Positions 1 through 64,000 of a stretch of DNA of 64,000 nt are shown here, piece by piece. Source of the DNA: Alicyclobacillus contaminans DSM 17975 (GTDB taxonomy: Bacteria > Bacillota > Bacilli > Alicyclobacillales > Alicyclobacillaceae). The position numbers and the translations under genes were made by a program. The stretch lies in assembly GCF_000429525.1 (NCBI RefSeq), contig NZ_AUCA01000001.1, positions 1-64,000 of the forward strand, written 5' to 3'. How positions within the stretch are numbered: the first letter of the stretch is position 1; each line of letters begins with the position of its first letter. Under the pieces are notes generated by a model, which did not search any database, was not told the DNA's origin, and saw only the letters and a list, made by a program, of their open reading frames with translations.

Positions 1-356
1 CGAAGCACGGAGAAGCCGGTCCGACACATAACTATGGGGCAAACGACCCTGGCGGGCAGCAGACAACGGCATCCACCCTTTGACAGGCAGGACGATGGAA
101 TGTAGCGGGCTCCAACGAGACCCGGTGAGACATGAGAGGGTAAGCCACAAAGGTGCATGTGGACATCCAATGTGCGACCATATTTTAGAAAAAGGGGCTC
201 AGCCCTTGTTTCCACATACCCTTGTGTCAGAAAGATGGACTCTGTCCTCATCCTCGGTCAAATCTGTCTGTCAGGTCAAACGAGAAATACTGCGATTGAG
301 CTAGAATACGGGAGAAAACGAAAGATCATAGAGAGAGTTATAAGAACAAACGGTGG
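1..356. other. Stretch with no recognised gene
   Basis: Short open frames here do not resemble a known family, and I see no convincing promoter or terminator. The stretch lies beyond the 3' end of the leftward polysaccharide deacetylase gene. Confidence 0.4.
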
Positions 357-431
357 ATGAATGTCATCGGCTGGGCGGTCATCATCATCCTGGTGGTGTT
401 GTCTCTGTTGCTGTTTGTGTTATCGCTGTAG
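357..431 (+). CDS. Possible 24-residue hydrophobic peptide
   Basis: An ATG frame of 24 codons reads MNVIGWAVIIILVV and then continues as almost pure Leu/Val/Phe to a TAG stop. The composition is that of one membrane helix, as in many short Bacillus membrane peptides. Support is weak: the only purine-rich stretch upstream (GAGAGAG) is far from the start, and no family is recognised. It lies just beyond the stop of the convergent deacetylase gene. Confidence 0.22.
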   Translation: MNVIGWAVIIILVVLSLLLFVLSL

Positions 432-472
432 GTCTGGTGTTCCGCGCTGTTGGAAAGAGATTGCGCGTTGAC

Positions 473-1234
473 TCAGGTGCCACGTGGTTGGTACGCAGGG
501 AGTTCCAGCAACTCGGCAACGGTGGCAAAGGAGTATCCTTCTCGCCGAAGGGTTCGAATGATGTTTGGCAGCGCTTGGACGGTGTCTTCCAGGCTCTCGT
601 CCCGCCCTCCCGCGAAGTGCAGCAGGATGATGGATCCGGGGCGTGCCTGGGACAGGACGTTCGCCTCCACCTGCTTGCGGGTGAGTCCGGCCCAATCCAG
701 GCTGTCCACGTCCCACAACAAAATCTTCATTCTGAGCGAGATGATTTCGCGAATCACGTCTTGGTTCAACGCCCCGTAGGGCGGGCGGAAAAAGTAGGGT
801 CTGACGCCGAGGATTCGTTCGATGAAAGCGTTGGTGCGTTCAATCTGTTGTCTAGCTTCCGTAAGCGAGATTTTTGTAAAGTTCGGGTGGCTCCAGCTGT
901 GATTTTCAATGTTGTGGCCACGCCGAAACATCTCTTCAAGCATATATGGGTACTGCTGAATCCGTTGACCGACACAGTTAAATTCCGCTTTGATCCGGTA
1001 TCGGTCCAACACGGAGAGAATCTGAGGCGTCCATACTGCGTCGGGGCCATCGTCGAAGGTCAAAGCGACCGTTTTACGATCCGTAGGGCCACTCAATATC
1101 ACGTCATTCGGGTAGAGCGCGTGCCAGTCGATGTGTTGGGTGCTGGGCGGACGCTCTGTCAACCGTTCCGGACCGTGCTGGAATGGGGGGATCTGACGCG
1201 CCGGCTCGCGCCATTCACAGAAGAAACCGTTCAT
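473..1234 (-). CDS. Polysaccharide deacetylase (NodB/CE4 family)
   Basis: About 253 residues. The CE4 motifs are clear: TFDDGPD (metal-binding Asp pair), the HSWSHP motif with its two zinc-ligand histidines, RPPYGALN, and a C-terminal LLWDVDSLDW followed by ILLHF. The family removes N-acetyl groups from peptidoglycan or other N-acetylglucosamine polymers outside the membrane. I chose the ATG at 1234 because GAGGTG sits six bases upstream; the open frame extends further but has no better start. No clear signal peptide is visible from this start, unlike the related deacetylase at 40455, so the protein may use a different export route or stay inside. The gene is divergent from kimA. Confidence 0.85.
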   Translation of the reverse strand: MNGFFCEWREPARQIPPFQHGPERLTERPPSTQHIDWHALYPNDVILSGPTDRKTVALTFDDGPDAVWTPQILSVLDRYRIKAEFNCVGQRIQQYPYMLEEMFRRGHNIENHSWSHPNFTKISLTEARQQIERTNAFIERILGVRPYFFRPPYGALNQDVIREIISLRMKILLWDVDSLDWAGLTRKQVEANVLSQARPGSIILLHFAGGRDESLEDTVQALPNIIRTLRREGYSFATVAELLELPAYQPRGT

Positions 1235-1435
1235 TGCATGCACCTCATTCGGAAAGGGCATTCCAACACATTCTATTCGGGGGGCATCTGCACGTGCCGC
1301 GTGCTGCGAAAGGGTGGCGCATGGAGGAGTTTCCGCGACAGGGGGCCATGATGAAGGGGTGTCTGGGACTCGACACATAAAACCCAGTCGAAGGAAAAAT
1401 GCTACGACAGAATGACCGGAGGGGGAGCTTTCAAT

Positions 1436-3343
1436 ATGCACAGGGAAATTTCTTGGTTTCATCCTGTTTTGGTGTGCATCCTCATCATGGCCCTCACAAT
1501 TGCTCTATTCAATTTTGGCAGCGTGAAACGTGTGCTCGTGGGGAGACCCATGCGCTCTCGCGAACTCTTTCAGCCCCATACCCAGTTGATTTGGCTGCTC
1601 GCCTTACCAATTCTGGCGGCGGATCTGTACTCGTCTGTGGCGTACGGTCCGGAAGCCGGCATCACGGAACTGGCACCGTTGGGCGAACCCGCGAAATGGT
1701 TCATTGTCCCCATCACCGGCGCCACCGTCATATTGCTGTGCATCCTGATCACGTCCTACATCATGGGGGTCACCGCGTATCCCAACGGCGGCGGGGCCTA
1801 TGCCATCGCCAAGGACAATTTCAAGAAACCGTGGCTGTCCCTCGTGGCCGCCAGCGCACTGCTCGTGGACTACGTGCTGACGGTCGCCGTGTCGGTTTCT
1901 TCCGCCATACAGACCATGGCGTCGTCCTACCGATTCCTCGCGGGACACGAAACGATGATTTCCGTGCTGTGTGTGTTCATCATTCTGCTGGTCAACCTGC
2001 GCGGCGTTTCGGAATCCGCACAGATATTTGCGTATCCAACGTTTCTCTTCATGGGATGCATGCTGTTGTTGATAGCCGCAGGCTTCATGGACGAAGTTCA
2101 CCACGGATTTGTGCAAGCGGAGACGCCGCCGTTTGGCACCATTCCGCGCGGGCTCACGTGGATGCTTTTGCTGAAAGCATTCAGTTCGGCGTGCTCGTCC
2201 TTGACGGGGATTGAAACCATCTCGAACGCGGTTCCGATTTTTCGCGAAGGGAAAAATGGCGCCATCAAGGCCTATGCGGCGTTGGGTCTCATCACCGCCG
2301 TGACCCTGCTCGGCTTTGCATATCACCTCTACGTCCGGGGGATATCGGTAAATCCGCACAATACGATGCTCTCCCAATTGGCGGAATTGTACTTTGGCCA
2401 TGGGGCGATGTACCAAATCATCATCCTGTTCACGTTCATTGTCCTGATTCTGGCGGCGAACTCCACCTTCACCGGTTTTCCGCAGTTGGCGGCCATGGTC
2501 GCGCACGACCGTTTTTTGCCGCGGGCGCTGACGCTTCGCGGGGATAAATTGGGGTATTCCAACGGGATGATTGTGCTGGCTGCGCTGGCAGCCCTGCTGA
2601 TTGAAGTGTTTCACGCGCAGACCAACGCGTTGATTCCGCTGTATGCCATCGGGGTCTTCGTCGCCTTCACCGTCGCCCAGGTTGGACTGACCAAACGGTG
2701 GTTCAGGGTCAAGGGGAAATGGTGGTCTGTCAAGGCCTTCATCAACGCGTGTGGCGCGGTGGTTACCGCGCTGGTCGCCATCATTTTCGCGGTCACGAAA
2801 TTCACGGGCGGTGCATGGATTGTGCTGTTGGTCCTGCCCCTGATGATCCTTTTTGCGACGAGAATCCGGCGGCACTACGATGAAGTGTCCGAGGAACTGC
2901 GGATTGACCTGGACACGGCTCGTCCGAAAGCGCACCGCGTGCTGTCCGTGGTGCTCGTTTCGGACATCACCCGCATGGTGGTCAGCACCGTTTCCTTCGC
3001 AAAAAGCACGAGTCAGGACGTCATCGCGCTGTACATCGGGTTTGACGACGAATCCATCGAGAGAATGGAACAAAAGTGGGCGGCCTTTGGAGCACCCTGC
3101 CGGTTGGTGACCCTCAAAAGCGAGTATCGTTCCATCCTGCATCCGTTGTCCAAGTTCATTCGCCGGTTGGAGAATTACGAAGGCGGCAGGCCGGATCATA
3201 TTCAACTCGTCATTGCCCAGTTCTTGCCCAGAAGATGGTGGCATTACATCCTGCACAACCAGACGTCTCTGCTGATTCGGGCCTGGGTGCTTCAGAACAA
3301 GGATGTGGTGGTCACGACTGTGCCGTATCATTTGCGTCAGTAG
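1436..3343 (+). CDS. kimA: KimA-type APC-family potassium importer
   Basis: About 635 residues with roughly 12 membrane segments and a soluble C-terminal domain of about 150 residues. From memory of Bacillus subtilis KimA (YdaO), shared blocks include SSVAYGPE, NGGGAYAIAKDN, LLLKAFSSACSSLTG with the following EtisNAvP, GDKLGYSNG and the C-terminal HNQTSLLIR and PYHLRQ. KimA is a high-affinity K+/H+ symporter, formerly annotated as an amino-acid permease, and is shut off by c-di-AMP. The start is the ATG at 1436, with GGAGGGGG a short distance upstream; the longer ATG frame from 1412 overlaps that site. The ydaO-type c-di-AMP riboswitch often found before this gene was not seen. The next gene starts 25 bases downstream. 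Confidence 0.78.
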   Translation: MHREISWFHPVLVCILIMALTIALFNFGSVKRVLVGRPMRSRELFQPHTQLIWLLALPILAADLYSSVAYGPEAGITELAPLGEPAKWFIVPITGATVILLCILITSYIMGVTAYPNGGGAYAIAKDNFKKPWLSLVAASALLVDYVLTVAVSVSSAIQTMASSYRFLAGHETMISVLCVFIILLVNLRGVSESAQIFAYPTFLFMGCMLLLIAAGFMDEVHHGFVQAETPPFGTIPRGLTWMLLLKAFSSACSSLTGIETISNAVPIFREGKNGAIKAYAALGLITAVTLLGFAYHLYVRGISVNPHNTMLSQLAELYFGHGAMYQIIILFTFIVLILAANSTFTGFPQLAAMVAHDRFLPRALTLRGDKLGYSNGMIVLAALAALLIEVFHAQTNALIPLYAIGVFVAFTVAQVGLTKRWFRVKGKWWSVKAFINACGAVVTALVAIIFAVTKFTGGAWIVLLVLPLMILFATRIRRHYDEVSEELRIDLDTARPKAHRVLSVVLVSDITRMVVSTVSFAKSTSQDVIALYIGFDDESIERMEQKWAAFGAPCRLVTLKSEYRSILHPLSKFIRRLENYEGGRPDHIQLVIAQFLPRRWWHYILHNQTSLLIRAWVLQNKDVVVTTVPYHLRQ

Positions 3344-3368
3344 GTTCAGAAATGGAGGAGAACTGGCG

Positions 3369-3803
3369 TTGAAGAAAAAGCTCATGGAATCCCTCGAAAC
3401 AGAGATTGAGGATGTGATCACCGGCCGAGTCCACAGATGGCCATTCATCATCGCTGTCCTACTGATTGGCGTGTTGCTCAGTGCCCTATCAGAAAATTTA
3501 ACAGTGGGCCCGAGCTGGACCGTCCTGGTGGTGGTGTGTTTGCTGAGCATTATGAACACGGAGGAAGCGCCGGATTTGTACTTTCCGCAAATGGCCATTG
3601 CGTCGGAGGAGTGGAAGCACTGGAAGCCATCGTTTTCCGATTACGTGTTCCTGGCGTTCAATACCAGCACCGCATTCAGTCCCACAGACACGATGGTATT
3701 GTCGAAACGGACGAAAATCCTTTGTGTAATTTTGCCGCTGGGTTTCTTCATGTGCCATATTCCCTCCCTATGGAATATCGACACAAATCTTAATACTCTA
3801 TGA
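3369..3803 (+). pseudogene. Shrunken membrane-protein gene after kimA
   Basis: A TTG start at 3369 with GGAGGAG upstream gives 144 residues. The N-terminal helix, the phrase LTVGPSW, then YFPQM and SDYVFLAFNTSTAFSPTDT match a family of small bacterial membrane proteins that are normally over 200 residues long. Here the central helices between the first segment and YFPQM are missing, and the family's C-terminal helix is replaced by an unrelated tail. This suggests an internal deletion and a 3' frameshift, so the product is probably not functional, although the frame is still open. It sits 25 bases after kimA and would be co-transcribed. Confidence 0.55.
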
Positions 3804-4131
3804 TTAACGCTCGATGAGTGGGGATTCAAAGTAGATTAAAATTTCGTCAAGGTATGCTGGTGACTAAATCTCTTGTCAACCATGTTGGGCAATATTCCTC
3901 CCAGTTGGAGTCTTGGTTTTGCACGGTCATATCAACGAAGTATCAGGTGTGAAAATTCATGCGATGATCGCCCGCGAACATTGCATACGCATCACCGGGG
4001 CGTTCGTGGTTTTCACTATGGTACCTGCGGATCAGATCCCGACGTTTGTCGCGATGAAGGCCTTGAGTGGACTGACGTATTTCCGAGGACGTTTCGTGCT
4101 CACGGCCTTCTTGCCCTGCCGCTCAGCACCA
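3804..4131. other. Non-coding stretch before the reductase gene
   Basis: I see no recognisable gene. Two short overlapping frames (starting 3873 and 3913) have no recognisable domains and no good ribosome binding sites. The composition is more AT-rich than the flanks. Confidence 0.35.
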
Positions 4132-4151
4132 CATGGCAAAATTGTGCCATG
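4132..4151. promoter_or_regulatory. Inverted repeat, candidate operator
   Basis: Perfect seven-base arms CATGGCA and TGCCATG are separated by six bases (AAATTG). The repeat lies about 40 bases upstream of the reductase start and next to a TATATT that could serve as a -10 element. Size and position fit a dimeric repressor site. No regulator gene is adjacent, so the cognate protein is unknown. Confidence 0.4.
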
Positions 4152-4188
4152 ATATATTCGGTACCCTCAAATGGAAGGAGCATTGCGA

Positions 4189-5196
4189 ATGCCAACTCTC
4201 ATGAACCGCCAGATTCGTTTGAAGAGCAGGCCCACCGGTCTGCCCACTCTGGATAACTTTCAGTTTGTTGAAGTGCCACTGCCGCCTCTCGAGGCAGGGC
4301 AAGTCCTGGTGAGCTCGCGGTTTATTTCGGTCGATCCGTACATGCGCGGCCGGATGAGTGAACGGAAGTCCTACGTGCCTCCGTACGCGTTGAATGAACC
4401 CATTGCCGGCGGTGTTGTGGCGGAAGTGGTGGAGACCAAGTCTCCGAACTTCGCGGTCGGCGACATTGTTTTGTGCGGGTACGGATGGCAAACCCATGCG
4501 GTGGTTCACGAAGACCAAATCCGCAAGATCAATCCCAGTCTCGCTCCCATTTCCACTGCGTTAGGGGTGCTGGGCATGCCAGGCCTCACCGCATATTTTG
4601 GTCTGTTGGATATCGGGCGTCCTGCGCAGGGCGAAACGGTGGTCGTCTCGGGGGCCGCTGGCGCCGTCGGCATGATTGTGGGTCAAATCGCCAAGATCAA
4701 AGGCGCGCGTGTGGTCGGGATTGCCGGCTCTGACGCAAAGGTGAACTACCTGACGCAGGAACTCGGATTTGACGCGGTCATCAACTACAAAACGTCGCCA
4801 GACCTGAACCGGGCGGTGGCGAAAGCTTGCCCGGCGGGGGTTGACGTGTACTTCGACAATGTGGGAGGTTCCATTTCCGACGCCGTCCTTGCCCATCTCA
4901 ACGACGGGGCCCGCATTCCCATCTGCGGTCAAATCGCCCTGTATAATTTGGAGCAAGCAGATGTCGGACCACGAGTGCAGTCTCAGCTGCTGATTCATCG
5001 TGCGCTCATGAAGGGATTTATCGTCGGCGATTATTCAGCGCGCTTTGGAGAAGGAATTTCCCAGTTGGCGAAGTGGGTGCAGGATGGGCAGCTGAAGTTT
5101 AAAGAGACCATTGTCCACGGGTTCGACAATACCGTAAACGCGTTCCTGGGGCTGTTCTCCGGAGAAAACCTGGGGAAGCAGTTGGTCCAAGTGTAA
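4189..5196 (+). CDS. NADP-dependent CurA/YfmJ-type alkenal reductase
   Basis: About 335 residues of the zinc-independent MDR (medium-chain dehydrogenase/reductase) family. The N-terminal GroES-like part contains the PYMRGRM phrase typical of leukotriene B4 dehydrogenase/CurA/YfmJ proteins. The Rossmann part has GMPGLTAYFGL and the nucleotide-binding GAAGAVG, followed by DVYFDNVGG. Members reduce C=C bonds of alkenals and ketones with NADPH and are often part of electrophile stress responses. The ATG at 4189 was chosen because AAGGAG lies eight bases upstream; an earlier in-frame ATG at 4171 precedes that site. The gene stands alone behind a candidate operator. Confidence 0.88.
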   Translation: MPTLMNRQIRLKSRPTGLPTLDNFQFVEVPLPPLEAGQVLVSSRFISVDPYMRGRMSERKSYVPPYALNEPIAGGVVAEVVETKSPNFAVGDIVLCGYGWQTHAVVHEDQIRKINPSLAPISTALGVLGMPGLTAYFGLLDIGRPAQGETVVVSGAAGAVGMIVGQIAKIKGARVVGIAGSDAKVNYLTQELGFDAVINYKTSPDLNRAVAKACPAGVDVYFDNVGGSISDAVLAHLNDGARIPICGQIALYNLEQADVGPRVQSQLLIHRALMKGFIVGDYSARFGEGISQLAKWVQDGQLKFKETIVHGFDNTVNAFLGLFSGENLGKQLVQV

Positions 5197-5428
5197 GACG
5201 ACACACCGCACCGCTCCCGCCGTTTGACAGGTTCGCGCACCTGAAGGAGCCGCCCGGACGGTCCATCGAGGAGAAACCTGCAGGAACTGAAGACGTTGCG
5301 ATCCCAGAATACAACCAAGCTCCTGGCTCGCCCCTGGATGTGTATGCATCGGGGGCGTCTTTTGTGTGGACATGCCGGGTTGTATTGAGCCGCCACGAAT
5401 GGACGGTGGGCCGCATGGCCACGTTCCG
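5197..5428. other. Non-coding stretch after the reductase
   Basis: No gene recognised. Several open frames overlap on the minus strand but none has a family signature or a credible start. Confidence 0.35.
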
Positions 5429-5565
5429 TTAATGCAGAGTGATGGTCACCGACGCGTCCAGCTTTCCAAACCGATACACTCGAATTCATGCGGCCAGTCG
5501 ACGCAACCGGGGACTCAAGTCCATCTCCCGGCTCCATTGGCTCTTGGCGTGTGAACCTCTTCGAG
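5429..5565 (-). pseudogene. Possible decayed coding remnant
   Basis: Read leftward, a frame gives QWSREMDLSPRLRRLAA, then a TGA (5486-5488), then IRVYRFGKLDASVTITLH and a stop. The two parts look like one protein C-terminus broken by a nonsense codon, and a further in-phase fragment (RILEEVHT) lies upstream in another frame. I do not recognise the family. This could be chance. Confidence 0.2.
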
Positions 5566-5614
5566 GATTCGACAGAAACCACAGTCATGCGATGAATTTC
5601 TGCAAATGTTGCGT

Positions 5615-5630
5615 ATTTCGAGGTCGAAAT
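5615..5630. promoter_or_regulatory. Inverted repeat upstream of riboswitch promoter
   Basis: Perfect arms ATTTCG and CGAAAT are separated by AGGT. The repeat lies 12 bases upstream of the candidate -35 element of the c-di-GMP riboswitch transcript, a typical position for an activator or repressor site. Confidence 0.3.
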
Positions 5631-5642
5631 TTCATAGCGCCG

Positions 5643-5671
5643 TTGAAATATGTCGATTTATGGTGCAGAAT
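5643..5671 (+). promoter_or_regulatory. Candidate sigma-A promoter of riboswitch-EAL transcript
   Basis: TTGAAA at 5643 and CAGAAT at 5666 are separated by exactly 17 bases. Transcription would start near 5679, just upstream of the riboswitch aptamer. The -10 element matches consensus at four of six positions. Confidence 0.45.
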
Positions 5672-5696
5672 ACCATTGACAAACACAAGTGTAATC

Positions 5697-5785
5697 TTCC
5701 ACATGAACAGGGCAAACCAGTGGAAACGCTGGGACGCAAAGCCACGGGTCTAAGGGTAAAACCTATGATCGCCGGGTTGCCACGA
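5697..5785 (+). promoter_or_regulatory. c-di-GMP-I (GEMM-I) riboswitch
   Basis: The conserved GEMM-I core is present in order: AACAGGGCAAACC, a short P2 stem capped by GAAA, GGGACGCAAAGCC, the CTAAGG element, and the closing CGGGTTGCC. The last segment pairs with GGCAAACC to make P1. This class binds cyclic di-GMP and controls transcription or translation of the downstream gene. The gene that follows encodes an EAL-domain c-di-GMP phosphodiesterase, so the RNA probably provides feedback on the nucleotide it senses. A terminator follows at once, indicating transcriptional control. Confidence 0.93.
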
Positions 5786-5796
5786 CATACCTTTTG

Positions 5797-5823
5797 GGCG
5801 ATCCGTGCACGGGTTGCCTTTTT
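5797..5823 (+). terminator. Riboswitch expression-platform terminator
   Basis: GGCGATCCG and CGGGTTGCC form a nine-pair stem (two G-U pairs) with a TGCA loop, followed by TTTTT. Its 3' arm repeats the CGGGTTGCC of the aptamer P1 closing strand. The aptamer's 5' P1 strand could therefore pair with either copy, which gives a simple means of switching. Whether ligand turns expression on or off cannot be read from sequence alone. Confidence 0.82.
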
Positions 5824-5840
5824 CTACAAATTGGGGCGAA

Positions 5841-5944
5841 GGGTGAGGGGAATGGTAGACAAGAAGAATATCACGCTGTCGAAAAATCGGGTGAGGGGTG
5901 GGGGAAATGAGCAAGAAGCATATCACACTTGCGAATGGAAAAAT
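5841..5944 (+). repeat. Imperfect direct duplication of the gene start region
   Basis: Two copies, about 5841-5887 and 5889-5944, share GGGTGAGGGG, an ATG, CAAGAAG, ATATCAC, CGAA and AAAAAT in the same order. Each copy contains a ribosome binding site and an ATG (5852 and 5907). The encoded peptides start MVDKKNITL and MSKKHITL. The two starts lie in different frames relative to the G tract that follows. Confidence 0.7.
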
Positions 5945-5974
5945 AACCCTTCCGGGGGGGGGGGGGGGGTATAA
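5852..5974 (+). CDS. Upstream alternative start ORF entering the G tract
   Basis: The ATG at 5852 follows GAGGGGA and opens a 40-codon frame that runs without a stop through the 16-G tract. It ends at the TAA directly after it. As written it would make only a short peptide ending in Gly-Gly-Gly-Gly-Gly-Val. If the tract lost one G or gained two, this frame would continue into the EAL domain. It is therefore either a leader peptide or an alternative start for the phosphodiesterase. Its first residues resemble those of the main start. Confidence 0.45.
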   Translation: MVDKKNITLSKNRVRGGGNEQEAYHTCEWKNNPSGGGGGV

Positions 5975-6881
5975 TCCTCCAATAAACCCAATTTATGATA
6001 TTTCTATTCAAAGAAGTGTTGAATGGATACTTGAGCAAGGACGCATTGACACCGTCTACCATCCGATTGTAGATCACGCCAACAGCACGGTTTTCGGACA
6101 TGAGGTTCTCAGCCGTCCCCACTACGAAGGGCAACGGATTCCACCGGATGTCTGGTTTCACGCCGCTTATGAAAGCGGCCTGGCCGTGGATGCGGATTTG
6201 CTTTCGCTCTCCACCGGGGTGAAAGATTTCAGTGCATTGCCCCACGGAATCGCTTCCACCCCTCTGTTTGTCAATGTGATGCCCAACAGCCTTTCCGACA
6301 AGTCTTTTCTTCGGGGGGTTGAAATCCTCTTTGAAGAGGGATATCGCCAACCGGATGAATTGGTTTTCGAAGTCATTGAGCATGTGTCGTACGATCCGAA
6401 GTCATTGGCCCAATGCATCAAGCCCCTGCGCTCACTCGGAATTCGCATTGCCTTGGACGACTTCGGGATGGGGAATGCCAATCTCGCTGCGCTCGTTCAG
6501 CTTGAGCCGGACTTCATCAAAGTGGATCGTTCGCTGATTCAGGGAATTTCCACGTCATCCGCAAAGCAACGACTGTTGTCCCACCTGGTGGATTATATGG
6601 ATTCGGGTAATTCGGTGATTGCGGAGGGTGTGGAAACCCACGACGACTTGCTCGCTGTTCAGGCATCCGGCGTGAATCTGAGCCAAGGATACTACTGGAC
6701 CGCTCCCATGCCCATCACGAATCTCACCCTGTTGACGGAGGCTATAGAGAAGGCGAGAGACGAACTGGTCGCTTGTGTGCAAGAGAAAAACGGTGTGTTG
6801 ACAGACGACGAAGTGGTGCAGAAGAGTCAACAACTGGACTTCCTGATTATACAATATTGCCATTTGGGCCTCGGGATGTAG
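5907..6881 (+). CDS. EAL-domain c-di-GMP phosphodiesterase, G-tract interrupted
   Basis: About 324 residues. After a short N-terminus with five consecutive glycines (residues 17-21, encoded by the G16 tract) comes a single EAL domain. The catalytic signatures are all present: GHEVLSRP (the EAL motif as EVL), FVNVMP, ELVFEVIEH, IALDDFGMGNANL, PDFIKVDRS, VIAEGVET and QGYYW. It should hydrolyse c-di-GMP to pGpG in the cytoplasm; no membrane segment or sensor domain is seen. The ATG at 5907 follows a G-rich ribosome binding site. A c-di-GMP-I riboswitch and terminator precede it, and a second start region lies at 5852. Changing the tract by one or two bases would truncate this frame soon after the tract. 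Confidence 0.9.
   Translation: MSKKHITLANGKITLPGGGGGYNPPINPIYDISIQRSVEWILEQGRIDTVYHPIVDHANSTVFGHEVLSRPHYEGQRIPPDVWFHAAYESGLAVDADLLSLSTGVKDFSALPHGIASTPLFVNVMPNSLSDKSFLRGVEILFEEGYRQPDELVFEVIEHVSYDPKSLAQCIKPLRSLGIRIALDDFGMGNANLAALVQLEPDFIKVDRSLIQGISTSSAKQRLLSHLVDYMDSGNSVIAEGVETHDDLLAVQASGVNLSQGYYWTAPMPITNLTLLTEAIEKARDELVACVQEKNGVLTDDEVVQKSQQLDFLIIQYCHLGLGM
5954..5969 (+). repeat. Homopolymer of 16 G inside the EAL coding sequence
   Basis: Sixteen consecutive G bases run from the last base of a Pro codon through five Gly codons. Long G tracts inside genes are classic sites of slipped-strand length change and on/off phase variation in other bacteria. The exact length could also be an assembly estimate. 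A TATAAT follows directly. Confidence 0.85.
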
Positions 6882-6970
6882 GGGGCGGGGCGAAGATGGG
6901 CGAACTGAAGAGGTCGGGCCTGTCGTATGTGGAAAGATTCATTTGGAAGTCCTCCGTCGATCCGGACCTC

Positions 6971-7009
6971 GAACCGCAAACGGCCCCCTTCAGGGAGCCG
7001 TTGCGGTTC
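6971..7009. terminator. Hairpin between convergent genes
   Basis: GAACCGCAAACGGC pairs with GCCGTTGCGGTTC around a short loop, giving a long stable stem with one bulge. It lies between the rightward EAL gene and the leftward chemotaxis remnant and would act as a two-way terminator. Confidence 0.65.
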
Positions 7010-7033
7010 TGACGACTCTGCCGGTGTACCGGT

Positions 7034-7339
7034 TCAGATCTTGAAATGCTGGATCAGTTGCTGCAGTTCATCGGCCATCCGCGCCAACTCCGTGGCGGAC
7101 CCCGAAATTTCCTCCATGGACGCGAGCGGTTCCTCAGTGGCCGCGGAGACGTTCTGCGTTCCCGCGGCGTTGTTTTCCGCAATCTCCGCGATGAATCGGA
7201 TGGATTTCACCACTTCTGCGCTGCGCTCGGACAGCTTCTGGACAGCGGAAGAAACTTCTTGAATCTGGCTCGCAACGTGGGTCGCTCCCTCAATGATGCG
7301 ACGACTGGACCGGGCGATGGAATGGGTGAAATACAACAC
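7034..7339 (-). pseudogene. C-terminal fragment of a methyl-accepting chemotaxis protein
   Basis: About 95 residues match the extreme C-terminal part of an MCP signalling domain: IQEVSSAVQKLSERSAEVVKSI, FIAEIAENNAAGTQNVSAATEE, and a final ELARMADELQQLIQHFKI. A full receptor has 400-650 residues with membrane segments, sensor, HAMP and CheA/CheW hairpin; none of that remains. The first residues of the open frame (MLYFTHSI) already belong to the neighbouring glycosidase remnant on the other strand. The fragment has no promoter or ribosome binding site and is a deletion remnant. Confidence 0.85.
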
Positions 7340-7813
7340 GGATTGGTTGGTTCAGGAAGTCTCCGCCATCGGTCGCGGACTCAGTGCCGGGATGCTCGAA
7401 TATCCGTGGTGGTTTTCCTGCGACAACGGTTAAGCCTTGCTCGGAGTGCTGCCGCTCGGGCGCTTTGAACTGTGCGAAGACACGCTGCGCCTGTCTATGG
7501 CCTCCTGTACCCGGTGGTCTGCCAGATGTTTGGTATTCAGCCGCTGGCGCACGAGCGGCAGTGCTGCATTCACCTGAACATGCCTGGGGCTTGGCGGGAT
7601 GTGTCGATGCGGAGACTGAGGAGGGGGGACAACCGGATGGATCTCCACTACCATCGAACCGAGGACGGGCAGGTTCTCTTGCACGCGGCGTCGGAGGCCG
7701 ATTGGACATGGCCCGTCTCGCTGCTGCATGCCACAGGGTCATCCATTCGTCTGGACGACGGCATCCTCAGCGTGCCGGCCGGCGGACAGGTCACATTGGC
7801 AGTCTCGCCGTGA
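7309..7813 (+). pseudogene. Broken C-terminal part of a glycoside hydrolase
   Basis: A rightward frame from about 7309 reads AMEWVKYNTDWLVQEV, IGRGLSAGMLEYPWWFSCDNG and then a TAA at 7431 where Tyr is expected. The same frame continues with ALLGVLPLGRFELCEDTLRL. After about 7490 the homology moves to another frame (VYGLLYPVVCQMFG onwards) and runs to a stop at 7813. This resembles the C-terminal half of amylo-alpha-1,6-glucosidase or glycogen-debranching-like enzymes. It carries a nonsense mutation, a frameshift and a 5' truncation. Its left end overlaps the chemotaxis remnant on the other strand, marking a deletion junction near 7310-7325. Confidence 0.7.
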
Positions 7814-7981
7814 GCGGAACCGAATGTCCACTTCATGCAAGGGATTTCGCATGCTTCGAGCGAGTTTGCAATTTCCTCATGAAGCGGCTGCCTGAACGGT
7901 TCTGCGGCGACATTCGGGCGAACATGTGCGGGAACCTGCCGCCGCTCGGTCAACCGCACTTCTTCGGTGTAGACGACGCGG

Positions 7982-8296
7982 TCACAGTTCCACCCATTTG
8001 TTCGCCCAGTCCTGCACCTTTTCCATGACGGCTTGCAGTTCCCGGCCCTTCTCCGTAAGATGATACTCGATGCGGACGGGCGTTTCAGGGTACACGGTCC
8101 GCTTCACAATCCCCGCATTTTCCAACTCCTTCAGACGCTCCACGAGCATCCTGTCGCTCAAATGGGGAATCACCTCGGCGATTTCGGAAAACCGGTGCTT
8201 GCCGGACAGCATGGCGTGAATAATCAGTCCCGTCCACCGCTTTCCGAGCAGTTCGAAGGCGGATTCGAATTTGGGGCACATCTGGTAGTCAGCCAT
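7982..8296 (-). CDS. HxlR-family winged-helix transcriptional regulator
   Basis: About 104 residues, normal for HxlR regulators. The family pattern CPKFESAFELLGKRWTGLII leads into the winged helix with FSEIAEVIPHLSDRMLVERLKELE. The conserved early Cys (residue 7) is the residue that senses electrophiles or oxidants in relatives such as HypR and YodB. The ATG at 8296 was chosen because GAGGTG lies about eight bases upstream; the open frame extends to a GTG three codons earlier. It is divergent from a DoxX gene, which it probably controls together with itself from the shared 128-base gap. Confidence 0.88.
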   Translation of the reverse strand: MADYQMCPKFESAFELLGKRWTGLIIHAMLSGKHRFSEIAEVIPHLSDRMLVERLKELENAGIVKRTVYPETPVRIEYHLTEKGRELQAVMEKVQDWANKWVEL

Positions 8297-8334
8297 TGCG
8301 AACACCTCACTCTAAACTAATTATAAATCAGATG

Positions 8335-8363
8335 TTGACTAAAAGTAAGTATCAAGGTATGAT
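8335..8363 (+). promoter_or_regulatory. Sigma-A promoter of the DoxX gene
   Basis: TTGACT at 8335 and TATGAT at 8358 are separated by 17 bases. Start would be near 8370, about 55 bases before the DoxX GTG. Confidence 0.75.
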
Positions 8364-8379
8364 GAGGACGCGGACTTAG

Positions 8380-8396
8380 GCTTACCAATCGTAAGC
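8380..8396. promoter_or_regulatory. Inverted repeat, candidate HxlR operator
   Basis: GCTTAC and GTAAGC are separated by five bases, just downstream of the predicted DoxX transcription start. Size and position fit a repressor site for the divergent HxlR protein. Confidence 0.5.
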
Positions 8397-8423
8397 TAGT
8401 AAAATAAAGGAAGGTGTTTTGCG

Positions 8424-8813
8424 GTGAGTCTTGGACTGTTGATCATTCGCCTGGTGATTGGACTCACCATGGCGGGACACGGGACGCAAAAGTTGTTCGG
8501 CTGGTTCGGTGGCCACGGATTGAAGGGAACCGGCGGCTGGCTGGAATCCATCGGCCTGAAACCGGGGATGTTCATGGCGCTGCTGGCGGGGCTCGCGGAA
8601 CTGGTCGGCGGGATCCTCTTTGCAGTTGGATGGGGAATGCCTGTCGCGGCGATTCTGATTGTACTGACTATGCTCGTGGCCGTGGTAAAGGTTCACGGGA
8701 AGAACGGTTATTGGGTGACCCAGAACGGGTTTGAGTATAATCTCATCCTCATGGCGATTGCCGTCGGCGTGGCCCTGGTGGGTCCCGGCGCGTACGCGAT
8801 TCACATCGGTTAA
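8424..8813 (+). CDS. DoxX-family membrane protein
   Basis: About 129 residues with four predicted membrane helices. The family signature is the early GHGTQKLFGWFGGHGL followed by LAGLAELVGGILFAVG and KVHGKNGYW. DoxX proteins are small integral membrane proteins often linked to quinone, thiol or oxidative stress responses, and are commonly controlled by HxlR or MarR regulators as here. The start is GTG at 8424 with AAGGAAGG upstream. A ring-cleavage-type dioxygenase gene follows 62 bases later and may share the transcript. Confidence 0.85.
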   Translation: MSLGLLIIRLVIGLTMAGHGTQKLFGWFGGHGLKGTGGWLESIGLKPGMFMALLAGLAELVGGILFAVGWGMPVAAILIVLTMLVAVVKVHGKNGYWVTQNGFEYNLILMAIAVGVALVGPGAYAIHIG

Positions 8814-8875
8814 CGCAGCGGCGCGCCGTTCCAACAGAGGGCGGTGCTTCGCACAGAGTCCACAGGGAAGGGGCC

Positions 8876-9658
8876 GTGAACATGCTGCCGTCACTCTTCA
8901 TCGCGCACGGTGCACCGCTGTTGGCTGTGGAGGCCAACGAATACACGCAATTCCTTCGTGAATTAGGAGAAAATCTGCCGCGCCCCCGGGCCGTGGTGCT
9001 GTTTTCCGCTCATTGGCTGGCGGGCGTACAACGCGTCAGCGCGGTGGATACGTATGAGACCATCCACGATTTCGGAGGATTTCCGGAGGAACTGTACCAG
9101 ATTCAATACCCCGCAAAGGGGGACGCGGAGATGGCGCGCGCGGTGGAAGCGCGGTTGGCGGAACACGGCATTCCTTCCGCGGTGGATACGGGGCGCGGCC
9201 TCGACCATGGCGCATGGGTGGTGCTGCGGCTGCTGTATCCGGAAGCGGATGTGCCGGTGGTTGCGATGTCCGTGAATCCCCGGCTCACCCCGGCTGAACA
9301 GTACGACATCGGGAAGGCGCTGGCGGCGCTGCGGCAGGAGGATGTTCTCCTGATTGGCAGCGGCGGTACCGTCCACAACCTGGGCGCGTTGGCGTGGAAC
9401 GCCAGCCAGCCGAACGACTGGGCGCTTGCGTTCGACCAGTGGCTGGAGCGCCACGTGAAAGCGTGGGATTTGGGATCGCTCTTCCAATATGAGGCCCTCG
9501 CTCCCCACGCGCGCCTGGCGGTTCCGCCACATGGAAATGAGCATTTTGCTCCCCTCTTGTATGCGATGGGCGCTGCGGATGACGTCCGTACGGCGGCGTT
9601 GCTGCATCGGAGCTACCGGTATGGGAGTCTCAGCCAGAGCGTTTGGCAGTTCGGTTAA
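8876..9658 (+). CDS. Class III extradiol (DODA-type) dioxygenase
   Basis: About 260 residues of the LigB/DODA superfamily. Candidate metal-binding histidines are visible in IAHGAP near the N-terminus, SAHW around residue 46, and GGTVHNL in the middle; GNEHF near residue 220 may supply the catalytic base. Relatives include YgiD (4,5-DOPA extradiol dioxygenase) and aromatic-ring cleavage enzymes. The start may be GTG at 8876 or ATG at 8882. It sits downstream of DoxX under a probable HxlR-controlled promoter, a combination typical of quinone/catechol detoxification operons. A strong hairpin follows the stop. Confidence 0.85.
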   Translation: MNMLPSLFIAHGAPLLAVEANEYTQFLRELGENLPRPRAVVLFSAHWLAGVQRVSAVDTYETIHDFGGFPEELYQIQYPAKGDAEMARAVEARLAEHGIPSAVDTGRGLDHGAWVVLRLLYPEADVPVVAMSVNPRLTPAEQYDIGKALAALRQEDVLLIGSGGTVHNLGALAWNASQPNDWALAFDQWLERHVKAWDLGSLFQYEALAPHARLAVPPHGNEHFAPLLYAMGAADDVRTAALLHRSYRYGSLSQSVWQFG

Positions 9659-9659
9659 C

Positions 9660-9707
9660 CCGTTCCATCAGGGGCCACCACCCGCAGGAGGGGGGGCCCC
9701 TGAACGG
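9660..9707. terminator. Two-way terminator hairpin
   Basis: CCGTTC...CAGGGGCC on the left pairs with GGCCCCTGAACGG on the right. It separates the rightward dioxygenase from the leftward acyl-CoA dehydrogenase. Confidence 0.6.
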
Positions 9708-9773
9708 TCACAGATCGGCGTTTTCAAAGTGGATAACAATACCCAGGGTTTCCGCCGCTCCTCTGCCGATGGC

Positions 9774-10970
9774 TCATACCTCCGGATTCCATGCGGGCAG
9801 CATTCGGTTCAACGGCTTATCCTGTCGAAATCCCAAGGCGTATTCCGCCTGCATGATGGTGTGGATTTCCCGCGTGCCTTCGTAAATGACCAACGCCCGC
9901 GCATTGCGCAGGAACCGCTCCACCGGGTATTCGTTGGAGTAGCCATAGGCGCCGTGGATCTCCACCGCGTTGTTGGCCGCTTCAAACGCTGTGTCGGCGG
10001 CAATCCATTTGGCCAGAGACGTCTCCCGCGTGTTCCGCACGCCCCGATTTTTCAGCCATCCCGCCCGGTACACCAACAACTCTGAGATCTGCAGCCCCGC
10101 TTCCATTTTGGCAATCATCTGCTGCACCAATTGGTGGCGGCCAATCTCCTTGCCAAACGTTTTCCGCGTCAACGCGTATTTGACCGACGCATCCAGGCAC
10201 GCTCGCGTCAATCCCACGGCACCCGCCGCCACGGTGAAGCGCCCGTTGTCCAGCGCCGACATGGCAATTTTGAATCCCTCGCCCTCTTCGCCAAGGCGAT
10301 TCTCCACGGGTACGCGCACGTCTTCCAAAATCACTTCCCCCGTGTCGCCGCCGTGAATCCCGAGCTTTCCGGTGATGGGGCGCGTGGTGACACCTGGAAA
10401 GTTTCGCTCCACGATGAATGCGGTCATGCCCCGGTGCTTCAACGCCGGATTGACCGTCGCGAACACGAGCAGATGATCCGCGTGATTCGCCATGGAGATC
10501 CACAGTTTCGATCCGTTCAGCACATACTCATCTCCAACCCGCACGGCCCGGGTCCGGATGGCTCCCGCGTCTGATCCCGCATCCGGTTCGGTCAAGGCAA
10601 ATGCCGCAAGCGCCCTGCCCTGGGCCTGCGGCACGAGGTAGCGTTGTTTTTGATCCTCTGTCCCCCACTGCAGCAGCGTCATGCTGTGGAGGCCCGTGTG
10701 AACCGACACAGCGGTGCGGTACGCGGTGTCTCCGTATTCCAGCTCGCTGCACACAATGGCCAGCGCGTTGTAATCCATGCCGGCCCCGCCGTACTGTTCT
10801 GGAATGCACACGCCCATGAGACCAAGTTCGGCCAGTTTGCGGATGACGCCCGTTTCAAAGTGATGGTTCTCGTCCCAGGTTTTGATGTGGGGGAGAATTT
10901 CATTCTTCGTGAACTGGCGGACGAGCGCTTGCAGTTCCAACTGCTCCGGACTGAGAGAGAAATCTAGCAT
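9774..10970 (-). CDS. Acyl-CoA dehydrogenase
   Basis: About 398 residues with the usual three-part fold. The N-terminal helices begin MLDFSLSPEQLELQ. FAALTEPDAGSD-like signature 1 appears as AFALTEPDAGSDAGA, followed by WISMANHADHLLVFA. The C-terminal helical domain ends with the flavin-binding QIHGAYG-like segment (EIHGAYGYSNEYP) and the catalytic glutamate in IYEGTREIH. It oxidises a short- or medium-chain acyl-CoA to enoyl-CoA, passing electrons to electron-transfer flavoprotein. The ATG at 10970 follows AAAGGATG. It stands alone; no thiolase or enoyl-CoA hydratase is nearby, so substrate length cannot be inferred. Confidence 0.92.
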   Translation of the reverse strand: MLDFSLSPEQLELQALVRQFTKNEILPHIKTWDENHHFETGVIRKLAELGLMGVCIPEQYGGAGMDYNALAIVCSELEYGDTAYRTAVSVHTGLHSMTLLQWGTEDQKQRYLVPQAQGRALAAFALTEPDAGSDAGAIRTRAVRVGDEYVLNGSKLWISMANHADHLLVFATVNPALKHRGMTAFIVERNFPGVTTRPITGKLGIHGGDTGEVILEDVRVPVENRLGEEGEGFKIAMSALDNGRFTVAAGAVGLTRACLDASVKYALTRKTFGKEIGRHQLVQQMIAKMEAGLQISELLVYRAGWLKNRGVRNTRETSLAKWIAADTAFEAANNAVEIHGAYGYSNEYPVERFLRNARALVIYEGTREIHTIMQAEYALGFRQDKPLNRMLPAWNPEV

Positions 10971-11558
10971 GCTTTGATCACATCCTTTCATATGCTCTGT
11001 TATTCTGAAAACCAAGCTCCAGGCCGAATTGGCCACAGAGCGCATTGAATGAGTGATGGTTGCGCAGATGAATTCCTGTAATCGGATGAATATTCAGACG
11101 TGAATATGCTACGCTCCCTACGGAAACATTTCAACAGTCTTCAGATCACTTTTTCGTCCTGTGATTCATTTCCACAGCATGTGATACACCCGGTGGTCAG
11201 CAACAAATTTCAGTTTGATGCACTTTACCTTCGATGGTGCCAAGCTAGTTGTTTCGGACGTTTAGCAATTCAACCGCTTTCCACGCGCAGGTTCCTTGGC
11301 GGGTTTTCGAGGGACTCTACAGAACATCAAATCGCCGCTCACGGTCCGATTTGGCCGAAAACGGCGATCCCAAGATTTTAGAACAGGCGATAAACCCTCA
11401 TTATGTAACACGTCTCTGCTCATTTCTCACCGAAATCGTCGGGACAAACACGAGCCGTTGCCCACTGTCGGAGGGGGCATTCCAAACTGCCTCCACTTTG
11501 GACAGCGGGAAATATACCGCGTTCACTTTGAGCTTTGTTTTCGAAATGGAAAAAGAGG
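10971..11558. other. Long non-coding gap before a MarR gene
   Basis: No gene recognised. The open frames at 11100-11381 and 11249-11589 have no family features. The gap probably holds promoters for the leftward dehydrogenase and the rightward MarR gene, but I could not identify a convincing -35/-10 pair. Confidence 0.35.
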
Positions 11559-12008
11559 ATGGAGTCCGATGAAGAGAAACAGTGGTTGAGAGAACATTGC
11601 CAAAATGCCGTGCTGCTCGAGGCCATGGAAAACATGACCACAATGATGATCCATGTGTTAGATACCATTGGTCGGTTTCAACCCGTGAATGGTATAACTA
11701 TCTCAAAGCATATGGATGTTCCAAAAGGCACTGTGTCAAAGATCACACGGGGGTTGATGAAGAGTGGGCTGATAGTGACAGGGTCTCTTCCCGAAAATAA
11801 GAAGGAAATACTGTTCCGTTTGACTCCTCTTGGGCAAGAACTTTTCGAACTCCATGACACCCTACATCAGAGAATTGAAGTCGGTGTTGATAAGATTTTT
11901 CAGAAATATGATGTAAATGAACTCCGTTTTATTATCAAGTTCTTAAGAGATGGTTTGGAATCGCCATGGATAGACCCAGGTTCGAACAGTGAACACAAAC
12001 ATAAATGA
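11559..12008 (+). CDS. MarR-like winged-helix regulator
   Basis: About 149 residues. A central winged helix is visible in GRFQPVNGITISKHMDVPKGTVSKITRGLMKSGLI-type order (helix-turn-helix around MDVPKGTVSKI), followed by a wing with KKEILFRLTPLGQELF and a C-terminal dimerisation helix. The ligand and targets are unknown. The start is uncertain: ATG at 11559 gives the usual family length but has AGAGG directly adjacent, and a TTG at 11535 is also possible. Base use is more AT-rich than in the flanking genes. A terminator follows at 12095. Confidence 0.72.
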   Translation: MESDEEKQWLREHCQNAVLLEAMENMTTMMIHVLDTIGRFQPVNGITISKHMDVPKGTVSKITRGLMKSGLIVTGSLPENKKEILFRLTPLGQELFELHDTLHQRIEVGVDKIFQKYDVNELRFIIKFLRDGLESPWIDPGSNSEHKHK

Positions 12009-12094
12009 CTCTCGCCCACAAATGTTCAGTAAGTTCCATGCTCCCTGCCCGTACGACAGAACGCGTCCCATAACGGGGGTTTTGTCGACTCAAA

Positions 12095-12125
12095 GGTCTT
12101 CAGATTCCATTCTGGAGCCTTTTTC
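12095..12125 (+). terminator. Intrinsic terminator after the MarR gene
   Basis: GG-CTTCAGA (with one bulged T) pairs with TCTGGAGCC around TTCCAT, followed by TTTTTC. Confidence 0.6.
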
Positions 12126-12137
12126 GTCAGTCTCGCG

Positions 12138-12300
12138 ATGGGCGTAGTGCGCAAGGGCGCTGCCATGTCGTATGATCTCTTGCTCGGATTTACGGGAATT
12201 GTGTCGTTTGGACACGCCATGTTCTTTGGCACCGGGGCCTGTGTGATGGGCATTTGTCTGCCCCGGGGAAACGGGGCCCTCGGCAGCCTGACATTCGGGT
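12138..12300 (+). pseudogene. Remnant of livM (branched-chain amino acid ABC permease)
   Basis: The frame reads AAMSYDLLLGFTGIVSFGHAMFFGTGA, split here only for description. This is the hallmark region of LivM-type permeases near residues 35-75. After about 50 residues the similarity ends and the same open frame runs into the hydrolase gene. A whole LivM has over 300 residues, and no other liv genes are near, so this is a deletion remnant. It has no ribosome binding site of its own. Confidence 0.7.
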
Positions 12301-12350
12301 TGGTGCAAAGGTGTGCTTGGCACGATACTTCAATGGAGAGGGCGACGCAC

Positions 12351-13568
12351 ATGGAAGACAACGTTCCTGCCTTCAAACCGGCAGAAGATCTGACAACGAA
12401 CGGATGGGGCGTGGACGCCGATGCGGAGCCGCTGGTGGAGCGCCGGCCCCGGATTGAACGACCCATCCCCGGGGGCTGGTGGACGGGAACGGTCGGCGGG
12501 AGCCGTGCCGTCGTACGCCTGCCGGAGGCGGCGTTGTGGAACGGGAAACTGATGATTGGCGCCACTCCTGCGGTGCGCAATGAGTTCTCGCTCGACCTCC
12601 TGTTGAGTGACATCGCATTGCAGCGCGGCTACGCATATGCCGCCTGCGACAAGGGGACGCCGGGCTTGGTCCTGCGAGATCCGGACCGGCAGATGACCGA
12701 GTGGCCGGAGAACTATCGACAGTTGACCGAGTTTGCGAAGTCCGCGGTCCGCACTCACTACGGTCAACCTGCCAACAAGGTGTACATTTCCGGCGTTAGC
12801 AATGGCGGGTACATCACCCGAATCATGTTGGAGCGATTTCCAGAACTGTTTGACGGAGGCGTAGAATGGGAAGGGGTGCTCTGGCAATCGGAAGGGCGGC
12901 ACCTGCTGACCTGCCTGCCGGTGTACGTCCAGCAGTTCCCGGTGTACGCCAATTGGCGCGGCGACAGCACCTCGTCCGAGCGCCACGCCGCGCTGGAGGC
13001 GCTGCTGGCGGCGGGATTGCATCCGGAAACGGAACCGTACTGGCCGCAGTACTTCATGATGTATTGGTTGGTGTCACTGTGGCTGTATGGACGCAATCTC
13101 GATCCGGATTGGGCCCCGTTCGCTGCGCCTTGGGACAACAGATGGCTGCAAGATCCGAGCCCGCTTGCGTACCCATGGGCGGATCGATTGGATGTGCTGG
13201 CTCGGCGCATCGAACCCATCGCCAATACGGGACATTTGACCAAACCGCTGCTATCGGTGGCGGGCAACTGGGATTGCCTGGTGGCGTTCCCGCACCACGC
13301 GCAGGCGTACGCGCGGCTGGTGGAAAGCCGGGGTGCTGCGCATTGGCACCGGCTGTACGAGATTGAGCGAGGCAATCACGTGGATGGGATGCTGCGCGGC
13401 CATCGCGGGCGTCAACAGGCGGTGCACCCATCCTACGAGGCGGCGCTCCATCACTTGGAGGCATGGGTCGAACGGGGCATCGTGCCGCCGCCGTCCGGTC
13501 GATTCGGGACGGTGTCGGCGTTTGCTGGAGACGTGACGCTGTACACGTCCGTCGCTCCCTCAGATTAA
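12351..13568 (+). CDS. Alpha/beta hydrolase, tannase or hydroxybutyrate-oligomer-hydrolase-like
   Basis: About 405 residues. The nucleophile elbow is GVSNGGY (around residue 144). A GNWDCLV segment and a late ERGNHVDG plausibly supply the acidic residue and the catalytic histidine. The architecture resembles tannase/feruloyl-esterase and 3-hydroxybutyrate oligomer hydrolase proteins; no signal peptide is seen. The ATG at 12351 follows GGAGAGGG; the open frame extends upstream only because it is fused in frame to the livM remnant. The next gene, 16 bases downstream, is a 3-hydroxybutyrate dehydrogenase. The pair could release 3-hydroxybutyrate from an ester or oligomer and oxidise it. The substrate is inferred from this neighbour only. 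Confidence 0.7.
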   Translation: MEDNVPAFKPAEDLTTNGWGVDADAEPLVERRPRIERPIPGGWWTGTVGGSRAVVRLPEAALWNGKLMIGATPAVRNEFSLDLLLSDIALQRGYAYAACDKGTPGLVLRDPDRQMTEWPENYRQLTEFAKSAVRTHYGQPANKVYISGVSNGGYITRIMLERFPELFDGGVEWEGVLWQSEGRHLLTCLPVYVQQFPVYANWRGDSTSSERHAALEALLAAGLHPETEPYWPQYFMMYWLVSLWLYGRNLDPDWAPFAAPWDNRWLQDPSPLAYPWADRLDVLARRIEPIANTGHLTKPLLSVAGNWDCLVAFPHHAQAYARLVESRGAAHWHRLYEIERGNHVDGMLRGHRGRQQAVHPSYEAALHHLEAWVERGIVPPPSGRFGTVSAFAGDVTLYTSVAPSD

Positions 13569-13584
13569 CCGGAAGGTGATATGC

Positions 13585-14370
13585 ATGGAACAACAACTGC
13601 ACGGAAGGGCGGCGGTGGTCACCGGCGCCGCCAGCGGCATCGGTTTGGCGATTGCCACCAAATTTGCAGAACAGGGTGCGCGCGTAGTGATTTCAGACCT
13701 GCGGCCAGAGGCTGCAGCCGAGGCGGCGGAAGCCCTGCGCCAGCGGGGACTGGAAGCGGTGCACTGCGCTGCCGACGCCGCCAAGGAACAGGATATCCAG
13801 GCTCTGTTGGCGTTTGTGCGGGAACGGTACGGATCGATTGACATTCTGGTGAACAACGCAGGCATCCAGCACGTGGCGGCCATCGAAGAATTCCCGACGG
13901 AGAAGTTTGAACAAATCGTGCGGCTGATGCTGGTGGGGCCGTTCATGGCCATCAAGTATGCGTTTCCACACATGAAAGCAGCGGGATTTGGGCGCATCAT
14001 CAACGTTGCGTCCATCAATGGGCTCATTGGCTTTGCGGGCAAAGCGGCGTACAATTCGGCGAAGCACGGCGTCATTGGGTTGACGAAGGTGGCCGCGCTG
14101 GAGGGCGCCGCGCGCGGCATCACAGTGAACGCCCTCTGCCCGGGTTACGTGGATACGCCGCTGGTCCGCAACCAGCTGCGGGATCTGGCGGCGACCCGCG
14201 GCGTCCCATTGGAAAAGGTGCTGGAGGAAGTGATCTATCCGCTGGTTCCTCAGCGCCGTCTGCTGCAACCGGAAGAAATCGCGGACTACGCGGTGTTTCT
14301 GGCATCGGATAAGGCGCGGAGCGTCACCGGGCAGGCGGTGGTCATTGACGGCGGCTACGTTGCGCAGTAA
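13585..14370 (+). CDS. bdhA: D-3-hydroxybutyrate dehydrogenase
   Basis: About 261 residues, the normal length for bacterial 3-hydroxybutyrate dehydrogenase. It is a classical SDR with TGAASGIG for cofactor binding, NNAG, the catalytic Ser in NVASINGL, the YNSAK active-site motif, and LCPGYVDTPLV. The phrase NNAGIQHVAAIEEFP and the C-terminal VTGQAVVIDGGY are characteristic of the group. It converts (R)-3-hydroxybutyrate to acetoacetate with NAD+. The ATG at 13585 was chosen over a GTG at 13576 because GGAAGG lies about eight bases upstream. It is probably co-transcribed with the hydrolase 16 bases upstream. Confidence 0.85.
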   Translation: MEQQLHGRAAVVTGAASGIGLAIATKFAEQGARVVISDLRPEAAAEAAEALRQRGLEAVHCAADAAKEQDIQALLAFVRERYGSIDILVNNAGIQHVAAIEEFPTEKFEQIVRLMLVGPFMAIKYAFPHMKAAGFGRIINVASINGLIGFAGKAAYNSAKHGVIGLTKVAALEGAARGITVNALCPGYVDTPLVRNQLRDLAATRGVPLEKVLEEVIYPLVPQRRLLQPEEIADYAVFLASDKARSVTGQAVVIDGGYVAQ

Positions 14371-14585
14371 CCGAACGGGACGGGCACGCGGGGGCCGGTG
14401 GCGTCATGCTTTCGTAGGATACGTGCCCTTCCACTCCTTAGACATGGAAGTACGAAAACAGTTTCGAGTCTGGCCTTCCACCTTGCAACGACAGCCGAAA
14501 TGAGAAGGCAAGATGTCAGAAGCAAATTCGCCGATGAACTGGTACAACGGAATCGAGGCGTGATCTCTAATGGGGAGGCATCTTC

Positions 14586-15554
14586 ATGAAACCCAAAGAC
14601 ATCATCATGCTCCTTCTCTTGGCTGCGTTGTGGGGCGGTTCCTTCCTATTTATGCGCATTGGGGCGCCCGCACTGGGACCGGTGATGCTCATTGAGCTGC
14701 GCGTATTGCTGGCGGGAATCACACTGGTTGGCTTGGCGTTGGCAAGTCGGCACCGCATTCATATCTTGCACAAGTGGTGGCAGTACCTCGTGCTGGGAGC
14801 GGCCAACGCCGCCATCCCCTTCACGCTCATTTCGTACGCCGAATTGCGGCTGAGTGCGGGGCTGGCGGCCATCCTCAACGCCACAACGCCCATGTTCACC
14901 GCGCTGGTTGCTTGGTTGTGGGCGAACGAGCCATTCAACCTGAAAAAGCTGTCCGGGGTGGTGCTGGGCATTCTCGGCGTGGGCGTGTTGGTGGGCTGGC
15001 AATCCGGCGGCAATGGACCTCACCTCTGGCTCTCCGCGTCGTTCTCGCTGCTCGCCGCCCTCTCTTACGGCGTGGCGGGCGTGTTTTCCTCGCGGTACTT
15101 CAAGGGGGAAAGTCCGATGGATATGGCCATCGGTCAGCAGTTGGCGGCGAGCATCATCCTGGTTCCGTGGAGTTTGGCGGCACTTCCTCGGGAGGCCCCG
15201 TCACCGGTTGTCACGGTATCCGTCCTCGGACTGGCTGTGCTGTGTACCGCCATCGCCTACCTGTTTTACTTTGCGCTCATCCACAGCGTCGGTGCGTTGA
15301 AAACGTTGACCGTCACGTTCTTGGTCCCTGTGTTTGGCGTCATCTGGGGCAGGCTATTCCTCCAGGAACCCGTCACTCTGCGGATTCTCCTCGGGTTGCT
15401 CATCATTTTGTCGAGCGTCGCCCTCGTGGCCAACGTGCGTGTGGATCGAACGCGCCACAGAAACGCAGAGGCGTCGCGGAACGGCGACCGGCGCGGCCAT
15501 CGCCCGGAGAGCACGGTGGAGGACGCACTGAACGTCATGAGGTGCGAAGAATAA
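14586..15554 (+). CDS. EamA-family (DMT) transporter
   Basis: About 322 residues with ten predicted membrane helices in two EamA repeats. The first begins LLAALWGGSFLFMRIGAP and contains LNATTPMFTALVAWLWANE; the second contains SYGVAGVFSSRYFK and TFLVPVFGVIWGRLFLQEP. These are drug/metabolite transporters, mostly exporters of amino acids or other small metabolites. The C-terminal tail of about 40 residues after the last helix is charged. The ATG at 14586 has GGGGAGG upstream. A terminator follows directly. Confidence 0.88.
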   Translation: MKPKDIIMLLLLAALWGGSFLFMRIGAPALGPVMLIELRVLLAGITLVGLALASRHRIHILHKWWQYLVLGAANAAIPFTLISYAELRLSAGLAAILNATTPMFTALVAWLWANEPFNLKKLSGVVLGILGVGVLVGWQSGGNGPHLWLSASFSLLAALSYGVAGVFSSRYFKGESPMDMAIGQQLAASIILVPWSLAALPREAPSPVVTVSVLGLAVLCTAIAYLFYFALIHSVGALKTLTVTFLVPVFGVIWGRLFLQEPVTLRILLGLLIILSSVALVANVRVDRTRHRNAEASRNGDRRGHRPESTVEDALNVMRCEE

Positions 15555-15558
15555 ACAA

Positions 15559-15583
15559 GGGCGATGCCTTTGTGCAATCGCCC
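15559..15583 (+). terminator. Terminator between convergent genes
   Basis: GGGCGAT pairs with ATCGCCC around an eleven-base loop. It lies just after the EamA gene and before the end of the leftward glycosidase-like gene. Confidence 0.6.
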
Positions 15584-15603
15584 TGTTGAATCACAGATTT
15601 ATC

Positions 15604-16632
15604 TCATGATGGGTTGCCATAATATCGTGCGATGGCATGAAACGCTTCCTTAGGTTCCCATGGAAGCGGATACCGTGATGTTTTGATGCCATCCCAGGAC
15701 CGCACAATGCTAAAACTGGCAACGTCCAAATCCCGATCCGGATCAGCACTGGAAGGATAACTGGGGCTAACAAATGTGAAGACAAAGGCACCTTCCACGC
15801 CCTCACCTTCGAACAGTGCGAGCATATCCGTCAGGTACCGCGCTTGGACGCCTTCATCTCGTATCAGTGATTTTTTCAGACGCCAAGGTTGGGAATCTCG
15901 GTCAATCACGAGCCACCCCATACTCCCTTGGTCCTCAGCGCCGACATAGGTGCAGCATCCAAATTCGGTGACGACAATCGGCTTCCCATAGTCTTTGTAT
16001 TTTCGGATGAGGTCTCGAAAATGATTGGAATTGTTGGCATCACGGTAAGCGTCAATACCCACAAAATCAAAGATGCGCCAGTCGATATCTTCCCATAATC
16101 CGGCGGCATACGTTAGTGGCCCCGAGAACCGCTTCCTCGCTTCCGTTGCCGCGCGTGCCAAGAAATTGTTTAACCGTTCCACTGGCGATCCCTGTGCGAA
16201 GAGTTCCTCAGTCCATCGCGATGGGTCGGAAAGCACCGCCAATCGTTCCAGTCCGTTATTCCCAGGTATCAAGCCTGCCATGAATACACTGAGTTCACAA
16301 CCGATAACTAAAACAACCTGAACATCGTATTTGCGCAGTTCCTCACACACATGGGCCGCATCTACAATCTGGTTGAATGTTTCCTGTTCGTCAGCATCGT
16401 GCAAAGACGGTGACAGCCAAACATCGAGTCCCTGGCGCGCGGTGATATTTGCAGCCATTTTCAGTCGCTCCATGTCCTGCCCCGTGATGCGTACGGCAGT
16501 GCAATGCAACTCCTCAGAAATGATTTTCATCTCTCGCGCGACTACGTCCGATGTCAGCGTTTCGCGTGTGATCCCGCCCTTGATGACAGGCATTCCAACA
16601 TCGTAGGTCACACCTTTGACCTTTAAGGTCAT
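15604..16632 (-). CDS. TIM-barrel glycosidase-like protein (often labelled abortive infection)
   Basis: About 342 residues. The sequence starts KVKGVTYDVG and contains CTAVRITGQDMERL, GLDVWLSPSLHDAD, VVLVIGCELSVF, FDFVGIDAYRDAN, KPIVVTEFGCCTYVGAED and GAFVFTFVSP. The order of strands, with Glu residues after strands 4 (GCELS) and 7 (VTEFG), fits a clan-A glycoside hydrolase barrel. Very similar actinobacterial proteins are labelled abortive infection protein in databases, to my knowledge without mechanistic support. The ATG at 16632 was chosen because AAAGGAG lies nine bases upstream. Monocistronic; no neighbour suggests a substrate. Confidence 0.6.
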   Translation of the reverse strand: MTLKVKGVTYDVGMPVIKGGITRETLTSDVVAREMKIISEELHCTAVRITGQDMERLKMAANITARQGLDVWLSPSLHDADEQETFNQIVDAAHVCEELRKYDVQVVLVIGCELSVFMAGLIPGNNGLERLAVLSDPSRWTEELFAQGSPVERLNNFLARAATEARKRFSGPLTYAAGLWEDIDWRIFDFVGIDAYRDANNSNHFRDLIRKYKDYGKPIVVTEFGCCTYVGAEDQGSMGWLVIDRDSQPWRLKKSLIRDEGVQARYLTDMLALFEGEGVEGAFVFTFVSPSYPSSADPDRDLDVASFSIVRSWDGIKTSRYPLPWEPKEAFHAIARYYGNPS

Positions 16633-16902
16633 GTCCTGCATCTCCTTTGGTTCGTCCTTGCATATAACGGCTGAACTGCTAAAGGCAGTTGCCCAAATCC
16701 CTTGTCGCAATGCCTTAGAAAGACTCCATCCACCTCTGCCAGCCTGTGTGATACGTGTTGACGTGTTGCACGAACATGACCTTGTGATACGAAATGGCTC
16801 AGTACCAGATTACCCTGAACGATAAACGTTTGAGAAGCGTCAACCATCGCTTGTGAGGATTTGGGCACTTGGCTGAGGAGCCTTCATGCATCTCTGGATA
16901 CC

Positions 16903-16922
16903 CCTATGCAGTTGCGCATAGG
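16903..16922. promoter_or_regulatory. Candidate activator site for the sigma-54 regulator
   Basis: CCTATGC and GCATAGG are perfect arms separated by six bases. The core TATGC-N6-GCAT also occurs at 22504, upstream of the second sigma-54 promoter. It lies about 165 bases upstream of the -12 element at 17086, within the usual range for enhancer-like sites. Confidence 0.55.
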
Positions 16923-17073
16923 CCGTTCCATCGCCAGGCACCTGAAGGTTCGGAGGGAGGCACCGGTCCATCGAGAAATCTGCCCATTCAGCGATGAATA
17001 GCGGTCAGCGGGCCCGCCGCGGCCTTGCATTCCGCTCATCCCCAGAGACCGCGCTTTCTAGATCTCTTCCACT

Positions 17074-17090
17074 TTGGCACGAATCTTGCG
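17074..17090 (+). promoter_or_regulatory. Sigma-54 promoter of the aldehyde dehydrogenase operon
   Basis: TTGGCACG-N4-TTGCG matches the -24/-12 consensus completely at the invariant GG and GC with correct spacing. Transcription would start about 12 bases after the GC, near 17100, about 70 bases before the ATG at 17171. Confidence 0.82.
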
Positions 17091-17170
17091 GAAGCGGCCT
17101 GTGACGGCGCGTTGGGGCGAGCCCATGCGGAATGGCCGCCAAGCCGCGCCGGCTGAAGGAGGAGAGGCGG

Positions 17171-18709
17171 ATGACGGAAAGCTTGACTGGGGCTACGGCG
17201 GTGAATCCGCAGCGATGGTTGGAGGAACTGAGGAAGGACGACGCGGGCGTTTTCCTGATGTACGTGGACGGCGAATGGGTGAACGGATCTGCCGGTGAAG
17301 TTCGCGAGGTGGTGAATCCGGCGACCGGAGAGGTCATCGCCCGCGTGGCGGAGGGCACGGAGGACGATGCACGGGCGGCCATCCGGGCTGCGCGGCGCGC
17401 GTTCGATGAAGATGGCTGGGCGGAGGTTACGGCGCTGGAACGAGCGCAACTGCTGTTTCGCTTGGCGGACGCTATCGAAGAACACGCGGATCTTCTGACC
17501 CGTTTGGAGACGCTCGATAATGGCAAGCCGTTGCGCGAGGCGCAGTTCGACGTTGCCGATGCGGCCAACTGTTTTCGCTACTACGCCGGACTGGCGACCA
17601 AACCGCACGGTCAGGCAGTGAACGTCCCCGCCCCGTCGCAGACGTTCGTCGTTCGGGAGCCAGTGGGCGTGTGCGGGCAAATTATTCCGTGGAACTATCC
17701 GCTCCTGATGGCGGCGTGGAAGCTCGCACCCGCGCTGGCGGCCGGCAACACCTGCATTCTCAAACCGTCTGAAATCACACCACTGTCCGCGCTGATGCTC
17801 AGTCGCTTGATTCACGAAGTCGGGTTTCCCCGCGGCGTGGTCAACATTGTGCTGGGCGCCGGCGCGGTGGTCGGACAAACGTTGGCAGAAAGTCACGACG
17901 TCGATAAAATCGCGTTCACCGGTGGCACGGTCACCGGGCGTAAGATTATGCAGGCCGCCACGGGTAACCTCAAGAAAATTTCGCTGGAACTGGGCGGGAA
18001 GTCCCCGAACATCGTGTTTGCCGACGCAGACTTCGAAACGGCGGTGGATTACGCGCTGTTTGGGATCTTTGCCAACGCCGGCCAGGTGTGTTCGGCCGGA
18101 TCTCGCCTCTTGTTGGAGGCGTCCATCCACGACCAGTTTGTGGAGGCGCTGGTGGACCGCGCGAAAAAGATTCGGGTGGGGGATGGGTTCCATCCGGACA
18201 CGGAGATGGGGCCTCTGGTTTCTCAACAGCACCTGGAGAAGGTGGAGCGGTACATCCAGATTGGCCTCGAGGAAGGCGCCACGCTGCGCTGCGGGGGAGA
18301 GCGGGTGCGGGTGGACAGCGGAGGCTACTTTTTGGCCCCCACCATTTTCACCAATACGCGTCCCGACATGCGGATTGTGCAGGAGGAGATTTTTGGCCCA
18401 GTGCTCGCGGTGCAGAAGTTCGAAGACGAGCGCGATGCCATCCGCTTGGCGAACGATACGGTGTACGGGCTGGCCGGCGCGGTGTTCACGTCGGACATCG
18501 CCAAAGCGCATCGGGTTATTCAAAAACTGCGCGCGGGCATCACGTGGATGAACACCTATCATCCGACGTACAACGAGACTCCGTGGGGCGGCTACAAGCA
18601 ATCCGGTATCGGACGCGAACTGGGGACGTTTGGCTTCGAGGAATACACCGAGGTCAAGCAAATCAACGTCAATTTGGCGGTGAAACCGTCCGGCTGGTTC
18701 CGCGGCTGA
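17171..18709 (+). CDS. Aldehyde dehydrogenase, likely 4-aminobutyraldehyde/betaine-aldehyde type
   Basis: About 512 residues. It has PWNYPLLMAAWK, the glycine-rich FTGGTVTGR, the active-site Glu in LELGGKSPN, the catalytic Cys in NAGQVCSAGSR, and EEIFGPVLAV. The closest named types are betaine-aldehyde and gamma-aminobutyraldehyde dehydrogenases. In this cluster it most likely oxidises 4-aminobutanal (from putrescine transamination) to 4-aminobutyrate with NAD+. The ATG at 17171 follows GGAGGAGAGG; a longer frame from 17132 exists without its own site. A sigma-54 promoter lies upstream and an amino-acid/polyamine permease gene follows 67 bases later. Confidence 0.88.
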   Translation: MTESLTGATAVNPQRWLEELRKDDAGVFLMYVDGEWVNGSAGEVREVVNPATGEVIARVAEGTEDDARAAIRAARRAFDEDGWAEVTALERAQLLFRLADAIEEHADLLTRLETLDNGKPLREAQFDVADAANCFRYYAGLATKPHGQAVNVPAPSQTFVVREPVGVCGQIIPWNYPLLMAAWKLAPALAAGNTCILKPSEITPLSALMLSRLIHEVGFPRGVVNIVLGAGAVVGQTLAESHDVDKIAFTGGTVTGRKIMQAATGNLKKISLELGGKSPNIVFADADFETAVDYALFGIFANAGQVCSAGSRLLLEASIHDQFVEALVDRAKKIRVGDGFHPDTEMGPLVSQQHLEKVERYIQIGLEEGATLRCGGERVRVDSGGYFLAPTIFTNTRPDMRIVQEEIFGPVLAVQKFEDERDAIRLANDTVYGLAGAVFTSDIAKAHRVIQKLRAGITWMNTYHPTYNETPWGGYKQSGIGRELGTFGFEEYTEVKQINVNLAVKPSGWFRG

Positions 18710-18776
18710 TACGGCGGTCGGCGCCCGCAGCGGGTGCCGCTGCCCGACTCACATCCATTCAAGGGGGGGTTGTGCA

Positions 18777-20249
18777 ATGGCCGAGCATCCGCCCTATCTG
18801 GACGACGATGCAGCCGATTTGGCCCAGTTTGGCTATCGGCAGGAGTTAAACAGGAATCTCAGCTTTTTGTCGAATTTCGCGATTGCGTTCTCCTTCATTT
18901 CTGCAACGACCGGAATTTTCAGTCTGTTTGGTTATGGACTCTCCACCGGCGGACCCGCCTTCATTTGGAGCTGGCCTATCGTATTCGTCGGACAATTTTT
19001 GGTGGCGTTGTCCATGGCGGAGGTCGCTTCCAATTTTCCGATTGCCGGCTCCATCTACCAGTGGGGAAAACACTTGGTGAATCACGCCTACGCCTGGTTC
19101 TCAGGATGGATTTACCTGGTGGCGCTGCTCGCCACGATTGCCGCCGTCGACTTTGGAGCAGCTCCGTACATCGCTGGAGAATTTGGGCTCGACGGGAGTC
19201 GACAATCCGTATTGGTCGTTATCACCGCCGGTGTGATTATCCTGCAGACAGTCATCAACTCGATTGGCGTGAAGGTGACGGCCATCATTAACAACATTGG
19301 GATGGTGGCTGAAATTGTGGCGATGATTGTCCTCGCGGGGGCATTGTTTGCGGTCGGCGTGCATCATGATGTGACGTTTGTCTTCAACACGGCGGGGGTA
19401 GCAGGCAGAGGGGGATATCTGCCCGCATTTCTCGCCGCCATGCTCACATCCACGTGGGTGCTGTACGGGTTTGATTCAGCGGGCAGCCTTGCGGAAGAGG
19501 TGAGAAATCCACGTCAGGCCGTGCCCAAAGCGATACTGTCCGCACTCGTCATCACGTTCGTCATTGGCGCATTGGCCCTGTTGGCGTTTGTGCTCGCCAT
19601 TCCCAATCTCAGCGATGCCATGAAGTCCACCGTCCCTTTGACATACATTCTTCAAAGCAACCTGGGCGATTTTGTGGCCAACGCGTTTATCTGGATGGCC
19701 ATTCTCGCCATCTTTGTCTGCGGAACTGCGGTGCAGGCTACGGTGTCGCGGCTGCTGTACTCCTTTGGGAGAGACGGGAAAATACCCGGTTCCTCACTGT
19801 GGACGCGCGTTTCCACTCGTTTTGAGACACCCGTTCCTGCGATTGTTTTCAGTGGCCTGTTCACCATTGCCCTCATTCTGTCCGCCTCGGCTGAGACGTA
19901 CATCGTAAACATCTGTGTCGTGGGGATCTATCTCGCGTATCTGAGCGTGCCTCTTGGCGCCTTGATTGCGCGATCCCGCGGCTGGGACGGGACGCGTGCC
20001 CCATTCCACCTTGGCCGCTTTGGTGTATGGGTGAATGTGCTTGCGGTCCTGTGGGGGGGTTTCGTGATCCTCAATTTATGCTGGCCGCGAAACCCGGGGG
20101 CCGCTTGGTACATCAATGGCTCGGTACCGCTCCTGGCGGTGGTCGTGTTGGTTCTTGGGGCATTGTACTATCTGCCTGTGGTTCGGCCGCGTGAGCGGCG
20201 GGAACGTTATGGGGCGGACGTCTCGGTGACCGGTCCACAGTCTGAGTGA
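18777..20249 (+). CDS. APC-superfamily amino acid/polyamine/choline permease
   Basis: About 490 residues and 12 predicted helices. The N-terminal block LNRNLSFLSNFAIAFSFIS, the TGIFSLFGYGL segment and GGPAFIWSWPIV are typical of the amino acid-choline (ACT) transporter subgroup, which includes GABA and choline permeases. In this operon it probably imports a polyamine, GABA or related amine. The ATG at 18777 follows GGGGGGG with good spacing. It follows the aldehyde dehydrogenase and ends in a strong terminator. Confidence 0.85.
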   Translation: MAEHPPYLDDDAADLAQFGYRQELNRNLSFLSNFAIAFSFISATTGIFSLFGYGLSTGGPAFIWSWPIVFVGQFLVALSMAEVASNFPIAGSIYQWGKHLVNHAYAWFSGWIYLVALLATIAAVDFGAAPYIAGEFGLDGSRQSVLVVITAGVIILQTVINSIGVKVTAIINNIGMVAEIVAMIVLAGALFAVGVHHDVTFVFNTAGVAGRGGYLPAFLAAMLTSTWVLYGFDSAGSLAEEVRNPRQAVPKAILSALVITFVIGALALLAFVLAIPNLSDAMKSTVPLTYILQSNLGDFVANAFIWMAILAIFVCGTAVQATVSRLLYSFGRDGKIPGSSLWTRVSTRFETPVPAIVFSGLFTIALILSASAETYIVNICVVGIYLAYLSVPLGALIARSRGWDGTRAPFHLGRFGVWVNVLAVLWGGFVILNLCWPRNPGAAWYINGSVPLLAVVVLVLGALYYLPVVRPRERRERYGADVSVTGPQSE

Positions 20250-20292
20250 GGACTCTTAGGCACTGCGCAATTCCGACCTAACAACGTGCAAC

Positions 20293-20322
20293 ATGCCTCC
20301 ACGGAACCCGCTGTGGAGGCAT
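20293..20322. terminator. Two-way terminator
   Basis: ATGCCTCCAC and GTGGAGGCAT form a perfect ten-pair stem with a ten-base loop. It separates the rightward permease from the leftward sigma-54 activator gene. Confidence 0.8.
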
Positions 20323-20354
20323 GCGTCTATCTCCTTTGAGAATGGCGTTGATGC

Positions 20355-22469
20355 TCACGACTTATTGGCTCCGTTGCGCCGGTACTTTCGGCTCACCGAC
20401 GACTGGCTGATGCCGAGTGCCCGCGCTGCTTTCGTGGTGGTCCCGTACTGTTCCATGGCGAGCGCGATGAGTTCTCGCTCCACCTCTTCAAACGCTTGCT
20501 TCAACGGAATGACTTGTCGAAACCGTCGGTTTGCTGCACGTCCGTCCAGCAGTGTCTCCGTCGTACGCTTCGACAGCAGCACCCGCTCCACCACGTCGGC
20601 GCCAATCACCTCGCCGTCGTTCTTGATGGCCACGCGCTGGATGACGTTCTGCAGTTCCCGGACATTTCCGGGGAATTCGTAAGCCTCAAGCAGTTCCAGC
20701 GCCGTGCTCGAGAATCTCAGATTGCGTCCATAGGTCTGGTTGAACTGGTAGAGGAAGTGCGCGGCGAGGGCCGAAATATCCTCTTTACGTTCGCGCAGCG
20801 GTGGGACTTCGATGGGGAATACGTTGATGCGATAAAAGAGGTCCGCCCTGAACTCGCCCTTTTCGACCAACTCTGCAAGTGAGCGATTGGCTGCGGCAAT
20901 CAGCTGCACATCGAACCTGATGGGCGTTGTGCCGCCAACCGGGTAGACTTCCCGCTCCTGAATCGCCCGCAGCAATTTGCTCTGTATGCCGAGCGGAAGT
21001 TCCGAGATCTCATCCAGGAACAGGGTACCTTGATGGGCCTTCACAAACAGTCCGATTTTCCCGTCCTGCTTCGCCCCGGAGAATGCCCCGCGCTCGTAGC
21101 CGAACAGTTCACTTTCCAACAGCGCCTCGGGAATGGCGGCACAGTTAATCTTGACGAATGGTTGGTTTCTGCGGTCGCTCAAGGAATGAATGGAGTTTGC
21201 GATGATCTCCTTGCCGACGCCGGATTCGCCTGTGAGCAGAACGGTGGTGGAGAACTGAGCCACCCGCTCCGCTTCCCGCATGACTTCGTGCATGGCCGCG
21301 CTGACGTAGATGGGAACCGTTCCGGATAGCTGCGAGATCCGCTCCCGGAGTCCCTCCAGTTCGCGGCGGTAGTCTTCCTTCTGTTGCCGCGTCCGCTCCA
21401 GCTCTGACTGAAGCCGAAAGACTTCGGTGAGGTCGCGGGATGCTACCACAATGCGTTCCAGTTTGCCCGATTTCGTCAAAATCGGGTTGCCCGAGCAGAC
21501 CATCGGGTGTTCGCCCTCCTTGTGCATAAGCGAGACTTTTTGGCGTTTGGCGCGCGCTTCCTGAATGACCTGGCAGACCAAGTCTCCGCAGATGACCGGT
21601 TCGGCGATGGGCTGTCCTATGAGTTGATGCGGCGGCGTGGTCCAATGAGCCGCAATGTAGTGCTCGCTGGTGCGCAGAAGTCTGCCTTCCGCATCCACCA
21701 CGATGATCTCATCGTAAATCGTGGACAAAATCCCCTCCAAGTCCTGGTTCACCTGCCGCACTGAGTCCAACTCCAGAGCCATGGCTTCGACCGAGGGGAG
21801 ATCCTGTATGACAAGGGCAATCCCTGACACGTGATTCCGACTGACGAGAGGGACAAAGTCCACCAACAGGGCCGGGTGTCCGTTGCGGGACGTGATGACC
21901 TGATTGAGCAAGGTGTTTTGCGTGTATCGCACGTACTGAAAGGGCGGTGTGCCGAGGAGACGATTCATACGGATGTGTCGCAAGTCCTCTTCCGTGAGGC
22001 GGAGCATGCGCAGGGCTTCCCGATTGCTATTCACCACTGCATAGTCGTTGTCGACAATCATCAACCCGCGAGGAATGGATGAAAACAACTTTCGCAGCCA
22101 GCCGATTTCGCTGTTCGACTCGTCAGAGACGATGCTCAGCAGAAAATCCTCACGCAAAATGTACCGCAACCCCTGTTCCGTTTCAACCAAGGTTACCTCG
22201 TCGGACAGTACGTCCAAGGCCATCGTGGCCAGGTGCGGATACGGGATGACGCGCAGCGGAGGGCTGGTGAACAAGTCATCCAGTGACCGTTTGTCCTTCG
22301 GCGCCTGCATGGCCAATAACAGGGCAAAACTCTTGACAGCCATCATCTGATTTCCCACGCGTCGAAAGACGACTGGATGATCTTCCATTCGCAGCCGTTC
22401 GCAGCACACATCGAGGTTGGTGTCGTCGTCAAGCACGACGGGATCGCGCAGACAGTCCATCAGGTTCAA
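20355..22469 (-). CDS. Sigma-54-dependent transcriptional activator
   Basis: About 704 residues. An N-terminal region with a CBS-like stretch (DPVVLDDDTNLDVCCERL) is followed by two PAS domains (around 130-230 and 250-350), a coiled linker, and the AAA+ domain. The latter has GESGVGKE (Walker A), GAFSGA (the sigma-54 contact loop, usually GAFTGA) and GTLFLDEI (Walker B). A Fis-type helix-turn-helix ends the protein (TTTKAARALGISQSSVSRK). The layout resembles RocR/BkdR/AcoR-type activators. The TTG at 22469 was chosen because GGGAGGG lies about eleven bases upstream; an ATG three codons later is possible. It lies between two operons that both carry sigma-54 promoters, and one candidate binding site (22504) is beside its own start. 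Confidence 0.9.
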   Translation of the reverse strand: MNLMDCLRDPVVLDDDTNLDVCCERLRMEDHPVVFRRVGNQMMAVKSFALLLAMQAPKDKRSLDDLFTSPPLRVIPYPHLATMALDVLSDEVTLVETEQGLRYILREDFLLSIVSDESNSEIGWLRKLFSSIPRGLMIVDNDYAVVNSNREALRMLRLTEEDLRHIRMNRLLGTPPFQYVRYTQNTLLNQVITSRNGHPALLVDFVPLVSRNHVSGIALVIQDLPSVEAMALELDSVRQVNQDLEGILSTIYDEIIVVDAEGRLLRTSEHYIAAHWTTPPHQLIGQPIAEPVICGDLVCQVIQEARAKRQKVSLMHKEGEHPMVCSGNPILTKSGKLERIVVASRDLTEVFRLQSELERTRQQKEDYRRELEGLRERISQLSGTVPIYVSAAMHEVMREAERVAQFSTTVLLTGESGVGKEIIANSIHSLSDRRNQPFVKINCAAIPEALLESELFGYERGAFSGAKQDGKIGLFVKAHQGTLFLDEISELPLGIQSKLLRAIQEREVYPVGGTTPIRFDVQLIAAANRSLAELVEKGEFRADLFYRINVFPIEVPPLRERKEDISALAAHFLYQFNQTYGRNLRFSSTALELLEAYEFPGNVRELQNVIQRVAIKNDGEVIGADVVERVLLSKRTTETLLDGRAANRRFRQVIPLKQAFEEVERELIALAMEQYGTTTKAARALGISQSSVSRKYRRNGANKS

Positions 22470-22503
22470 AGGAACACACCACCCTCCCACCGGGGATGCA
22501 GGT

Positions 22504-22519
22504 TATGCACGGGTGCATT
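22504..22519. promoter_or_regulatory. Second candidate activator site
   Basis: TATGC-N6-GCATT, containing the perfect inverted repeat ATGCAC-GG-GTGCAT. It shares the TATGC-N6-GCAT core with the repeat at 16903. It lies about 100 bases upstream of the sigma-54 promoter at 22591 and 35 bases upstream of the regulator's start, so it could serve both activation and autoregulation. Confidence 0.5.
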
Positions 22520-22590
22520 ACATATTCATCCGTGCCTCATTCTTGTACCGAAACATAGCACGAAAATACCAATTCTTCAATCATTTCAGA

Positions 22591-22607
22591 TTGGCATGAT
22601 CGTTGCT
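22591..22607 (+). promoter_or_regulatory. Sigma-54 promoter of the agmatinase operon
   Basis: TTGGCATG-N4-TTGCT fits the -24/-12 consensus with correct spacing between GG and GC. Transcription would begin near 22617, about 30 bases before the agmatinase start. Confidence 0.82.
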
Positions 22608-22648
22608 AAGTACTATGGGCAAGGCCATGAGGAGAGGAGGGCCCACCG

Positions 22649-24938
<2,290 letters not shown>

Positions 24939-25000
24939 GAGGGTGAAACAACAACGGTTGAATGCATGAAACAGGGTCCGAGGTGGAGGCGATATGGGGT

Positions 25001-26431
25001 ATGTCCCAGACCAACGAACTAAAGCACAATGTGCTGACCAAAGCGGATTCCATCATCATGGGGGTGGCGGGCACCGCGCCCGCCTACTCCCTGTCGGCGA
25101 GCACCGCCGCATTAATTGGGGCCGTGGGGCTGATGGGCCCCGGCTCCATTCTGTACGCGGCGGTGGTGATGTTTGGCATCGCCTTTGCGTTTATGTATCT
25201 CAATCGGTGGAGATCGGACGCGGGTGCCAGCTACGCCTGGGTGGGACGGGCCATCAGTCCATCGCTCGGCTTCATGAGTGGATGGGGGCTCGTGGTGGCG
25301 ACGTGTCTGTTCATGATTGCGGGATCGTTGCCGGCGGGGTCGGTGACGCTCGACCTGATTGCGCCGTCGCTCGACAGCAACGTGTTGGCGGTGACCGCTG
25401 TGGGGGCGGTGTGGTTTCTGGCGATGAACATCCTCATCATGTTGGGGATTCAAATCACCGCAAAATTCCAGAAAATTATGACCATCATCGAGGTGCTCGC
25501 GCTGTTGGTGATTGCCGTGGGCGCGTTTGTGAAGTTTTCCGCCCATCCGGTTCAGCCGTTCTCGTGGTCGTGGTTTTCCCCAGCTCATTTTGACCTGGGC
25601 ACGTTCATGTCCGGATCGTTGGTCGCTGTCTTTTACTACTGGGGATGGGATGTCACGGCCAATCTGACGGAGGAGACCGAGGATAGAAACCGGGCGCCGG
25701 GCTACGGCGGCGTGTTCGGTATGGTGGGTATCTTCGTGCTATTTGAGGTCATGCAAATTGCGTGTCAAATGGGCCTCACCCAAGACCAGATCAGCAAGGC
25801 CAGCACCAACCTCCTGCCGGTGGTGGGCGACATGATCTTTCCTCGCCCCTGGGGAGACATTGCGATTCTGGCGGTGCTCATCAGCACCATCGCCACGTTG
25901 GAAACCTCGTTGCTCCAGGCCAGCCGCACGCTGTTCGCGATGGGAAGGGACAGAGTGATTGGGGAAAAGTTCGGGCAGCTGCATCCGCGATTCCAAACGC
26001 CGTGGTCGGCGGGCATCGTGATTGGCATTGTCGCGCTGGTGTTGTTTGTGCTCTCCAGTTTCAGTTCTACCGTGAACGCCTTGATGACAAGCGCTATCAA
26101 CGCCATTGGCTTACAGATTGCGTTTTACTACGGTCTGACCGGGTTCGCCTGCGCCTGGTACTACAGGCGGCTACTCACTCGCAGCGTGGGAACGTTTGTC
26201 ATGCGGGGGCTGTGGCCCGTGGTGGCGGCACTTTTCCTGTGGTCCGTGGCACTGTATGACATTCCTCAGCTCGGTTGGACCACCGATGCCATCGGAATGG
26301 GCGCCTTATTGATTGGCGTCTTTCCACTGGTATATTACCGCCTCAAGTATCGAAGTTCGTTCTACACATCCGGGCGTGAATGGGCGGAGGTGGGGGTTGT
26401 CCCGCCAGCGGCCGCCAGCGCATCCGAGTGA
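25001..26431 (+). CDS. APC-superfamily amino acid/polyamine permease
   Basis: About 476 residues with about 12 helices. The start KADSIIMGVAGTAPAYSLSAS and YLNRWRSDAGASYAWVGRAISPSLG are typical of APC permeases in the putrescine/amino-acid group. It contains WGWDVTANLTEETEDRNRAPG and a late RTLFAMGRDRVIG. It probably brings agmatine, putrescine or a related amine into the cell. The ATG at 25001 follows GGAGG; an upstream in-frame ATG at 24962 lies before that site. It follows the aminotransferase by 62 bases and is likely the last gene of the sigma-54 operon. Confidence 0.85.
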   Translation: MSQTNELKHNVLTKADSIIMGVAGTAPAYSLSASTAALIGAVGLMGPGSILYAAVVMFGIAFAFMYLNRWRSDAGASYAWVGRAISPSLGFMSGWGLVVATCLFMIAGSLPAGSVTLDLIAPSLDSNVLAVTAVGAVWFLAMNILIMLGIQITAKFQKIMTIIEVLALLVIAVGAFVKFSAHPVQPFSWSWFSPAHFDLGTFMSGSLVAVFYYWGWDVTANLTEETEDRNRAPGYGGVFGMVGIFVLFEVMQIACQMGLTQDQISKASTNLLPVVGDMIFPRPWGDIAILAVLISTIATLETSLLQASRTLFAMGRDRVIGEKFGQLHPRFQTPWSAGIVIGIVALVLFVLSSFSSTVNALMTSAINAIGLQIAFYYGLTGFACAWYYRRLLTRSVGTFVMRGLWPVVAALFLWSVALYDIPQLGWTTDAIGMGALLIGVFPLVYYRLKYRSSFYTSGREWAEVGVVPPAAASASE

Positions 26432-27034
26432 CACGTACGGTAGGAGCACACCACCAAGCCCTGGCCAGGGGTGGACCGGTGTGCTCGTCGCTTCTCCACA
26501 CGTGCCTCTCGAATGACACTTTGAAAGAGGAATGACCCGAGGACTACTTTGTAAAACTGGTCCGGATGACACCCGGCGATATATTGGACGGCATGAATCA
26601 CCGAACTCCGAACGACGTTGGATGAGATGGTGGGCGCTCACGCGACGTCAAGCCCGGAACGGACATTCCTGCTGAATCTCTGAACGGCAGACATGGTGTG
26701 GTAAAAGAACGAGATGAAGAGGAGGGAAGCGTGAGTTCGTCTCTCACCCGCGCGGCACATGTGAAATCATCACGGACTTGTGAACGGGGGTGTGAGGAAG
26801 CGGGGCTTTTTCTTTTCTTCATTGAGTGCGCTGTCCAATTCAATCAGACTCGACTGGAGTGAGGAATGTAGTCACTATTTCCCGGAAAATGTCGAGGGTT
26901 GCCGACGGTGACTGGTACGGGGTGTAACGCGCGTCCCGAAATGCTGCACCAAAGGTTGAAGGTTTGTTCAGTCCAGTTGGGCAAAATCGGCGGTACACTG
27001 ACCGTCTCTGACAGTGGGGATAACTGGACAAAAC
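26432..27034. other. 600-base gap without a recognised gene
   Basis: The gap holds the hairpin at 26444 and otherwise no recognisable gene. A minus-strand frame around 26480-26600 (VIHAVQYIAGCHPDQFYKVV) looks vaguely protein-like but matches nothing I know. Around 26700-26815 there is a purine-rich stretch and a T-rich end that superficially recall a leader RNA, without any diagnostic motif. Confidence 0.35.
26444..26486. terminator. Long-loop hairpin after the polyamine operon
   Basis: GAGCACACC pairs with GGTGTGCTC, with a 25-base loop. No T-run follows, so termination function is uncertain. Confidence 0.35.
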
Positions 27035-27064
27035 AACAGGATGCCCACACCGGGGCATCCTGTT
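27035..27064. terminator. Two-way intrinsic terminator
   Basis: AACAGGATGCCC and GGGCATCCTGTT form a perfect twelve-pair stem with a six-base loop, with T-rich and A-rich flanks. It ends the leftward MarR/MFS operon. Confidence 0.8.
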
Positions 27065-27078
27065 TTCACATGCAGAGG

Positions 27079-28605
27079 TCACCCCTCGCCCAAAACGCAA
27101 GAGCGAATGGTCTGGCTCTTTGGTTTATGGGCACGCTGGGTGATGGTGTCGGGTTGCGGCGTGGTCCGTCGGATGAAGAACGACAAGATGAACGCCACTA
27201 CTGCGAGTGCCGTCGCGACCATGAATGCGTCGTTGATGCCCATGACGGTACCCTGCCGGATGGCTTCCGCAGCGTAAAGTTTGTCGGTCGGCAGGATGTG
27301 CTGCTGCACCATCAACTGCGTCGCGTGCGTCTTCGCTCGGGACGTCATGATGGATACGAAGAACGCGATGCCGATGGCGCCCGCCACCATACGGAAGGTG
27401 TTGAGCATGGCGGTACCATAACGGTTCAGACTGAGCGCCAATTCGTTCAATCCCGCGGTGGTGATGGGCATCATCAGAATGGATATGCCGAACATCCGCA
27501 GAGTGTACACGACGGTCACGTAGGTGAAGGTCGTGTCGAGTTTCAGCCGTGTCAATGCGTACGTGGTGACAATGGTGAGCATCATTCCTGCCACCGCCAG
27601 CCACCGGGCGCCGAACCTGTCAAACAGCTGACCGGTGATGGGAGACATGAGTCCCATCAGGATGCCGCCCGGCAAGAGCATCAAGCCGGACAGCAGCGGT
27701 GAGAAGCCGCGGACATTCTGCATGTACAGAGGCATCAGAATCATGCCTGAAAACAGCGCCATGGTCACCAGGACGTTGATGATGGTGGTCAGCGTGAACA
27801 TGGGATAACGCAAGATCCGAAATTCGAGAATGGGATGACCGACGGTGAACTGCCGCCAGACAAACAGCAGCAGACCCACGCCCCCCACCACGAGGGTGGC
27901 GATGACCGTTGTATTGTCCCATCCCTGGCTCCCGGCTTCGGAGAATCCGTACAGCAAGCCGCCAAACCCGAACGTGGACAAAATCACACCGAGCGTGTCC
28001 AGTTTTGGACGGCTGGTCTCTGTCACATTTTTCACCAGGAATATGGCCCCGATAAAGTCCATCAGGGCGATGGGGAAAATGATGAAAAACAGGACGCGCC
28101 ACGAGTGGCTCTGCACAATCCAGCCCGACATGGTCGGACCGACGGCCGGAGCGAAGTTTATGGCAATGCCGAAGATACCCATGGCAAATCCGCGCCGTTC
28201 GGCCGGAAACAGGATGAAGATCACATTCGTAATGAGCGGGAACAGAATCCCCGCACCAGCGGCCTGCACCACTCGGCCAATCAGAAGCACCGGGAAGTTT
28301 GGCGCAATCCCGCAAATGAGTGTGCCCAACGCGAACAGGCCGACGCAGCTCAGATACAGTTGTCGCGTGGTAAAGCGCTCCATCAGGAACGCGGTGATGG
28401 GAATGACAATTCCGTTGACCAACATGAAGATGGTCGCCAGCCAGTCCGCCGTCGCGGCGGAGATGTGCAGGCGGTCCATGATTTGCGGCAACGCGATGTT
28501 AATCAGCGTTTGATTCAAAAAGGCGACCAGCGCACCCGCCAGCATGACGCCGAAAATGGGACCAATTCGAACGTTCGGCGCGCCCTTGACTGGAGTGCTT
28601 GTCAT
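27079..28605 (-). CDS. DHA2-family MFS drug efflux transporter
   Basis: About 508 residues with 14 predicted helices, as in EmrB/QacA/LmrB proteins. It has LNQTLINIALPQIM near helix 1, the motif-C-like GPTMSGWIV in helix 5, and FLMERFTTRQLYL as the motif-A loop. It probably exports lipophilic drugs or other toxic compounds with protons. The start at 28605 has a GAGGGAG site. It lies 35 bases after the MarR gene and is almost certainly under its control. Confidence 0.9.
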   Translation of the reverse strand: MTSTPVKGAPNVRIGPIFGVMLAGALVAFLNQTLINIALPQIMDRLHISAATADWLATIFMLVNGIVIPITAFLMERFTTRQLYLSCVGLFALGTLICGIAPNFPVLLIGRVVQAAGAGILFPLITNVIFILFPAERRGFAMGIFGIAINFAPAVGPTMSGWIVQSHSWRVLFFIIFPIALMDFIGAIFLVKNVTETSRPKLDTLGVILSTFGFGGLLYGFSEAGSQGWDNTTVIATLVVGGVGLLLFVWRQFTVGHPILEFRILRYPMFTLTTIINVLVTMALFSGMILMPLYMQNVRGFSPLLSGLMLLPGGILMGLMSPITGQLFDRFGARWLAVAGMMLTIVTTYALTRLKLDTTFTYVTVVYTLRMFGISILMMPITTAGLNELALSLNRYGTAMLNTFRMVAGAIGIAFFVSIMTSRAKTHATQLMVQQHILPTDKLYAAEAIRQGTVMGINDAFMVATALAVVAFILSFFIRRTTPQPDTITQRAHKPKSQTIRSCVLGEG

Positions 28606-28640
28606 GGCGATTCTCTCCCTCTTTTCTCGTATGAAGAATA

Positions 28641-29096
28641 TCAGTCGTCGACTTGCAGAATTTGAATCAGAGCCCGATGCAGCTTCAACAAGGTCTGAAT
28701 ATCCTCGTCGGGAAACTCCAGAAACTTCAGAAGGGCCTTGGATAATAACGAACCATTGCCGAAGGCCCGCTCTTGCAGTTGCTTGCCTTTGCCCGTGAGT
28801 CGAATGGCCACTGTCCGCTGATCTTCATTGAGTCTATCCCGCTCCACGACGCCGCACTCCACCAGCCGTTTGACGACGCCGCTGACGGTGCTGCAGCCGA
28901 GTTGGACGCGTTCCGACAACTCGTTCAGGGACAGATCTGGGGATTCCGACAGAATGCGAACCACGAGCAGCTGCACAGGCGTCAATCCCAGGTGATCCGC
29001 CTGTATGCGCATCAGGTGCCGCATGGATCGATCAACCTGTCGAAATGAGTGCAGAAGCTCCCTGGCTTGGGCGGCCTTCTGATGTTCATCCGTCAA
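28641..29096 (-). CDS. MarR-family repressor of the efflux operon
   Basis: About 151 residues. The winged helix is visible in LTPVQLLVVRILSESPDLSLNELSERVQLGCSTVSGVVKRL-type order (helix-turn-helix around LSLNELSERVQLG), followed by the wing DRLNEDQRTVAIRLTGKG. The start is TTG at 29096 with GAAGGGAGG upstream. It is the first gene of a two-gene operon with an MFS exporter, and a 12-base palindrome lies just downstream of its predicted transcription start. Confidence 0.88.
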   Translation of the reverse strand: MTDEHQKAAQARELLHSFRQVDRSMRHLMRIQADHLGLTPVQLLVVRILSESPDLSLNELSERVQLGCSTVSGVVKRLVECGVVERDRLNEDQRTVAIRLTGKGKQLQERAFGNGSLLSKALLKFLEFPDEDIQTLLKLHRALIQILQVDD

Positions 29097-29148
29097 TATC
29101 CACCCTCCCTTCTACTCTTTGAATACGAATGTTTCATACGACAAATAT

Positions 29149-29160
29149 TTCGCATGCGAA
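29149..29160. promoter_or_regulatory. Palindrome, candidate MarR operator
   Basis: TTCGCATGCGAA is a perfect twelve-base palindrome lying between the predicted start of the MarR/MFS transcript and its first codon. Related half-sites (ATACGAA, TTCATACG) lie beside it. Confidence 0.5.
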
Positions 29161-29169
29161 CAAACGACT

Positions 29170-29198
29170 ATACTACGCCTGTTTGCGTCAGAACTCAA
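29170..29198 (-). promoter_or_regulatory. Candidate promoter of the MarR/MFS operon
   Basis: Read leftward, TTGAGT (29198-29193) and TAGTAT (29175-29170) are separated by 17 bases. Each matches consensus at four of six positions. The palindrome at 29149 would cover the first transcribed bases. Confidence 0.4.
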
Positions 29199-29316
29199 GC
29201 GGCATGTGCCTCGGGAGGAATTTGTGCAATAATCCGAAGTGACAGTCTGACAAAACGCGCCGAGCACGGCCGCGAGATGCACGCGAAACGGCAGCGGCGT
29301 GGGGGAGGATGGAGAC

Positions 29317-30198
29317 ATGCGTATATCCGTGGTTCAACAGGGAAATGTGGACGCGCTGGTGATATGGATGGCTGACCGGCTGTTTCGCCTGTCGTCCGAG
29401 TGGGCGTTGGCCAACGGATTGCCGCATTCAGCAGAAGCGCTGGTGGCGCTCGGGCGGGACGGCGTACGAGCCCTGGCGGAATGGCAGCCTCGCTTACCGC
29501 AACTCCCGGATGCCGGAGATTGGGTCGAGCCATCGGATGTGGTGTTTCTGCCGCCGGTTCCACGAGGCCGAAAGATCGTGTGCGTTGGCCTGAATTATCG
29601 AAAGCACGTGGAGGAAACACACTTGGACGCTCCCTCTGCGCCCCTGCTCTTCAGCAAATTCGACAACGCGTTGACGGGCCATGACGCGGTGGTGGCACGG
29701 CCGCGACAGACAACCCAGCTGGATTACGAAGCGGAGATTGCGGTGGTGATGGGCAGGAAGGCGCGCGATGTGCCAGAGTCTGACGCCTTGGACTACGTGC
29801 TTGGACTGACGCTGGCCAACGACCTCTCTGCGCGGGATGTTCAGTTCGCTTCGTCCCAGTGGCTGTTGGGGAAAACCTACGACGGATTTTGCCCCATCGG
29901 TCCCGCGCTGGTCACTCTCGACGAATGTCCGGACGTGCACAACATTGGTCTTCGCTGCAGCGTGAACGGCGAGTTGCGACAGAACGCCAGCACGGCGCAG
30001 ATGATCTTTTCGTTTGAAACGTTGATTCACTACGTCTCGTCCCAATTCACCCTGGAGCCGGGGGACGTCATTCTGACGGGCACGCCGGACGGGGTCGTGC
30101 TGGGGCAGCCGGAAGAGGAGCGCCATTGGCTGCAACCGGGAGACGAGGTGGTGGTGGAAGCGGAGGGCCTGGGGCGTCTGCGCACGGTGATTGAGTGA
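29317..30198 (+). CDS. Fumarylacetoacetate hydrolase family protein
   Basis: About 293 residues. An N-terminal domain of about 65 residues precedes the FAH domain, which has KIVCVGLNYRKHVEE, the metal-binding Glu residues in LDYEAEIAVV, NDLSARDVQ with the metal-binding Asp, and DVILTGTPDGV. Such proteins hydrolyse or isomerise C-C bonds of acylpyruvates or homoprotocatechuate-pathway intermediates using Mg2+. The ATG at 29317 has GGAGGATGGAG upstream. It is divergent from the MarR/MFS operon and stands alone, so its pathway is not shown by context. Confidence 0.88.
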   Translation: MRISVVQQGNVDALVIWMADRLFRLSSEWALANGLPHSAEALVALGRDGVRALAEWQPRLPQLPDAGDWVEPSDVVFLPPVPRGRKIVCVGLNYRKHVEETHLDAPSAPLLFSKFDNALTGHDAVVARPRQTTQLDYEAEIAVVMGRKARDVPESDALDYVLGLTLANDLSARDVQFASSQWLLGKTYDGFCPIGPALVTLDECPDVHNIGLRCSVNGELRQNASTAQMIFSFETLIHYVSSQFTLEPGDVILTGTPDGVVLGQPEEERHWLQPGDEVVVEAEGLGRLRTVIE

Positions 30199-30215
30199 CG
30201 GACGCCCTGCCGCGC

Positions 30216-30845
30216 CTACTCAATGAGGTTGAGGGCGCGGCATTTCTGGACCGCTTCCAGGCGGCTGGTCACGTTCAGCTTCCTGTAGAGGTTGGTCAAC
30301 CGGTTTTCCACCGTCTTCACACTGATGAACAGTTGCTGCGCCATTTCCGCATTGCTCTTTCCTTCGGCGAGCAGCCGGATCATCGTCCAGTCGATGGCTC
30401 GAAACTCCGAAATGTCCGTGGTGGGCTGCAGGCGCATTCTGCGGAACAGAGTGATGGGGACTACGGTTTCCCCATCGAGTATGCATTCGATGGCGCGCTG
30501 GACGCGCTGGAGCGGCATGCTCTTCGTGATGAAACCGCTGATGCCAATCTCCAATAAGCTCGCCAAGCTGGACTCGATGTCCGTGGTGCCCGTGTACACA
30601 ACGATGTGCACGTCGTCGTCCATGGCTCGAATTTCCGAGGCCACCTTGATGCCGTCCATGCCGGGCAGGTGCAAATCTACAATCACCATGTCCGGCTGGC
30701 TGTTGCGAAGTTGCTCCAGTGCCGCAGGTCCGTTGTCCACCACTTGAATGTTGGCTGCGGCGTTCATCTGTTCCAAAAGCATGCGCAGGCCGAAGGCGGT
30801 ACCCGGATGGTCTTCGACAATCAATACCGACTGAATGGCAGGCAT
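30216..30845 (-). CDS. NarL/FixJ-family response regulator
   Basis: About 209 residues. The receiver domain has VLIVEDHPG, the phosphoacceptor Asp in VIVDLHLPGMDG, VVYTGT and the Lys in FITKSMP. A LuxR-type helix-turn-helix follows (LLAEGKSNAEMAQQLFISVKTVENRLTN in order). It is encoded seven bases after the sensor kinase gene on the same strand, so the two form an operon and a cognate pair. No target operon can be assigned. Confidence 0.92.
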   Translation of the reverse strand: MPAIQSVLIVEDHPGTAFGLRMLLEQMNAAANIQVVDNGPAALEQLRNSQPDMVIVDLHLPGMDGIKVASEIRAMDDDVHIVVYTGTTDIESSLASLLEIGISGFITKSMPLQRVQRAIECILDGETVVPITLFRRMRLQPTTDISEFRAIDWTMIRLLAEGKSNAEMAQQLFISVKTVENRLTNLYRKLNVTSRLEAVQKCRALNLIE

Positions 30846-30852
30846 GGTGAGA

Positions 30853-32808
30853 TCATTCCATCCTTTCTGTCGACGCGGGGTGAAGTGGGAGCGTCATGCG
30901 CAGCACCGTGCCCGTGGCACTGCTGGATTCCACCTGGATTTGTCCGCCGCTGCCCGTGACGACGAATTTGGCAATGGCCAGACCGAGTCCAAGGCCGCTC
31001 GGCTTGGTCGTGTTGAACGGAATGAAAATGTCGTCCCAGGCGTCGACGGGAATCCCAGGTCCGTTGTCCTCCACGTGAATATCCACGAAATTTCCTCGCT
31101 TGGACAATCGAACGGTGACGCTGCCGGACGTCTCCGCCTGGCTGGCGGCGTGCAGCGCGTTGTCAATGAGATTGTCCAGTGCGCGCGTGATTTTTTCTCC
31201 GTCCATGTGCCCCCACAGGGCCTCTTCTCCCGTGCGGTTGGCGAACGACAGATGAACGCCTTCTCGCTCGGCCGCAGGCTGCATGTGCAGAACCGCCTGC
31301 GCCACCAGGGCGACCAGATCGCATGGACCGGGATGCAGCTTTCCGGTGCGGAGAAATTCGGTGAACTGACCGATGATGGTGTGGAGCTGCTGACCAGCCA
31401 CACGGATGTGGCCAATCAGTTCCTCCGACTTGGCCTTGTCTCCTGAAACGCGAGGCAGCAGTTCGAGTAAGTTGTTCACCGTGGTCACTGGATTGCGCAG
31501 TTCGTGAATCAGCGCGGATGACACGAGGCCGAGAAAAGCCATGGCGTTCGCCCGTTCATCGCGAATGGTTGCCGCCACCTCGTGCACGAAGTGGTTGAAG
31601 TTCTTGGTGGCGGTGCTCACCTGGTGCGCCAGTTCACCGATTTCGTCGTTGCGGAAAGTCGGCAGTGCCAGTGCGTTGCGGTTGCCATCGGCCAGGTTGG
31701 CCACCTGGGCTGTGATGTGACGCAGCGGCCTCACCACGTACCCGGACACGAAAAAGCTGATGATGGCGACAATCGTCAATAGCAGCAGCATGATCCACAG
31801 GTTGTCCCTCATCAGCTCTGAGAGACCGGCAGTGACCTGGCCGTAATCGGAAACAAAGCCCACCACGTAGGTGGCTCCGCCGTACGGAATGGGAACAAAC
31901 GTTTTCAGCACGCGCTGGTTGAGCAGGGTCTCCACCTCGTATTGGGGCGCATTTTTTTCAACGGTCTGCTGAATGAGACGTTCGTCATCGGCCATGTTTG
32001 GATAATTATAGCTTCCGACCAATGTTGGTAGGTTTTTGAAGTCTATCCACGTTTGCCCGTCGTTGTGATACACAATCGGCGTCTTTCCAAAGGTCTTCGG
32101 ATTGAACACCGTGACGTCCAGCAACGACGAACTTTGGGACAGGATGCGTTGAATCAGGTGATCCAACCCGATGGTCGTCGCGTATTGAGAAACGGCGGAC
32201 GTTTCGACAAACGGATCGATGATATAGTTGGTCTTGCCGTCATAGTAATAACCCCACTTGTCGATCTGGGATGGGTTGGATGTGGCGTTGGCCCACGGAC
32301 CAGACCAGAAGTGCGGTGCGGTGTCACCAAAGCCGACCGTGACAGGCTTTTGGTTCAGCAGTTCGTTGAACGCTTGGAACCAACCCGACATTCGCTTGGT
32401 GCTCAGGCCAATTTCCTGTGGATTGGACGACTTCACGCCGACGATGTCGTCCCCTTTGCGCTGCAGCAGGGTGATGTCAGACACGCCCAACTGTTTTGTC
32501 AGTCGGACCAACTCCTGGTTCGACACCTTGGCGGCGTCCGGGTTGAGCGCGAATTCCGCGGCGATGGCTGCTATTCGCAACTTTTCGCTGATCATCTGAT
32601 CCATCGCCTGCTCGCCTTGTTGGAACTCCGCCAACTGTGACCCCACTTCACTTGCCAGCTGAACGTTCTGTTGAACGGCGCTGTGAATCAAAATGTGCCG
32701 GGTTGTGAGATAGTACAGGCTGCCCGCTGAAAACAGCAGTACGGAAAAACATATCATGAATACGCAGAACATTTTTGTGCGCAGGGGAAACTTCGCGGTT
32801 CGGATCAT
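30853..32808 (-). CDS. Membrane sensor histidine kinase
   Basis: About 651 residues. Two membrane helices (near residues 12-32 and 338-358) flank a large extracytoplasmic domain, probably a Cache-like sensor, with YYYDGKTNYIIDPFVETS. A HAMP domain follows, then the dimerisation helix with the phospho-His in SALIHELRNPVTTV, and an ATPase domain with DNLIDNALHAAS (N box), VEDNGPGIP (G1) and GLGLGLAIAK (G2). The ATG at 32808 follows a G8 ribosome binding site. Paired with the response regulator immediately downstream. The extracellular ligand is not evident. Confidence 0.92.
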   Translation of the reverse strand: MIRTAKFPLRTKMFCVFMICFSVLLFSAGSLYYLTTRHILIHSAVQQNVQLASEVGSQLAEFQQGEQAMDQMISEKLRIAAIAAEFALNPDAAKVSNQELVRLTKQLGVSDITLLQRKGDDIVGVKSSNPQEIGLSTKRMSGWFQAFNELLNQKPVTVGFGDTAPHFWSGPWANATSNPSQIDKWGYYYDGKTNYIIDPFVETSAVSQYATTIGLDHLIQRILSQSSSLLDVTVFNPKTFGKTPIVYHNDGQTWIDFKNLPTLVGSYNYPNMADDERLIQQTVEKNAPQYEVETLLNQRVLKTFVPIPYGGATYVVGFVSDYGQVTAGLSELMRDNLWIMLLLLTIVAIISFFVSGYVVRPLRHITAQVANLADGNRNALALPTFRNDEIGELAHQVSTATKNFNHFVHEVAATIRDERANAMAFLGLVSSALIHELRNPVTTVNNLLELLPRVSGDKAKSEELIGHIRVAGQQLHTIIGQFTEFLRTGKLHPGPCDLVALVAQAVLHMQPAAEREGVHLSFANRTGEEALWGHMDGEKITRALDNLIDNALHAASQAETSGSVTVRLSKRGNFVDIHVEDNGPGIPVDAWDDIFIPFNTTKPSGLGLGLAIAKFVVTGSGGQIQVESSSATGTVLRMTLPLHPASTERME

Positions 32809-32997
32809 TTGGCCCCCCCCTTGTCAACCCCATATTTTATCGAATTCTGAAGAGATGTGATAAGTTTTTTTCCGATAATGAAGTATCCCGGTATGAGCAG
32901 ATGTGCCAGTTGGCCCGGCGTGGCAAGGAAGAAGAGGAGCGGGCGCCGTGGTAGGATTAATTTTCCTTTTATGTATGAGTGTGCGAATTTAACATAA
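32809..32997. other. Upstream region of the two-component operon
   Basis: No gene recognised; presumed to hold the kinase promoter on the minus strand. Confidence 0.35.
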
Positions 32998-33030
32998 GGG
33001 GATGTAGGGGATTCCCCGTATTATCCCCTG
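32998..33030. repeat. Nested inverted repeat
   Basis: GGGGAT...ATCCCC encloses GGGGATTCCCC, giving a nested hairpin-forming sequence. It could be an operator or part of a transcript; it lacks a T-run. Confidence 0.35.
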
Positions 33031-33080
33031 ATTTCTGTTCTGGGGCGGGCGAACGGCGGGGGAGGCTGTATAATTGATTG

Positions 33081-33190
33081 CGTAAGGACAAGTTGTTTGG
33101 TTACTTGGTTCCTTCGCGACCGGGAAACAAGTTCGCCAGGCACACCCGAAATACCTCGCGGAATTTGCTGCGGGGTTCTTTTTTTATTTT
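33081..33190 (+). ncRNA. Candidate small RNA with terminator
   Basis: A TATAAT at 33069 could start a transcript near 33081, although no good -35 is seen. The region folds into GGTTCC/GGGAAAC-type stems and ends in CCTCGC-N10-GCGGGG (33154-33175) followed by a long T-rich run. No coding frame with a ribosome binding site fits between them. It could also be a leader of something lost. Confidence 0.3.
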
Positions 33191-33549
33191 TTACGACGAA
33201 CGGGATGAGGATAGAAAGCAGGGACCAGGCTACAGTGTCCTGTTCTCCCACGCGGGAAAGCAAGCGTATCACACAGCTGCGTTCGACATGAAGAGAGCCG
33301 ATGGGGCGTTGGCATCATTGAGCATCGGAAGATTCTGAAATTCACCACAGCAGCGGAGCGAAGGTTCTGACCATGGGTTATGTAAGATAACATCACGTGA
33401 TTTTCAGGAGGGGTGAGCCATCTCAGGTGCGCAATGGGCTGTACAACCCTGGCTGAGAGCGTATCATGGAGGTAATCGACAGACAGTGTGGAAAACGGCA
33501 CAGATTCCTAGGGCGATTCCCACGGTGGTGCGCAAAGGAGGGAACGCAT
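33191..33549. other. Gap before hypothetical gene
   Basis: About 360 bases with no recognised gene or RNA motif; presumably contains the promoter of the next gene. Confidence 0.35.
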
Positions 33550-34287
33550 TTGACAGACGAATCCACGCAGCGCGGAGATGCCACGTTTGACCATCGTTAC
33601 GCCGATCTGTTCTCTTTGAGCGAATCAGGGCAAATTCGCATCACCGCCAACCATCGGCCGGCAGTGGAGGCGGTGTACCTGGAGAATTGGCCGGGGCTTC
33701 TCGATTACGTTTACACCTATACAGAAGAATGGATGATCCGCGACGACGTGGCGGACAAGCTGTACCCGGCGCTGCGAAATACGTTTCACCCGGAGCAAAA
33801 GGTGGACGTGCTGGTATCGAGTCTGGAACTCTGGGGACTGCAGGTGTGCGCGGACGTGACTGCGGCGCTGTGCCTGTTGGAGGCGGATGCGGCCGTGTAC
33901 GGCAATTCTGCGTTCATTCTGCAGAAGATTCGTAAACACGCACGAAGTTACTCGACCTACATTGCACGCCGGGAGCGGGAATTGATACTGCGCCCCGCAC
34001 TGGAGAACAGCCTGCTCCAGCCGGGCGATGGATTCTATCTGGCCGCACCTCTGTTGTCCAGCGAGATGGAGTTCTTTCGCTGGAACATGCGGTGGATGAG
34101 TGAAGCGCTGCTGCGGCGCAGGCCCGCGATGGAGGAGGCTTTCATGCGAGCGGAGGAACCGGACGTGCGGTGGGACGTGGGGCCGGTGGTTCTCGACATT
34201 CTGTACAACATGGCGGTGATAGCGGGGTTCGTGGCGCATCGGCAGGATTTCAAACGATACTATCAATCTCTCGAATCGGCGAGATGA
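33550..34287 (+). CDS. Hypothetical protein, cytoplasmic, mostly helical
   Basis: About 245 residues, family not recognised. The protein is soluble, rich in Trp, Tyr and Glu, and contains LENWPGLLDYVYTYTEEWMIRDDVADKLYP, with later blocks ELWGLQVCADVTAAL and SSEMEFFRWNMRWMSEALLRRRP. No metal, nucleotide or membrane motif is evident. The TTG at 33550 was chosen because AAGGAGGG lies seven bases upstream; the open frame extends to 33466 without a site. It is monocistronic and faces a convergent hypothetical gene across a hairpin. Confidence 0.65.
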   Translation: MTDESTQRGDATFDHRYADLFSLSESGQIRITANHRPAVEAVYLENWPGLLDYVYTYTEEWMIRDDVADKLYPALRNTFHPEQKVDVLVSSLELWGLQVCADVTAALCLLEADAAVYGNSAFILQKIRKHARSYSTYIARRERELILRPALENSLLQPGDGFYLAAPLLSSEMEFFRWNMRWMSEALLRRRPAMEEAFMRAEEPDVRWDVGPVVLDILYNMAVIAGFVAHRQDFKRYYQSLESAR

Positions 34288-34343
34288 GACGTGGGCATGC
34301 TGGAGCGGACTGTTGCATCGGGCGCGGAAGGCAACACGCGGGA

Positions 34344-34365
34344 GGGGCGCGGTGCACCCCGCCCC
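34344..34365. terminator. Short GC-rich hairpin between convergent genes
   Basis: GGGGCG and CGCCCC form a tight stem around GGTGCACC. T-tract is weak. Confidence 0.4.
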
Positions 34366-34395
34366 TTGTCTCCGCTTGGTCGGCGATGGACGCTG

Positions 34396-34902
34396 TCAGG
34401 ATCTCTCCTGCAGTTGCAGGCGGATGAAATACCGGTTGCTGAGTCCGTCCAACATCTTGGAGATCCCGTCGAGCTTGGAGCTCAATTCGCGTCCTTCGTA
34501 TTCCCCTTCTATGGAGATCTCAATGTTTCGTTGACCAAATTGGCGAATGGGTTTGGGGGTGACAGCGGCGGTGGCGATTTCGTCCACAGCATCCGCGGAC
34601 GAGTTCTCCGCCTGTTCTGCTCGAGCGGCTTTGAGGGCGCTAAGTCCGCCACGGTAACGAGGCAAATCGGACAGTTTGGTGGCGACCGGTTTGGGCAATT
34701 CCCAACTGGAGGTGGAAGCTCGCGGTCGCGTTGGAACGTTCAATTCGTGCAGCAGCTTGTAAAAGACATTCGGATCCATATTCCAAAAATCTCGAATATC
34801 TTTTGTCTTGTATCGCTGACGCCAATCTGCCAGCTTCTCTCGCTGTTCTTCCTTGGACAGTTGCTGAAATTCTTCGAACGGCAACACATCATCGAGCGGC
34901 AT
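34396..34902 (-). CDS. Conserved hypothetical protein with helix-turn-helix-like N-terminus
   Basis: About 168 residues. The first 55 residues (LPFEEFQQLSKEEQREKLADW, shown in parts; then KTKDIRDFWN and FYKLLHELNVPTRPR) resemble short Bacillaceae proteins with a helix-turn-helix-like order, in which KDI is followed by FYKLLHEL as a recognition helix. The C-terminal half is charged and low in recognisable structure. The ATG at 34902 starts the conserved part; the open frame reaches 34968 and neither start has a strong ribosome binding site. Function unknown. Confidence 0.55.
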   Translation of the reverse strand: MPLDDVLPFEEFQQLSKEEQREKLADWRQRYKTKDIRDFWNMDPNVFYKLLHELNVPTRPRASTSSWELPKPVATKLSDLPRYRGGLSALKAARAEQAENSSADAVDEIATAAVTPKPIRQFGQRNIEISIEGEYEGRELSSKLDGISKMLDGLSNRYFIRLQLQERS

Positions 34903-35138
34903 TTTTTTATTCCACGACCTTTCTGTACCTTTTTCTGCAGCGAACACCCAATGTGTGTCGATGCTCAAAAACAGTTTAACAAAATTTGATTTCTTGTTGT
35001 ATGAAAAAATTTTGCAATCGTTATGTCATTTCCATTGGAATTGTCTAAAATTTTCAGGACATACCCAAGGAACTTTGCAGGGCAGCAGGGAAGGACGGGG
35101 GCCGGGGCGGCAGTCCCCGGCCAAAATCGCAGTGCAGG

Positions 35139-35708
35139 TCAAGGCGCCGCGCCCACCGTGCTACCGACAGTATGGACGGCACCGCTTGCCGCACCGCCCA
35201 CCGCGTTGGTGGCACCACCCGTCGCGGTGATGATACTGTTGAGCGTGTCTCCTGCTGCACTCCCGATTGAGCCAGTCCCGCCGCTTGGTGCGCCGGATGA
35301 TCCGGGCGCATGATCCGTGCTTCCCGAAGCGGTGTTCGCAGGGAGAGGGGATGTTGGAAGTGCGCCGTTCGCGCTCCCCTGGCCGCTTTGTCCCACGGGG
35401 GCCCCGCCGCTCGAGCCTAGTTCAGTTGGGCGACCCCCGATGCCGGTGGCATCAGGAGAGGATGTCGAGGTCCATCCACCGGGTGCCGCATTGACCGGGG
35501 ACAGCCGCGTCCCGGCATCCGTGAGGCCCGTTGAACTGCCTTTGGTGCTGGTGGGCGCCTCGGCGTGGGCCGTTTGAAGCACGATGTTGGAAGCGTTCCC
35601 ATGATGGCTGCGAATCAAAGACATGCCGAAATAGCCGATGGCGGCGCAGCTCGCCACGCCCGTGACGGAGAGTGCGCTCATCGCCCAACGGTGACGCGGG
35701 AGATGCAT
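35139..35708 (-). CDS. Membrane-anchored Gly/Ser/Thr-rich surface protein
   Basis: About 189 residues. One N-terminal membrane helix (ALSVTGVASCAAIGYFGMSL) acts as signal or anchor. The remaining 150 residues are almost only Gly, Ser, Thr, Ala and Pro, ending in repeats such as GGATNAVGGAASGAVHTVGS. This looks like an extended, disordered surface or wall-associated segment. No family is recognised. The ATG at 35708 follows GAAAGGAGG. A G/C-rich hairpin (35100-35122) lies after the stop. Confidence 0.6.
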   Translation of the reverse strand: MHLPRHRWAMSALSVTGVASCAAIGYFGMSLIRSHHGNASNIVLQTAHAEAPTSTKGSSTGLTDAGTRLSPVNAAPGGWTSTSSPDATGIGGRPTELGSSGGAPVGQSGQGSANGALPTSPLPANTASGSTDHAPGSSGAPSGGTGSIGSAAGDTLNSIITATGGATNAVGGAASGAVHTVGSTVGAAP

Positions 35709-35990
35709 GGGCAAGCCTCCTTTCGACAAACGATTCAGCGTGCCGGAAACATGGGTGTAAATTCAATGTAGGGCAATCGTAGAAAAAAGTATGTCGAAAA
35801 CTGTCAGATAAGACCGGGTTCGCAAACATTTGTTGATCCACCGCGAGCTGCCTGTCCAATCCGTTCCAGATAGGCAAGCGCATAGACCCTGCACTCGCCA
35901 TCCCAAAAGAAAGCGTTTATCCTAGAGTTGACACAAAATCCGCGAGCTTCTGAAGGTTTGATCGATGTTCGCATTCTGGGAGTGTTGTTC

Positions 35991-37364
35991 ATGAGCCATT
36001 GGAAGGAAGCATTGGCTGCCGCGTTGGGACGGCCGGATGCCGTTCGGACTGGAGATTCGGTGCGGAATCAGCACGCGGGCGATTTAACCTACCACACGCC
36101 GCACGCACCGGATGCCGTGGTGTATCCGCGGTCGACCGTCGAAGTGGCCACGGTGCTCCGGTTTGCCAACGAGCATCGCATTCCCGTCACCCCCTACGGT
36201 GTCGGCACCAGCCTGGAGGGGCACACCATCCCGCTCATGGGCGGAATCACCCTGAACATGACCGAGATGAATCAGATTCTTGAAGTGCGGCCCGGAGACT
36301 TCTTGGTTCGCGTGCAGCCCGGTGTTACCCGCGTGGCGCTGAACCATCATCTGCGCTCCTACGGCCTGCAATTTCCACTGGATCCGGGGGCGGACGCCAC
36401 GCTCGGCGGCATGTGCGCCACCAATGCGAGCGGCACCACCGCCGTTCGCTACGGCGTCATGCGCAACCAGGTGATGGATCTCGAGGTGGTGCTGGCGGAC
36501 GGCACCGTCATTCGCACCGGCAGTCAGGCGTTCAAATCGTCGGCGGGTTATCATTTGACCGGGTTGTTCGTCGGGAGTGAGGGCACACTCGGGGTCATCA
36601 CCGAACTGACGCTGCGGCTGCACGCGATTCCGGAGCACACCGCCGCGGCGCGAGCCGTGTTCGCGAGCGTCCGCGACGCCTGTCAGGCGGCGTACGACAT
36701 TATCGCGTCCGGGGTCCCCATCGGTCGGGTGGAATTGGTCGATGCCCTGACCGTGTCGGCGGTGAATCGGCTCAAGGGGACGGATTATCCGGAACAACCC
36801 ACCCTGTTCCTGGAGGTCCACGGCACTCAGGCAGCCGTCGCGGCGGATCTGCAATTGGTGTTGGATATCTGCCGCGAGAACGGTGCCAAGGCTGTGGTGC
36901 AGGAGACCGATCCGGCGCGGCGCCATCAACTCTGGGAAGCTCGCCATGACGCCGCGTTGGCGATATCTGCGACCGCCCCGGGCAAGAAGATGAAAATCAC
37001 GGACGTCTGCATGCCGCTGTCGGAGTTGCCGGATGCCATTCACCATGCGCGGACGACGATTGACGCTCGAGGGATATACGGCGCCATTCTCGGGCATGTG
37101 GGAGACGGCAATTACCACGTCCAGTTCATGGTGAATCCGGAGGACAAGGCGGAGTTGCGCGCGGCGGACGAGGTCAACGCCGAGCTCGTCCGCTACGCGT
37201 TGGCCCGCGGGGGCACATGCACCGGGGAGCACGGCGTTGGAATCGGTAAAATGGGGTTCCTGCGTGAAGAACACGCGTCCACCATCGGGCTGATGCAACA
37301 GATCAAACGCGCGTTCGATCCGAACAACATCTTGAACCCAGGCAAGGTCTTCACGATGGAGTGA
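35991..37364 (+). CDS. FAD-linked 2-hydroxyacid oxidase (GlcD/D-lactate dehydrogenase type)
   Basis: About 457 residues of the VAO/PCMH flavoprotein family. The FAD-binding part has VTPYGVGTSLEGH, GGITLNMTEMNQIL, DPGADATLGGMCATNASGT, and KSSAGYHLTGLFVGSEGTLG. The C-terminal part ends with HVGDGNYHVQFM, GGTCTGEHGVGIGK and DPNNILNPGK, as in glycolate oxidase subunit GlcD and D-lactate dehydrogenases. It oxidises a 2-hydroxyacid to the keto acid. No GlcE or GlcF partner is adjacent, which favours a stand-alone lactate/2-hydroxyglutarate-type enzyme. The ATG at 35991 has GGGAG eight bases upstream. Confidence 0.88.
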   Translation: MSHWKEALAAALGRPDAVRTGDSVRNQHAGDLTYHTPHAPDAVVYPRSTVEVATVLRFANEHRIPVTPYGVGTSLEGHTIPLMGGITLNMTEMNQILEVRPGDFLVRVQPGVTRVALNHHLRSYGLQFPLDPGADATLGGMCATNASGTTAVRYGVMRNQVMDLEVVLADGTVIRTGSQAFKSSAGYHLTGLFVGSEGTLGVITELTLRLHAIPEHTAAARAVFASVRDACQAAYDIIASGVPIGRVELVDALTVSAVNRLKGTDYPEQPTLFLEVHGTQAAVAADLQLVLDICRENGAKAVVQETDPARRHQLWEARHDAALAISATAPGKKMKITDVCMPLSELPDAIHHARTTIDARGIYGAILGHVGDGNYHVQFMVNPEDKAELRAADEVNAELVRYALARGGTCTGEHGVGIGKMGFLREEHASTIGLMQQIKRAFDPNNILNPGKVFTME

Positions 37365-37392
37365 AGCCTGCGCTGGCTGGGCCTTCACATGC

Positions 37393-37428
37393 AAAACCGC
37401 CCCAGGTCCATCGCCGCGGGGCGGTTTT
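37393..37428 (+). terminator. Strong terminator
   Basis: AAAACCGCCCC and GGGGCGGTTTT form an eleven-pair stem. It ends the oxidase gene and may work on both strands. Confidence 0.8.
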
Positions 37429-37471
37429 GCGCACATTGGACACGGATGACACCGTCAAGCACCGGACATCC

Positions 37472-38056
37472 TCAGCCTGCCGTGACGTTGTTGGACGCGT
37501 TGCGCCGGGACTGGTAGTGGCCGAGCCAGCACTGCTGAAAGTCGTCTTCAGTTAATTCGAACACTTCATCCGCTTCTTTTCTCAGTTCGGTCGGTTGCCC
37601 CGGTGTCAGTACGACCTCCACAATCTTGCCCAGTTTCTTGATCTCCTGAATCGGTGTGATATAGTCCGTGTCTCCACTGAAGATAATGGCCGTGTCATAG
37701 CTGTTAGTGTACGCGCCAATCAGCAGTTGCGTCGCCAGATTTACGTCCGTGCCTTTTTCTACGGGGATGTACGTGTTGGGATTGTTGGGGTCGAAGGGGA
37801 CGCCGGGTATTTTGAGTTTTTGAATCCAGCCCTGAACCACGGTGAAACGGGGAATGTGGCTGAGCGCGGCGACCAACCCCTGCTGCTGCGGATCGTTCAC
37901 AGTGTAGAAGTACGAGCGCAGGAGTTGTCGGTTGGGTCGCTTGTTGACCACGAGATCGCACATCTGTTGAAAGTTGTAGCGCGGAGGCTGCTTCAAGTAA
38001 AACTTGCAGGCGTGATAAAAGTTGTTGCCATCAATAAAAACCATCACTCGTTCCAC
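37472..38056 (-). CDS. NYN-domain (LabA/DUF88) putative ribonuclease
   Basis: About 194 residues. The PIN-like NYN fold is marked by VFIDGNNFYHA, then EKGTDVNLATQLL, and IIFSGDTDYITPIQEIKKLGK; the three acidic positions (D, D, D-T-D) are the usual metal ligands. Related proteins act as RNases or regulatory factors. The GTG at 38056 follows AAAGGAGG. The gene has an unusual leader of about 140 bases with three hairpins, so its expression may be controlled after transcription starts. Confidence 0.88.
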   Translation of the reverse strand: MERVMVFIDGNNFYHACKFYLKQPPRYNFQQMCDLVVNKRPNRQLLRSYFYTVNDPQQQGLVAALSHIPRFTVVQGWIQKLKIPGVPFDPNNPNTYIPVEKGTDVNLATQLLIGAYTNSYDTAIIFSGDTDYITPIQEIKKLGKIVEVVLTPGQPTELRKEADEVFELTEDDFQQCWLGHYQSRRNASNNVTAG

Positions 38057-38083
38057 AGAATTCCTCCTTTTGTGTAGTAAAGA

Positions 38084-38195
38084 AGGTCAGGCGTACCTGA
38101 CCTCCCCTTAATACAATATGCGGTTAATGAAGCCGTAGCAACATTAACGTCCAGATACCCCTCGAGAGTTCGTCCAACTCCCGAGCACCGTTGCT
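38084..38195 (-). promoter_or_regulatory. Hairpin-rich leader of the NYN gene
   Basis: Read leftward from about 38195 there are three hairpins. The first is CTCGGGAGTT/AACTCTCGAG (38185-38161), the second GTTAATG/CATTAAC (38148-38123), and the third AGGTCAGG-N4-CCTGACCT (38103-38084), a 20-base palindrome followed by CTTCTTT. The last resembles an attenuator placed 25 bases before the GTG and overlapping the approach to its ribosome binding site. It matches no riboswitch I recognise. Confidence 0.45.
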
Positions 38196-38201
38196 GAAAA
38201 T

Positions 38202-38230
38202 ATAGTATGCAATCCGATAGAAAAATGCAA
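38202..38230 (-). promoter_or_regulatory. Candidate promoter of the NYN leader
   Basis: Read leftward, TTGCAT (38230-38225) and TACTAT (38207-38202) are separated by 17 bases. Start would fall near 38195. Confidence 0.45.
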
Positions 38231-38447
38231 GACCCTGTCGAATCATGGCGGATTATTTTCTCGCTCACCGTCACAGAGCCATGGGTTTATGAGAATTCTA
38301 TCATTGAAAATCCATAGCTTCTCGGTATGATGGAAAAGAAGTCAGACGGGACCATGATGGTGTGGAACGCTTCGTTTGCACGGAACGTGGTCGCACGAAA
38401 CCTGTCGGGTCCTGCGGTTGTCCCGACGACAATACAGGAGGGTGACA

Positions 38448-39407
38448 GTGCGCCTGTTACGTTTGTCTCTACTGCTGCTGTTGGTAGGATTGTACACCTT
38501 CGTATCCAGCTCACTTCTGATTTTTCATGGGCCGTTCAGCGGTCTGCGCGAGTATATCATTGATTCGTTCACCACATCGAGGCACGGCTATTTGTTGCGT
38601 CCACTCTCTCTGTTCACGCTGTCGCAAAAGGTGATTGACGAACATAACCCCAACCTGTCGGCGGGGGCCGGCAGATCTTCGGAACAAGAATCGCGGGACT
38701 TCCGCAGTCTGAGCGGAGACAATCGAATTGAGTACAAGACCTACACCGGGAAGACGTTCACTGCGCAAATCCTCTTGGTGCACAATCCCCTGCGCCTGCA
38801 GGTGGCGGTCACAGGGCGCCTCGGCGATGTCGGGGAATCGGTCAGCGATATGGTGCAGGAGCACCACGCGGTCGCCGGGGTCAACGGCGGCGCGTTTCAG
38901 GATGTGGGATGGCACGGCACAGGCGGTGTGCCGCTCGGAATCACCATCTCCAATGGCAAGGTGGTACAGGCTTCCTCGAATCAACAGTCTGTGATTGGAT
39001 TGACGGCACAGGGGGCATTGATTGTCGGCGATTACACGTTGGATCAATTAGAGGCGCTGCACGTCACCAACGCGCTGACGTTCGGACCGGTGCTGATTCA
39101 AGATGGCAAGGTGGTTGTTCAGGGGGACGGCGGCTGGGGCTATGCGCCGCGAACCGCCATCGGTCAAACGGCAGACGGGACCATTATCCTGATGGTGACG
39201 GACGGCCGCTTTGTGCACGGACCCGGTAATGTGGGGGCGTCCTTGGCCGAAGTGGCGCAGTTGATGCAGAGCTACGGGGCCGTGGTGGCCGCCAACCTCG
39301 ATGGCGGCAGCTCATCCACCATGGTCTACAACGGCAAATTGATCAATGATCCAACGGACATCCTGGGCGAGCGGAAAGTCGCCACGGCCTGGATTGTCAC
39401 GCGATAG
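38448..39407 (+). CDS. Phosphodiester glycosidase (NAGPA) family exported protein
   Basis: About 319 residues. One N-terminal helix (LLRLSLLLLLVGLYTFVSSS) anchors or exports the protein. The NAGPA domain follows with HHAVAGVNGGAF, GGVPLGITISNGK, the middle APRTAIGQTADGTIILMVTDG, and the C-terminal NLDGGSSSTMVYNGK. The family cleaves N-acetylglucosamine-phosphodiester bonds, and related bacterial proteins are linked to exopolysaccharide or teichoic-acid metabolism. The GTG at 38448 follows CAGGAGGG. Twelve bases separate it from the next secreted-protein gene and a deacetylase follows, so the three form an envelope operon. Confidence 0.82.
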   Translation: MRLLRLSLLLLLVGLYTFVSSSLLIFHGPFSGLREYIIDSFTTSRHGYLLRPLSLFTLSQKVIDEHNPNLSAGAGRSSEQESRDFRSLSGDNRIEYKTYTGKTFTAQILLVHNPLRLQVAVTGRLGDVGESVSDMVQEHHAVAGVNGGAFQDVGWHGTGGVPLGITISNGKVVQASSNQQSVIGLTAQGALIVGDYTLDQLEALHVTNALTFGPVLIQDGKVVVQGDGGWGYAPRTAIGQTADGTIILMVTDGRFVHGPGNVGASLAEVAQLMQSYGAVVAANLDGGSSSTMVYNGKLINDPTDILGERKVATAWIVTR

Positions 39408-39419
39408 GAGGGGTGAACC

Positions 39420-40433
39420 GTGAAAAAGCGTACGAGGCGGTTCATCGCCTTGTTGGTGGTGGCCTGTGGCATGGTCACCGTCGCGGAGTTGGCCGTGTTT
39501 TCGCACTATGAGTCGCTGTTGGGGGGGGGAAGCGTCACGGTTTCCGCACCGCCGCAGAAAACCGTACAGTCCCTGAAAAACATCCATCCATTGAATCAGA
39601 ACCCGGCGCTGATGGCCGTATCCGAAAGCACGGATAAATTTGCGTATGTGGATGAGAACAACACCTTGCACGTGATTGATCTCACCACCAATCAAGATGT
39701 CTTCACCAAGGCGCTGAATCACACGGCGGTCGCCATCACCTGGATTGGCGATGACAGCATTTTCGTGGGCACCGAGGAACCGGCCGCGGGCGGAAAAACG
39801 CTGTATCTGAGCACCATCAGCGTCGCGTCCGGACAGATTCGATTGGTCCATGCCTATCAGGGTTTCTCGAGCAGCGCCAGATTCCGGGCGATAACGTACA
39901 GCCCATATACGAACGATGTGTACGTGCTCATCGCGGGAAATACCAACAGTCTTGTGTACCACTTCGATACCATGAGTGACATGAGCCAGGTGTCCCTCGG
40001 AGGGCGCTACGTCACGGACGAGGCGGTTACGCAGACGACCAACGTGTTGTACGTGCAGGATCGCGCGAACGGTGTACCCAACGTGTTGAAGTACAGCAAG
40101 GGCACCGTGGAGCTGGTGCATACCAACAGCTGCTTGTACCGCGTGGTGAACGATGCGCTGTATTTTGGCGTGTTGGACAACCAGGGGAACGTCATTCGCA
40201 TTGACAAGGACGAAAACGGACAACTTTCGGTGTACTATACGCTGACTGCGCCGACGTCTCCGGACAAAGTGTTTGTCAACGGCGACGGACATATCCTGGT
40301 GGCGAACGGAGACAGCCTACTGGACGAACAGACGCATAAAACCATCCAATTGCCGCAGAATAGTCAACTGAGTGTGCAGGCCAACGCGTGCTTGGCTTGG
40401 ACGAAGGATGGAACCGTATTGGTGGTGTCATAG
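39420..40433 (+). CDS. Exported beta-propeller-like protein
   Basis: About 337 residues, GTG start. A signal or anchor helix (FIALLVVACGMVTVAELAVF) is followed by repeated beta-rich units such as DKFAYVDENNTLHVIDLTTNQDVFTKA, AVAITWIGDDSIFVG and FRAITYSPYTNDVYVLIAG, which suggest a WD40/PQQ-like propeller. No enzyme motif is seen. A run of nine G bases (39531-39539) lies in codons 37-40, early in the gene. It sits between the NAGPA protein and a polysaccharide deacetylase, so it is probably extracellular and involved with cell-surface polymer. Confidence 0.65.
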   Translation: MKKRTRRFIALLVVACGMVTVAELAVFSHYESLLGGGSVTVSAPPQKTVQSLKNIHPLNQNPALMAVSESTDKFAYVDENNTLHVIDLTTNQDVFTKALNHTAVAITWIGDDSIFVGTEEPAAGGKTLYLSTISVASGQIRLVHAYQGFSSSARFRAITYSPYTNDVYVLIAGNTNSLVYHFDTMSDMSQVSLGGRYVTDEAVTQTTNVLYVQDRANGVPNVLKYSKGTVELVHTNSCLYRVVNDALYFGVLDNQGNVIRIDKDENGQLSVYYTLTAPTSPDKVFVNGDGHILVANGDSLLDEQTHKTIQLPQNSQLSVQANACLAWTKDGTVLVVS

Positions 40434-40454
40434 TTCGCCTGGAGGGACAGTGTC

Positions 40455-41258
40455 ATGGGGAGACGGAGCCGAAGCGAGCACATCGGTGGCCTGCGGTATT
40501 TCCGCCGCGGGCGGCTGTTTGGGAAGCTCTGTCTGTGTGCTATCGCGGCGAGCTCGGTGGTCGGGTTGGTCGGGGCCGCTCCGGCTTCAGCGGCCGAGAC
40601 TCGATACGTTGTCAGCGCAAATCTGAGCCAACAGTTCCCTGGAATTGTGTTTTACACCGGGAGGCCATCGGCGAAAAACGTGGCTCTGACGTTTGATGAC
40701 GGGCCGGATGCCAAGTACACGCCGCAAGTGCTGGATATCCTGCGGAGATATCATGTGAAGGCGACATTTTTCGTACTCGGCGTTCGGGCCAAGAGGTATC
40801 CTCAAACTGTGCGCCGCATGGTACGGGAAGGTCACGCCATCGGCAACCATACGTGGAATCACCCGGATTTGGCGAAGATGAGCGCTTCCGAAATTCGGGA
40901 TCAAATTGTGCGTACGGATTGTGTGCTGTCACCGCTGATAGGGTATCGCACGAATCTGTTGCGCCCGCCATACGGGGCGCTGAACCCGGATACGGTGCGG
41001 GTGGTATCGGCGATGGGATACAAAGTGGTGGACTGGTCGGTGGACACGCGCGACTGGGCCGGGACGCCCGTTCCGGCAATGCTTGCGATGGTCCGCAAGG
41101 ACGTGCGGCCGGGGGCCATCATTCTGGAGCACTGCGGGGGCAAAGCGGATGTCAATCTGGACAACACACTGCAGGCGCTGCCGAAGATCATTGAGTATCT
41201 GCGCAGCCAGGGATACCGATTGGTGACCATTCCCGAGTTGATTGGGACCTCCCGCTAG
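40455..41258 (+). CDS. Secreted polysaccharide deacetylase
   Basis: About 267 residues. A signal peptide with an alanine-rich cleavage region (LVGAAPASAAE) is followed by a CE4 domain: ALTFDDGPD, HAIGNHTWNHPDLAKM, LLRPPYGALNPDT, VVDWSVDTRDW and ILEHCGG. It is closely related to the deacetylase at 473 but carries an export signal. It should act outside the membrane on N-acetylated glycans. The ATG at 40455 follows GGAGGGACAG. It is the last gene of the envelope operon. Confidence 0.9.
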   Translation: MGRRSRSEHIGGLRYFRRGRLFGKLCLCAIAASSVVGLVGAAPASAAETRYVVSANLSQQFPGIVFYTGRPSAKNVALTFDDGPDAKYTPQVLDILRRYHVKATFFVLGVRAKRYPQTVRRMVREGHAIGNHTWNHPDLAKMSASEIRDQIVRTDCVLSPLIGYRTNLLRPPYGALNPDTVRVVSAMGYKVVDWSVDTRDWAGTPVPAMLAMVRKDVRPGAIILEHCGGKADVNLDNTLQALPKIIEYLRSQGYRLVTIPELIGTSR

Positions 41259-41276
41259 TTGGGTATTCCGCTCGGA

Positions 41277-41306
41277 TTGAACGGCATTGCTATCCTCTGC
41301 TACAGT
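41277..41306 (+). promoter_or_regulatory. Promoter of the FMN-riboswitch transcript
   Basis: TTGAAC at 41277 and TACAGT at 41301 are separated by 18 bases. Start would be near 41313, just ahead of the aptamer. Confidence 0.5.
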
Positions 41307-41324
41307 GATCTCATCTGAATATGA

Positions 41325-41468
41325 ACCTTCGGGGGGCAGGGTGAGGCACAGGAAGGTGCCAATTCCCGACCGGTGGTGACGCCGTCAGGCGAAGGCCACG
41401 AGCCGCAAGGCAGGAACTGGTGAGAGTCCAGTACCGACGGTACAGTCCGGATGGGAGAAGGGAACGGG
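41325..41468 (+). promoter_or_regulatory. FMN (RFN) riboswitch
   Basis: The RFN element is clear: CTTCGGGGGGCAGGGTG at the 5' side, AATTCCCGACCGGTGGT, the CACGAGCCG segment, CTGGTGAGAGTCCAG, ACCGACGGTACAGTCCGGATGGGAGAAGG (given here as consecutive landmarks ACCGAC, AGTCCGGATGGGAGAAGG). It binds FMN and usually represses riboflavin synthesis or uptake genes. A terminator hairpin follows at 41523. The downstream coding sequence is a DMT-transporter stub followed by a LysE exporter, not a known riboflavin gene. Confidence 0.95.
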
Positions 41469-41522
41469 AAACCCGGCTGATTCTGTGTTCCTTGGCGCCG
41501 AATCGCCGGGTTGTGGTGACTT

Positions 41523-41563
41523 GCCCCGAAGCGCGTGTTTTCTGCGGCTTCGGGGCATTTCTC
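41523..41563 (+). terminator. FMN-riboswitch terminator
   Basis: GCCCCGAAGC pairs with GCTTCGGGGC around a 14-base loop, followed by ATTTCTCTT. This is the expression platform that should form when FMN is bound. Confidence 0.78.
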
Positions 41564-41698
41564 TTCCCAGCAGCGCGCGACTTCAGAGGCACCGCAACGT
41601 GGTTGCTGCGGTGCGCCGATGATGCGAAGTTTGCCCTGTTGAGCGAGGCGCTGCGGAAGGTTCAATTCGGAACACCTTTGAAGGAAGGGTTTTGAATT

Positions 41699-41941
41699 GA
41701 AGATGGCGAAGCTGCGCATACAGGCGACCGGTGGGTCGTCGCTCGGTGTTTGGTTGCGCTCGGTGCTGCGTTCTGGGGATTGGATTCGATTTTGATTGTA
41801 CCTTTGGTGCGGGTCCTGACGTCCACCCAAATTGTGTTTTTGGAGCACGTGCTCCTCGCTCTGTTTGCACTGCCCGTGGTGTGGCGGTCGCGCGGCGGCG
41901 TCACGGCGGAAGGCGTGTGCGGAAAGGAAGTTGCCGTCCTC
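41699..41941 (+). pseudogene. N-terminal stub of a DMT/EamA transporter
   Basis: A frame open from a TGA at 41694 encodes VALGAAFWGLDSILIVPLVR, LTSTQIVFLEHVLLALFAL and PVVWRSR. This is the first two helices of an EamA transporter (compare the WG and the EhlllaLl patterns of the family). There is no standard start with a ribosome binding site; the AAGGAAGG at 41681 is followed only by ATT in this frame, and a TTG at 41750 is poorly placed. After about 60 residues the frame runs straight into the LysE gene. Riboflavin transporters of the RibN type are EamA proteins, so this may be what remains of the original riboswitch target. Confidence 0.6.
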
Positions 41942-42586
41942 ATGATGGAATTATTCGGTTCAGGATTTTTGCTTTCGTTATCGCTCTGCCTAGATTTGGG
42001 AATTGTGAACGTGGCCGTGCTGAAGACCGGGATTGAGCGAGGTGTCGTTCCTTCGTTCTTGCTCGGCCTGGGTTCGTCATTTGGAGACCTGGTGTACGCC
42101 GGGCTATCCATGGTCGGAATGTCACTGTTGCTGCGGTTCGCGGTGGTGCGATGGCTGCTTTGGATTGGCGGAACATTGGCGCTGGGATACCTGTCCGTGC
42201 ATATGATCCGGGAATCGCTCCGCCCAAAGGCGCTGGTCCTGAACGAAGCCGGTACCGCGATCGAGTCATCCTGGATCCGGCCGTTGCTGACCGGCGTTGG
42301 TCTCGCACTGTCTTCCCCTTCGGCCATTCTCTGGTTTGCGGCGGTGGGCGGCAGTGTGATTGCTGCCACCACGCGTACAGGCGCACTGGGGGGATCCTCT
42401 CTGGTCTTCTTCCTAGGCTTTTTCACCGCCGGCGTGTTGTGGTCGGCGGTCGTGGCGTTCGTCAGCGGCCAGGCGCGGCGCTGGCTCGGGACATCGCTGC
42501 TTCGCGGGGTGTCCTTACTGTCCGCGGCCCTGTTCGTGTATTTCGCGTGCCGCGTTTTTCTCAATGGCTTGCACACGTTGGTCTGA
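41942..42586 (+). CDS. LysE-family exporter
   Basis: About 214 residues from the ATG at 41942, the usual length for LysE/RhtB proteins, with five or six helices. It reads FGSGFLLSLSLCLDLGIVNVAVLKTGIERG, continues with FLLGLGSSFGDLVYAGLSMVG and ends with a hydrophobic helix; LysE members normally have GPNxxxV where this has DLGIVNVAV. AGGAAG lies eleven bases upstream. The same open frame extends upstream to a TTG at 41750 through the DMT stub, so a fused 278-residue protein is possible. LysE proteins export amino acids or other small molecules; control by an FMN riboswitch is unexpected. Confidence 0.78.
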   Translation: MMELFGSGFLLSLSLCLDLGIVNVAVLKTGIERGVVPSFLLGLGSSFGDLVYAGLSMVGMSLLLRFAVVRWLLWIGGTLALGYLSVHMIRESLRPKALVLNEAGTAIESSWIRPLLTGVGLALSSPSAILWFAAVGGSVIAATTRTGALGGSSLVFFLGFFTAGVLWSAVVAFVSGQARRWLGTSLLRGVSLLSAALFVYFACRVFLNGLHTLV

Positions 42587-42646
42587 TCCGCATGGAAACC
42601 GTGGGCGTGCCTGTGCACTGGCGGCTCCTTCCATCTGGCGGACGGC

Positions 42647-42733
42647 ATGGCGATGGTTTTGCTGCTGTTGGTGTTGGCAGGCTTCGCCGTGGTGTTTTTC
42701 TCGGCCGGCTTGGTGCAGTTGCGATACAGTTGA
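42647..42733 (+). CDS. Possible 28-residue membrane peptide
   Basis: An ATG frame encodes MAMVLLLLVLAGFAVVFFSAGLVQLRYS, listed here as two halves MAMVLLLLVLAGFAVV and FFSAGLVQLRYS. This is a single hydrophobic helix with a short basic tail. It lies 60 bases after the LysE stop, in the same frame, with no clear ribosome binding site. It may be a real small membrane protein or the remnant tail of a transporter. Confidence 0.25.
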   Translation: MAMVLLLLVLAGFAVVFFSAGLVQLRYS

Positions 42734-42746
42734 CGGAAAAGCAATG

Positions 42747-42787
42747 GGGCTGCCGAGCAGACCCATTGGGTCACATCTCGGCAGCCC
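42747..42787. terminator. Two-way terminator
   Basis: GGGCTGCCGAG and CTCGGCAGCCC form a perfect eleven-pair stem with a 19-base loop, separating the LysE gene from the leftward MFS gene. Confidence 0.75.
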
Positions 42788-42803
42788 TTCGTTGCCCGCT
42801 CAC

Positions 42804-44417
42804 TCACGCTTCCGTCGGTTGGCTGCGTTTGCGCGGATTGGAGATCTGAACTTTCCCGACGAACACCGTCAACAGCGTGCCGACCAGGACGAATGCCAGC
42901 CCCCAGAGAAACACGCTGTGCAGCGAGGTGACGAGCGACGACTTGAGAATGGGCACGAACTGCTGCGAGAATTGAGCTGGCATTTTGGCCAGCGCCTCCG
43001 GGCTGAGCAGCGACGAGTACAGGCTCTGCGCATTGCCGTGAATCATCGTCTGCAGCTGCTGGGTCGCCGGATTGTTCGCGGGCAGATGCTGAAACAACGG
43101 CGCCGTCTTTTCCGAGAGCACGTGGCTTGACCGATTGTTGAGCACTGCGCCGAGGATGGTCATGCCGAACGTGCCGCCGATTTGCCGGAAAAACTGGCTG
43201 GATGACGTCACCACGCCGAGTTCCGACTTCGGGAAGCTGTCCTGCAGTGCAATCGTGAGAATCGGGAACACGAGCCCCATGCCCAGTCCCAGGATGACCA
43301 TGTAGACGGACACCGTAAACCCGGATGTGGACACCTGAATCATCGACAGGAGGCCGAAGCTGACCGCCATGATGATCATGCCGAGCGCCAGTTGCACGCG
43401 GACGCCAATCTTCAGCACCAGTTGACCGCCGAGCACACTGCAGGCCATCATCGCAATCATCATGGGCGTCATGGCCGTGCCCGAGGTGGATGGGCTGATG
43501 CCAAGAATTCCCTGCAAGAACAGCGGCACAAACATGATGGATCCGAACATGCCCACCGCCATCAGAAAGCCGACGGCGTTAATGGTGGTGAACACGCGGC
43601 TCTTGAACAGGCGCAGCGGGATGATGGGTTCCGACGCCCGTTGTTCCGCTACGGCAAACAGCGCCAGCGCCACCACGGCCAGGGCGAACAGGCCCAGAAT
43701 CTGCCACGATGTCCAGGCGTAATCCTTGCCGCCGAAGGTCAGTGCCAGCAAGATGCTCACCACGCCAACCACCATGGTGACAATCCCGGCGATGTCGAAT
43801 TGCACCTTGCCCTTGCGAGAGTGGCTCGGCAGACCGAGGGCAATCAAAATCATCGCGGCGATGGCCACGGGCAGATTGATGTAGAACACCCACCGCCAGG
43901 TCAACGCGTCGACAATCCAACCGCCGATTTGCGGACCAATCACCGAGGACAGCCCGAAGATGGCGCCGAACACACCTTGCCACTTGGCGCGGTCTTTGCC
44001 GGAGAACAGGTCTCCGATGATGATCATGGCCATGGGCATCATGATGCCGCCGCCGAGGCCCTGAAAGCCGCGGAACCAAATCAATTGGGGCATCGTTTGG
44101 GCCATGCCGCAGAGCGCCGACCCGGCCACGAAAACAATCAGCCCCGTCAAGTACACCACGCGGCGTCCGAGCAGGTCAGCGAGCTTTCCGGCAATGGGCA
44201 CCACGGTGGTGGATGTCAGCATATATGCGGTGGTCAACCAGGTCATCAGGCCCAGTCCGCCCAACTCGCCGACGATGCGCGGCATGGCCGTACCCACAAT
44301 CGTTTGGTCGAGGGCGCCGAACAGCATGGCAATCATCAATCCTGCGATGAGCATGCCGCGGTGGCGAACGGTCGGCGCGGACGTTTCCATGAGGGTCTGT
44401 GTGGATTCCAACGTCAT
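42804..44417 (-). CDS. DHA2-family MFS drug efflux transporter (second copy)
   Basis: About 537 residues with 14 predicted helices. The N-terminal LFGALDQTIVGTAMPRI, the motif-A loop KLADLLGRRVVYL and the motif-C region GPQIGGWIVD identify an EmrB/QacA-type proton-driven exporter. The ATG at 44417 overlaps the stop of the MarR gene as ATGA, with GGAGGA just before it, so translation is coupled. It is a paralogue of the exporter at 27079, in the same two-gene arrangement. Confidence 0.9.
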   Translation of the reverse strand: MTLESTQTLMETSAPTVRHRGMLIAGLMIAMLFGALDQTIVGTAMPRIVGELGGLGLMTWLTTAYMLTSTTVVPIAGKLADLLGRRVVYLTGLIVFVAGSALCGMAQTMPQLIWFRGFQGLGGGIMMPMAMIIIGDLFSGKDRAKWQGVFGAIFGLSSVIGPQIGGWIVDALTWRWVFYINLPVAIAAMILIALGLPSHSRKGKVQFDIAGIVTMVVGVVSILLALTFGGKDYAWTSWQILGLFALAVVALALFAVAEQRASEPIIPLRLFKSRVFTTINAVGFLMAVGMFGSIMFVPLFLQGILGISPSTSGTAMTPMMIAMMACSVLGGQLVLKIGVRVQLALGMIIMAVSFGLLSMIQVSTSGFTVSVYMVILGLGMGLVFPILTIALQDSFPKSELGVVTSSSQFFRQIGGTFGMTILGAVLNNRSSHVLSEKTAPLFQHLPANNPATQQLQTMIHGNAQSLYSSLLSPEALAKMPAQFSQQFVPILKSSLVTSLHSVFLWGLAFVLVGTLLTVFVGKVQISNPRKRSQPTEA

Positions 44418-44893
44418 TCCTCCGTTTTGCGCGGTGAACCGAGCACCAACGGTACGTTGGTGACTTCGGCAATCTGCGCGAGATTTTCCAATGCCGAAAG
44501 GAAGGTCTCCACCTTCTCCTCCGGCATCTGAGACAAGCAATGGGATACAATCTTCCTTCGTTGTTGAAGCACGTGTTCGAGAGCCCGCCGTCCTGCTGGC
44601 GTAATGGAGAGCGTGACCACGCGGCGGTCATGGCTGGAGCGGGATCGTTTGACGAATCCGTGGTTCTCCAACCGATCCAACATGACCGTCACAGCGCTCG
44701 GATTGACCTCCATTTTGTCCGCCAATTGGGAGACGGTGCAGTCCTCCCTGCTCTGAATAAAGAACAACAGAAAGCACTGCCCGGGAGTGAGGGGAGTGTC
44801 CAACTGCTGCATGACGCCTGGCCCGAAAAAGTGTAACACCGTGTACATCGTGCGTTCAAATCGCTGCGTTTGTGATTCGGTGGATGAAGGCAC
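44414..44893 (-). CDS. MarR-family repressor (second efflux operon)
   Basis: About 159 residues. The winged helix covers LTPGQCFLLFFIQSREDCTVSQLADKMEVNPSAVTVMLDRLEN-type sequence (helix-turn-helix around TVSQLADKMEVN), with the wing SHDRRVVTLSITPAGR. I chose GTG at 44893 with GAAGGGAAG upstream; an ATG at 44935 opens the same frame without a site. Its promoter carries a palindrome over the -10 element. It overlaps the MFS gene by four bases. Confidence 0.85.
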   Translation of the reverse strand: MPSSTESQTQRFERTMYTVLHFFGPGVMQQLDTPLTPGQCFLLFFIQSREDCTVSQLADKMEVNPSAVTVMLDRLENHGFVKRSRSSHDRRVVTLSITPAGRRALEHVLQQRRKIVSHCLSQMPEEKVETFLSALENLAQIAEVTNVPLVLGSPRKTEE

Positions 44894-44947
44894 ACGCTTC
44901 CCTTCTTTGCATGGATGAAAGTTTGAGGGGTGCAATGTTTTAAAAAC

Positions 44948-44987
44948 TAAACGTTTATACTGTATAACGAATTTCCCTTCGTGTCAA
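44948..44987 (-). promoter_or_regulatory. Promoter and operator of the second MarR/MFS operon
   Basis: Read leftward, TTGACA (44987-44982) and TACAGT (44964-44959) are separated by 17 bases. The palindrome TTATAC-T-GTATAA (44955-44967) covers the -10 element and TAAACGTTTA (44948-44957) overlaps its edge. Repression by the MarR protein encoded directly downstream is the simplest reading. Confidence 0.72.
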
Positions 44988-45249
44988 CTCAACGACGGAA
45001 TTCGACAACGGCACGGGCATTCGTGTCGTGGCGTGTAACAATTCGCCTTTCTACTTCGTCCCTCTTGGTGTAAGATAGATTGGATACATTCGCTACCTCA
45101 GTTCCCATTTCCATTCCATAATCCCCATTCAGCGGGCGTTCACAGAAGTTGAGCCGGGATGGCGTGGGTGCGCGGTCACCCGGATGCGCCCGGCGATATT
45201 TCCGCCAACTCCTGTGGCGCCCGACCAGTGGACGAGCGGGAGGAAAGTT

Positions 45250-46833
45250 ATGCGAAGACAATTGGTTGCGGCGGCGTGCTCGCTGACGTTGGCGGCGGCA
45301 AGCGGTGCTGTCGGGAGCACCCCGGTTTGGGCGGATTCTGCGCCGGTCACGGATCTGGCGCCCTCCTCGAGTCTGGAGACGACGGTGACAGGCAGTCCGG
45401 ACGCGACCTTTCAGGCGAGCGAGCAGCAGTACGCAGGATGGTTGACGCAGGGAGACAACTGGCGGGGATATCTGCGGCAGCAAGGGCGTTCCATTACGGT
45501 GACGCTGCCGAGCAGTGCCTCCGTTCGAACGGTTTCCATCGATATGATGCAGAACCCGGCGAGCGGAATTTACTACCCGAGCTATGTGGACGTGGAGGTC
45601 CAGAGCAACGGCCAATGGATCAAGGTGGGCCGGGTGGCCACGCACATTCCCCTGACGGACCGGCGCGTGAGCACGCAGACGTTTGCGCTGCAGTTACCCG
45701 GCGTGGAGACGACGCAAGTGCGGGTCTCGTTCCCCGTGGGCGTATGGGTCTTTGCGCGCCATTTACATATCTACGCTGCGGTCGGTGGTCAGACCGGCGG
45801 AACGGTCGCACCCATTTCCACGTCGGATTCGGGAGATGCCACGGCGAATCGGCCGCTCAGCCCAACCGATCCGGGAGTGAACGGCATCCGCAATATGCTG
45901 TTGGTCTATACGGGCAATCACACGGCTGCGGGGACGTGGACGACGCAGGATTTTCTGCCGATGGTGGGATACTCGTCGCTTAGCAGCGGGTCTTGGCAAG
46001 GGCGCATGTTTGACACCATGCTCTTCGTGCCGTACGGCACGGTCGGAGACACCGAGTCCGCGTGGCAGGACTACCTCCATGATCTGTTCGCGCCGAACCA
46101 GCAACTGGCCGCGCTCGACGCTGCAGTCGGCCAAATCAATCAACAGTTGGGCACCTACGGACAAAAGGAAAACGTCGTGCTGACGCTTCCCTATCCGGCC
46201 TACGGGGACGGCGTCTTCGGCACTGTGAACGGCCAGACCCTTTCGTTTGACGGCGGACCAGACGACGCGCTGGCGCTGCAGGCCCGCCACCAGGCGTTGC
46301 AATGGTATCTGCAACAGCTCCTCGCTGATTGGCGGAACGCGAATTATTCGAATCTCAAACTGGTTGGCCTGTATTGGGAAAACGAGGCGATCAACACGGA
46401 GCGGCCCGGAGAGGTGGCGCTCGTTCAGGATGCGGCGGCGCTCGCGCACGCGCAGTCTCTGTCCTTTTACTGGATTCCCTACTATGACGCCGAGGGTATT
46501 TCCCACTGGCGCTCCTTCGGGTTTGATGCCGCGTGGCTGCAGCCGAACTACGCGGAGCTCGGTAGCGGTGCCGACCTCGGGCGGCTGCGGAACGCCGAGC
46601 AGTATGCGACGAAGTACGGGCTCGGATTGGAACTGGAGTGCACAGGATTGGACGCCACCGGTGCGTCGCTCTACACCAACACCATCAACGAGCTGGCCGC
46701 GGACGGGTACGCGGGCAGCGTGACGCACGCCTATTACGACGCATCCAAACTGTTCACTCAGGCTTCGGGGAGTGTGGATCTGAACACGCGGCTTGTGTAT
46801 GACAACACGTACCAGTTCATAGCGCGCCCTTAG
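45250..46833 (+). CDS. Secreted DUF4855-domain protein
   Basis: About 527 residues. A signal peptide (LVAAACSLTLAAASGAVGSTPVWA region) precedes a beta-sandwich part with WRGYLRQQGRSITVTLPS and VEVQSNGQWIKVG, then the DUF4855 region from about residue 210: MLLVYTGNHTAAGTWT, MFDTMLFVPYG, VVLTLPYPAYGD, LVGLYWENEAIN, FYWIPYYDAEG and WLQPNYAE. The order resembles a TIM-barrel glycosidase fold; the residues WENE and PYYDAEG are candidates for the active site. Biochemical role unknown. The ATG at 45250 follows GGAGGAAAG. A second secreted protein follows 24 bases later, likely co-expressed. Confidence 0.72.
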   Translation: MRRQLVAAACSLTLAAASGAVGSTPVWADSAPVTDLAPSSSLETTVTGSPDATFQASEQQYAGWLTQGDNWRGYLRQQGRSITVTLPSSASVRTVSIDMMQNPASGIYYPSYVDVEVQSNGQWIKVGRVATHIPLTDRRVSTQTFALQLPGVETTQVRVSFPVGVWVFARHLHIYAAVGGQTGGTVAPISTSDSGDATANRPLSPTDPGVNGIRNMLLVYTGNHTAAGTWTTQDFLPMVGYSSLSSGSWQGRMFDTMLFVPYGTVGDTESAWQDYLHDLFAPNQQLAALDAAVGQINQQLGTYGQKENVVLTLPYPAYGDGVFGTVNGQTLSFDGGPDDALALQARHQALQWYLQQLLADWRNANYSNLKLVGLYWENEAINTERPGEVALVQDAAALAHAQSLSFYWIPYYDAEGISHWRSFGFDAAWLQPNYAELGSGADLGRLRNAEQYATKYGLGLELECTGLDATGASLYTNTINELAADGYAGSVTHAYYDASKLFTQASGSVDLNTRLVYDNTYQFIARP

Positions 46834-46857
46834 GGTTTACGGGAGAGGAGAATCGAG

Positions 46858-48285
46858 ATGCGTAACAAGAAGCACCTCCGGCGCGCCGCGGCCGCAGGGA
46901 TGGCGGCGTTGCTGTGTGCGGCGGGGGAAACGTCCTTTGCCAACGCCGCTCAGGCACCGGCCGGGTTTCATCCGGTGCTGTCAACCAAGACGGTGTCGCT
47001 CAATGGGAACTTGGTGTCTTCTCCGAAAGGATTCAGCTACCAGGGAACCTCATATCTGCCGGTATATTATGTGATGCACGCGTTGGACAGCATCGGCATC
47101 CACAGTACGTGGAACGGCAGCGCCTGGCATCTCCAGGTGCCGTCCGGCATTCAGGTGGACCTGAGCCAGATCAGCGTCGGATCTGGTGACGTGTCCATCT
47201 ACATCAACAATACACTGGTCAAGCGCGTATACGGCTTGGTCTACCCTGATCCGGCCTCCGGCAAACCCACCACATACCTGCCCATCTGGTACGCCATGGG
47301 TGTGTTTCAGCGGATGGGCATCACGCCGTCCTGGGACGGCACCCACTGGAACATGAAGCAGACCCAGACCGCTCCTGAGGGCCCAGCGGACACGACGGTC
47401 CAAGCGTCCACGATACCGGGAGCGGTATCCAAGGAGAAGCTGGTGGCCGATTTCGCGGCGGCGGTGGGGGCGACGGCGACCGTACCATCATCGTCGCCGT
47501 ACGACGATGTTCCGACGTCCGATCCGAATGCGGGCGCCGTGCTGCAGGCGGTGTCGAACCACTGGATCACACCGTTCTCCGCGTCCCACTTCGGCGCCGG
47601 CGATGTGGTGACCCTACAGGACGCGGATCAACTCTACTGGAACTATCTGAAAATCACCGACGGTCGGTATCAGCCGGGGCAGACCTGGAGCGCCTGGGCG
47701 GATGACACGGAGTTGACCAACGGTGTTCAGCAAACCGAGTACCTCATGGCAGACGACGAACAGAAATGGATGGCCAACCTCACGGATCTGCTCCGCGGAT
47801 ACTCGGCATCCACCGAGGGCACGGCAACACTGCGCTACACGCCGGAAGAGGAATACGCAGCGACGTTTTCAAAGGCCGTCACCGCAACAGGAACTCCGGT
47901 CTTCACGTCGACCACAGACATCCAGACGGCCATTGTGAACACCTACCGATTCTTCAACAGTGTGACGGTTCAATACGGTGCCGACGACGTCACCGTGCGT
48001 CTGCCGTTGGCGGCGGACGGGACCTGGTTTGTGTACGGATCGAGCACGCAAGACGTGTCCTACAGTCTGGACGGCGGCGCGTCTTGGACGACCGCGGATG
48101 TGTTTGACTCCACTCGCCTGTCGTCACGGCCGAGTTCTGTACTGGTGCGCGCCGCCAGCGCGAACGGACTGTGGATCACGTACAACAAACTGGTCCCGGC
48201 GATAGCCGGCAGCGTGGCGCTCGGTATGGTCCACGTGTGGGTCGACCCCGACGGCTCGCTGCGGGTGGCGCGCATCCCTGTGTGA
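46858..48285 (+). CDS. Secreted stalk-domain protein
   Basis: About 475 residues. A signal peptide ends near SFANAAQA. Two units resembling copper-amine-oxidase N-terminal (stalk) domains follow, each with a YLPV/YLPIWYAM strand-helix and a W-x-G-S/T-x-W-H/N ending (STWNGSAWHLQV, PSWDGTHWNMKQ). A middle part with ITPFSASHFGAGDVVTLQDA resembles a degenerate SLH motif, which suggests attachment to the wall or S-layer. The C-terminal 200 residues match nothing I know. It is in an operon with the DUF4855 protein and ends in a strong terminator. Confidence 0.65.
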   Translation: MRNKKHLRRAAAAGMAALLCAAGETSFANAAQAPAGFHPVLSTKTVSLNGNLVSSPKGFSYQGTSYLPVYYVMHALDSIGIHSTWNGSAWHLQVPSGIQVDLSQISVGSGDVSIYINNTLVKRVYGLVYPDPASGKPTTYLPIWYAMGVFQRMGITPSWDGTHWNMKQTQTAPEGPADTTVQASTIPGAVSKEKLVADFAAAVGATATVPSSSPYDDVPTSDPNAGAVLQAVSNHWITPFSASHFGAGDVVTLQDADQLYWNYLKITDGRYQPGQTWSAWADDTELTNGVQQTEYLMADDEQKWMANLTDLLRGYSASTEGTATLRYTPEEEYAATFSKAVTATGTPVFTSTTDIQTAIVNTYRFFNSVTVQYGADDVTVRLPLAADGTWFVYGSSTQDVSYSLDGGASWTTADVFDSTRLSSRPSSVLVRAASANGLWITYNKLVPAIAGSVALGMVHVWVDPDGSLRVARIPV

Positions 48286-48313
48286 GTCGGCGACGAACGG
48301 ATGTCCACACTGG

Positions 48314-48352
48314 ATGCCACGAGCGCGGGGCATGTTCCCCGGCGCGTGGCAT
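48314..48352 (+). terminator. Terminator of the secreted-protein operon
   Basis: ATGCCAC-GAGCGCGGGG pairs with CCCCGGCGCGTGGCAT around a six-base loop. Confidence 0.7.
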
Positions 48353-48504
48353 GGGTGGTTTGATTCCCCACGGGCCGGGGGAGAGGATGAACCGTTCGTG
48401 CGTTGAATTTAGCATCGTTGGGCGGTGTTTTCTGCCGGGGGCGGGCGCGCGTCCGGCCGGAGGAACGATTGCGCAAACACGATCTCTCGGGAGGCGTCCG
48501 TGGG

Positions 48505-49032
48505 TTGAAAACCCTGATGAAGGTGTTTAGAAACTACATCGGTCCGGTGGTGGCGGGTGTGCTCATCGCCTTATTTACAACGCATTACGTTGTCAGTCAG
48601 GCGGAGGTCATTTCGGGGTCGATGGTGCCAACTCTCCCCTATCCAACCCATCTGCTGGTGGATCATCTGGCGACTGAACTGGCCGCGCCGTATCGGGGCG
48701 AGGTCATCATGTTTCACCACCCCAAGAATTCCACCTCCGAAGATCCGCTGCTGAAACGGATCATCGGGCTGCCCGGGGAAACGGTCTACATCACCAATGG
48801 GCATGTCTATATCAATGGGAAACTGTTGAAGGAGCCGTATCTGACGGTCACCACCGAGGGAACGTTCGGGCCGTACAAGGTGCCGCCTGGAGAGTACTTC
48901 GTGATGGGAGACAACCGAAACAATTCGTTCGACAGCCGGTTCTGGCAAAACCACTTTGTCCCCCGCGCCAATATCATCGGACGAATTGACGCGGTGGTGT
49001 GGCCGCCTTCCGACATGAAGATTGTGCACTGA
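48505..49032 (+). CDS. lepB: Type I signal peptidase
   Basis: About 175 residues. One N-terminal membrane helix (YIGPVVAGVLIALFTTHYVV) is followed by the catalytic Ser in SGSMVPTL, the catalytic Lys in LLKRIIGLPGE, and MGDNRNNSFDSR. It removes signal peptides from secreted proteins on the outer face of the membrane. The TTG at 48505 has GGGAGG ten bases upstream; the ATG at 48517 is an alternative. It lies just after the genes for two large secreted proteins, though a terminator separates them. Confidence 0.9.
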   Translation: MKTLMKVFRNYIGPVVAGVLIALFTTHYVVSQAEVISGSMVPTLPYPTHLLVDHLATELAAPYRGEVIMFHHPKNSTSEDPLLKRIIGLPGETVYITNGHVYINGKLLKEPYLTVTTEGTFGPYKVPPGEYFVMGDNRNNSFDSRFWQNHFVPRANIIGRIDAVVWPPSDMKIVH

Positions 49033-49043
49033 CGCGGAGGGCC

Positions 49044-50321
49044 TCACATGCCCTGCGGCCGTGCAGCGGACGGGCGGTCTCGCTCCGCTTTCCAGAGCAG
49101 CGCCAGGCCCGCACCCAAGAACAGCGCGAAGAGGGGCATCATCGGATAACGGAACCGATCCCAAGCGGGGAAAAACATAAAGAGCAGCGTGTTGTACACA
49201 ATCCACGCGGCCGGGAACAGGGCCAGGCGCCAAGCGCCGCGGTGCACGAAAAACACGCGAATGAGGCCAATCGCCGCCAGCAGCATGAACAGTCCGTACA
49301 CGACGGTGCAGAACCAGGAGATGCTGGTGGTCAGCGCGGGCGCGGTCACGTGAAATGTGTACCACACGCTGTTCACATCGTCCTTGTAGAGGCTGATGAT
49401 TTTCAATATCCCGTGGTGCAGCGTGGTCAGCGGGTGGGACAGGATGTACCGTTCCGCCACCTTTTTGCCGATTTGGTCCTGCAGCAATTCGTTGTTGTGG
49501 GCTGCCAGCAGCGGATTTTTCCAAGGGAGCCAAGACCAGTAGTAGCCCGAGTCGGTTTTCGTCCCCTGCCACAGATTTGTCCCTCCGTTCGTTGACACCA
49601 GCACAAAGTGATGTAGGGACAGGATGTTGCGGATGGTGACCGGCGCAATCGCAGCCGCCATCGGTCCAACAAAGCAGGCGACGCGGGCGAGACTGTTCAG
49701 CCAGCGCCGACGGTTGATCCACCATTCGTACAGGAATATGACCAACGGAAACAGGAGCGTGATGGGACGCACGTCGGAGGCGAGACCCAGCAACAGTCCG
49801 GCGAACAGCGTTGGCCGTATCCACCCGCCCTTCGCTGTGTGCTGGCGCGTCGCATGCACATAGAGATACATCGAAAACACCAGCAGAAACGTGAACAGTT
49901 CTTCCGAACCGAGCACGGAGTTCCAAAGAATTTGGCTGGGCAGCAGTGAGTACCCAATGGCCGCGCACAGAGCCATCCGATGCGACGAAAAGATCTCCGC
50001 GGCCAATCGGTAGATGAGCGCCACGATACCGGTGCTGAGCACGGCGTTGACAAACATCCCAACCATCATGTGCGGGCCGAATATGCGGAGGAACAGCGAC
50101 AGAAACAGCGGCCAGCCAATCGGCCAGTAGGCCGTCGGATGCCCGTTCCATTCATACACGTTGTGTTGCGCCAGCTGTACGGCGTGCGTGAAATACCAAT
50201 CAAAATCCGCCTTTTGCGGCGGATGCATGTATAAAATCCAGAGACAGCGGCCAAGCAAATTCACCGCCAATAGCCCCAGAAACCAGGGGCGTGCCATAGG
50301 GGAGCGGGCGGTTTCCGCCAT
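49044..50321 (-). CDS. ArnT/PMT-type membrane glycosyltransferase (GT39-like)
   Basis: About 425 residues with roughly ten helices. An early acidic loop (PPQKADFDWYFTHAVQLAQ) matches the catalytic first loop of GT-C glycosyltransferases. The block ATRQHTAKGG is followed by helices with LLLGLASDVRPITLLFPLV, as in ArnT-like dolichol/polyprenyl-phosphate-sugar transferases. The ATG at 50321 follows GGAAAGGAGG. It forms an operon with the GT2 gene upstream, which could make the polyprenyl-phosphate sugar donor it uses. The acceptor is unknown. Confidence 0.78.
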   Translation of the reverse strand: MAETARSPMARPWFLGLLAVNLLGRCLWILYMHPPQKADFDWYFTHAVQLAQHNVYEWNGHPTAYWPIGWPLFLSLFLRIFGPHMMVGMFVNAVLSTGIVALIYRLAAEIFSSHRMALCAAIGYSLLPSQILWNSVLGSEELFTFLLVFSMYLYVHATRQHTAKGGWIRPTLFAGLLLGLASDVRPITLLFPLVIFLYEWWINRRRWLNSLARVACFVGPMAAAIAPVTIRNILSLHHFVLVSTNGGTNLWQGTKTDSGYYWSWLPWKNPLLAAHNNELLQDQIGKKVAERYILSHPLTTLHHGILKIISLYKDDVNSVWYTFHVTAPALTTSISWFCTVVYGLFMLLAAIGLIRVFFVHRGAWRLALFPAAWIVYNTLLFMFFPAWDRFRYPMMPLFALFLGAGLALLWKAERDRPSAARPQGM

Positions 50322-50350
50322 ACTCTGTACCTCCTTTCCGTTGCGCACCG

Positions 50351-51484
50351 CTATTCGTGGGTCACGCGAATGGTGCGTTTCACCTGTTCTCGGTTGTCGG
50401 ACTGGGTGCCCCAGGTGAATCGGTTGTTTGCCGTGAACGACCAAGCGGTGGCGATGATAATTCCGAGACATTGCCCCACCAACGCATGCCAGTGCAGCAG
50501 GTGGAACACGTGGGCGACCAGCGCGGTGATGGCGATGCCCACACTCGAGACCAGGATGAAGGTCGGCATCTGCAGCGCGCGCCGCCATTTGACAGGGTGG
50601 GCGTGCTGCTTGCCCCAGGTGACTCTGTCGTTCCACAGGAAATTGTGAATCATTGCCACGCACGACGAGAGGATGGAGGCCCACGCCACCGTTCGAATGT
50701 GCAGGAGGTACAGGCAGATGCTCATCATCACCAGGTTGACCACCACGCCGAGCGCGCCGACCATGCAGAACACATAGAACCGCCGGTCTTCCGGACTGCT
50801 CCAGAGCAGGCGGCCGATGTGCTTCAGGTAGTTCCACTGCTCGCGGAGGCTCATCTTTGATTCGCCGGCGTCGCGCGCCTGGAATGCGTACGGAATTTCA
50901 TGCACCGTCTCATAGTGTCCGTGAACCAGCACTTCCATGAGAATTTTCCAACCGATTGGATTCAGCCGCGCATCGCGGATGACCTCGCGGTGCAAGCCAA
51001 AATAGCCGCCGGTGCAGTCGGAGATGGAGCGCAGGCGGCGAATGGCCAACTGGCCAATTTTTCGCGCAGTCCAGGAGACGAGCTTGCGAAACGCGTTGAG
51101 TCCGCCGTCGCTGCCGCCGGGGACGAAGCGACTGGGAATCACCACATCAATCCCGTCGCGCAGCCGCTGCAAGATGGTGGGCAGCAGTTCCGGTGGGTGC
51201 TGCAGATCCGCGTCCATCACCACGATGAATCGTCCGCGGCTCCGCCGGAATCCCTCTACCACGGCGGTGCCAAGTCCCCGCTCATGCTCGCGATGGACGA
51301 AGTGCACGCGGGCGTTGTCCGCGGCGAGGGCGGCCAAGGCGTCCGGCGTGTCGTCCCGGCTGTCATCGATGAACCAGATTTCATATTCGCACGGAACCGA
51401 TGCCAATGCTTGTTCAATGCGCCGCACAATGGCGCGGACGTTTTCCTTTTCGTTGAACGTCGGGATGACGATACTGAGTTCCAT
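50351..51484 (-). CDS. Polyprenyl-phosphate glycosyltransferase with GtrA domain
   Basis: About 377 residues. The GT2 domain has SIVIPTFNEKENV, VHREHERGLGTAVVEGF, the DxD in VVMDADLQHPPE and SDCTGGYFGL, as in dolichol-phosphate mannosyltransferase. After residue about 245 a GtrA-like domain of four helices follows (FYVFCMVGALGVVVNLVMM; NHNFLWNDRVTW-like NFLWNDRVTWG). It would transfer a sugar to a polyprenyl phosphate and help flip it. The ATG at 51484 follows GAGGAAA. It is co-transcribed with the GT39-like gene and divergent from ManC. Confidence 0.88.
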   Translation of the reverse strand: MELSIVIPTFNEKENVRAIVRRIEQALASVPCEYEIWFIDDSRDDTPDALAALAADNARVHFVHREHERGLGTAVVEGFRRSRGRFIVVMDADLQHPPELLPTILQRLRDGIDVVIPSRFVPGGSDGGLNAFRKLVSWTARKIGQLAIRRLRSISDCTGGYFGLHREVIRDARLNPIGWKILMEVLVHGHYETVHEIPYAFQARDAGESKMSLREQWNYLKHIGRLLWSSPEDRRFYVFCMVGALGVVVNLVMMSICLYLLHIRTVAWASILSSCVAMIHNFLWNDRVTWGKQHAHPVKWRRALQMPTFILVSSVGIAITALVAHVFHLLHWHALVGQCLGIIIATAWSFTANNRFTWGTQSDNREQVKRTIRVTHE

Positions 51485-51591
51485 ATCATTTCCTCGTTTG
51501 CGGTATTGTGGACATGCCTCAACAGACAGATCTATTCTAGTGAAGACGAATGGGCACGTCTACTGTGATTTTGCCAAAAGGAGTCTCCGAA

Positions 51592-52962
51592 ATGAAGCTG
51601 ATTCTGTTGTCCGGTGGATCCGGAAAACGTTTGTGGCCGATGTCGAATGACAGCAGATCCAAACAATTCCTCAAAGTTCTGCCCGCCCCCGACGGCGGCC
51701 GCGTGTCCATGCTGCAGCGCGTCTGGCGCCAATTGGGCGCGGTCGGGTTGCGGTCGAACACCTTCATCTGCGCGTCCAAAGCGCAGTGGGAGGTGATTTC
51801 GTCACAGTTGGGTGACGTCCCCTTCATTCAGGAACCTTCCCGAAGAGACACGTTTCCAGCCATCGCGTTGGCCACGCTGTACCTGCGTGATGTGGTGGGC
51901 TGCCCGGATGACGAGGTGGTGGCGGTGGTGCCCGTCGACCATTACGTGGAAGATGCGTATTTTGCTCACATCGCCCAACTGGAATCGACGCTGCACGCAT
52001 CCGGGGCGGATCTCGTACTGCTCGGCGTCCAGCCCACGGAGCCAACGAGCAAATTCGGCTATATGCGCATTGAATCGAAGGGCGAGGCGGACTGGCTGAA
52101 GGTGGCGTCGTTCGTGGAAAAGCCGCCGCAGAAGCAGGCCGAGCAACTGATTGCCGAGGGCGCTTTGTGGAACTGCGGCGTGTTCTGTTTTCGGCTGTCC
52201 TTTTTGCGTTCGGTGCTGGCGAACAAAGGCTACCCCACTACGTACAAGGCGCTGCATGAACAATTCGATGCGCTGCCCAAGCGCAGCTTTGACTACGAGG
52301 TGGTCGAGCAGACGCGGTCGATTGCGGCCCGAGCGTACGAAGGTACGTGGAAGGACCTGGGCACCTGGGAGTCGCTGTCCCAGGAGATGGCGAGCACGTT
52401 TGCCGGCAATGGCGATGCGGTGGACTGCACCAACACGCACGTGGTGAACGAACTGGACATTCCCGTGGTGGTCATGGGCGTACACAACGCGATGGTGGTC
52501 ACGACGCCGGACGGCATTCTGGTGGCGGATAAACAGAGCACCAGTCGGTTGAAGGATGTCATTGGACATTACGATGGTCGGCCGATGTACGAAGAGCGGC
52601 GCTGGGGATGGTATCGGGTGCTTGATGTGCAGAAGCTGGAAGACGGAACCGAGGTGTTGACCAAGTCCGTCGAGCTGCACGCCGGTCAACACCTGAGCTA
52701 TCAGAAACACGTCAAGCGCTCGGAGACCTGGACCATCCTGGAGGGCAACGGTGAACTGGCGCTGGACAACCGCATCATCACCGTCGTTCCCGGCGACGTC
52801 ATTCGCATCTATCCAGAGCAATGGCACGCGCTGCGCGCGGCGACCCGGCTGCGCTTCATTGAGGTGCAGCGCGGATTGGAACTGGTGGACGAGGATGTGG
52901 TGCGCCGCTTTCTGGCGTGGGAGGACATTGTCTCCTATTGCCGATCTGGGCTGAGCCTGTAG
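51592..52962 (+). CDS. manC: Mannose-1-phosphate guanylyltransferase
   Basis: About 456 residues. The nucleotidyltransferase part starts MKLILLSGGSGKRLWPMSN and contains PVDHYVED and FVEKPPQKQA. The C-terminal cupin part (from about residue 330) has GWYRVLD, LSYQKHVKRSETW and RIYPEQWHAL, as in bifunctional ManC/AlgA proteins. It makes GDP-mannose from mannose-1-phosphate and GTP. The ATG at 51592 follows AAAGGAG. The divergent glycosyltransferase pair may use the mannose or another sugar derived from it. Confidence 0.88.
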   Translation: MKLILLSGGSGKRLWPMSNDSRSKQFLKVLPAPDGGRVSMLQRVWRQLGAVGLRSNTFICASKAQWEVISSQLGDVPFIQEPSRRDTFPAIALATLYLRDVVGCPDDEVVAVVPVDHYVEDAYFAHIAQLESTLHASGADLVLLGVQPTEPTSKFGYMRIESKGEADWLKVASFVEKPPQKQAEQLIAEGALWNCGVFCFRLSFLRSVLANKGYPTTYKALHEQFDALPKRSFDYEVVEQTRSIAARAYEGTWKDLGTWESLSQEMASTFAGNGDAVDCTNTHVVNELDIPVVVMGVHNAMVVTTPDGILVADKQSTSRLKDVIGHYDGRPMYEERRWGWYRVLDVQKLEDGTEVLTKSVELHAGQHLSYQKHVKRSETWTILEGNGELALDNRIITVVPGDVIRIYPEQWHALRAATRLRFIEVQRGLELVDEDVVRRFLAWEDIVSYCRSGLSL

Positions 52963-52974
52963 CAGGCATCGGCG

Positions 52975-53000
52975 CCCCAGCCGCACGGAAGCGGCTGGGG
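52975..53000 (+). terminator. Terminator after manC
   Basis: CCCCAGCCGC and GCGGCTGGGG form a perfect ten-pair stem with a six-base loop. Confidence 0.75.
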
Positions 53001-53212
53001 GATGACTGGCCGTTCGATATCATACAATGGGTGGGATGCCCGAATGGGGGAATTTTCAAAACCATCTTGTCTGCGAAAGCCAATCTGTATATTATGAATG
53101 CGGGAGAGAAAGGAAGACATATCCTGCAATACGTGCTTGTGGGACACAGTGTCATCGGGGTGGGTGCGTTGCAGCGTCGCCACAGGTTCATCAACAACCG
53201 GGTGGTGCAGGA

Positions 53213-54202
53213 ATGAAATTAACTTCTGACCTACGTGTGGTCTTGCTCACTGCGCTGTGTTGTGTGTTTTCCGACGCCTTCTTAATACCAGATCACCTGT
53301 ACGCCCAAGCCGTGGTGCTCGGCGCTTCGGTGTTGTTTGTGGTGGTCGCGCTACTTCTTCCCAGCCAACGGCTGTGGCTGCGAACCGCGCTATTGACGCT
53401 ATCCGCAGTTGCCATCGCCGGATGCACGCTCGCATATCCTTCCTATGTGCTATACACCTTGGTCATGTCCGCTGTCATTTCCAGCTTTCTGTCCGTTCGG
53501 CTGCGCGCCATCCACGGCCTCATCTATTTTCTGCTACAGTTGGCCGTTTCGGCGTGGCCGCTCTACCGCATGCTCAGACATCCCGACGCGGCGTTTGCGG
53601 TCATTGTGGTTTCTGCCTGCGTCGTACTGATTGCGCAAATCGCCGAGGTATCGGTGAAGTTTCACCAGTACCGCAGGCTGTCCATTTTTGACGAACTGAC
53701 CGGATTGCACAATGTCCGCTACTTTCGCTACAAGATGCAGCAGTACCTAAAACACCCCAAGGTTCAGCACCTCTGTTTGCTCTTGGTGGATTTGGACAAA
53801 TTCAAAGTGGTCAACGATACGTACGGCCACCGCGAGGGGGACGAGGTCTTGAAGCGCGCGGCGCAGCTGTTGCAGCAGCACGCGAATCCGGCGGTCATCA
53901 GCCGGTACGGTGGGGAAGAATTTGCCATCATTTTGCCGAACGCCGCGGAATCTGACGCGGTTCGTCTCGCCGAACGGTTGCGATCCGCGCTCCAATCCGC
54001 AGTGCTCTGCGCGGTTCCTGTTACGCTCTCCTGCGGCATTGTCTACAGTGACGCGAAAGACGTGGACGTGGACGCTCTGTTTGACGCCGCCGACGCGGCA
54101 CTGTACGAAGCGAAGCAGACGCGCAACTGCGTGTGCGTCCGCCACCTGAAGGATGGCGCACGCCCTGTGCCCGGCAAGTCGGAGTGGATTGCTTCCAAGT
54201 GA
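53213..54202 (+). CDS. Membrane GGDEF diguanylate cyclase
   Basis: About 329 residues. Five or six helices occupy the first 155 residues (a 5TM-type sensor); a short linker leads to the GGDEF domain, with DELTGLHNVRYF, LLVDLDKFKVVNDTYGH and the active-site RYGGEEFAIILP. The RxxD inhibitory site five residues before GGEEF is absent, so product inhibition is not expected. It makes c-di-GMP from two GTP. The ATG at 53213 has AGGA directly upstream; the open frame begins earlier. It follows the manC terminator by about 210 bases. Confidence 0.88.
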   Translation: MKLTSDLRVVLLTALCCVFSDAFLIPDHLYAQAVVLGASVLFVVVALLLPSQRLWLRTALLTLSAVAIAGCTLAYPSYVLYTLVMSAVISSFLSVRLRAIHGLIYFLLQLAVSAWPLYRMLRHPDAAFAVIVVSACVVLIAQIAEVSVKFHQYRRLSIFDELTGLHNVRYFRYKMQQYLKHPKVQHLCLLLVDLDKFKVVNDTYGHREGDEVLKRAAQLLQQHANPAVISRYGGEEFAIILPNAAESDAVRLAERLRSALQSAVLCAVPVTLSCGIVYSDAKDVDVDALFDAADAALYEAKQTRNCVCVRHLKDGARPVPGKSEWIASK

Positions 54203-54264
54203 GGCCTTTAGACCCTCGGGGCCACCACAGGCATGGCGTGGTTCAGCTCGGCGGTCGGGGCGGG

Positions 54265-54927
54265 TTACGGGACGGACGGAGGCATTGCGTCCTCTTCGCC
54301 CGAGGGGACCGGGACGGCGCGAAACCGCCGCCGGGGAACGTGCCAGCCGAATGCGAGGGAAAGCATGCGCAGCGTGAAGACCACCAACAGCAGGGCGTAC
54401 AGTTGCCAGGAGCGACTCGGATTGACCACGTGAAAGCCGATGGCTGCGCCCGCAACCATGGCCCACAGTGCGTACACCTCCGCGCGCAGGACAATCGGTT
54501 TTCGGCCAGCCAGCACGTCGCGGATGACGCCGCCGCCGATACCGGTGATCACGGCCGCCACCACAACCATTCCCACCGGATACTTCATACTGGCCGCGTA
54601 CAATGCGCCCTGGATGGTGAACGCGGAGAGACCCAACGCGTCAAACATGTTCGCGAACCGCAGCCAGTGGTGAATCCAGCGGGTGGGCAACAGAATCAAA
54701 ATGAGCGCGGAGGCCAGTGCCACATTGAATAACGCGCCTTGGTTCCAGATGTCGGAGACCGGCAGGCCAATCATGAGATTTCGGAGCAATCCGCCGCCGA
54801 ATGCGGTGACCATTGCCAGAACCACCACGCCAAACACATCGTATTCCTCTTCCATGGCCACAATCGCGCCGCTCAGCGCGAACGCAATGGTGCCAATGAT
54901 GGTCAGCACATACCAGGTCAACTGCAT
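54265..54927 (-). CDS. TRIC-type (UPF0126/YicG) membrane protein
   Basis: About 220 residues with seven predicted helices in two related halves: GTIAFALSGAIVAM and TAFGGGLLRNLMIG in the first, and DALGLSAFTIQGAL and TGIGGGVIRDVLAG in the second. Prokaryotic TRIC proteins are trimeric cation channels. The ATG at 54927 follows GAGGCGGG. Monocistronic. Confidence 0.88.
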   Translation of the reverse strand: MQLTWYVLTIIGTIAFALSGAIVAMEEEYDVFGVVVLAMVTAFGGGLLRNLMIGLPVSDIWNQGALFNVALASALILILLPTRWIHHWLRFANMFDALGLSAFTIQGALYAASMKYPVGMVVVAAVITGIGGGVIRDVLAGRKPIVLRAEVYALWAMVAGAAIGFHVVNPSRSWQLYALLLVVFTLRMLSLAFGWHVPRRRFRAVPVPSGEEDAMPPSVP

Positions 54928-54993
54928 CCCGCCTCTGTAAGAATATCCGCTTCATTGTACCGGATGCAGACGGGCGGTCGTCAACTGCAAGAT

Positions 54994-55881
54994 TCAGTTC
55001 AGCCTGGGCAGAGTGACCTCCGCTGTCACGGGCCGGTGATCCGAGGCCACGGTGGGCAGCGTGGATGATGAGCGGATCTGAATGTCCGGCGACACCAGCA
55101 CATAGTCGATGCGACGCGTCGGGTGGTCCGCCGGATACGTGTTCTCGGCGCGTTCACTCGAAGCCGCGTCCTGAAACAGATTCCAAAGTGGTTTCAGTTC
55201 TTCCGCCGACGGTGACGCGTTCAGGTCCCCCAACAACATCTGGGCGCCCGTCTCTCGCTCCATGACGCGCACCATTTCCTGAACCTGCCGTCGGCGAACG
55301 GCGGGATCTTCGCGGGAATCCAAATGCGTGACGTACACGTGCAGCGGTGAACGCCCCACCTCCACCTTCACGTCGAGAAATCCCGGGGTGCTGATGAGGG
55401 CGTTCGGCCGCCCGCCGTTGTGCTGCGGCGTATGCGCATGGGTTGGGGATGGCGCCACGCGCGTGAGATAGCGGTTGTTCATTTCCAAAATGGGAAATCG
55501 GCTCAGAATGGCGTTGCCGCTCTGTCGGGGGGTGTCCGGGCGGGCTGTGGCGTATTGATACACCGGGGCCATGTAGGCATTCATCTGCAACTCGTGGGCC
55601 AACGTGCGGAGTTGGTCGTCAAAACGGCTGCGGGCATCCCAGCGCACGTCCACCTCCTGCAATCCCACGATATCCGGGTGCAGCAGGCGAATGTCCTCAC
55701 AGACGCGGTGCAGATCATACTGTCCGTCGAGACCGGTGCCGAAATGAATGTTGTAGGTGACCACGCGAATGGTGCGCGGCTCTTGTGGCGCGGCTGGGCC
55801 CGCGTTCGCAGTCGATGCCATCCAGGGGTTCGCAGTGCACGTGATGGCCGCGGCCACCGCCCACAGCGTTCTCCAACGCAT
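54994..55881 (-). CDS. Secreted endonuclease/exonuclease/phosphatase family protein
   Basis: About 295 residues. A signal peptide ends near STANAGPAA. The EEP fold is clear from VVTYNIHFGTGLDG, VGLQEVDVRW, YVTHLDSRE, LLGDLNASP and VASDHRPVTAEV, which together supply the metal and catalytic residues. Members hydrolyse phosphodiesters in nucleic acids, lipids or inositol phosphates. The ATG at 55881 follows GGAGG. No neighbour suggests a substrate. Confidence 0.85.
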   Translation of the reverse strand: MRWRTLWAVAAAITCTANPWMASTANAGPAAPQEPRTIRVVTYNIHFGTGLDGQYDLHRVCEDIRLLHPDIVGLQEVDVRWDARSRFDDQLRTLAHELQMNAYMAPVYQYATARPDTPRQSGNAILSRFPILEMNNRYLTRVAPSPTHAHTPQHNGGRPNALISTPGFLDVKVEVGRSPLHVYVTHLDSREDPAVRRRQVQEMVRVMERETGAQMLLGDLNASPSAEELKPLWNLFQDAASSERAENTYPADHPTRRIDYVLVSPDIQIRSSSTLPTVASDHRPVTAEVTLPRLN

Positions 55882-55908
55882 TGTGCAACCTCCGTCTTCT
55901 AACAGAAA

Positions 55909-55944
55909 GATTCTCCCGGTAGTGTGTCCTGCACCGGGAGAATC
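55909..55944 (-). terminator. Terminator of the BMP lipoprotein gene
   Basis: GATTCTCCCGGT and ACCGGGAGAATC form a perfect twelve-pair stem with a twelve-base loop; read leftward it is followed by TTTC. Confidence 0.75.
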
Positions 55945-55962
55945 TATGGATCGTCTGTGGGG

Positions 55963-57003
55963 TTATTGCATTTGCGCGGAGACCTTCAGTTTCCCGCTCT
56001 TGATCTCGTCGGCCAATTGATTCACCTGGTCGCGCACATCCTGCGGAACCACGGCATTGAAGTTCGTCAGTCCGACCCCTTGTCCGGCCAGGTCGAACCA
56101 GTGGGTGCCCGCAGTGAACCGATTTTCCGTGACGTCCTTGATGATGTCGAAGGTGGCCACGTCGATGCGCTTCAATGTACTCGTCAGAATGGCGTTCTCG
56201 GCGAGGAACGACTGGTCAGCGTCCGCGCCGATGGCGTACACGCCAGCCTGGTTGGCGGCCTGGATGGCGCCGATGCCGGCAGCGCCGGCCAGTTGATAGA
56301 CGATGTCCGCACCGCTGGCGATTTCATCCTTGGCCACCTGATTGCCAAGTGCCTGGTCCGTGAAGCTGTTGGTCCATCTGATGAGCAGGGTGCCATGCGG
56401 ATCTGTCTTATGGAATCCCTGTTGAAATCCGGCGACGTACTCTTCCACGGGCGGGATTTTCATGCCCGCGACCACGCCCACCACGTTCTGGCTGTTCATT
56501 TTCGGAATGCCTGACTTTTGTTCCATCAGCCCCGCCATGGCGCCGGCAAGGTACGCGCTCTGTTCAGTCTTGAACACGGCGCCAGCGACGTTGGGGATGT
56601 TCGGTATGGAATCGTCCAGAATCAAGAACTTTGTATTCGGGTATTCGGGCGCCACCTGTTTGACGGCATCCTCCATCAGGTAGCCGACCGCAATGACCAA
56701 TTGATCCCCCTGTTGGGCAAAGTTACGCAGGTTCGGCACGTAGTCGTTGGCCGACTGGGATTGCACCACTCTCCCTTGAATGCCGAGTTCCTTTTCCGCC
56801 CGTTGCAGACCAATGTACGCGTTCTGGTTGAAGCTGTGGTCGTTGAGACCACCGATATCCGTGATCAGCCCGACCTTCACCTGGCTCTTCGGCGCGCTGC
56901 CCGTCGCGTTGTTGGCCGTAGTCGCCGCACCGCAGCCGCTGACCAGTCCCACCAAGGCCACGGTGCTGAGCACGCTCCCTATCCATGCGCTCCGTCGTTT
57001 CAC
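55963..57003 (-). CDS. BMP-family nucleoside-binding lipoprotein
   Basis: About 346 residues. A lipoprotein signal with lipobox LVSGC is followed by a BMP/PnrA-like periplasmic-binding fold: VGLITDIGGLNDHSFNQNAY, GDQLVIAVGYLMEDAV, KFLILDDSIPN, AGVYAIGADADQSF and GTHWFDLAGQGVGL. Relatives bind purine nucleosides for ABC uptake (PnrA, NupN). The GTG at 57003 has GGGGGG upstream. No ABC ATPase or permease is adjacent. Two PurR-like boxes lie upstream, in agreement with a purine role. Confidence 0.85.
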   Translation of the reverse strand: MKRRSAWIGSVLSTVALVGLVSGCGAATTANNATGSAPKSQVKVGLITDIGGLNDHSFNQNAYIGLQRAEKELGIQGRVVQSQSANDYVPNLRNFAQQGDQLVIAVGYLMEDAVKQVAPEYPNTKFLILDDSIPNIPNVAGAVFKTEQSAYLAGAMAGLMEQKSGIPKMNSQNVVGVVAGMKIPPVEEYVAGFQQGFHKTDPHGTLLIRWTNSFTDQALGNQVAKDEIASGADIVYQLAGAAGIGAIQAANQAGVYAIGADADQSFLAENAILTSTLKRIDVATFDIIKDVTENRFTAGTHWFDLAGQGVGLTNFNAVVPQDVRDQVNQLADEIKSGKLKVSAQMQ

Positions 57004-57112
57004 AGTTCCCAATCCCCCCAGCGATATGTCTGTCTTGTGAACGAAATTCATCCTACGCCAAAGACGAAAAAAGGACAACATCCCGAATGAATGTAACCCA
57101 TTTCTTTCAATA

Positions 57113-57156
57113 TAAAACGAACAATGTTAACGATTTATACACAAATGTTCGTAAAA
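57113..57156. promoter_or_regulatory. Pair of PurR-like boxes
   Basis: CGAACAAT on the plus strand (57118) and its inverted partner ATGTTCG (57145) are arranged as two opposed 13-base boxes with an 18-base gap, like the Bacillus PurR control site (AWWWCCGAACWWT twice). Each box matches at 11 of 13 positions. The pair lies about 110 bases upstream of the BMP gene. Confidence 0.5.
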
Positions 57157-57268
57157 CCTGCGTCGCTCGCCGCATCTCTCCACGCAGCAGGAAGGATTTT
57201 GATGTCCTCCGCCGCTGGTTGCGGTACTATGGATGGGTGACGACGAGGGCGGAAAGAGAGGGTATCAC

Positions 57269-57949
57269 ATGTCGGATGCAGGAATCTCCCTCCACCTTCC
57301 CGACATTGCGGCGAGCCTGAAGGGTAGGGCGCGCGGGCTGCTGACACCGGCTGAGACGATTCGGACCGCTGTGATGATTCCGCTGCTGGAGGCGGAGGAC
57401 GGGGTGTCGGTGTTGTTCACGAAACGGGCCCGGACGCTGCGCCGCCAACCGGGGGAAATCTCGTTCCCGGGCGGCCATCAGGAGCCGGCGGACGTGGACG
57501 ATGCGGCCACCGCGCTGCGCGAAACGTGCGAGGAATTGGGCGTTCGGCCGGACCATTTGACATATCTGGGGCCGCTTGATGTGTTCCCCGCCTGGTCGGG
57601 GTTGTTGGTGTACCCGCACGTTGCGGCGCTCTCCTCGCGAACCGCGCTGCAGCCGAACCCGGCCGAGGTGGAGGAAGTGTTCACCGTGCCGCTGCGGCAC
57701 CTGTTGGCCATGCAGCCGCACGTGTACGAGGTGAAGTTGGTCCCCGTGCCCCCCGACGATTTTCCGTATCAGTGGGTGTCGGGCGGCAGGCGCTATCCTT
57801 GGCGGGAGGGGCGGGTTGAACAGTGGTTTTATCCGCTGGACAAACACGTGGTGTGGGGATTGACCGCGCGCATTCTCACGCACTTTCTCCAGATCCTCCG
57901 CGCGCACCACTCCGTCGGCCCATGCGATGGAGGGGAGGGAACCCGTTGA
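57269..57949 (+). CDS. NUDIX hydrolase, CoA-pyrophosphatase type
   Basis: About 226 residues. The NUDIX box is GGHQEPADVDDAATALRETCEELG (read as GX5EX7REXXEEXG), preceded by RRQPGEISFPGG, the CoA-pyrophosphatase signature. It hydrolyses CoA or acyl-CoA to 3',5'-ADP and phosphopantetheine. The ATG at 57269 follows GAGAGGG. Its stop overlaps the start of the next gene (TTGA), so they are translationally coupled. Confidence 0.86.
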   Translation: MSDAGISLHLPDIAASLKGRARGLLTPAETIRTAVMIPLLEAEDGVSVLFTKRARTLRRQPGEISFPGGHQEPADVDDAATALRETCEELGVRPDHLTYLGPLDVFPAWSGLLVYPHVAALSSRTALQPNPAEVEEVFTVPLRHLLAMQPHVYEVKLVPVPPDDFPYQWVSGGRRYPWREGRVEQWFYPLDKHVVWGLTARILTHFLQILRAHHSVGPCDGGEGTR

Positions 57950-58830
57950 ACCTGCAGTTTTTGTTCGCGGTCCCCGTCCTTCGACAACAGCAGGTGCCGG
58001 ACGTCCACGTCGGGCAGGCCAGCGACGTGTGGTTGGTGGACACGGCGGATTCGGCGGTGGTGGTGCGCCGTCCTCGCATCCACGGCGGGGTGTTGACCGG
58101 CCCGTTCTGGATGGGCTGTCAAGCGCTGTTCGGCACCCGACCGGGGTCGGTCTCCGCTCTCGGGGCGACGCACCGACTGCTATCCGCGTTAGCGACGCTG
58201 CCGATTCCGCGCGTTCTGGACGTTCGGTGCGCGGAGGCTGGGCCGTTTGTCGTGGTCGAGCGCATGCCGGGGCAAACGCTGCTCTGCTTTGCCGACCTGG
58301 ACACGCGGTCTCTGCGCTGGCTCGGCGAAGCGATGGCTTGTTGGCACAGCTTTTCGAGTCCGTGGTACGGAGCGTTATCGGCACCATCCGGACAGCCGGC
58401 GCAACAGTTTCATCCGCACGCGGCTGCTGTCATCCGGCAGTTGGCCGACGCACTGGGCGGGGAGCGGGATGCGGCGCGACCATGGATTCAGCGGGCGTTG
58501 GCGGCGCTCCGCGAGTTGCCCGCGCTGAGCGAGATGCAGCTCATCATGCTCGATCTCGATCCGACCCAGTTTCTTCACCAGGACGGCGCGCTGACGGCGC
58601 TCGTGGACGCGGAGCTGTTCGCCCTTGGCCCGTCGGCGTTGGAGTTGGCAGCGCTCGAATATCTGTTGGACGGGCCCGCCGCCGATGCGTTTCGCGACGG
58701 CTACGAACGGGTGCTCCCATTGCCGGATCTGTCCCCGGTCCGGTTGCCGTACCGCTGCCTGCTGCGGCTGTTGGAGGTCCAGGGCCGGGTGGATTGGAAC
58801 ACCTGGATGACACACCCGACTCGTTTTTGA
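57946..58830 (+). CDS. Aminoglycoside-phosphotransferase-like protein
   Basis: About 294 residues with the outline of an APH/kinase-like fold: an N-lobe with DVWLVDTADSAVVVRRPR, a hinge ERMPGQTLLCF, and a C-lobe with LIMLDLDPTQFL where the catalytic HGDLHPxN motif should be, then ALVDAELFALGPSALELAALEYLL for the DxD region. The usual catalytic His-Gly-Asp is replaced and the second Asp pair is VDAE, so activity is uncertain. The TTG at 57946 overlaps the NUDIX stop and has GGAGGGGAGGG upstream. Confidence 0.6.
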   Translation: MNLQFLFAVPVLRQQQVPDVHVGQASDVWLVDTADSAVVVRRPRIHGGVLTGPFWMGCQALFGTRPGSVSALGATHRLLSALATLPIPRVLDVRCAEAGPFVVVERMPGQTLLCFADLDTRSLRWLGEAMACWHSFSSPWYGALSAPSGQPAQQFHPHAAAVIRQLADALGGERDAARPWIQRALAALRELPALSEMQLIMLDLDPTQFLHQDGALTALVDAELFALGPSALELAALEYLLDGPAADAFRDGYERVLPLPDLSPVRLPYRCLLRLLEVQGRVDWNTWMTHPTRF

Positions 58831-58858
58831 GCACAATGTCCAGATAGGAGGAGAGTCG

Positions 58859-59680
58859 ATGACCCTGCAATTGGATCACCTGGTCCACGGCGTGGTTGAA
58901 CCGGAAAAGGCCGCCGCGGAAGCGGCGCGCCGCTTCGGGTGGCGAACCGTGCCCGGTGGGCGCCACGTCGACTGGGGGACGTTCAATCACCTGTCGTATT
59001 TCGATGGATGCTATCTGGAGTGGGTGAGCGTGTTCGACGCAAAGCTCGCTCACACCACCGAGTTCGGAAAATGGGTGGCCGCGGACCTGGAACGCGGCGA
59101 AGGGATACAACAAATGGCGCTCCGGACACGGCGGATGGACGAACTGGTGGCTGCCTGGCGCACGGACGGCCTGCCCTTCGTCGGCCCCATCCCGGGCCGT
59201 CGTCAGCGGCCGGACGGCTCCTGGCTGCGCTGGCGTCTGCTGTTCCCGGTGCGGAGCCGTCTGGACGATTTCCCGCTCCCGTTTCTGATTGAATGGGAGG
59301 ATGACGATGCGGCGCGAGAGGCCGCCCTGGTGGCCAGCGGTGCGTTGGCCGAAGCCAGAGCGGAGCGGCCGCAATGGGTCGCTGTGGAATCGTTGGTGGC
59401 CGATCCGGCCGCGCTGACGCAGGTCTGGAATCGGTGGTTCGGTCGTGCAGGCGCAGAGATGAAGTGGCAATCGGAGGTCGGTCAAGCGGTGGTGGAAAGC
59501 GCGGGGCCGCTGCTCGTATTTCGCGCACCGGCCACCGCGGCGGAGGCCGAGGTGCACCGGCGGCGTGGGGATCGACCAGCCATACTGAGGGTAGCTGCTC
59601 CCGCCGCTTCCGAATCACATATCATCGGCGACTTTCACGGTGTCACTGTGGTTCAATCGTTCGCTTCCAAGAAGTGTTGA
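58859..59680 (+). CDS. Glyoxalase-like (VOC superfamily) protein
   Basis: About 273 residues. It begins LQLDHLVHGV, has RHVDWGTFNHLSYFDGCYLEWVSVFD and later LRWRLLFPVRS and FLIEWEDD, which match the Glyoxalase_3-type VOC proteins (two beta-alpha-beta repeats with His and Glu metal ligands). The substrate is unknown. It follows the kinase-like gene by 28 bases with a GGAGGAG site. Its last 28 bases overlap the end of the convergent uridine kinase gene. Confidence 0.75.
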   Translation: MTLQLDHLVHGVVEPEKAAAEAARRFGWRTVPGGRHVDWGTFNHLSYFDGCYLEWVSVFDAKLAHTTEFGKWVAADLERGEGIQQMALRTRRMDELVAAWRTDGLPFVGPIPGRRQRPDGSWLRWRLLFPVRSRLDDFPLPFLIEWEDDDAAREAALVASGALAEARAERPQWVAVESLVADPAALTQVWNRWFGRAGAEMKWQSEVGQAVVESAGPLLVFRAPATAAEAEVHRRRGDRPAILRVAAPAASESHIIGDFHGVTVVQSFASKKC

Positions 59681-60270
59681 ATACGTGTGGTCAACAGACT
59701 GATGGCGATTTTATTTTCTCCACCCTCTGGAATGATGAGGTCCGCATACCGCTTGGACGGTTCAATGAACGCGTCGTGCATCGGTTTGACGGTTGTCAAA
59801 TATTGTTCGTACACCGAGTCCAGCGTGCGTCCCCGGTCCTTGATGTCGCGCATCATGCGCCGCAGCACTCGGACGTCTGGATCGGTGTGGACAAAGACTT
59901 TGATGTCCAGCGCCCGGCGGATGCGCTCGTCCACCAACACGTGGATTCCCTCCAGCACCACCACCGGCCGGTGTTCCACCCGCACCGTGTCCGGCACGCG
60001 CGCGTGCAGCGCAAAATCGTAGATGGGCAGCTGAATCGGCTGCCCTTTTCGCAGTTGATGCAAGTGTTCGAGCAGCAAATCGTTGTCGAACGCATCCGGA
60101 TGATCATAATTCAAGTGCTGCCGCTCCTCGAACGTGAGGTCGGACAGATCTTTGTAATAGGCGTCCTGGGATATCAGTGTCACGCGGTCCGCACCGAGCG
60201 ACTCCACAATGGCATTGGCCACCGTTGTCTTGCCCGATCCGGTTCCGCCTGCTATGCCAACCATCAGCAT
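59653..60270 (-). CDS. udk: Uridine/cytidine kinase
   Basis: About 205 residues. The P-loop is GIAGGTGSGKTT, followed by SQDAYYKDLS, NYDHPDAFDNDLL, IYDFALHARV, VVVLEGIHVL and RRMMRDIKDRGR. It phosphorylates uridine or cytidine in pyrimidine salvage. The ATG at 60270 has AAGGAGG upstream. The gene ends inside the 3' end of the convergent VOC gene. Confidence 0.93.
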   Translation of the reverse strand: MLMVGIAGGTGSGKTTVANAIVESLGADRVTLISQDAYYKDLSDLTFEERQHLNYDHPDAFDNDLLLEHLHQLRKGQPIQLPIYDFALHARVPDTVRVEHRPVVVLEGIHVLVDERIRRALDIKVFVHTDPDVRVLRRMMRDIKDRGRTLDSVYEQYLTTVKPMHDAFIEPSKRYADLIIPEGGENKIAISLLTTRIQHFLEAND

Positions 60271-60401
60271 ACGCGTGTCCCATCCTCCTTGTCATAACCC
60301 GTCGAAGTATACACCTTCCGCGCGGCGGCTTGCAACGGTTGCCGTGCGTCCTTCGCTGTCCGTTCCGGTCCTTTCCCTGCGGCGGAATCTAGATTTTGCC
60401 A

Positions 60402-60456
60402 TTGCCAAAGTAATTTTGCTCGACTACAATGCCAATGTGAACGAAAACGTTTTCGT
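60402..60456 (+). promoter_or_regulatory. Promoter with LacI-type operator of the gluconate operon
   Basis: TTGCCA (60402) and TACAAT (60425) are separated by 17 bases. The perfect 16-base palindrome ACGAAAACGTTTTCGT (60441-60456) follows, covering the first transcribed bases. A second, weaker site, GGAAACGATTTC, lies at 60469-60480. The central CG flanked by A/T half-sites is the hallmark of LacI-family operators, and a LacI regulator gene lies at the end of the cluster. Confidence 0.82.
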
Positions 60457-60542
60457 AAAACGATTTCTGGAAACGATTTCAAGATTGGGTCTTCGGTGCC
60501 CGCAATACGACGGAACACCGGCATCATGAAGGAGGGGACATT

Positions 60543-61832
60543 GTGAAACCGCGCGGAAGAGTGCGTTGGGGGATTGCGCTCATCCTCTTTATTGGCATTG
60601 TGATCAACTACCTTGACCGTACGAACATGTCGATTGCGACCAAGCCGTTGTCTCAGGAATATCACCTGACCTCCGGCCAAATGGGTATTGTTCTTTCGTC
60701 ATTCGCCTGGTCGTATGCACTGTTGCAGATTCCCATTGGCGTCCTGCTCGACAAAATCGGCATCAAATGGCTGATGCGCGTGGGGTCCATCATCTGGGGA
60801 TGCGCGACCATCATGACGGCCGTGGTCAGCGGACTGGGCCTCGTCATTCTCTCGAGAATTCTGCTTGGGGCGGCGGAGGCGCCCGCGTTCCCCAGTGCAT
60901 CCAAGGCCACCGGTTACTGGTTTCCGCTGCAAGAGCGGGGCGTGGCCAGTTCCACCTTCGACGCGGCCGCGAAGTTCTCCAATGTGATTGGCGCGCCGAT
61001 TGTGGCATGGGCCGTCACCCAGTGGGGCTGGCGCGGCGGATTCTGGATGACCGGGATTTTGACCCTGCTGTTTTCCGTGATTTATTGGATCTGGTATCGT
61101 GACCCGAAGGAGCACCCGCGGTTGACCGAAGAGGAGCGCGCCTACATCGAGGCGGGCGGCGCGCAGGAAGAGGGAGAAGCAGCCGGCGGGACCCTGGCGA
61201 CCTTGTTGTACCTGCTCACCACCCGCAAAGTGTGGGGGTTGACCATCGGGTTCGCTGCGTACGGGTATTCGTTCTACCTGTTCCTCACGTGGCTGCCGGG
61301 CTACCTGGAAAAGCAGATGCACATGAGCATTTTGAAGAGCGGATTCTACACCATGATCCCTTGGCTCGTGGCCACGTTGACCGATTTTCTCATCGGCGGC
61401 ATGCTGGTGGATGCACTCATTCGGAAAGGATACAACCCCTCCAAGGTGCGGAAGACCCTGTTGGTGATTGGCATGCTGCTCGGTCTGGCGGTCGGCGGCG
61501 CCGCGTTCACGAGCAATCCGAATGTGGCGATTGTGTTCATTTCCATTGCGCTCGGGGGACTGGCGTTTTCGGCGCCCATCGGCTGGAGCATTCCGGCTCT
61601 GATTGCCCCGAAAGGCGCGGTGGGCACCGTCGGCAGCATCATGAACTTCTCGAACAATATCATGGGCATCGCGGCCCCCATTGTCACCGGGTATATTGTG
61701 GGGGGGACCGGATCGTTTGCGGTAGGATTTCTGGTGGCTGCCATTGTGTTGGTGGTGGGGATTCTGTCGTACCTGTTCCTGCTCGGTCCCATCGAACAGA
61801 TGCATTCGCCGTTTGAGTCGACGAACGCCTGA
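60543..61832 (+). CDS. MFS transporter, anion:cation symporter type (sugar acid uptake)
   Basis: About 429 residues, 12 helices. The start RWGIALILFIGIVINYLDRTNMSIA is typical of the ACS subfamily (glucarate, galactonate, tartrate, phthalate), as are SFAWSYALLQIPIGVLLDKIG, RILLGAAEAPAFPSASKA and WFPLQERGVASS. It probably imports gluconate or another aldonic acid by proton symport, as judged from the gluconokinase gene downstream. The GTG at 60543 has AAGGAGGGG upstream. Controlled by the LacI operator at 60441. Confidence 0.86.
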   Translation: MKPRGRVRWGIALILFIGIVINYLDRTNMSIATKPLSQEYHLTSGQMGIVLSSFAWSYALLQIPIGVLLDKIGIKWLMRVGSIIWGCATIMTAVVSGLGLVILSRILLGAAEAPAFPSASKATGYWFPLQERGVASSTFDAAAKFSNVIGAPIVAWAVTQWGWRGGFWMTGILTLLFSVIYWIWYRDPKEHPRLTEEERAYIEAGGAQEEGEAAGGTLATLLYLLTTRKVWGLTIGFAAYGYSFYLFLTWLPGYLEKQMHMSILKSGFYTMIPWLVATLTDFLIGGMLVDALIRKGYNPSKVRKTLLVIGMLLGLAVGGAAFTSNPNVAIVFISIALGGLAFSAPIGWSIPALIAPKGAVGTVGSIMNFSNNIMGIAAPIVTGYIVGGTGSFAVGFLVAAIVLVVGILSYLFLLGPIEQMHSPFESTNA

Positions 61833-61965
61833 CGGCGCATAGAGCGAGCGGTGCGAAGATTTTGCGCCGGTTGAAGACAACATACCAACCATTCGCGGGA
61901 GGTACGGGCGGCAGGGGTGCCGTGACCGTACCTTTCCGCGTGTGCGAGTGAGGAGACATGGAGAG

Positions 61966-63465
61966 ATGACGCGGACATGCACCCTGGGAGTGGACATTGG
62001 AACAACATCGGTCAAGGTGGTGGCCTTTGCACCGTCGGGGGAGGAACTGGCCCGCGCCAGCGCTCGCTTGACCATGGTGCAGTCGCAGCCTGGATGGGCG
62101 GAGCAAGACCCGGATGCGGTGTACGCGGCCGTGGAACAGGCTTTGCTTCGCGTGGACGCGGCGCTGCAGGTGGGCGGCTGGCAGGTGGGCCAAGTCGGAT
62201 TCAGTGCGGCAATGCACAGCCTGCTCGCCGTCGATGCGAACCATCGACCGCTGACACCGGCCATCACCTGGATGGACACGCGCGCGGCCCGGCAGGCGGA
62301 CGCCCTCTGGCGAAGTCCACAGGGCTCCGCGTTGTACGCCGCGACCGGCACGCCGGTGCATCCGATGACGCCTTTGGTCAAGTTGATGTGGTGGTCGGAA
62401 CAACGGTCGACGGAACGACCTGCGGCGGCGAAGTGGGTATCTCTCAAAGAGTATGTGTGGTTTCGCTGGTTCGGCGTGTGGGAGGTTGACGCCTCCATGG
62501 CCAGCGCGACGGGGCTGTACGACCTAATGCGGGGAAGCTGGCTGGATGCGGCGTTGGAGACGGCGGGGATTCGGGAAGATCAATTGTCCGCGCTGGTTCC
62601 AACGACCCACTGCCGCGTGGGCCTGACTGCGCCGGGCCTGCAGACGGCGAGAAGTCTGGCGAATGCGGTGTTCAACATCGGCGCTTCCGACGGTGTGCTG
62701 GCCAATCTCGGCGTGGGCGCGGCGTCAGCCGGAGATTTGGTGCTGACCATCGGCACCAGTTGCGCGGTGCGAGCCACCACAGAACATCCGGCGACGGACG
62801 CGGCGACGCGACTGTTTTGCTACGTGCTCGACGACCGTCGGTTCGTGGTCGGCGGGCCGAGCAACAGCGGGGGTGTGGTGGTGGATTGGCTGTGCAGGCA
62901 GGTGCTCGGTGTGCCTCCGGAGTCGGAGGCGTTTGAACAGATGCTGGCGGAAGCCGCCGCTGTAGAAACGGATGATCTGCTGGTGTTGCCGTATCTGACC
63001 GGAGAACGAGCGCCGCTGTGGAATCCGGAAGCCGCCGCCCACGTTCTCGGACTGCGTCCCAGGCACACCCGGGCGCATTTGTTCCGCGCCGCTGTGGAGG
63101 GAATTCTCTTCAACGCCGCGTGGATCTCTTCCGCGGTGCAGGCGTTGACCGGGCCGGCGCGGCGGGTGCTGACCTCCGGAAAGCTGCTGGATGTGCCCTG
63201 GATTCGCCAGCTGGCCGCAGATATCTTTGGGCTGCCCGCCGTGGCCACAACCAGTGCCGACGCATCCGTGGTGGGGGCGGCACTGCTGGCGGAGATGGCC
63301 GCTCTCGGCAGCGATGGACAGTCGTCATCCGCGCAACCGGATCGATTCCATCCCACGAACGCCGCGGTTCAAACGGCCCCCAACGCCACCCAACATACAC
63401 GGTATCTCCGCAAGGCTGCGTCGTTCCGCCAGGCGGTTCATCAACTCGGGCTCACGCACCGCTGA
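61966..63465 (+). CDS. gntK: Gluconokinase (FGGY family)
   Basis: About 499 residues. It has GVDIGTTSVKVVAF, GWAEQDPDAVYAAV, AMHSLLAVD and PAITWMDTRAA, GTPVHPMTPL, WVSLKEYVWF, SMASATGLYD, LTIGTSCAVR, and LPYLTGERAPLWN. These blocks are shared with Bacillus GntK. It phosphorylates gluconate to 6-phosphogluconate. The ATG at 61966 follows GGAGAC...GGAGAG. It lies 133 bases after the transporter and overlaps the end of the LacI gene by 14 bases (convergent). Confidence 0.87.
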   Translation: MTRTCTLGVDIGTTSVKVVAFAPSGEELARASARLTMVQSQPGWAEQDPDAVYAAVEQALLRVDAALQVGGWQVGQVGFSAAMHSLLAVDANHRPLTPAITWMDTRAARQADALWRSPQGSALYAATGTPVHPMTPLVKLMWWSEQRSTERPAAAKWVSLKEYVWFRWFGVWEVDASMASATGLYDLMRGSWLDAALETAGIREDQLSALVPTTHCRVGLTAPGLQTARSLANAVFNIGASDGVLANLGVGAASAGDLVLTIGTSCAVRATTEHPATDAATRLFCYVLDDRRFVVGGPSNSGGVVVDWLCRQVLGVPPESEAFEQMLAEAAAVETDDLLVLPYLTGERAPLWNPEAAAHVLGLRPRHTRAHLFRAAVEGILFNAAWISSAVQALTGPARRVLTSGKLLDVPWIRQLAADIFGLPAVATTSADASVVGAALLAEMAALGSDGQSSSAQPDRFHPTNAAVQTAPNATQHTRYLRKAASFRQAVHQLGLTHR

Positions 63466-64000
63466 CGACGTTGCGCTCGGTCGATCCGCCCGGTATCAGC
63501 TGCGACGGCAGAACCACGCGCTTTTCCCGGAGACTTCTGGTGTCCGATTTCTTGCGGAGCAGCTTGAGGAGAGTCTCCGCCGCCGACTGGCCGATTTGCT
63601 CCGTCGGCTGGCGAACGCAGGTGAGCGGCGGCGTCGCCACCTGGGCCCAGTCCGGTTGATCGAAGGTGGCGATGCCGAGTTCGTCCGGCACCGACAGCGG
63701 CAGGGATCGCAGCCGAGGGTACAGTTCGAGCATAATCAGGCCGTTGGCTGTGTAGACGGCGAGCGGCTGCTGTGCACGGGCGGAGAGGATCTCATCCACC
63801 ACGCCGCGGAGACTGTCGGGATTGGCTTTGTCCATCCAAACCACCCACGGCGTGCGGTGAGCGGCCACGCAGGCGGCCTCGTAACCGCGCAGGCGATCAA
63901 TGCGCGTACTGACCTGCCGCAGGGTTTCGGTGACGTACAACACGCGCGTGTACCCTGCTGCAAACAGATGGCGGGTCAGTTGTTCCGATGCCTCGGCATT
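63452..64000 (-). CDS. LacI-family regulator, C-terminal part (cut by window edge)
   Basis: At least 182 residues of the effector-binding domain of a LacI-type repressor: EASEQLTRHLFAAGYTRVLYV, then RLRGYEAA, and the C-terminal LGIATFDQPDWAQVATPPLTCVRQPTEQIGQSAAETLLKLL. The DNA-binding N-terminus lies beyond base 64000. It probably represses the operon at 60543 via the palindrome at 60441, with gluconate or 6-phosphogluconate as inducer (inferred from neighbours). Confidence 0.85.
   Translation of the reverse strand, partial: NAEASEQLTRHLFAAGYTRVLYVTETLRQVSTRIDRLRGYEAACVAAHRTPWVVWMDKANPDSLRGVVDEILSARAQQPLAVYTANGLIMLELYPRLRSLPLSVPDELGIATFDQPDWAQVATPPLTCVRQPTEQIGQSAAETLLKLLRKKSDTRSLREKRVVLPSQLIPGGSTERNVVSGA

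Follow-up and report, generated by a model that had tools for sequence, protein, structure and literature searches.

In the 64,000-nucleotide stretch of Alicyclobacillus contaminans DSM 17975 analysed here (the window), a c-di-GMP-I riboswitch and an intrinsic terminator precede a gene whose product joins an EAL domain to a Spo0E-like domain, and an unbroken run of 16 G lies inside the coding start. We propose, with a probability of roughly 0.7, that this locus is a slipped-strand, phase-variable, riboswitch-gated EAL-Spo0E switch, for which we infer the direction of control, the slippage, the enzymatic activities and the phenotype from sequence. Two layers would thereby act on one phosphodiesterase: an OFF-type c-di-GMP-I leader for sensing, and a G16 tract that would change its length by slipped-strand mispairing and so add an element of chance. 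The original prediction had described the target as a c-di-GMP phosphodiesterase. The EAL domain bears this out; the Spo0E-like domain and the G16 tract had been overlooked, and together they change the view of the most likely role of the locus.

The EAL-Spo0E protein and its leader

The coding sequence at 5907-6881, which a tract of 16 G leaves in frame, specifies a protein of 324 amino acids (all features of this locus lie on the plus strand). Two of its domains exceed the Pfam cut-offs, namely an EAL domain, a predicted c-di-GMP phosphodiesterase, at residues 42-267 (6030-6707; PF00563, 174 bits), and a Spo0E-like domain with the motif SQQLD at residues 276-318 (6732-6860; PF09388, 42 bits, cut-off 23). 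Both were matched in 15 of the 18 orthologs scanned. Residues E45, N102, E134, D163, D164, K184, E219 and Q239, which are of the catalytic, metal-binding or substrate-binding type of EAL domains, are invariant in 18 orthologs; the EAL motif itself reads EVL in the window protein and EAL in the other orthologs. A profile search with the C-terminal part retrieved the solved Spo0E-type chains 2c0s and 2bzb, S39 and D43, numbered by the C-terminal alignment, are invariant, and the protein carries the SQ-x-LD motif by which the Spo0E-like family is recognized. Homology of the product to EAL and Spo0E proteins is nearly certain, and the activities to be expected from it would be c-di-GMP hydrolysis by the EAL domain and dephosphorylation of Spo0A~P by the Spo0E-like domain. 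With the Spo0E-like aspartyl-phosphate phosphatases (PF09388) the window domain has in common a helical fold of about 40 residues and the SQ-x-LD motif. Whereas the members known to us are small stand-alone proteins, it is fused to an EAL enzyme.

Upstream of the gene, the RNA at 5701-5784 matches the c-di-GMP-I aptamer model RF01051 over its full length (cmscan, model positions 1-87) with 83.7 bits against a gathering score of 35, E = 5e-15 and no broken pairs. Among the eight c-di-GMP-I aptamers of the genome it scores highest, and its membership of this class, predicted originally under the name GEMM-I, is nearly certain. Model position 11 is a G in the window aptamer, which we take to correspond to G20 of Vc2, the base that selects c-di-GMP over cGAMP in this class; cGAMP is for this reason an unlikely ligand. 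Eleven bases past the aptamer, and so within the 12 bases named beforehand, follows an almost certainly genuine intrinsic terminator (5796-5823), which consists of the hairpin GGGCGATCCG-TGCA-CGGGTTGCCT at 5796-5819 with T's directly 3' of it. Ahead of the aptamer, a consensus scan found a sigma-70-type promoter-like site, TTGAAA-17 nt-CAGAAT (5643-5671, 9/12 positions), of which 0.5 matches are expected in shuffled sequence, so that it is weak evidence for a promoter. Elsewhere in the window, an FMN riboswitch aptamer is located at 41321-41466 (+) (RF00050, 78 bits).

Direction of the riboswitch

The sequence CGGGTTGCC occurs twice in the leader, at 5773-5781 in the aptamer and again in the 3' arm of the terminator. 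The repeat had been noted before and ascribed to the P1 strand of the aptamer. In the Rfam structure, the first copy corresponds to the 3' strand of the second hairpin together with the GCC adjoining the ligand site, not to a separate P1. Folding of the growing transcript keeps this strand inside the aptamer up to nucleotide 5800 and places it wholly on the 5' arm of the terminator, where it pairs with 5797-5805, from nucleotide 5806; from there on the predicted antiterminator has a probability of 1.0. The antiterminated state is calculated at -47.7 kcal/mol compared with -37.9 kcal/mol for the aptamer helices plus terminator, with the ligand and tertiary contacts uncounted. Ligand and tertiary contacts would need to make up some 10 kcal/mol, a sum that nanomolar binding can reach. 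The 5' arm of the terminator is complementary to the aptamer strand in most of the EAL-linked orthologs as well, and the complementarity tracks sequence change: GGGUUGCC is found with GGCAAC or GGCGAC, and GGGCUGCC with GGCAGC or GGCGGC (examples are L013, L014, L018, L020, L024, L026, L032, L034 and L041). Folding and ortholog complementarity both agree with the original proposal that the two CGGGTTGCC copies compete for the 5' arm. In orthologs L016 and L028 the fit is poor and no antiterminator is predicted, and a score for downstream pairing of the aptamer strand did not separate the EAL riboswitches from the others in the genome, as four of five controls also scored high.

On the basis of co-transcriptional folding and ortholog complementarity, the riboswitch is quite probably an OFF switch. 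When c-di-GMP is scarce, the 3' strand of the aptamer would move onto the 5' arm of the terminator and transcription would continue; once c-di-GMP is bound, the strand would be kept in the aptamer, the terminator would form and the gene would be off. Since the product is predicted to destroy c-di-GMP, an OFF switch would render the loop self-reinforcing, so that low levels stay low and high levels stay high, and not homeostatic. Of the two kinds of feedback considered originally, with the sign left open, switch-like expression is what this arrangement predicts, and confinement of c-di-GMP within limits is not.

The converse would be an ON switch with negative feedback, in which c-di-GMP blocks termination and the phosphodiesterase is produced in the presence of plentiful substrate. 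Such a design has a homeostatic logic, the direction is not decidable by energy models, and L016 and L028 lack a predicted antiterminator. We nevertheless consider it unlikely, because complementarity between the 5' arm of the terminator and the aptamer's own 3' strand, present in the window and in most orthologs, is the classical OFF layout, and no antiterminator that depends on the folded aptamer was seen.

A conserved G tract at the coding start

The G16 homopolymer at 5954-5969, a putative slipped-strand phase-variation tract, lies within the start of the coding sequence. Runs of 12-29 G occupy the corresponding position in EAL genes from many genera of the Alicyclobacillaceae and two further families, mostly behind a c-di-GMP-I riboswitch; in the closed or nearly closed genomes G003, G026 and G032 (2, 4 and 1 contigs) it is the sole run of at least 12 G. 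Of the order's 59 genomes, 18 contain the pattern G10TAWWA, and none contains the reversed control pattern. The 21 occurrences of G10TAWWA comprise 20 EAL-gene leaders, among them one contig-end fragment and two in a duplicated degenerate copy, and one place of another kind. A sample of 398 Bacilli added only three genomes with the pattern, in two of which it belongs to EAL-Spo0E genes behind a riboswitch. Conservation of the tract is nearly certain. Within the tracts, GGG accounts for each of the 120 glycine codons, compared with 80 of 320 (25%) elsewhere in the same genes; what is conserved is consequently the run of DNA, not its glycines. C clusters flank the run on both sides in most orthologs (ACCC..C before it, TATAA..CC..AACCCA after it), and in both wrong frames a stop codon follows soon after the run (window 5945-6000; L014, L016, L022 and L117 for either observation).

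Tract length differs between close relatives. Two genomes carry G12 and G20, respectively, at loci whose flanks are about 99% identical (59/60 and 893/900 positions). When reading begins at the best-placed start, the tract keeps the frame in 7 of 17 genes and breaks it in 10; each species is represented by a single genome in these counts, and assembled tracts carry a possible error of one or two G. In L014 the ATG is out of frame and a GTG start is in frame, and in L017, where other bases interrupt the run, the ATG is in frame. In five relatives contigs end at the tract, and the G49 run of L027, being a contig end, was treated as unreliable. Recurrence of the tract at one and the same position across numerous independent genomes led us to reject an assembly artefact as its source. 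The locus displays the marks of a contingency gene, namely a long, conserved homopolymer in the 5' coding part and length differences between close relatives that yield in-frame and out-of-frame states, and slipped-strand switching is very likely.

In the window, the region of the ribosome-binding site and start codon is present as a tandem imperfect duplication (5836-5888 and 5889-5953), which gave a local alignment score of 61 against a maximum of 45 over 500 shuffles and was seen in none of the other copies. The upstream ATG at 5852-5854 and the ATG at 5907 are in different frames, which would leave two productive tract states and one silent state. Tracts of 13, 16 or 19 G would permit synthesis of the protein from ATG 5907; with 12, 15, 18 or 21 G, the lengths at which ATG 5852 is in frame with the EAL domain, a form with a longer N-terminus would be made; and 14, 17 or 20 G would allow the protein to be made from neither. 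The three-state behaviour predicted in this way is likely for this strain.

Long G runs can also make polymerase or ribosome slip, and slippage during transcription or translation might give every cell a fixed mixture of frames with no heritable phase variation. Such slippage would rescue the out-of-frame lengths that are common among the orthologs. Against it, lengths of 12-29 G in all three frames point to change at the DNA level, as does the difference of 8 G between loci with nearly identical flanks, and the gene that lost its tract, L017, is in frame. A fixed mixture is improbable in our estimate; slippage of this kind and DNA phase variation are compatible and can both hold. Very unlikely is a purely structural tract, a polyglycine linker or an RNA G-quadruplex with length differences that are neutral or due to sequencing error. 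G runs are able to form quadruplexes, and the residues YKYPxNP encoded 3' of the tract are conserved too, but the exclusive use of GGG speaks against a need at the protein level, the majority of copies are out of frame, and a quadruplex does not require an unbroken run. An ordinary riboswitch-controlled phosphodiesterase, as first described and nothing more, is hardly tenable: every part it names is present, yet it offers no account of the Spo0E domain, the duplication of the start or the conservation of the G tract.

Related copies, known systems and implications

The same genome encodes a second EAL gene (C6:86127-86924 (-)) that is devoid of a Spo0E domain, is preceded by a c-di-GMP-I riboswitch and terminator of its own and carries a G16 run (C6:86127-87240 (-), L006 and L092); a GTG start apparently puts it in frame. 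A third EAL gene (C25:31135) has the riboswitch and no G run. At G000:C22:49492-49507 (+) (L101), another G16 run is followed by no long open frame. Two c-di-GMP-I riboswitches lie back to back on opposite strands at G000:C38:23210-23536 (L007 and L012), one facing a Cache-HAMP chemoreceptor gene and the other a sigma-70-region-2 gene; neither terminator shares the aptamer strand, in contrast to those of the EAL genes. In genome G021, a riboswitch, a leader and a G17 run stand before an EAL-PAS-histidine-kinase gene (L126, G021:C1:2045500-2050700), and its own EAL-Spo0E gene is frameshifted or disrupted and has no long run. The occurrence of this arrangement on a different EAL protein suggests that the leader can pass between genes. 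Four tract-bearing copies have no recognizable riboswitch (L114, L117, L119 and L121), so the sensing and tract layers are separable. L127 (G016:C1:789500-797500) contains two G21 leaders 4.5 kb apart that are identical over hundreds of bases, with a broken EAL-Spo0E frame; one of the two overlaps a GGDEF gene.

Riboswitch sensing combined with phase variation is already known. In C. difficile, the flgB operon and cmrRST have a c-di-GMP riboswitch, of class I and OFF type in the case of flgB, followed in the leader by an invertible element for phase variation (PMC8844915, PMC6366702). These leaders vary by site-specific DNA inversion and control flagella or regulators, whereas the window locus would vary through a coding G homopolymer and would control a phosphodiesterase of the ligand itself, a kind of riboswitch target said to be rare (PMC6366702), which in this case is fused to Spo0E. 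The C. difficile c-di-GMP phosphodiesterases PdcB and PdcC are likewise phase-switched and alter cellular c-di-GMP; they are GGDEF-EAL proteins without a Spo0E domain that vary by inversion, not slippage, and the account consulted mentions no c-di-GMP riboswitch as pdcB's own control (PMC9286219). In C. difficile, c-di-GMP has also been linked to sporulation (PMC8653836). With the homopolymeric-tract contingency genes reviewed in PMC2831843, the window locus has in common a frame-setting homopolymer in the 5' coding part, to which it adds the riboswitch, cross-genus conservation in an enzyme of c-di-GMP metabolism from endospore-forming bacteria and the two-frame duplicated start. The open-licence literature yielded no prior description of G-tract phase-variable c-di-GMP phosphodiesterases, EAL-Spo0E fusions or phase variation in Alicyclobacillus.

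By joining c-di-GMP breakdown to a predicted dephosphorylation of Spo0A, the product would give 'on' cells low c-di-GMP and restrain them from sporulation, and the locus would serve as a bet-hedging device; this effect on sporulation is plausible. A broader model, to which we give an even chance, is that a conserved cassette of OFF riboswitch, terminator, short leader peptide and hypervariable G tract heads EAL genes fused to parts of two-component systems or the Spo0A phosphorelay, mostly Spo0E-like and in one species a PAS-histidine kinase. It would set by chance, and lock by feedback, a low c-di-GMP state and sporulation readiness, with three states and two protein forms in the window.

For annotation, the contingency-like tract has a practical consequence: in A. 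acidocaldarius pAACI02, whose ortholog has a G21 tract, the annotated gene start lies downstream of the tract, and the gene is truncated because of it. Predicted riboswitch control of the ligand's own phosphodiesterase is family-wide here and apparently self-reinforcing. Signal sensing and chance, the latter through an apparent contingency tract, would thus meet on one enzyme with a predicted sporulation-phosphatase domain, and the splitting of spore formers into subpopulations becomes directly testable.

Follow-up and report, generated by a model that had tools for sequence, protein, structure and literature searches.

A guanine run behind a duplicated start is a probable phase-variation switch in a riboswitch-gated EAL gene of Alicyclobacillus contaminans

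Our analysis of a 64,000-nucleotide stretch of the Alicyclobacillus contaminans DSM 17975 genome (contig NZ_AUCA01000001.1, positions 1 to 64,000; hereafter the window) identified a gene for a predicted c-di-GMP phosphodiesterase whose coding sequence carries a long pure repeat, 16 consecutive G residues at 5954-5969, between the start and the EAL domain. We consider it likely that this run is a translational phase-variation switch on a riboswitch-gated phosphodiesterase, that a duplication of the start region makes two of the three tract-length states productive, and that the N-termini supplied by the two starts are equivalent. Alicyclobacillus belongs to a family of heat- and acid-loving spore formers, some of which are known spoilers of juice. 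The locus comprises the following features, all on the forward strand:

5701-5784, forward strand: c-di-GMP-I riboswitch aptamer (RF01051) upstream of the EAL gene, passing the Rfam gathering score (83.7 against 35 bits; E = 5e-15)
5796-5824, forward strand: terminator hairpin followed by a T run, from a pattern scan; its 5′ arm has the aptamer 3′ strand as an alternative partner (antiterminator)
5838-5883, forward strand: start copy A, with a Shine-Dalgarno sequence (-10.1 kcal/mol), ATG at 5852 and a leader beginning MVDKKNITLSK; aligned to copy B
5852-5974, forward strand: frame from start A at 16 G, by translation; 40 amino acids, with its stop just 3′ of the tract
5893-5935, forward strand: start copy B, with a Shine-Dalgarno sequence (-12.6 kcal/mol for the ATG at 5907), GTG at 5898 or ATG at 5907 and the leader MSKKHITLANGKITLP; aligned to copy A and in frame with the EAL domain at 16 G
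5907-6881, forward strand: coding sequence from start B, 324 amino acids; EAL phosphodiesterase domain (PF00563, E = 3.8e-51) and C-terminal Spo0E-like domain (PF09388, E = 8.2e-11)
5954-5969, forward strand: 16-G run encoding a glycine linker, by sequence and by comparison of orthologs; its position is conserved and its length variable in relatives

The preliminary description of this locus covered 5841-5974; it placed both starts and the tract correctly, but left out the riboswitch, the terminator and nearly all of the enzyme, and did not mention the Spo0E-like domain. The catalytic residues of the EAL domain align with those of solved EAL proteins (E of EVL, N, E, DD of DDFG, K, E of AEGVE and Q of QGYY), and the gene product is a predicted c-di-GMP phosphodiesterase. 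The C-terminal domain scores 42.2 bits against a Pfam cut-off of 23. Like the Spo0E family of Spo0A~P phosphatases, it matches PF09388 and carries an S-x-x-L-D type motif (SQQLD); unlike them, this putative phosphatase domain is fused to an EAL domain. In the literature searched, of which coverage was incomplete, Spo0E and EAL domains appeared together only in the context of Vibrio VieSAB.

The terminator was identified with a pattern for which shuffled sequences give an expectation of 1.9 such sites by chance. The sequence CGGGTTGCC is found in both the aptamer 3′ strand and the terminator 3′ arm, so the terminator 5′ arm can pair with either; the alternative duplex with the aptamer has an energy of -20.0 kcal/mol, versus -15.6 kcal/mol for the terminator hairpin. 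These competing pairings suggest that c-di-GMP binding may free the terminator, which would make this a transcriptional OFF switch, as is reported for class I c-di-GMP riboswitches of Clostridioides difficile (PMC11477304). A predicted OFF riboswitch on a phosphodiesterase gene would establish positive feedback towards low c-di-GMP. We also considered whether the riboswitch picks between starts A and B, and rejected this idea: both starts lie 3′ of the terminator and are affected by termination alike. The window also contains an ordinary FMN riboswitch (RF00050) at 41321-41466.

The two start regions are near-copies of one another. Their best local alignment pairs 5838-5883 with 5893-5935 and spans the Shine-Dalgarno sequence, the ATG and about 24 bases past the ATG, with 20 of the 24 bases 3′ of the ATGs identical (CAAGAAG(A/C)ATATCAC(G/A)CT..CGAA). 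The alignment score was equalled by none of 5000 dinucleotide-preserving shuffles, both for the whole unit and for the post-ATG part alone, and the pair is the top adjacent-copy match within the 64-kb window. A repeat search of the window had missed this duplication because of its indels; local alignment with shuffles detected it. Judged from the small indels and substitutions that separate the copies, the data suggest that the duplication is not very recent.

The ATGs of the two copies are offset by 55 bases, so copies A and B sit in different frames, and each of the two start codons appears able, on its sequence, to feed the G run. We translated the region with 13-19 G and found that frame B reaches the EAL domain at 13, 16 and 19 G, frame A reaches it at 15 and 18 G, and neither does so at 14 or 17 G. 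The preliminary description had proposed just this arrangement: two near-copies of the gene start, each with a ribosome binding site and an ATG (5852 and 5907), that enter the 16-G run in different frames, with 16 G serving B, 15 or 18 G serving A, and 14 or 17 G serving neither. The alignment, the ATG offset and the translations bear it out.

We infer that start A can be used, and the main challenge to this comes from the possible, if rather unlikely, reading that start A is a relic of the duplication, or an upstream overlapping frame that merely dampens translation from B, so that the gene keeps the usual one-in-three switch. The Shine-Dalgarno sequence of B is the stronger of the two (duplex energies as low as its -12.6 kcal/mol occur at 2% of random positions, versus 8% for the -10.1 kcal/mol of A), and that of A is good yet unexceptional; the copies have diverged by indels; and at 16 G, frame A runs on to 5974 and across the start of the B coding sequence. 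Against this reading, copy A retains an intact Shine-Dalgarno sequence and ATG, and its frame is free of stops up to the tract. The frame is also open in 19% of shuffles, so its openness alone is weak evidence. Start A moreover occupies the terminator-proximal place where the relatives have their only start. We favor the reading in which both starts can serve the enzyme, each at its own tract lengths.

Orthologs of the gene were found by whole-genome searches of the family and the order (a scan of contigs with the protein gave only remote Aquabacterium relatives). In 21 genes from 18 genomes, a pure G run occupies the corresponding position; these genomes represent two families of the order, the window's own and one other. 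The run measures 8-22 G in these orthologs and lies in a glycine linker that directly precedes the EAL domain, and a c-di-GMP-I riboswitch precedes the window gene and most of the tract genes tested. Other homologs lack the tract or have only 5-6 G (L005, where it is interrupted, L066, L083 and L084). No close ortholog of the EAL gene turned up in G001, a genome of the same genus (best E = 3.5e-17), and its copy of the neighboring dehydrogenase gene is followed by neither EAL-like nor tract-like sequence.

Tract length varies even between closely similar loci. L012 and L014 are 99.1% identical and carry 12 and 20 G, respectively, while L002 (genome G003) and L005 (genome G024) are 98.7% identical and differ in having a pure G18 with the best ATG out of frame versus the interrupted GGGTGGGCGG, which is fixed in frame. 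Upstream DNA allowed us to determine the frame for 16 loci (by hand for L081): the best Shine-Dalgarno sequence belongs to an in-frame start in seven and to an out-of-frame start in nine, and in most loci the off frames hit a stop 0-25 codons past the tract. Several other genomes have contigs that start right at the tract, a suggestive hint of length variation. The ortholog on plasmid pAACI02 of Alicyclobacillus acidocaldarius DSM 446 (L010 / L095, NC_013207.1 23731-24642) has 21 G and a best ATG that is out of frame. Its annotated coding sequence in NC_013207.1 starts about 100 nt 3′ of the tract; with the start placed past the tract, the frame break, and any switch, is hidden by automated annotation. 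FapA family genes lie 3′ of this ortholog on the plasmid. The comparison across orthologs points strongly to annotation having masked a c-di-GMP phosphodiesterase gene that undergoes slipped-strand phase variation. We infer slippage within a population as well.

Among the genomes compared, the complete duplicated start was found in the window genome only. The preliminary description named related strains that lack both the duplication and a variable tract as evidence against it; this was not the outcome, as the relatives carry the variable tract and only the duplication is absent from them. The full start duplication was found in no relative examined, and a second ATG with a strong Shine-Dalgarno sequence in another frame was found in no other tract ortholog. 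In G003 and a close relative, overlapping GTG and ATG starts, with the GTG inside the Shine-Dalgarno sequence, open two frames (L002, L066 and L083), and at loci with an eroded tract the frame open to the EAL domain is that of the ATG in L005 and that of the GTG in L066. A weaker dual-frame start arrangement may thus recur, as in the G003 lineage. We also observed that L066 (G003) and L083 (G017, of another genus) have upstream regions that look the same, which points to transfer or mis-binning.

The frame counts bear on the improbable alternative that RNA polymerase or the ribosome slips on the G run and mixes frames in every cell, with tract length tuning expression and no heritable switch. 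In many intact orthologs the EAL frame is open although the best start is out of frame with it, which fits such slippage; however, phase variation explains the same pattern without slippage during expression, and the strong differences in tract length between nearly identical loci indicate slippage at the DNA level or assembly error.

The preliminary description went further and cast the G tract as a selector. Gating of the EAL gene, which is strongly supported by the family comparison, and the three-state logic, which follows from the sequence, are retained here; the functionally distinct N-termini are not, given how poorly conserved the leaders are. A fuller form of this proposal would hold that the tract picks among OFF, N-terminus A and N-terminus B, that the isoforms differ in activity or location, and that selection has kept the duplication for that reason. 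Both starts have a Shine-Dalgarno sequence and an ATG, both frames reach the EAL domain at suitable lengths, and the leaders keep a similar peptide (KKNITL in A and KKHITL in B), and of the four mismatches in the 24 aligned bases two are synonymous. We nonetheless judge it quite improbable: the orthologs have short leaders before the tract, rich in Lys and with little conservation, leader A consists in its second half of copy B in another reading frame, and no relative examined has the full duplication. A further reading takes the variation in tract length for an assembly artefact, with every gene constitutively in frame. Long G runs are error-prone in draft assemblies and contigs break there, but we hold this reading to be very improbable indeed: many independent assemblies, near-complete genomes among them, agree on a pure run in this position, and G024 has an interrupted, in-frame version where G003 has G18.

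We return to the switch with two starts, for which we propose the following model. Slippage of the G run would shift the EAL-Spo0E frame into and out of register with the start, giving rise to heritable ON and OFF cells. The c-di-GMP-I riboswitch and terminator, probably of the OFF type, would gate the same transcript, and an ON cell that is low in c-di-GMP would tend to stay low through positive feedback. In the window genome, a tandem duplication of about 55 bp followed by small indels created the second start in another frame, so that two of three tract lengths would be productive instead of one, probably with differing expression levels. N-termini A and B most likely give equivalent enzymes. 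At the 16 G of the assembled sequence, start B would be ON, and start A would make a 40-residue peptide that overlaps B.

Elsewhere, the window genome encodes more of the c-di-GMP machinery, with totals of 5 EAL genes, 8 c-di-GMP-I riboswitches and 10 GGDEF matches; these last, as domain matches, point to a means of making c-di-GMP. A second EAL gene (L045, G000:C6:86127-86924) has a c-di-GMP-I riboswitch, a G16 at the same position and a GTG start in frame, and is a candidate second phase-variable phosphodiesterase. A third riboswitch-controlled EAL gene has no tract. Within the window, a GGDEF domain at 53684-54124 on the forward strand (E = 1.1e-37) marks a diguanylate cyclase candidate. 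In the same genome, two c-di-GMP-I riboswitches lie close together on opposite strands (G000:C38:23210-23536), presumably serving divergent genes. We considered the other three G tracts of at least 12 G (12-16) in the window genome as coding switches (G000:C7:27167, C19:41595 and C22:49492) and set them aside, as they look intergenic. Separately, a run of 9 G at 39521-39529 of the window, near the start of a forward-strand open frame (39417-40433) with a hydrophobic, signal-like beginning, is possibly another slipping site.

If the model is correct, these acid- and heat-tolerant spore formers hedge by leaving to chance which cells have low and which have high c-di-GMP, and the Spo0E-like domain on the same protein could link this choice to sporulation through Spo0A. 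The combination of a c-di-GMP riboswitch and a mutable tract on a phosphodiesterase gene would be a testable example of rapid feedback embedded in a slower genetic switch. The duplicated start further suggests that frame-shifting duplications upstream of a slipping tract can be tolerated, and perhaps put to use. In the literature searched, whose coverage was incomplete, no c-di-GMP enzyme of the Alicyclobacillaceae was described as phase-variable through a homopolymer, and the wider combination, in which genomes across a family carry a riboswitch-controlled EAL-Spo0E fusion with a homopolymer in its coding sequence, was likewise not found.

The elements of this arrangement have separate precedents. 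The preliminary description knew of no system in which a duplicated start and a homopolymer choose between two N-termini of a c-di-GMP enzyme. That the arrangement lacks precedent is not supported: PMC4019658, citing Dixon 2007, describes two start frames feeding a repeat in Haemophilus influenzae lic1A and lic2A, which have a CAAT repeat and several ATGs in two frames. The likeness consists in a repeat 3′ of initiation codons in two frames and in two of three repeat states being able to give protein, possibly at differing levels (PMC4019658). Unlike the gene described here, the lic genes have a tetranucleotide repeat and act in lipooligosaccharide synthesis as enzymes of a Gram-negative bacterium. 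In the window gene, the second start arose by tandem duplication of a Shine-Dalgarno sequence and ATG. We know of no riboswitch for the lic genes. In C. difficile, pdcB and pdcC encode phase-variable c-di-GMP phosphodiesterases that create subpopulations (PMC9286219), and they share with the model for our gene the placement of a c-di-GMP phosphodiesterase under phase variation; theirs, in contrast, operates through inversion of upstream DNA acting on transcription rather than through homopolymer slippage in the coding sequence. A parallel for the proposed regulatory layering is the C. difficile flgB operon, which is subject both to a c-di-GMP-I riboswitch, reported as a transcriptional OFF switch, and to phase variation by the flagellar switch (PMC11477304, PMC5386303 and PMC7446863). 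The flgB operon encodes flagellar functions rather than a phosphodiesterase, and its switch works by inversion rather than by slippage.

Follow-up and report, generated by a model that had tools for sequence, protein, structure and literature searches.

A long G tract as a probable, conserved phase-variation site of riboswitch-controlled EAL and EAL–Spo0E-like genes in Alicyclobacillaceae and their relatives

A run of 16 G residues near the start of an EAL gene of Alicyclobacillus contaminans DSM 17975 is very probably an old, conserved phase-variation (contingency) site that would switch the gene by slippage. The gene lies in the window, the stretch of 64,000 nucleotides of contig NZ_AUCA01000001.1 that was analyzed. 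An earlier note on this DNA had pointed to the tract and proposed that slippage shifts the frame of the EAL gene. Comparison with related genomes supports a finding broader than that proposal, namely a conserved and apparently repeat-driven switch of riboswitch-controlled EAL genes, mostly EAL–Spo0E, in the Alicyclobacillaceae and their relatives. The riboswitch, the terminator, the Spo0E-like domain, a second paralogue with a G16 tract and the conservation were not mentioned in the earlier note. The features of the locus are the following.

5701–5784, + strand: c-di-GMP-I riboswitch aptamer (Rfam RF01051, 83.7 bits with a gathering score of 35, E 2.8e-16)
5796–5819, + strand: intrinsic terminator hairpin with a T run behind it and a 5′ arm that is also able to pair with the 3′ end of the aptamer
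5852–5974, + strand: leader open reading frame from an additional, duplicated start (MVDKKNITLSKN...), with a TAA stop right after the tract
5890–5898, + strand: Shine-Dalgarno-like stretch for ATG 5907 (sequence GGTGAGGGG; duplex energy -7.8 kcal/mol)
5907–6881, + strand: EAL–Spo0E-like gene, in frame (ON) at 16 G according to the open reading frame, the domains and the frame analysis
5954–5969, + strand: G16 tract read from the sequence, the proposed slippage site
5970–5974, + strand: conserved TATAA directly 3′ of the tract, an immediate stop in one wrong frame
6030–6707, + strand: EAL phosphodiesterase domain (PF00563, E 3.8e-51; PDB relatives include 8arv, 6hq4 and 3sy8)
6732–6860, + strand: Spo0E-like domain with the motif KSQQLD (PF09388, E 8.2e-11)

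The 16 G residues are present in the sequence where the earlier note had placed them, and they encode five glycines near the N-terminus, as it had stated, when translation is read from ATG 5907. The product across the tract is P-GGGGG-YNPP: the first G ends a proline codon and the remaining 15 form the glycine codons, with TATAAT adjoining the 3′ end of the run. The intact EAL domain described in that note does follow the tract in the same frame. Runs of nine G have 9 overlapping matches in the window, compared with 1.2 expected from shuffles, and 8 of the 9 come from the G16 tract; a chance origin of the run was ruled out by its conservation among relatives. The start region (5852–5974) looks duplicated, with the units ATG-GTAGACAAGAAGAATATCAC and ATG-AGCAAGAAGCATATCAC and a ribosome site at each. 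The two starts, ATG 5852 and ATG 5907, are in different frames ahead of the tract, and the leader frame from ATG 5852 would enter the EAL frame if the tract length were a multiple of three. Downstream, a convergent minus-strand open reading frame (7034–7339) resembles, by eye, the C-terminal part of a methyl-accepting chemotaxis protein.

The proposed mechanism starts with slipped-strand mispairing during replication, which would add or remove G residues and thereby bring the EAL–Spo0E frame into line with the start codons or out of it. An in-frame tract would allow synthesis of a c-di-GMP phosphodiesterase that may be a Spo0A~P phosphatase too; with an out-of-frame tract, translation would end within a few codons. 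The window allele, with 16 G, is predicted to be ON. Since the two starts are in different frames, the window gene should be ON at 16 or 19 G (from ATG 5907) and at 15 or 18 G (from ATG 5852), and OFF only at 14 or 17 G. The c-di-GMP-I riboswitch and its terminator would act above this frame switch.

The domains of the protein are consistent with these activities. PF00563 was present in all 27 members of an alignment of relatives, and E45, N102, E134, D163, D164, K184, E219 and Q239, which we take to be the catalytic residues of EAL enzymes, were invariant in all of them, in agreement with the claim that all catalytic signatures are there. The EAL fold and these residues make the window product a likely c-di-GMP phosphodiesterase, with hydrolysis as the predicted reaction. 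PF09388 was found in 19 of the 27 members, including the window protein. The SQELD-type motif is characteristic of the Spo0E-like domain, and Bacillus Spo0E proteins dephosphorylate Spo0A~P. The EAL–Spo0E-like protein is thus predicted perhaps to be a Spo0A~P phosphatase as well, and because the Spo0E-like domain is on the same protein, the frame switch may also touch sporulation. A search for EAL–Spo0E fusions, with subscription papers mostly outside its reach, found no literature report, and the combination of Spo0E, EAL domain and c-di-GMP gave a single paper, on Vibrio, in the literature searched.

Long G runs are rare in the source genome. The whole 3.27 Mb contain only five runs of at least 12 G, and two of these, both of exactly 16, occupy the same site, immediately 5′ of the EAL domain, in two EAL paralogues that share about 50% identity. 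Both paralogues are preceded by a c-di-GMP-I riboswitch. The second paralogue (contig C6) has no Spo0E-like end in its open frame, and a third riboswitch–EAL gene (contig C25) has no G run. The remaining three runs (contigs C7, C19 and C22) are not in EAL genes. By eye, the G13 run on C7 (L020) is inside an apparently broken MFS transporter, and the G12 run on C19 (L021) and the G16 run on C22 (L022) are apparently intergenic.

The EAL part alone, with the tract excluded, was used as the query in a search of 41 family genomes including G000. Thirty-two of them had an EAL match at E 1e-25 or better, and many of the best matches, from many genera, bear a G run just upstream although the run was absent from the query. 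Riboswitch–EAL genes with a run of 12 to 29 G at the same place and with similar flanks are found in two families of the order and in a further family that does not belong to it. The flanks, C-rich on the 5′ side and TATAA plus a CC box on the 3′ side, are conserved and also code for a conserved Y-K/N-x-P peptide. Among 59 genomes of the order, 14 contain the pattern G10-TAWAA, at 16 places in total (none for the reversed control), and all 16 belong to EAL genes, one of them on a contig that stops 26 nt past the tract and was assigned by its flank, which is the start of an EAL-bearing contig. In a class sample of 398 genomes, 2 of the 359 outside the order have the pattern, while the reversed control gave three matches in two genomes of the same sample. 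Both matches outside the order are in one genus of another family, with runs of 25 and 29, in genes that have the riboswitch and the EAL domain and encode C-termini alignable with the Spo0E-like ones. Among the family genomes, 12 are assembled in four contigs or fewer; they contain 12 runs of 12 G or more, of which 8 are in riboswitch–EAL tract genes. The same sequence as in A. acidocaldarius DSM 446 (G003) is found over 2.9 kb in its plasmid pAACI02 (NC_013207). Searches for a wider distribution found no other strains of the DSM 446 plasmid in PLSDB, no match in the viral contigs searched, and only EAL genes of Aquabacterium, 26–27% identical, in a wider contig collection. The gene also occurs in relatives in which the run is short, broken or absent (G019, G020, G038, G000c and G017b); the tract is therefore not required. 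Genome G040 (L074, L077) has two copies of the tract, each G21 with the same flanks, about 4.5 kb apart, and both of its EAL copies are broken by frameshifts.

The ON or OFF state was assessed at 17 loci with a run of 12 G or more, an intact frame after the tract and available sequence before it; the two G040 pseudogene copies, seven loci at contig edges and the loci with short, broken or no runs were left out. The start at each locus was the one with the strongest Shine-Dalgarno pairing, so that the start codons are predicted. Nine of the 17 genes were in frame and eight out of frame, counts in which individual ON/OFF calls may be wrong because consensus lengths of long homopolymers are error-prone. 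The uncertain rows are G000b, with a weak start site, and G017, which is ON only from a GTG and OFF from its ATG. In the eight out-of-frame genes, the 100 nt upstream contain no in-frame ATG, GTG or TTG from which an open path leads on. If the frame had to be kept, with 5% error, eight failures would have P 6e-7, and nine genes in frame are slightly above the random one third (P 0.08). At 15 intact loci with tracts of at least 12, the wrong frames reach a stop 0 to 25 codons past the tract. The length class needed for the ON state differs among loci, indicating that the start side has shifted too. The window gene, G017 and G058a have two starts in two frames, and only one length class is OFF.

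Length differences are seen between very close relatives. G004 (G20) and G016 (G12) share 99.1% identity across 310 EAL codons and have nearly the same leader; G017 has 18 G and G019 a broken run, GGGTGGGCGG, that is in frame, and the two are 98.9% identical over 301 codons; G097 (25 G, in frame) and G078 (29 G, out of frame) are of the same genus. The earlier note had named uniform length among relatives as a result that would speak against switching; what was found is a range of 12 to 29, with G12 and G20 at 99.1% identity. In draft genome G014, contig C53 ends 26 nt past a G11 run and contig C102 starts with at least G13 and the same downstream flank, which could reflect either true heterogeneity or the assembly. 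In draft genomes, seven tract loci are at the edge of a contig (G010, G012, G014 twice, G021, G022 and G057), a distribution that is suggestive only. In G010, contig C70 (L046) ends in C49 where its relatives have the G run; this C49 probably arose in assembly. In the type strain A. acidocaldarius DSM 446, with a tract of G21 that is predicted to be OFF, the EAL gene is annotated from a start (L078, 2585) that is 99 nt past the tract and inside the EAL domain; the out-of-frame allele conceals the probable N-terminus.

The EAL part is under purifying selection. Pairwise dN/dS was 0.18–0.26 in six diverged pairs, among them pairs with one or both alleles out of frame, and 0.51 and 0.72 in two near-identical pairs with very few changes. 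The decayed exceptions, with frameshifts or an internal stop, are the two copies of G040 and one copy in G032. The genes are thus often out of frame and yet not decaying, as reversible switching predicts. Taken together, the variable length, the 8 out-of-frame genes among 17 and the purifying selection support the frame switch by slippage proposed in the earlier note, and we infer that slippage would occur in culture and alter the phenotype.

Other explanations account for part of these data. If RNA polymerase slipped on the G run, every allele would give mRNAs in mixed frames at a fixed low level, with no heritable switch; the selection on EAL in out-of-frame alleles and the drift in length would then both be explained. 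As the sole cause we hold this transcriptional slippage to be unlikely, because it leaves the runs of 20 to 29 unexplained, although it is inseparable from DNA slippage by sequence alone and both may occur. Much less probable is that the tract is retained as a structural linker for a need of polyglycine. An in-frame tract does give a short glycine run ahead of the EAL domain, but any GGN codon would serve whereas the run consists of G alone, there are EAL paralogues that lack it, and the frame counts, with nearly half of the genes out of frame, led us to reject this reading.

The conserved flanks, C-rich on one side and TATAA with the CC box on the other, and the TATAAT that follows the window tract could be expected if the G run worked as a nucleic acid (a G-quadruplex, a hairpin with the flanking C runs, or a promoter spacer with TATAA) whose length tunes expression. 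This is improbable, although somewhat less so than the linker: lengths of 12 to 29 are incompatible with a fixed promoter spacer, and the flanks have a coding role in the Y-K/N-x-P peptide. G16-TATAAT as a promoter spacer was itself rejected, since a promoter scan gave no site across the tract and the lengths are too variable. The least credible account is an assembly or sequencing artefact, which the earlier note had also raised. It would fit the seven draft loci at contig edges and the false-looking C49 of G010, but the tract is found in closed genomes, in NC_013207 (pAACI02) and in many genera, so that an artefact is refuted for the existence of the tract while its exact lengths remain provisional. 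Phase variation by DNA slippage is the reading that we favor.

Transcription of these genes appears to be controlled ahead of the tract. Of the 17 tract loci, 15 have a riboswitch that scores above the gathering threshold (the exceptions are G029 and G058b), and a terminator follows the aptamer on its 3′ side in 20 of 21 loci, that of G039 being weak. At 15 loci, pairing between the 5′ arm of the terminator and the 3′ end of the aptamer had a mean of -17.4 kcal/mol versus -11.8 kcal/mol for shuffled arms. When arms were exchanged between loci the mean changed only to -16.3 kcal/mol, and the own arm was stronger in 9 of 15; this small loss indicates that the arms are alike and not privately matched. 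The pairing points to an arm kept out of the terminator, and to continued transcription, when ligand is absent, and to termination favored by c-di-GMP, a direction that we infer from these structures. If so, c-di-GMP would lower transcription of a phosphodiesterase gene, which amounts to positive feedback. Factors under class I c-di-GMP riboswitches in C. difficile are reported, in the available text of one study, to be down-regulated (PMC9286219). In genome G024 (L036, 2532–2618 on the - strand and 2839–2933 on the + strand; L071), two c-di-GMP-I riboswitches stand back to back, one serving the EAL gene and the other on the opposite strand.

Repeat-driven phase variation has been studied mostly in host-adapted pathogens and on surface molecules, and the poly-G and poly-C loci of Campylobacter, Neisseria and Helicobacter act mostly on surface structures of such host-adapted bacteria. 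What is probably switched here is a global second-messenger enzyme that also bears a domain resembling a sporulation phosphatase; its hosts are environmental spore-formers, and the tract has persisted while many genera diverged. The reference genomes of these bacteria are predicted to be often frozen in the OFF state, with A. acidocaldarius DSM 446 as an example. A wider and more tentative reading, possible but rather doubtful at present, is that one slippage event toggles c-di-GMP hydrolysis and Spo0A~P dephosphorylation together, that the riboswitch feedback stabilizes the outcome, and that the locus is an ancient fate switch linking biofilm and motility with bet-hedging in sporulation. The tract opens a test of whether random frame switching sets the c-di-GMP level and sporulation decisions. 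Searches whose scope left out most subscription papers found no report of repeat-driven phase variation of a c-di-GMP phosphodiesterase, and the literature searched held none on phase variation of c-di-GMP genes of Alicyclobacillus or Kyrpidia, or on this tract.

The closest likeness is to PdcB/PdcC of C. difficile, where a c-di-GMP phosphodiesterase is also heritably turned on and off in a spore-forming Firmicute and is tied to riboswitch-read c-di-GMP, sporulation and motility, as far as the available text describes it (PMC9286219). In that system the switch is a promoter segment inverted by recombination, whereas here a coding G run would shift the frame, and the same text makes no mention of a Spo0E-like part. 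A 2025 review, in the portion available, describes phase variation of c-di-GMP phosphodiesterases by inversion of the pdcB/pdcC promoter and by an epigenetic fimbrial switch in E. coli (PMC11868660); the sfa-linked phosphodiesterase of E. coli is alike in being phase variable, but it follows, in that account, the epigenetic switch of a fimbrial operon with no repeat. The mechanism closest to the one proposed here is that of the poly-G and poly-C contingency loci of Campylobacter, Neisseria and Helicobacter, described in the accessible parts of three papers as runs of a single nucleotide, inside or ahead of coding regions, on whose length expression depends (PMC6321876, PMC5953494, PMC2823697). 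The tract differs from these loci in its target, a second-messenger enzyme, in its hosts, environmental Bacilli, and in being often the only long G run of the genome. The aptamer with a downstream terminator is as known for the GEMM-I riboswitch (RF01051); in these genes it is joined to a putative repeat switch in one transcript.

What the first reader, a model, noticed from the sequence alone, without database searches (positions are those of the whole stretch)
41325..42586. FMN riboswitch driving a DMT stub joined to a LysE exporter
The RFN element and its terminator are unmistakable, yet the downstream coding sequence is not a known riboflavin gene. The first two helices of an EamA/DMT transporter, without a proper start, run in frame into a full-length LysE protein. 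Some FMN-controlled riboflavin transporters (RibN type) are EamA proteins. The locus may have lost the original transporter by deletion and placed a LysE gene under FMN control, or may encode a new chimeric flavin transporter.
Basis: partly seen in the sequence, partly recalled or inferred. Interest (0 to 1): 0.75.

Follow-up and report, generated by a model that had tools for sequence, protein, structure and literature searches.

The report
Decayed flavin-transporter locus captured by LysE
A vitamin-B2-sensing RNA switch that in related bacteria controls a transporter gene now sits, slightly damaged, in front of a wrecked fragment of that gene and an unrelated amino-acid-type exporter that moved in behind it, so this is a relic of a gene rearrangement rather than a new fused transporter.

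Summary
An FMN riboswitch (RF00050, 78 bits) lies at 41321-41466, followed by a strong terminator hairpin (41522-41557), the first ~50 codons of an EamA/DMT transporter (41750-41893) and a full-length LysE gene (ATG 41942 to 42586).

In the same-genus genome G001, the same chromosomal site has RFN followed by an intact DMT gene. Across the family, 18 of 19 genomes with a DMT orthologue have it directly after an RFN. The DMT is therefore the RFN's original client, probably a riboflavin transporter (inferred).

Here the DMT lost its 3' part, about 10.7 kb that G001 carries up to the next shared gene is absent, and LysE, which lies elsewhere in G001 (70% identical, no RFN nearby), occupies the gap.

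The 278-residue fusion is unlikely to be made: the ancestral DMT start is out of frame with the stub, no good in-frame start precedes it, and LysE has its own ATG and purifying selection.

The RFN also carries a two-G insertion in the FMN-contacting J1/2 segment, seen in no other listed RFN of 398 genomes of the class, so FMN control of LysE may already be lost.

Verdict: leader capture after transporter loss is supported; a chimeric flavin transporter is not.

The parts
41277..41306 (+). Possible weak promoter of the leader: TTGAAC - 18 nt - TACAGT
   Evidence: Read by eye; 8 of 12 consensus matches, below the threshold of the scan (one search found none); not conserved in G001. Weak.
41321..41466 (+). 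FMN riboswitch aptamer (RFN element, RF00050)
   Evidence: cmscan 78 bits, gathering 66.2; G001 counterpart 97 bits.
41331..41336 (+). GGGGGG run in J1/2 of the aptamer: two extra Gs against the invariant CTTCGGGGCAGGGTG
   Evidence: Alignment of 21 RFNs; pattern scan of 398 genomes with 0-4 nt allowed, where this is the only RFN listed with an insertion.
41522..41557 (+). Intrinsic terminator hairpin of the riboswitch; its left arm (GCCCCGAAG) is complementary to the aptamer's 5' arm (CTTCGGGG), a possible antiterminator
   Evidence: Fold -27.5 kcal/mol, z -4.63; duplex -22.9 kcal/mol here and in G001.
41697..41795 (+). Remnant of the ancestral DMT start (TTG 41697 / ATG 41703), frame reading MAKLRIQATGGSSLGVWL..., which hits a stop after about 30 codons; out of frame with the stub
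   Evidence: Translations; 7 nt shorter than the homologous G001 stretch, so not a multiple of three; family N-termini.
41750..41893 (+). DMT/EamA stub, frame of LysE: LVALGAAFWGLDSILIVPLVRVLTSTQIVFLEHVLLALFALPVVW...
   Evidence: HMM of RFN-linked DMTs, 69 bits, E 8e-22; tblastx to G001 C11:12204-12347.
41894..41920 (+). Approximate joint between DMT and LysE sequence
   Evidence: Base-level comparison with both G001 genes; limits are approximate because the sequences have diverged.
41921..41930 (+). Probable Shine-Dalgarno of lysE (GGAAAGGAAG), 11 nt before ATG 41942; resembles GAAAGAGAG before the G001 orthologue
   Evidence: Sequence comparison; inferred.
41942..42586 (+). LysE-family exporter, 214 aa, complete, own ATG (41942 or 41945)
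   Evidence: PF01810, 102.6 bits; orthologues G001 70%, G019 68%, G028 65% that start at or within a few residues of the same point; purifying selection against G001: differences by codon position 62/34/137.

Best explanation
This is the remnant of an FMN-riboswitch-controlled DMT (EamA) transporter gene whose 3' part was removed in a rearrangement that brought a LysE-family exporter gene to within about 50 bp of the break. LysE is translated from its own ATG at 41942, as a separate protein, from the transcript that starts before the RFN. Shown: intact RFN-DMT at the same site in the sister genome, loss of the DMT remainder and of the DNA up to the MFS gene, LysE unlinked to any RFN in relatives, frameshift at the DMT start, two-G insertion in the aptamer. 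Inferred: the lost DMT imported riboflavin; the host can do without it because it keeps the ribDEAH operon with its own RFN; LysE lost its own promoter region and now depends on the RFN transcript; if the damaged aptamer still binds FMN, LysE is turned off by FMN through the terminator, and if it does not, the aptamer's 5' arm pairs with the terminator's left arm and LysE is read constitutively. I think loss or weakening of FMN response is the more likely of the two. LysE's cargo is probably an amino acid or related small molecule, as in its family.
For: Synteny: window 37478-41893 matches G001 C11:5927-12347 and window 42903-44969 (MFS, MarR) matches C11:23089-25157, with only LysE in between here. 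G001 carries the full DMT after RFN with both EamA repeats. 19 of 41 family genomes have a DMT orthologue at E<=1e-30, and 18 of them lie directly downstream of an RFN on the same strand; own genome has only the stub plus a 26% paralogue. Own genome has a second RFN before ribD-ribE-ribBA-ribH. LysE orthologue of G001 is at C10:38280; no RFN in the eight relatives' LysE loci, and none at a convincing score in about 80 further LysE loci (the two weak ~20-bit hits in Caballeronia are not RFNs by Rfam). Frameshift of the DMT start. Aptamer insertion. Precedent for sensitivity: in Weissella cibaria single-base changes and a one-base deletion at positions 14-15, in the same 5' part of the aptamer, make rib expression insensitive to FMN (PMC10116070); G11 and G12 of J1/2 contact the FMN phosphate or build the pocket (PMC3764141).
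Against: Only two genomes of this genus are held, so a single rearrangement cannot be polarised or dated, and the exact joint is blurred by divergence. The stub's codons still show selection (differences by codon position 12/7/29), which fits recent decay but would also fit a part still in use. The frameshift and the G insertion are indels in a draft assembly and could be read errors, although the neighbouring genes are intact. The two-G insertion may be tolerated as a bulge.
Confidence: 0.8

Rival explanations
1. The stub and LysE are translated as one 278-residue (or longer) fusion, a new chimeric transporter regulated by FMN.
For: One continuous frame from 41696 to 42586; stub protein conserved with third-position bias.
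Against: No ATG or GTG in frame before LysE's own ATG; TTG 41750 lies inside the first helix and lacks a Shine-Dalgarno; the ancestral start is out of frame. LysE orthologues start at the LysE ATG. The stub holds about two helices, without the rest of the DMT fold. An in-frame joint arises by chance one time in three.
Confidence: 0.04
2. The capture was adaptive: the intact or retuned RFN now makes LysE expression respond to FMN, because this LysE exports a flavin, a flavin analogue such as roseoflavin, or a compound tied to flavin status.
For: Leader, terminator and LysE are all kept; aptamer still scores above the Rfam gathering score; LysE is under purifying selection.
Against: RFN-LysE occurs in no other genome examined; LysE is equally conserved where no RFN is near it; the aptamer has a unique insertion in the FMN-contacting segment; nothing links this LysE to flavins.
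Confidence: 0.1
3. Sequencing or assembly error: the two indels (aptamer GG, DMT start) are artefacts and the locus is otherwise a recent deletion fusion.
For: Draft genome of 111 contigs; one indel is in a G homopolymer.
Against: Adjacent genes (NAGPA, polysaccharide deacetylase, LysE, MFS, DUF4855) are uninterrupted; both indels fall in the one transcription unit that has lost its gene.
Confidence: 0.06

Closest known systems
FMN riboswitch (RFN element, Rfam RF00050)
   Same: All helices and nearly all invariant positions present, terminator-type expression platform, above the gathering score.
   Different: Two-G insertion in J1/2, seen in no other listed RFN of the class; first downstream complete gene is neither a riboflavin biosynthesis gene nor a flavin transporter.
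RFN-controlled DMT/EamA transporter of the Alicyclobacillaceae-type family (possibly ImpX-like; ImpX of Fusobacterium nucleatum was shown to import riboflavin, PMC4418817)
   Same: Stub and leader are orthologous to these genes.
   Different: Only the first ~50 codons remain and they are frameshifted against the start; relationship of the family to ImpX or RibN was not tested.
LysE-type translocators (PF01810), e.g. homoserine/threonine, lysine and leucine exporters
   Same: Full-length profile match, 102.6 bits.
   Different: Below the cut-offs of all NCBIfam named exporters (TIGR00949 47.7 of 183.95; TIGR00948 34.6 of 213.65), so its cargo is not assigned; preceded by an RFN leader, unlike its relatives.

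Membership tests
FMN riboswitch RF00050 | Score at or above the gathering threshold with the whole model covered | tested here: met
   78 bits against 66.2, model 1-138
FMN riboswitch RF00050 | Invariant J1/2-P2 segment CTTCRGGGCAGGGTG without insertion | tested here: not met
   CTTCGGGGGGCAGGGTG, two extra Gs
FMN riboswitch RF00050 | Expression platform: terminator or ribosome-site sequestration | tested here: met
   Terminator hairpin z -4.63 with U-rich tail
FMN riboswitch RF00050 | Binding of FMN and FMN-dependent control | not testable with these tools
   Needs in-line probing or a reporter
RFN-linked DMT/EamA transporter | Two EamA repeats, ten helices | tested here: not met
   About 50 codons of the N-terminus only; no C-terminal remnant up to 43000
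RFN-linked DMT/EamA transporter | Intact reading frame from its start | tested here: not met
   Start and stub in different frames
LysE translocator PF01810 | Full-length match above the gathering score | tested here: met
   102.6 bits against 25.6, positions 2-192 of 193
Named LysE exporters (lysine, homoserine/threonine, leucine) | NCBIfam equivalog or subfamily cut-off | tested here: not met
   All hits far below cut-off
RibN riboflavin transporter | Orthology to Rhizobium RibN | not tested
   No RibN sequence compared; PMC4418817 reports RibN only in Proteobacteria

The most novel reading that the evidence does not exclude
The FMN riboswitch has truly been rewired to a LysE exporter: it still senses FMN, and the LysE protein moves a flavin or flavin-linked compound, so that a new RFN-regulated transporter family arose by gene replacement.
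Probability: 0.05. Interest if true: 0.65.

Novelty: new variant of a known kind. Interest (0 to 1): 0.27.

Why it matters
It shows a riboswitch caught in transition: its own gene gone, its ligand-contact segment hit by an insertion, and an unrelated exporter placed downstream of it. It warns against assigning function to a gene from the riboswitch in front of it alone, since an automatic annotation would call this LysE a flavin transporter. It also documents that an RFN-linked DMT, a likely riboflavin transporter, is standard in this family and can be lost when riboflavin synthesis is kept.

Tried and rejected
Search for a DMT C-terminal remnant downstream of LysE (that would mean insertion of LysE into the gene): no hit in six frames up to 43000; a short hydrophobic ORF at 42647-42734 looked like a last DMT helix by eye but has no match. 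Search for RFN near LysE in relatives: only chance-level hits in Caballeronia, not RFN by Rfam. Search for a second intact DMT copy in the genome: none. Literature: no paper joining FMN riboswitch and EamA, or RFN and Alicyclobacillus; the FMN riboswitch + LysE search returned 41 papers, and the ten listed appear to match 'lyse/lysed'. Consensus promoter scan found none in the region, not even for the riboswitch, so it is uninformative. The ECF (RibU-type) family search gave only sub-threshold hits.

Full report
What is there. Rfam's FMN model matches 41321-41466 on the + strand with 78 bits (gathering 66.2). A hairpin at 41522-41557 (-27.5 kcal/mol, z -4.63, U-rich tail) is the expected terminator. 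The frame from 41696 to 42586 is open and holds an EamA-like stretch (41750-41893) and a complete LysE protein (PF01810, 102.6 bits).

The ancestral state. The window's genome (G000, 3.27 Mb, 111 contigs) has two RFNs. The other one precedes a riboflavin operon that reads as ribD, ribE, ribBA and ribH (identified by reading the translations). In the sister genome G001 the counterpart of the window locus, C11:11866-12003, has the same upstream polysaccharide deacetylase, an RFN of 97 bits and then a full-length DMT protein with both EamA repeats. Of 41 genomes in the family, 19 carry an orthologue of that DMT at E<=1e-30; comparing coordinates with the RFN hits, 18 of the 19 lie directly behind an RFN on the same strand (G417 by inference from its 370-aa neighbours is the least certain, since its RFN was not listed; G004 has none detected). 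The window genome has only the stub and a 26% paralogue. A profile of thirteen such DMTs recognises the stub at E 8e-22. A profile search by name of one Alicyclobacillus isolate that coincides with G022 places the group near Alicyclobacillus.

The rearrangement. Window 37478-41893 is collinear with G001 C11:5927-12347, and window 42903-44969 (an MFS pump and a MarR regulator) with C11:23089-25157. The roughly 10.7 kb that G001 has in between, from the middle of the DMT gene onward, is missing here and LysE stands in its place. G001's LysE orthologue (70% identical) is on another contig, C10:38280. None of the LysE loci of eight relatives, nor about 80 more distant ones, has an RFN at a convincing score. 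No C-terminal piece of the DMT is left downstream. Whether this was one deletion that joined DMT to a LysE lying downstream, or an insertion with deletion, cannot be told from two genomes of the genus.

Is the fusion made? Probably not. The remnant of the ancestral start (TTG 41697, ATG 41703) begins a frame reading MAKLRIQATGGSSLGVWL, which matches the family's N-termini but runs into a stop after about 30 codons, while the conserved helix LVALGAAFWG continues in another frame. The stretch is 7 nt shorter than in G001. In the frame of the stub the first possible start is TTG 41750, inside the first helix and without a Shine-Dalgarno. LysE has its own ATG at 41942, preceded by GGAAAGGAAG, and relatives' LysE proteins begin at or near the same point. 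LysE is clearly under purifying selection (differences from G001 by codon position 62/34/137). The stub shows the same bias (12/7/29), which I read as recent decay.

Is LysE under FMN control? The leader lies upstream of it and the upstream region of the G001 LysE is replaced here by DMT sequence, so LysE very likely depends on the RFN transcript (inferred). But the aptamer reads CTTCGGGGGGCAGGGTG where every other RFN aligned has CTTC(G/A)GGGCAGGGTG or a close variant. A scan of 398 genomes of the class that allowed 0-4 extra bases listed no other RFN with an insertion; three other hits with extra bases (G019 C6, two in G272) are unlikely to be RFNs but were not checked, and the list was cut off before its end. 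In the solved structure the J1/2 guanines G11 and G12 contact the FMN phosphate or form a triple (PMC3764141), and in Weissella a one-base deletion or substitutions close by in the 5' part of the aptamer abolish FMN regulation (PMC10116070). Reduced or absent FMN response is therefore plausible but unproven. The aptamer's 5' arm can pair with the terminator's left arm (-22.9 kcal/mol both here and in G001), so loss of binding would be expected to leave the gene on.

Comparison with what is known. As an RNA it is a member of RF00050 with one defining segment changed. As a protein gene it is an ordinary LysE-family exporter of unassigned cargo, below all named NCBIfam cut-offs. The lost DMT is the kind of RFN-controlled carrier for which ImpX of Fusobacterium is the tested precedent (PMC4418817); whether it is ImpX itself was not tested.

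Verdict. It is a neat evolutionary relic and an annotation trap, of modest general interest.

Noticed in passing
window 5701-5784 (+): c-di-GMP-I riboswitch (RF01051), 83.7 bits.
   Followed up: no
L080 513-1340, L081 490-1416, L075, L090, L091: A second, different EamA-type protein (MSGLLHAVWNLFAKQS...) stands behind an RFN in G019, G021 (twice), G042 and G046; a possible further RFN-controlled flavin transporter type.
   Followed up: partly
L088 539-958 (G011) and L087 (G028): RFNs followed only by a half-length EamA ORF or by no same-strand gene of size: possibly independent decay of RFN-linked DMT genes.
   Followed up: partly
G004 C6:64318-65238: Orthologue of the RFN-linked DMT with no RFN found in front of it.
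   Followed up: no
L109 15411-16031 (-), G001 C11: Inside the 10.7 kb present in G001 but not in the window lies another LysE-family gene on the opposite strand, next to an XRE-cupin regulator; it is not the orthologue of the window's LysE.
   Followed up: partly
window 41522-41557 and 41327-41334: The terminator's left arm is complementary to the aptamer's 5' arm; the matching terminator motif CTTC(G/A)GGGC + T run was found only in G000 (both RFNs) and in G001's DMT leader among the loci scanned, suggesting a genus-specific antiterminator design.
   Followed up: partly
window 42647-42734 (+): Short hydrophobic ORF (MAMVLLLLVLAGFAVVFFSAGLVQLRYS) behind LysE, without any match in the loci held.
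   Followed up: partly
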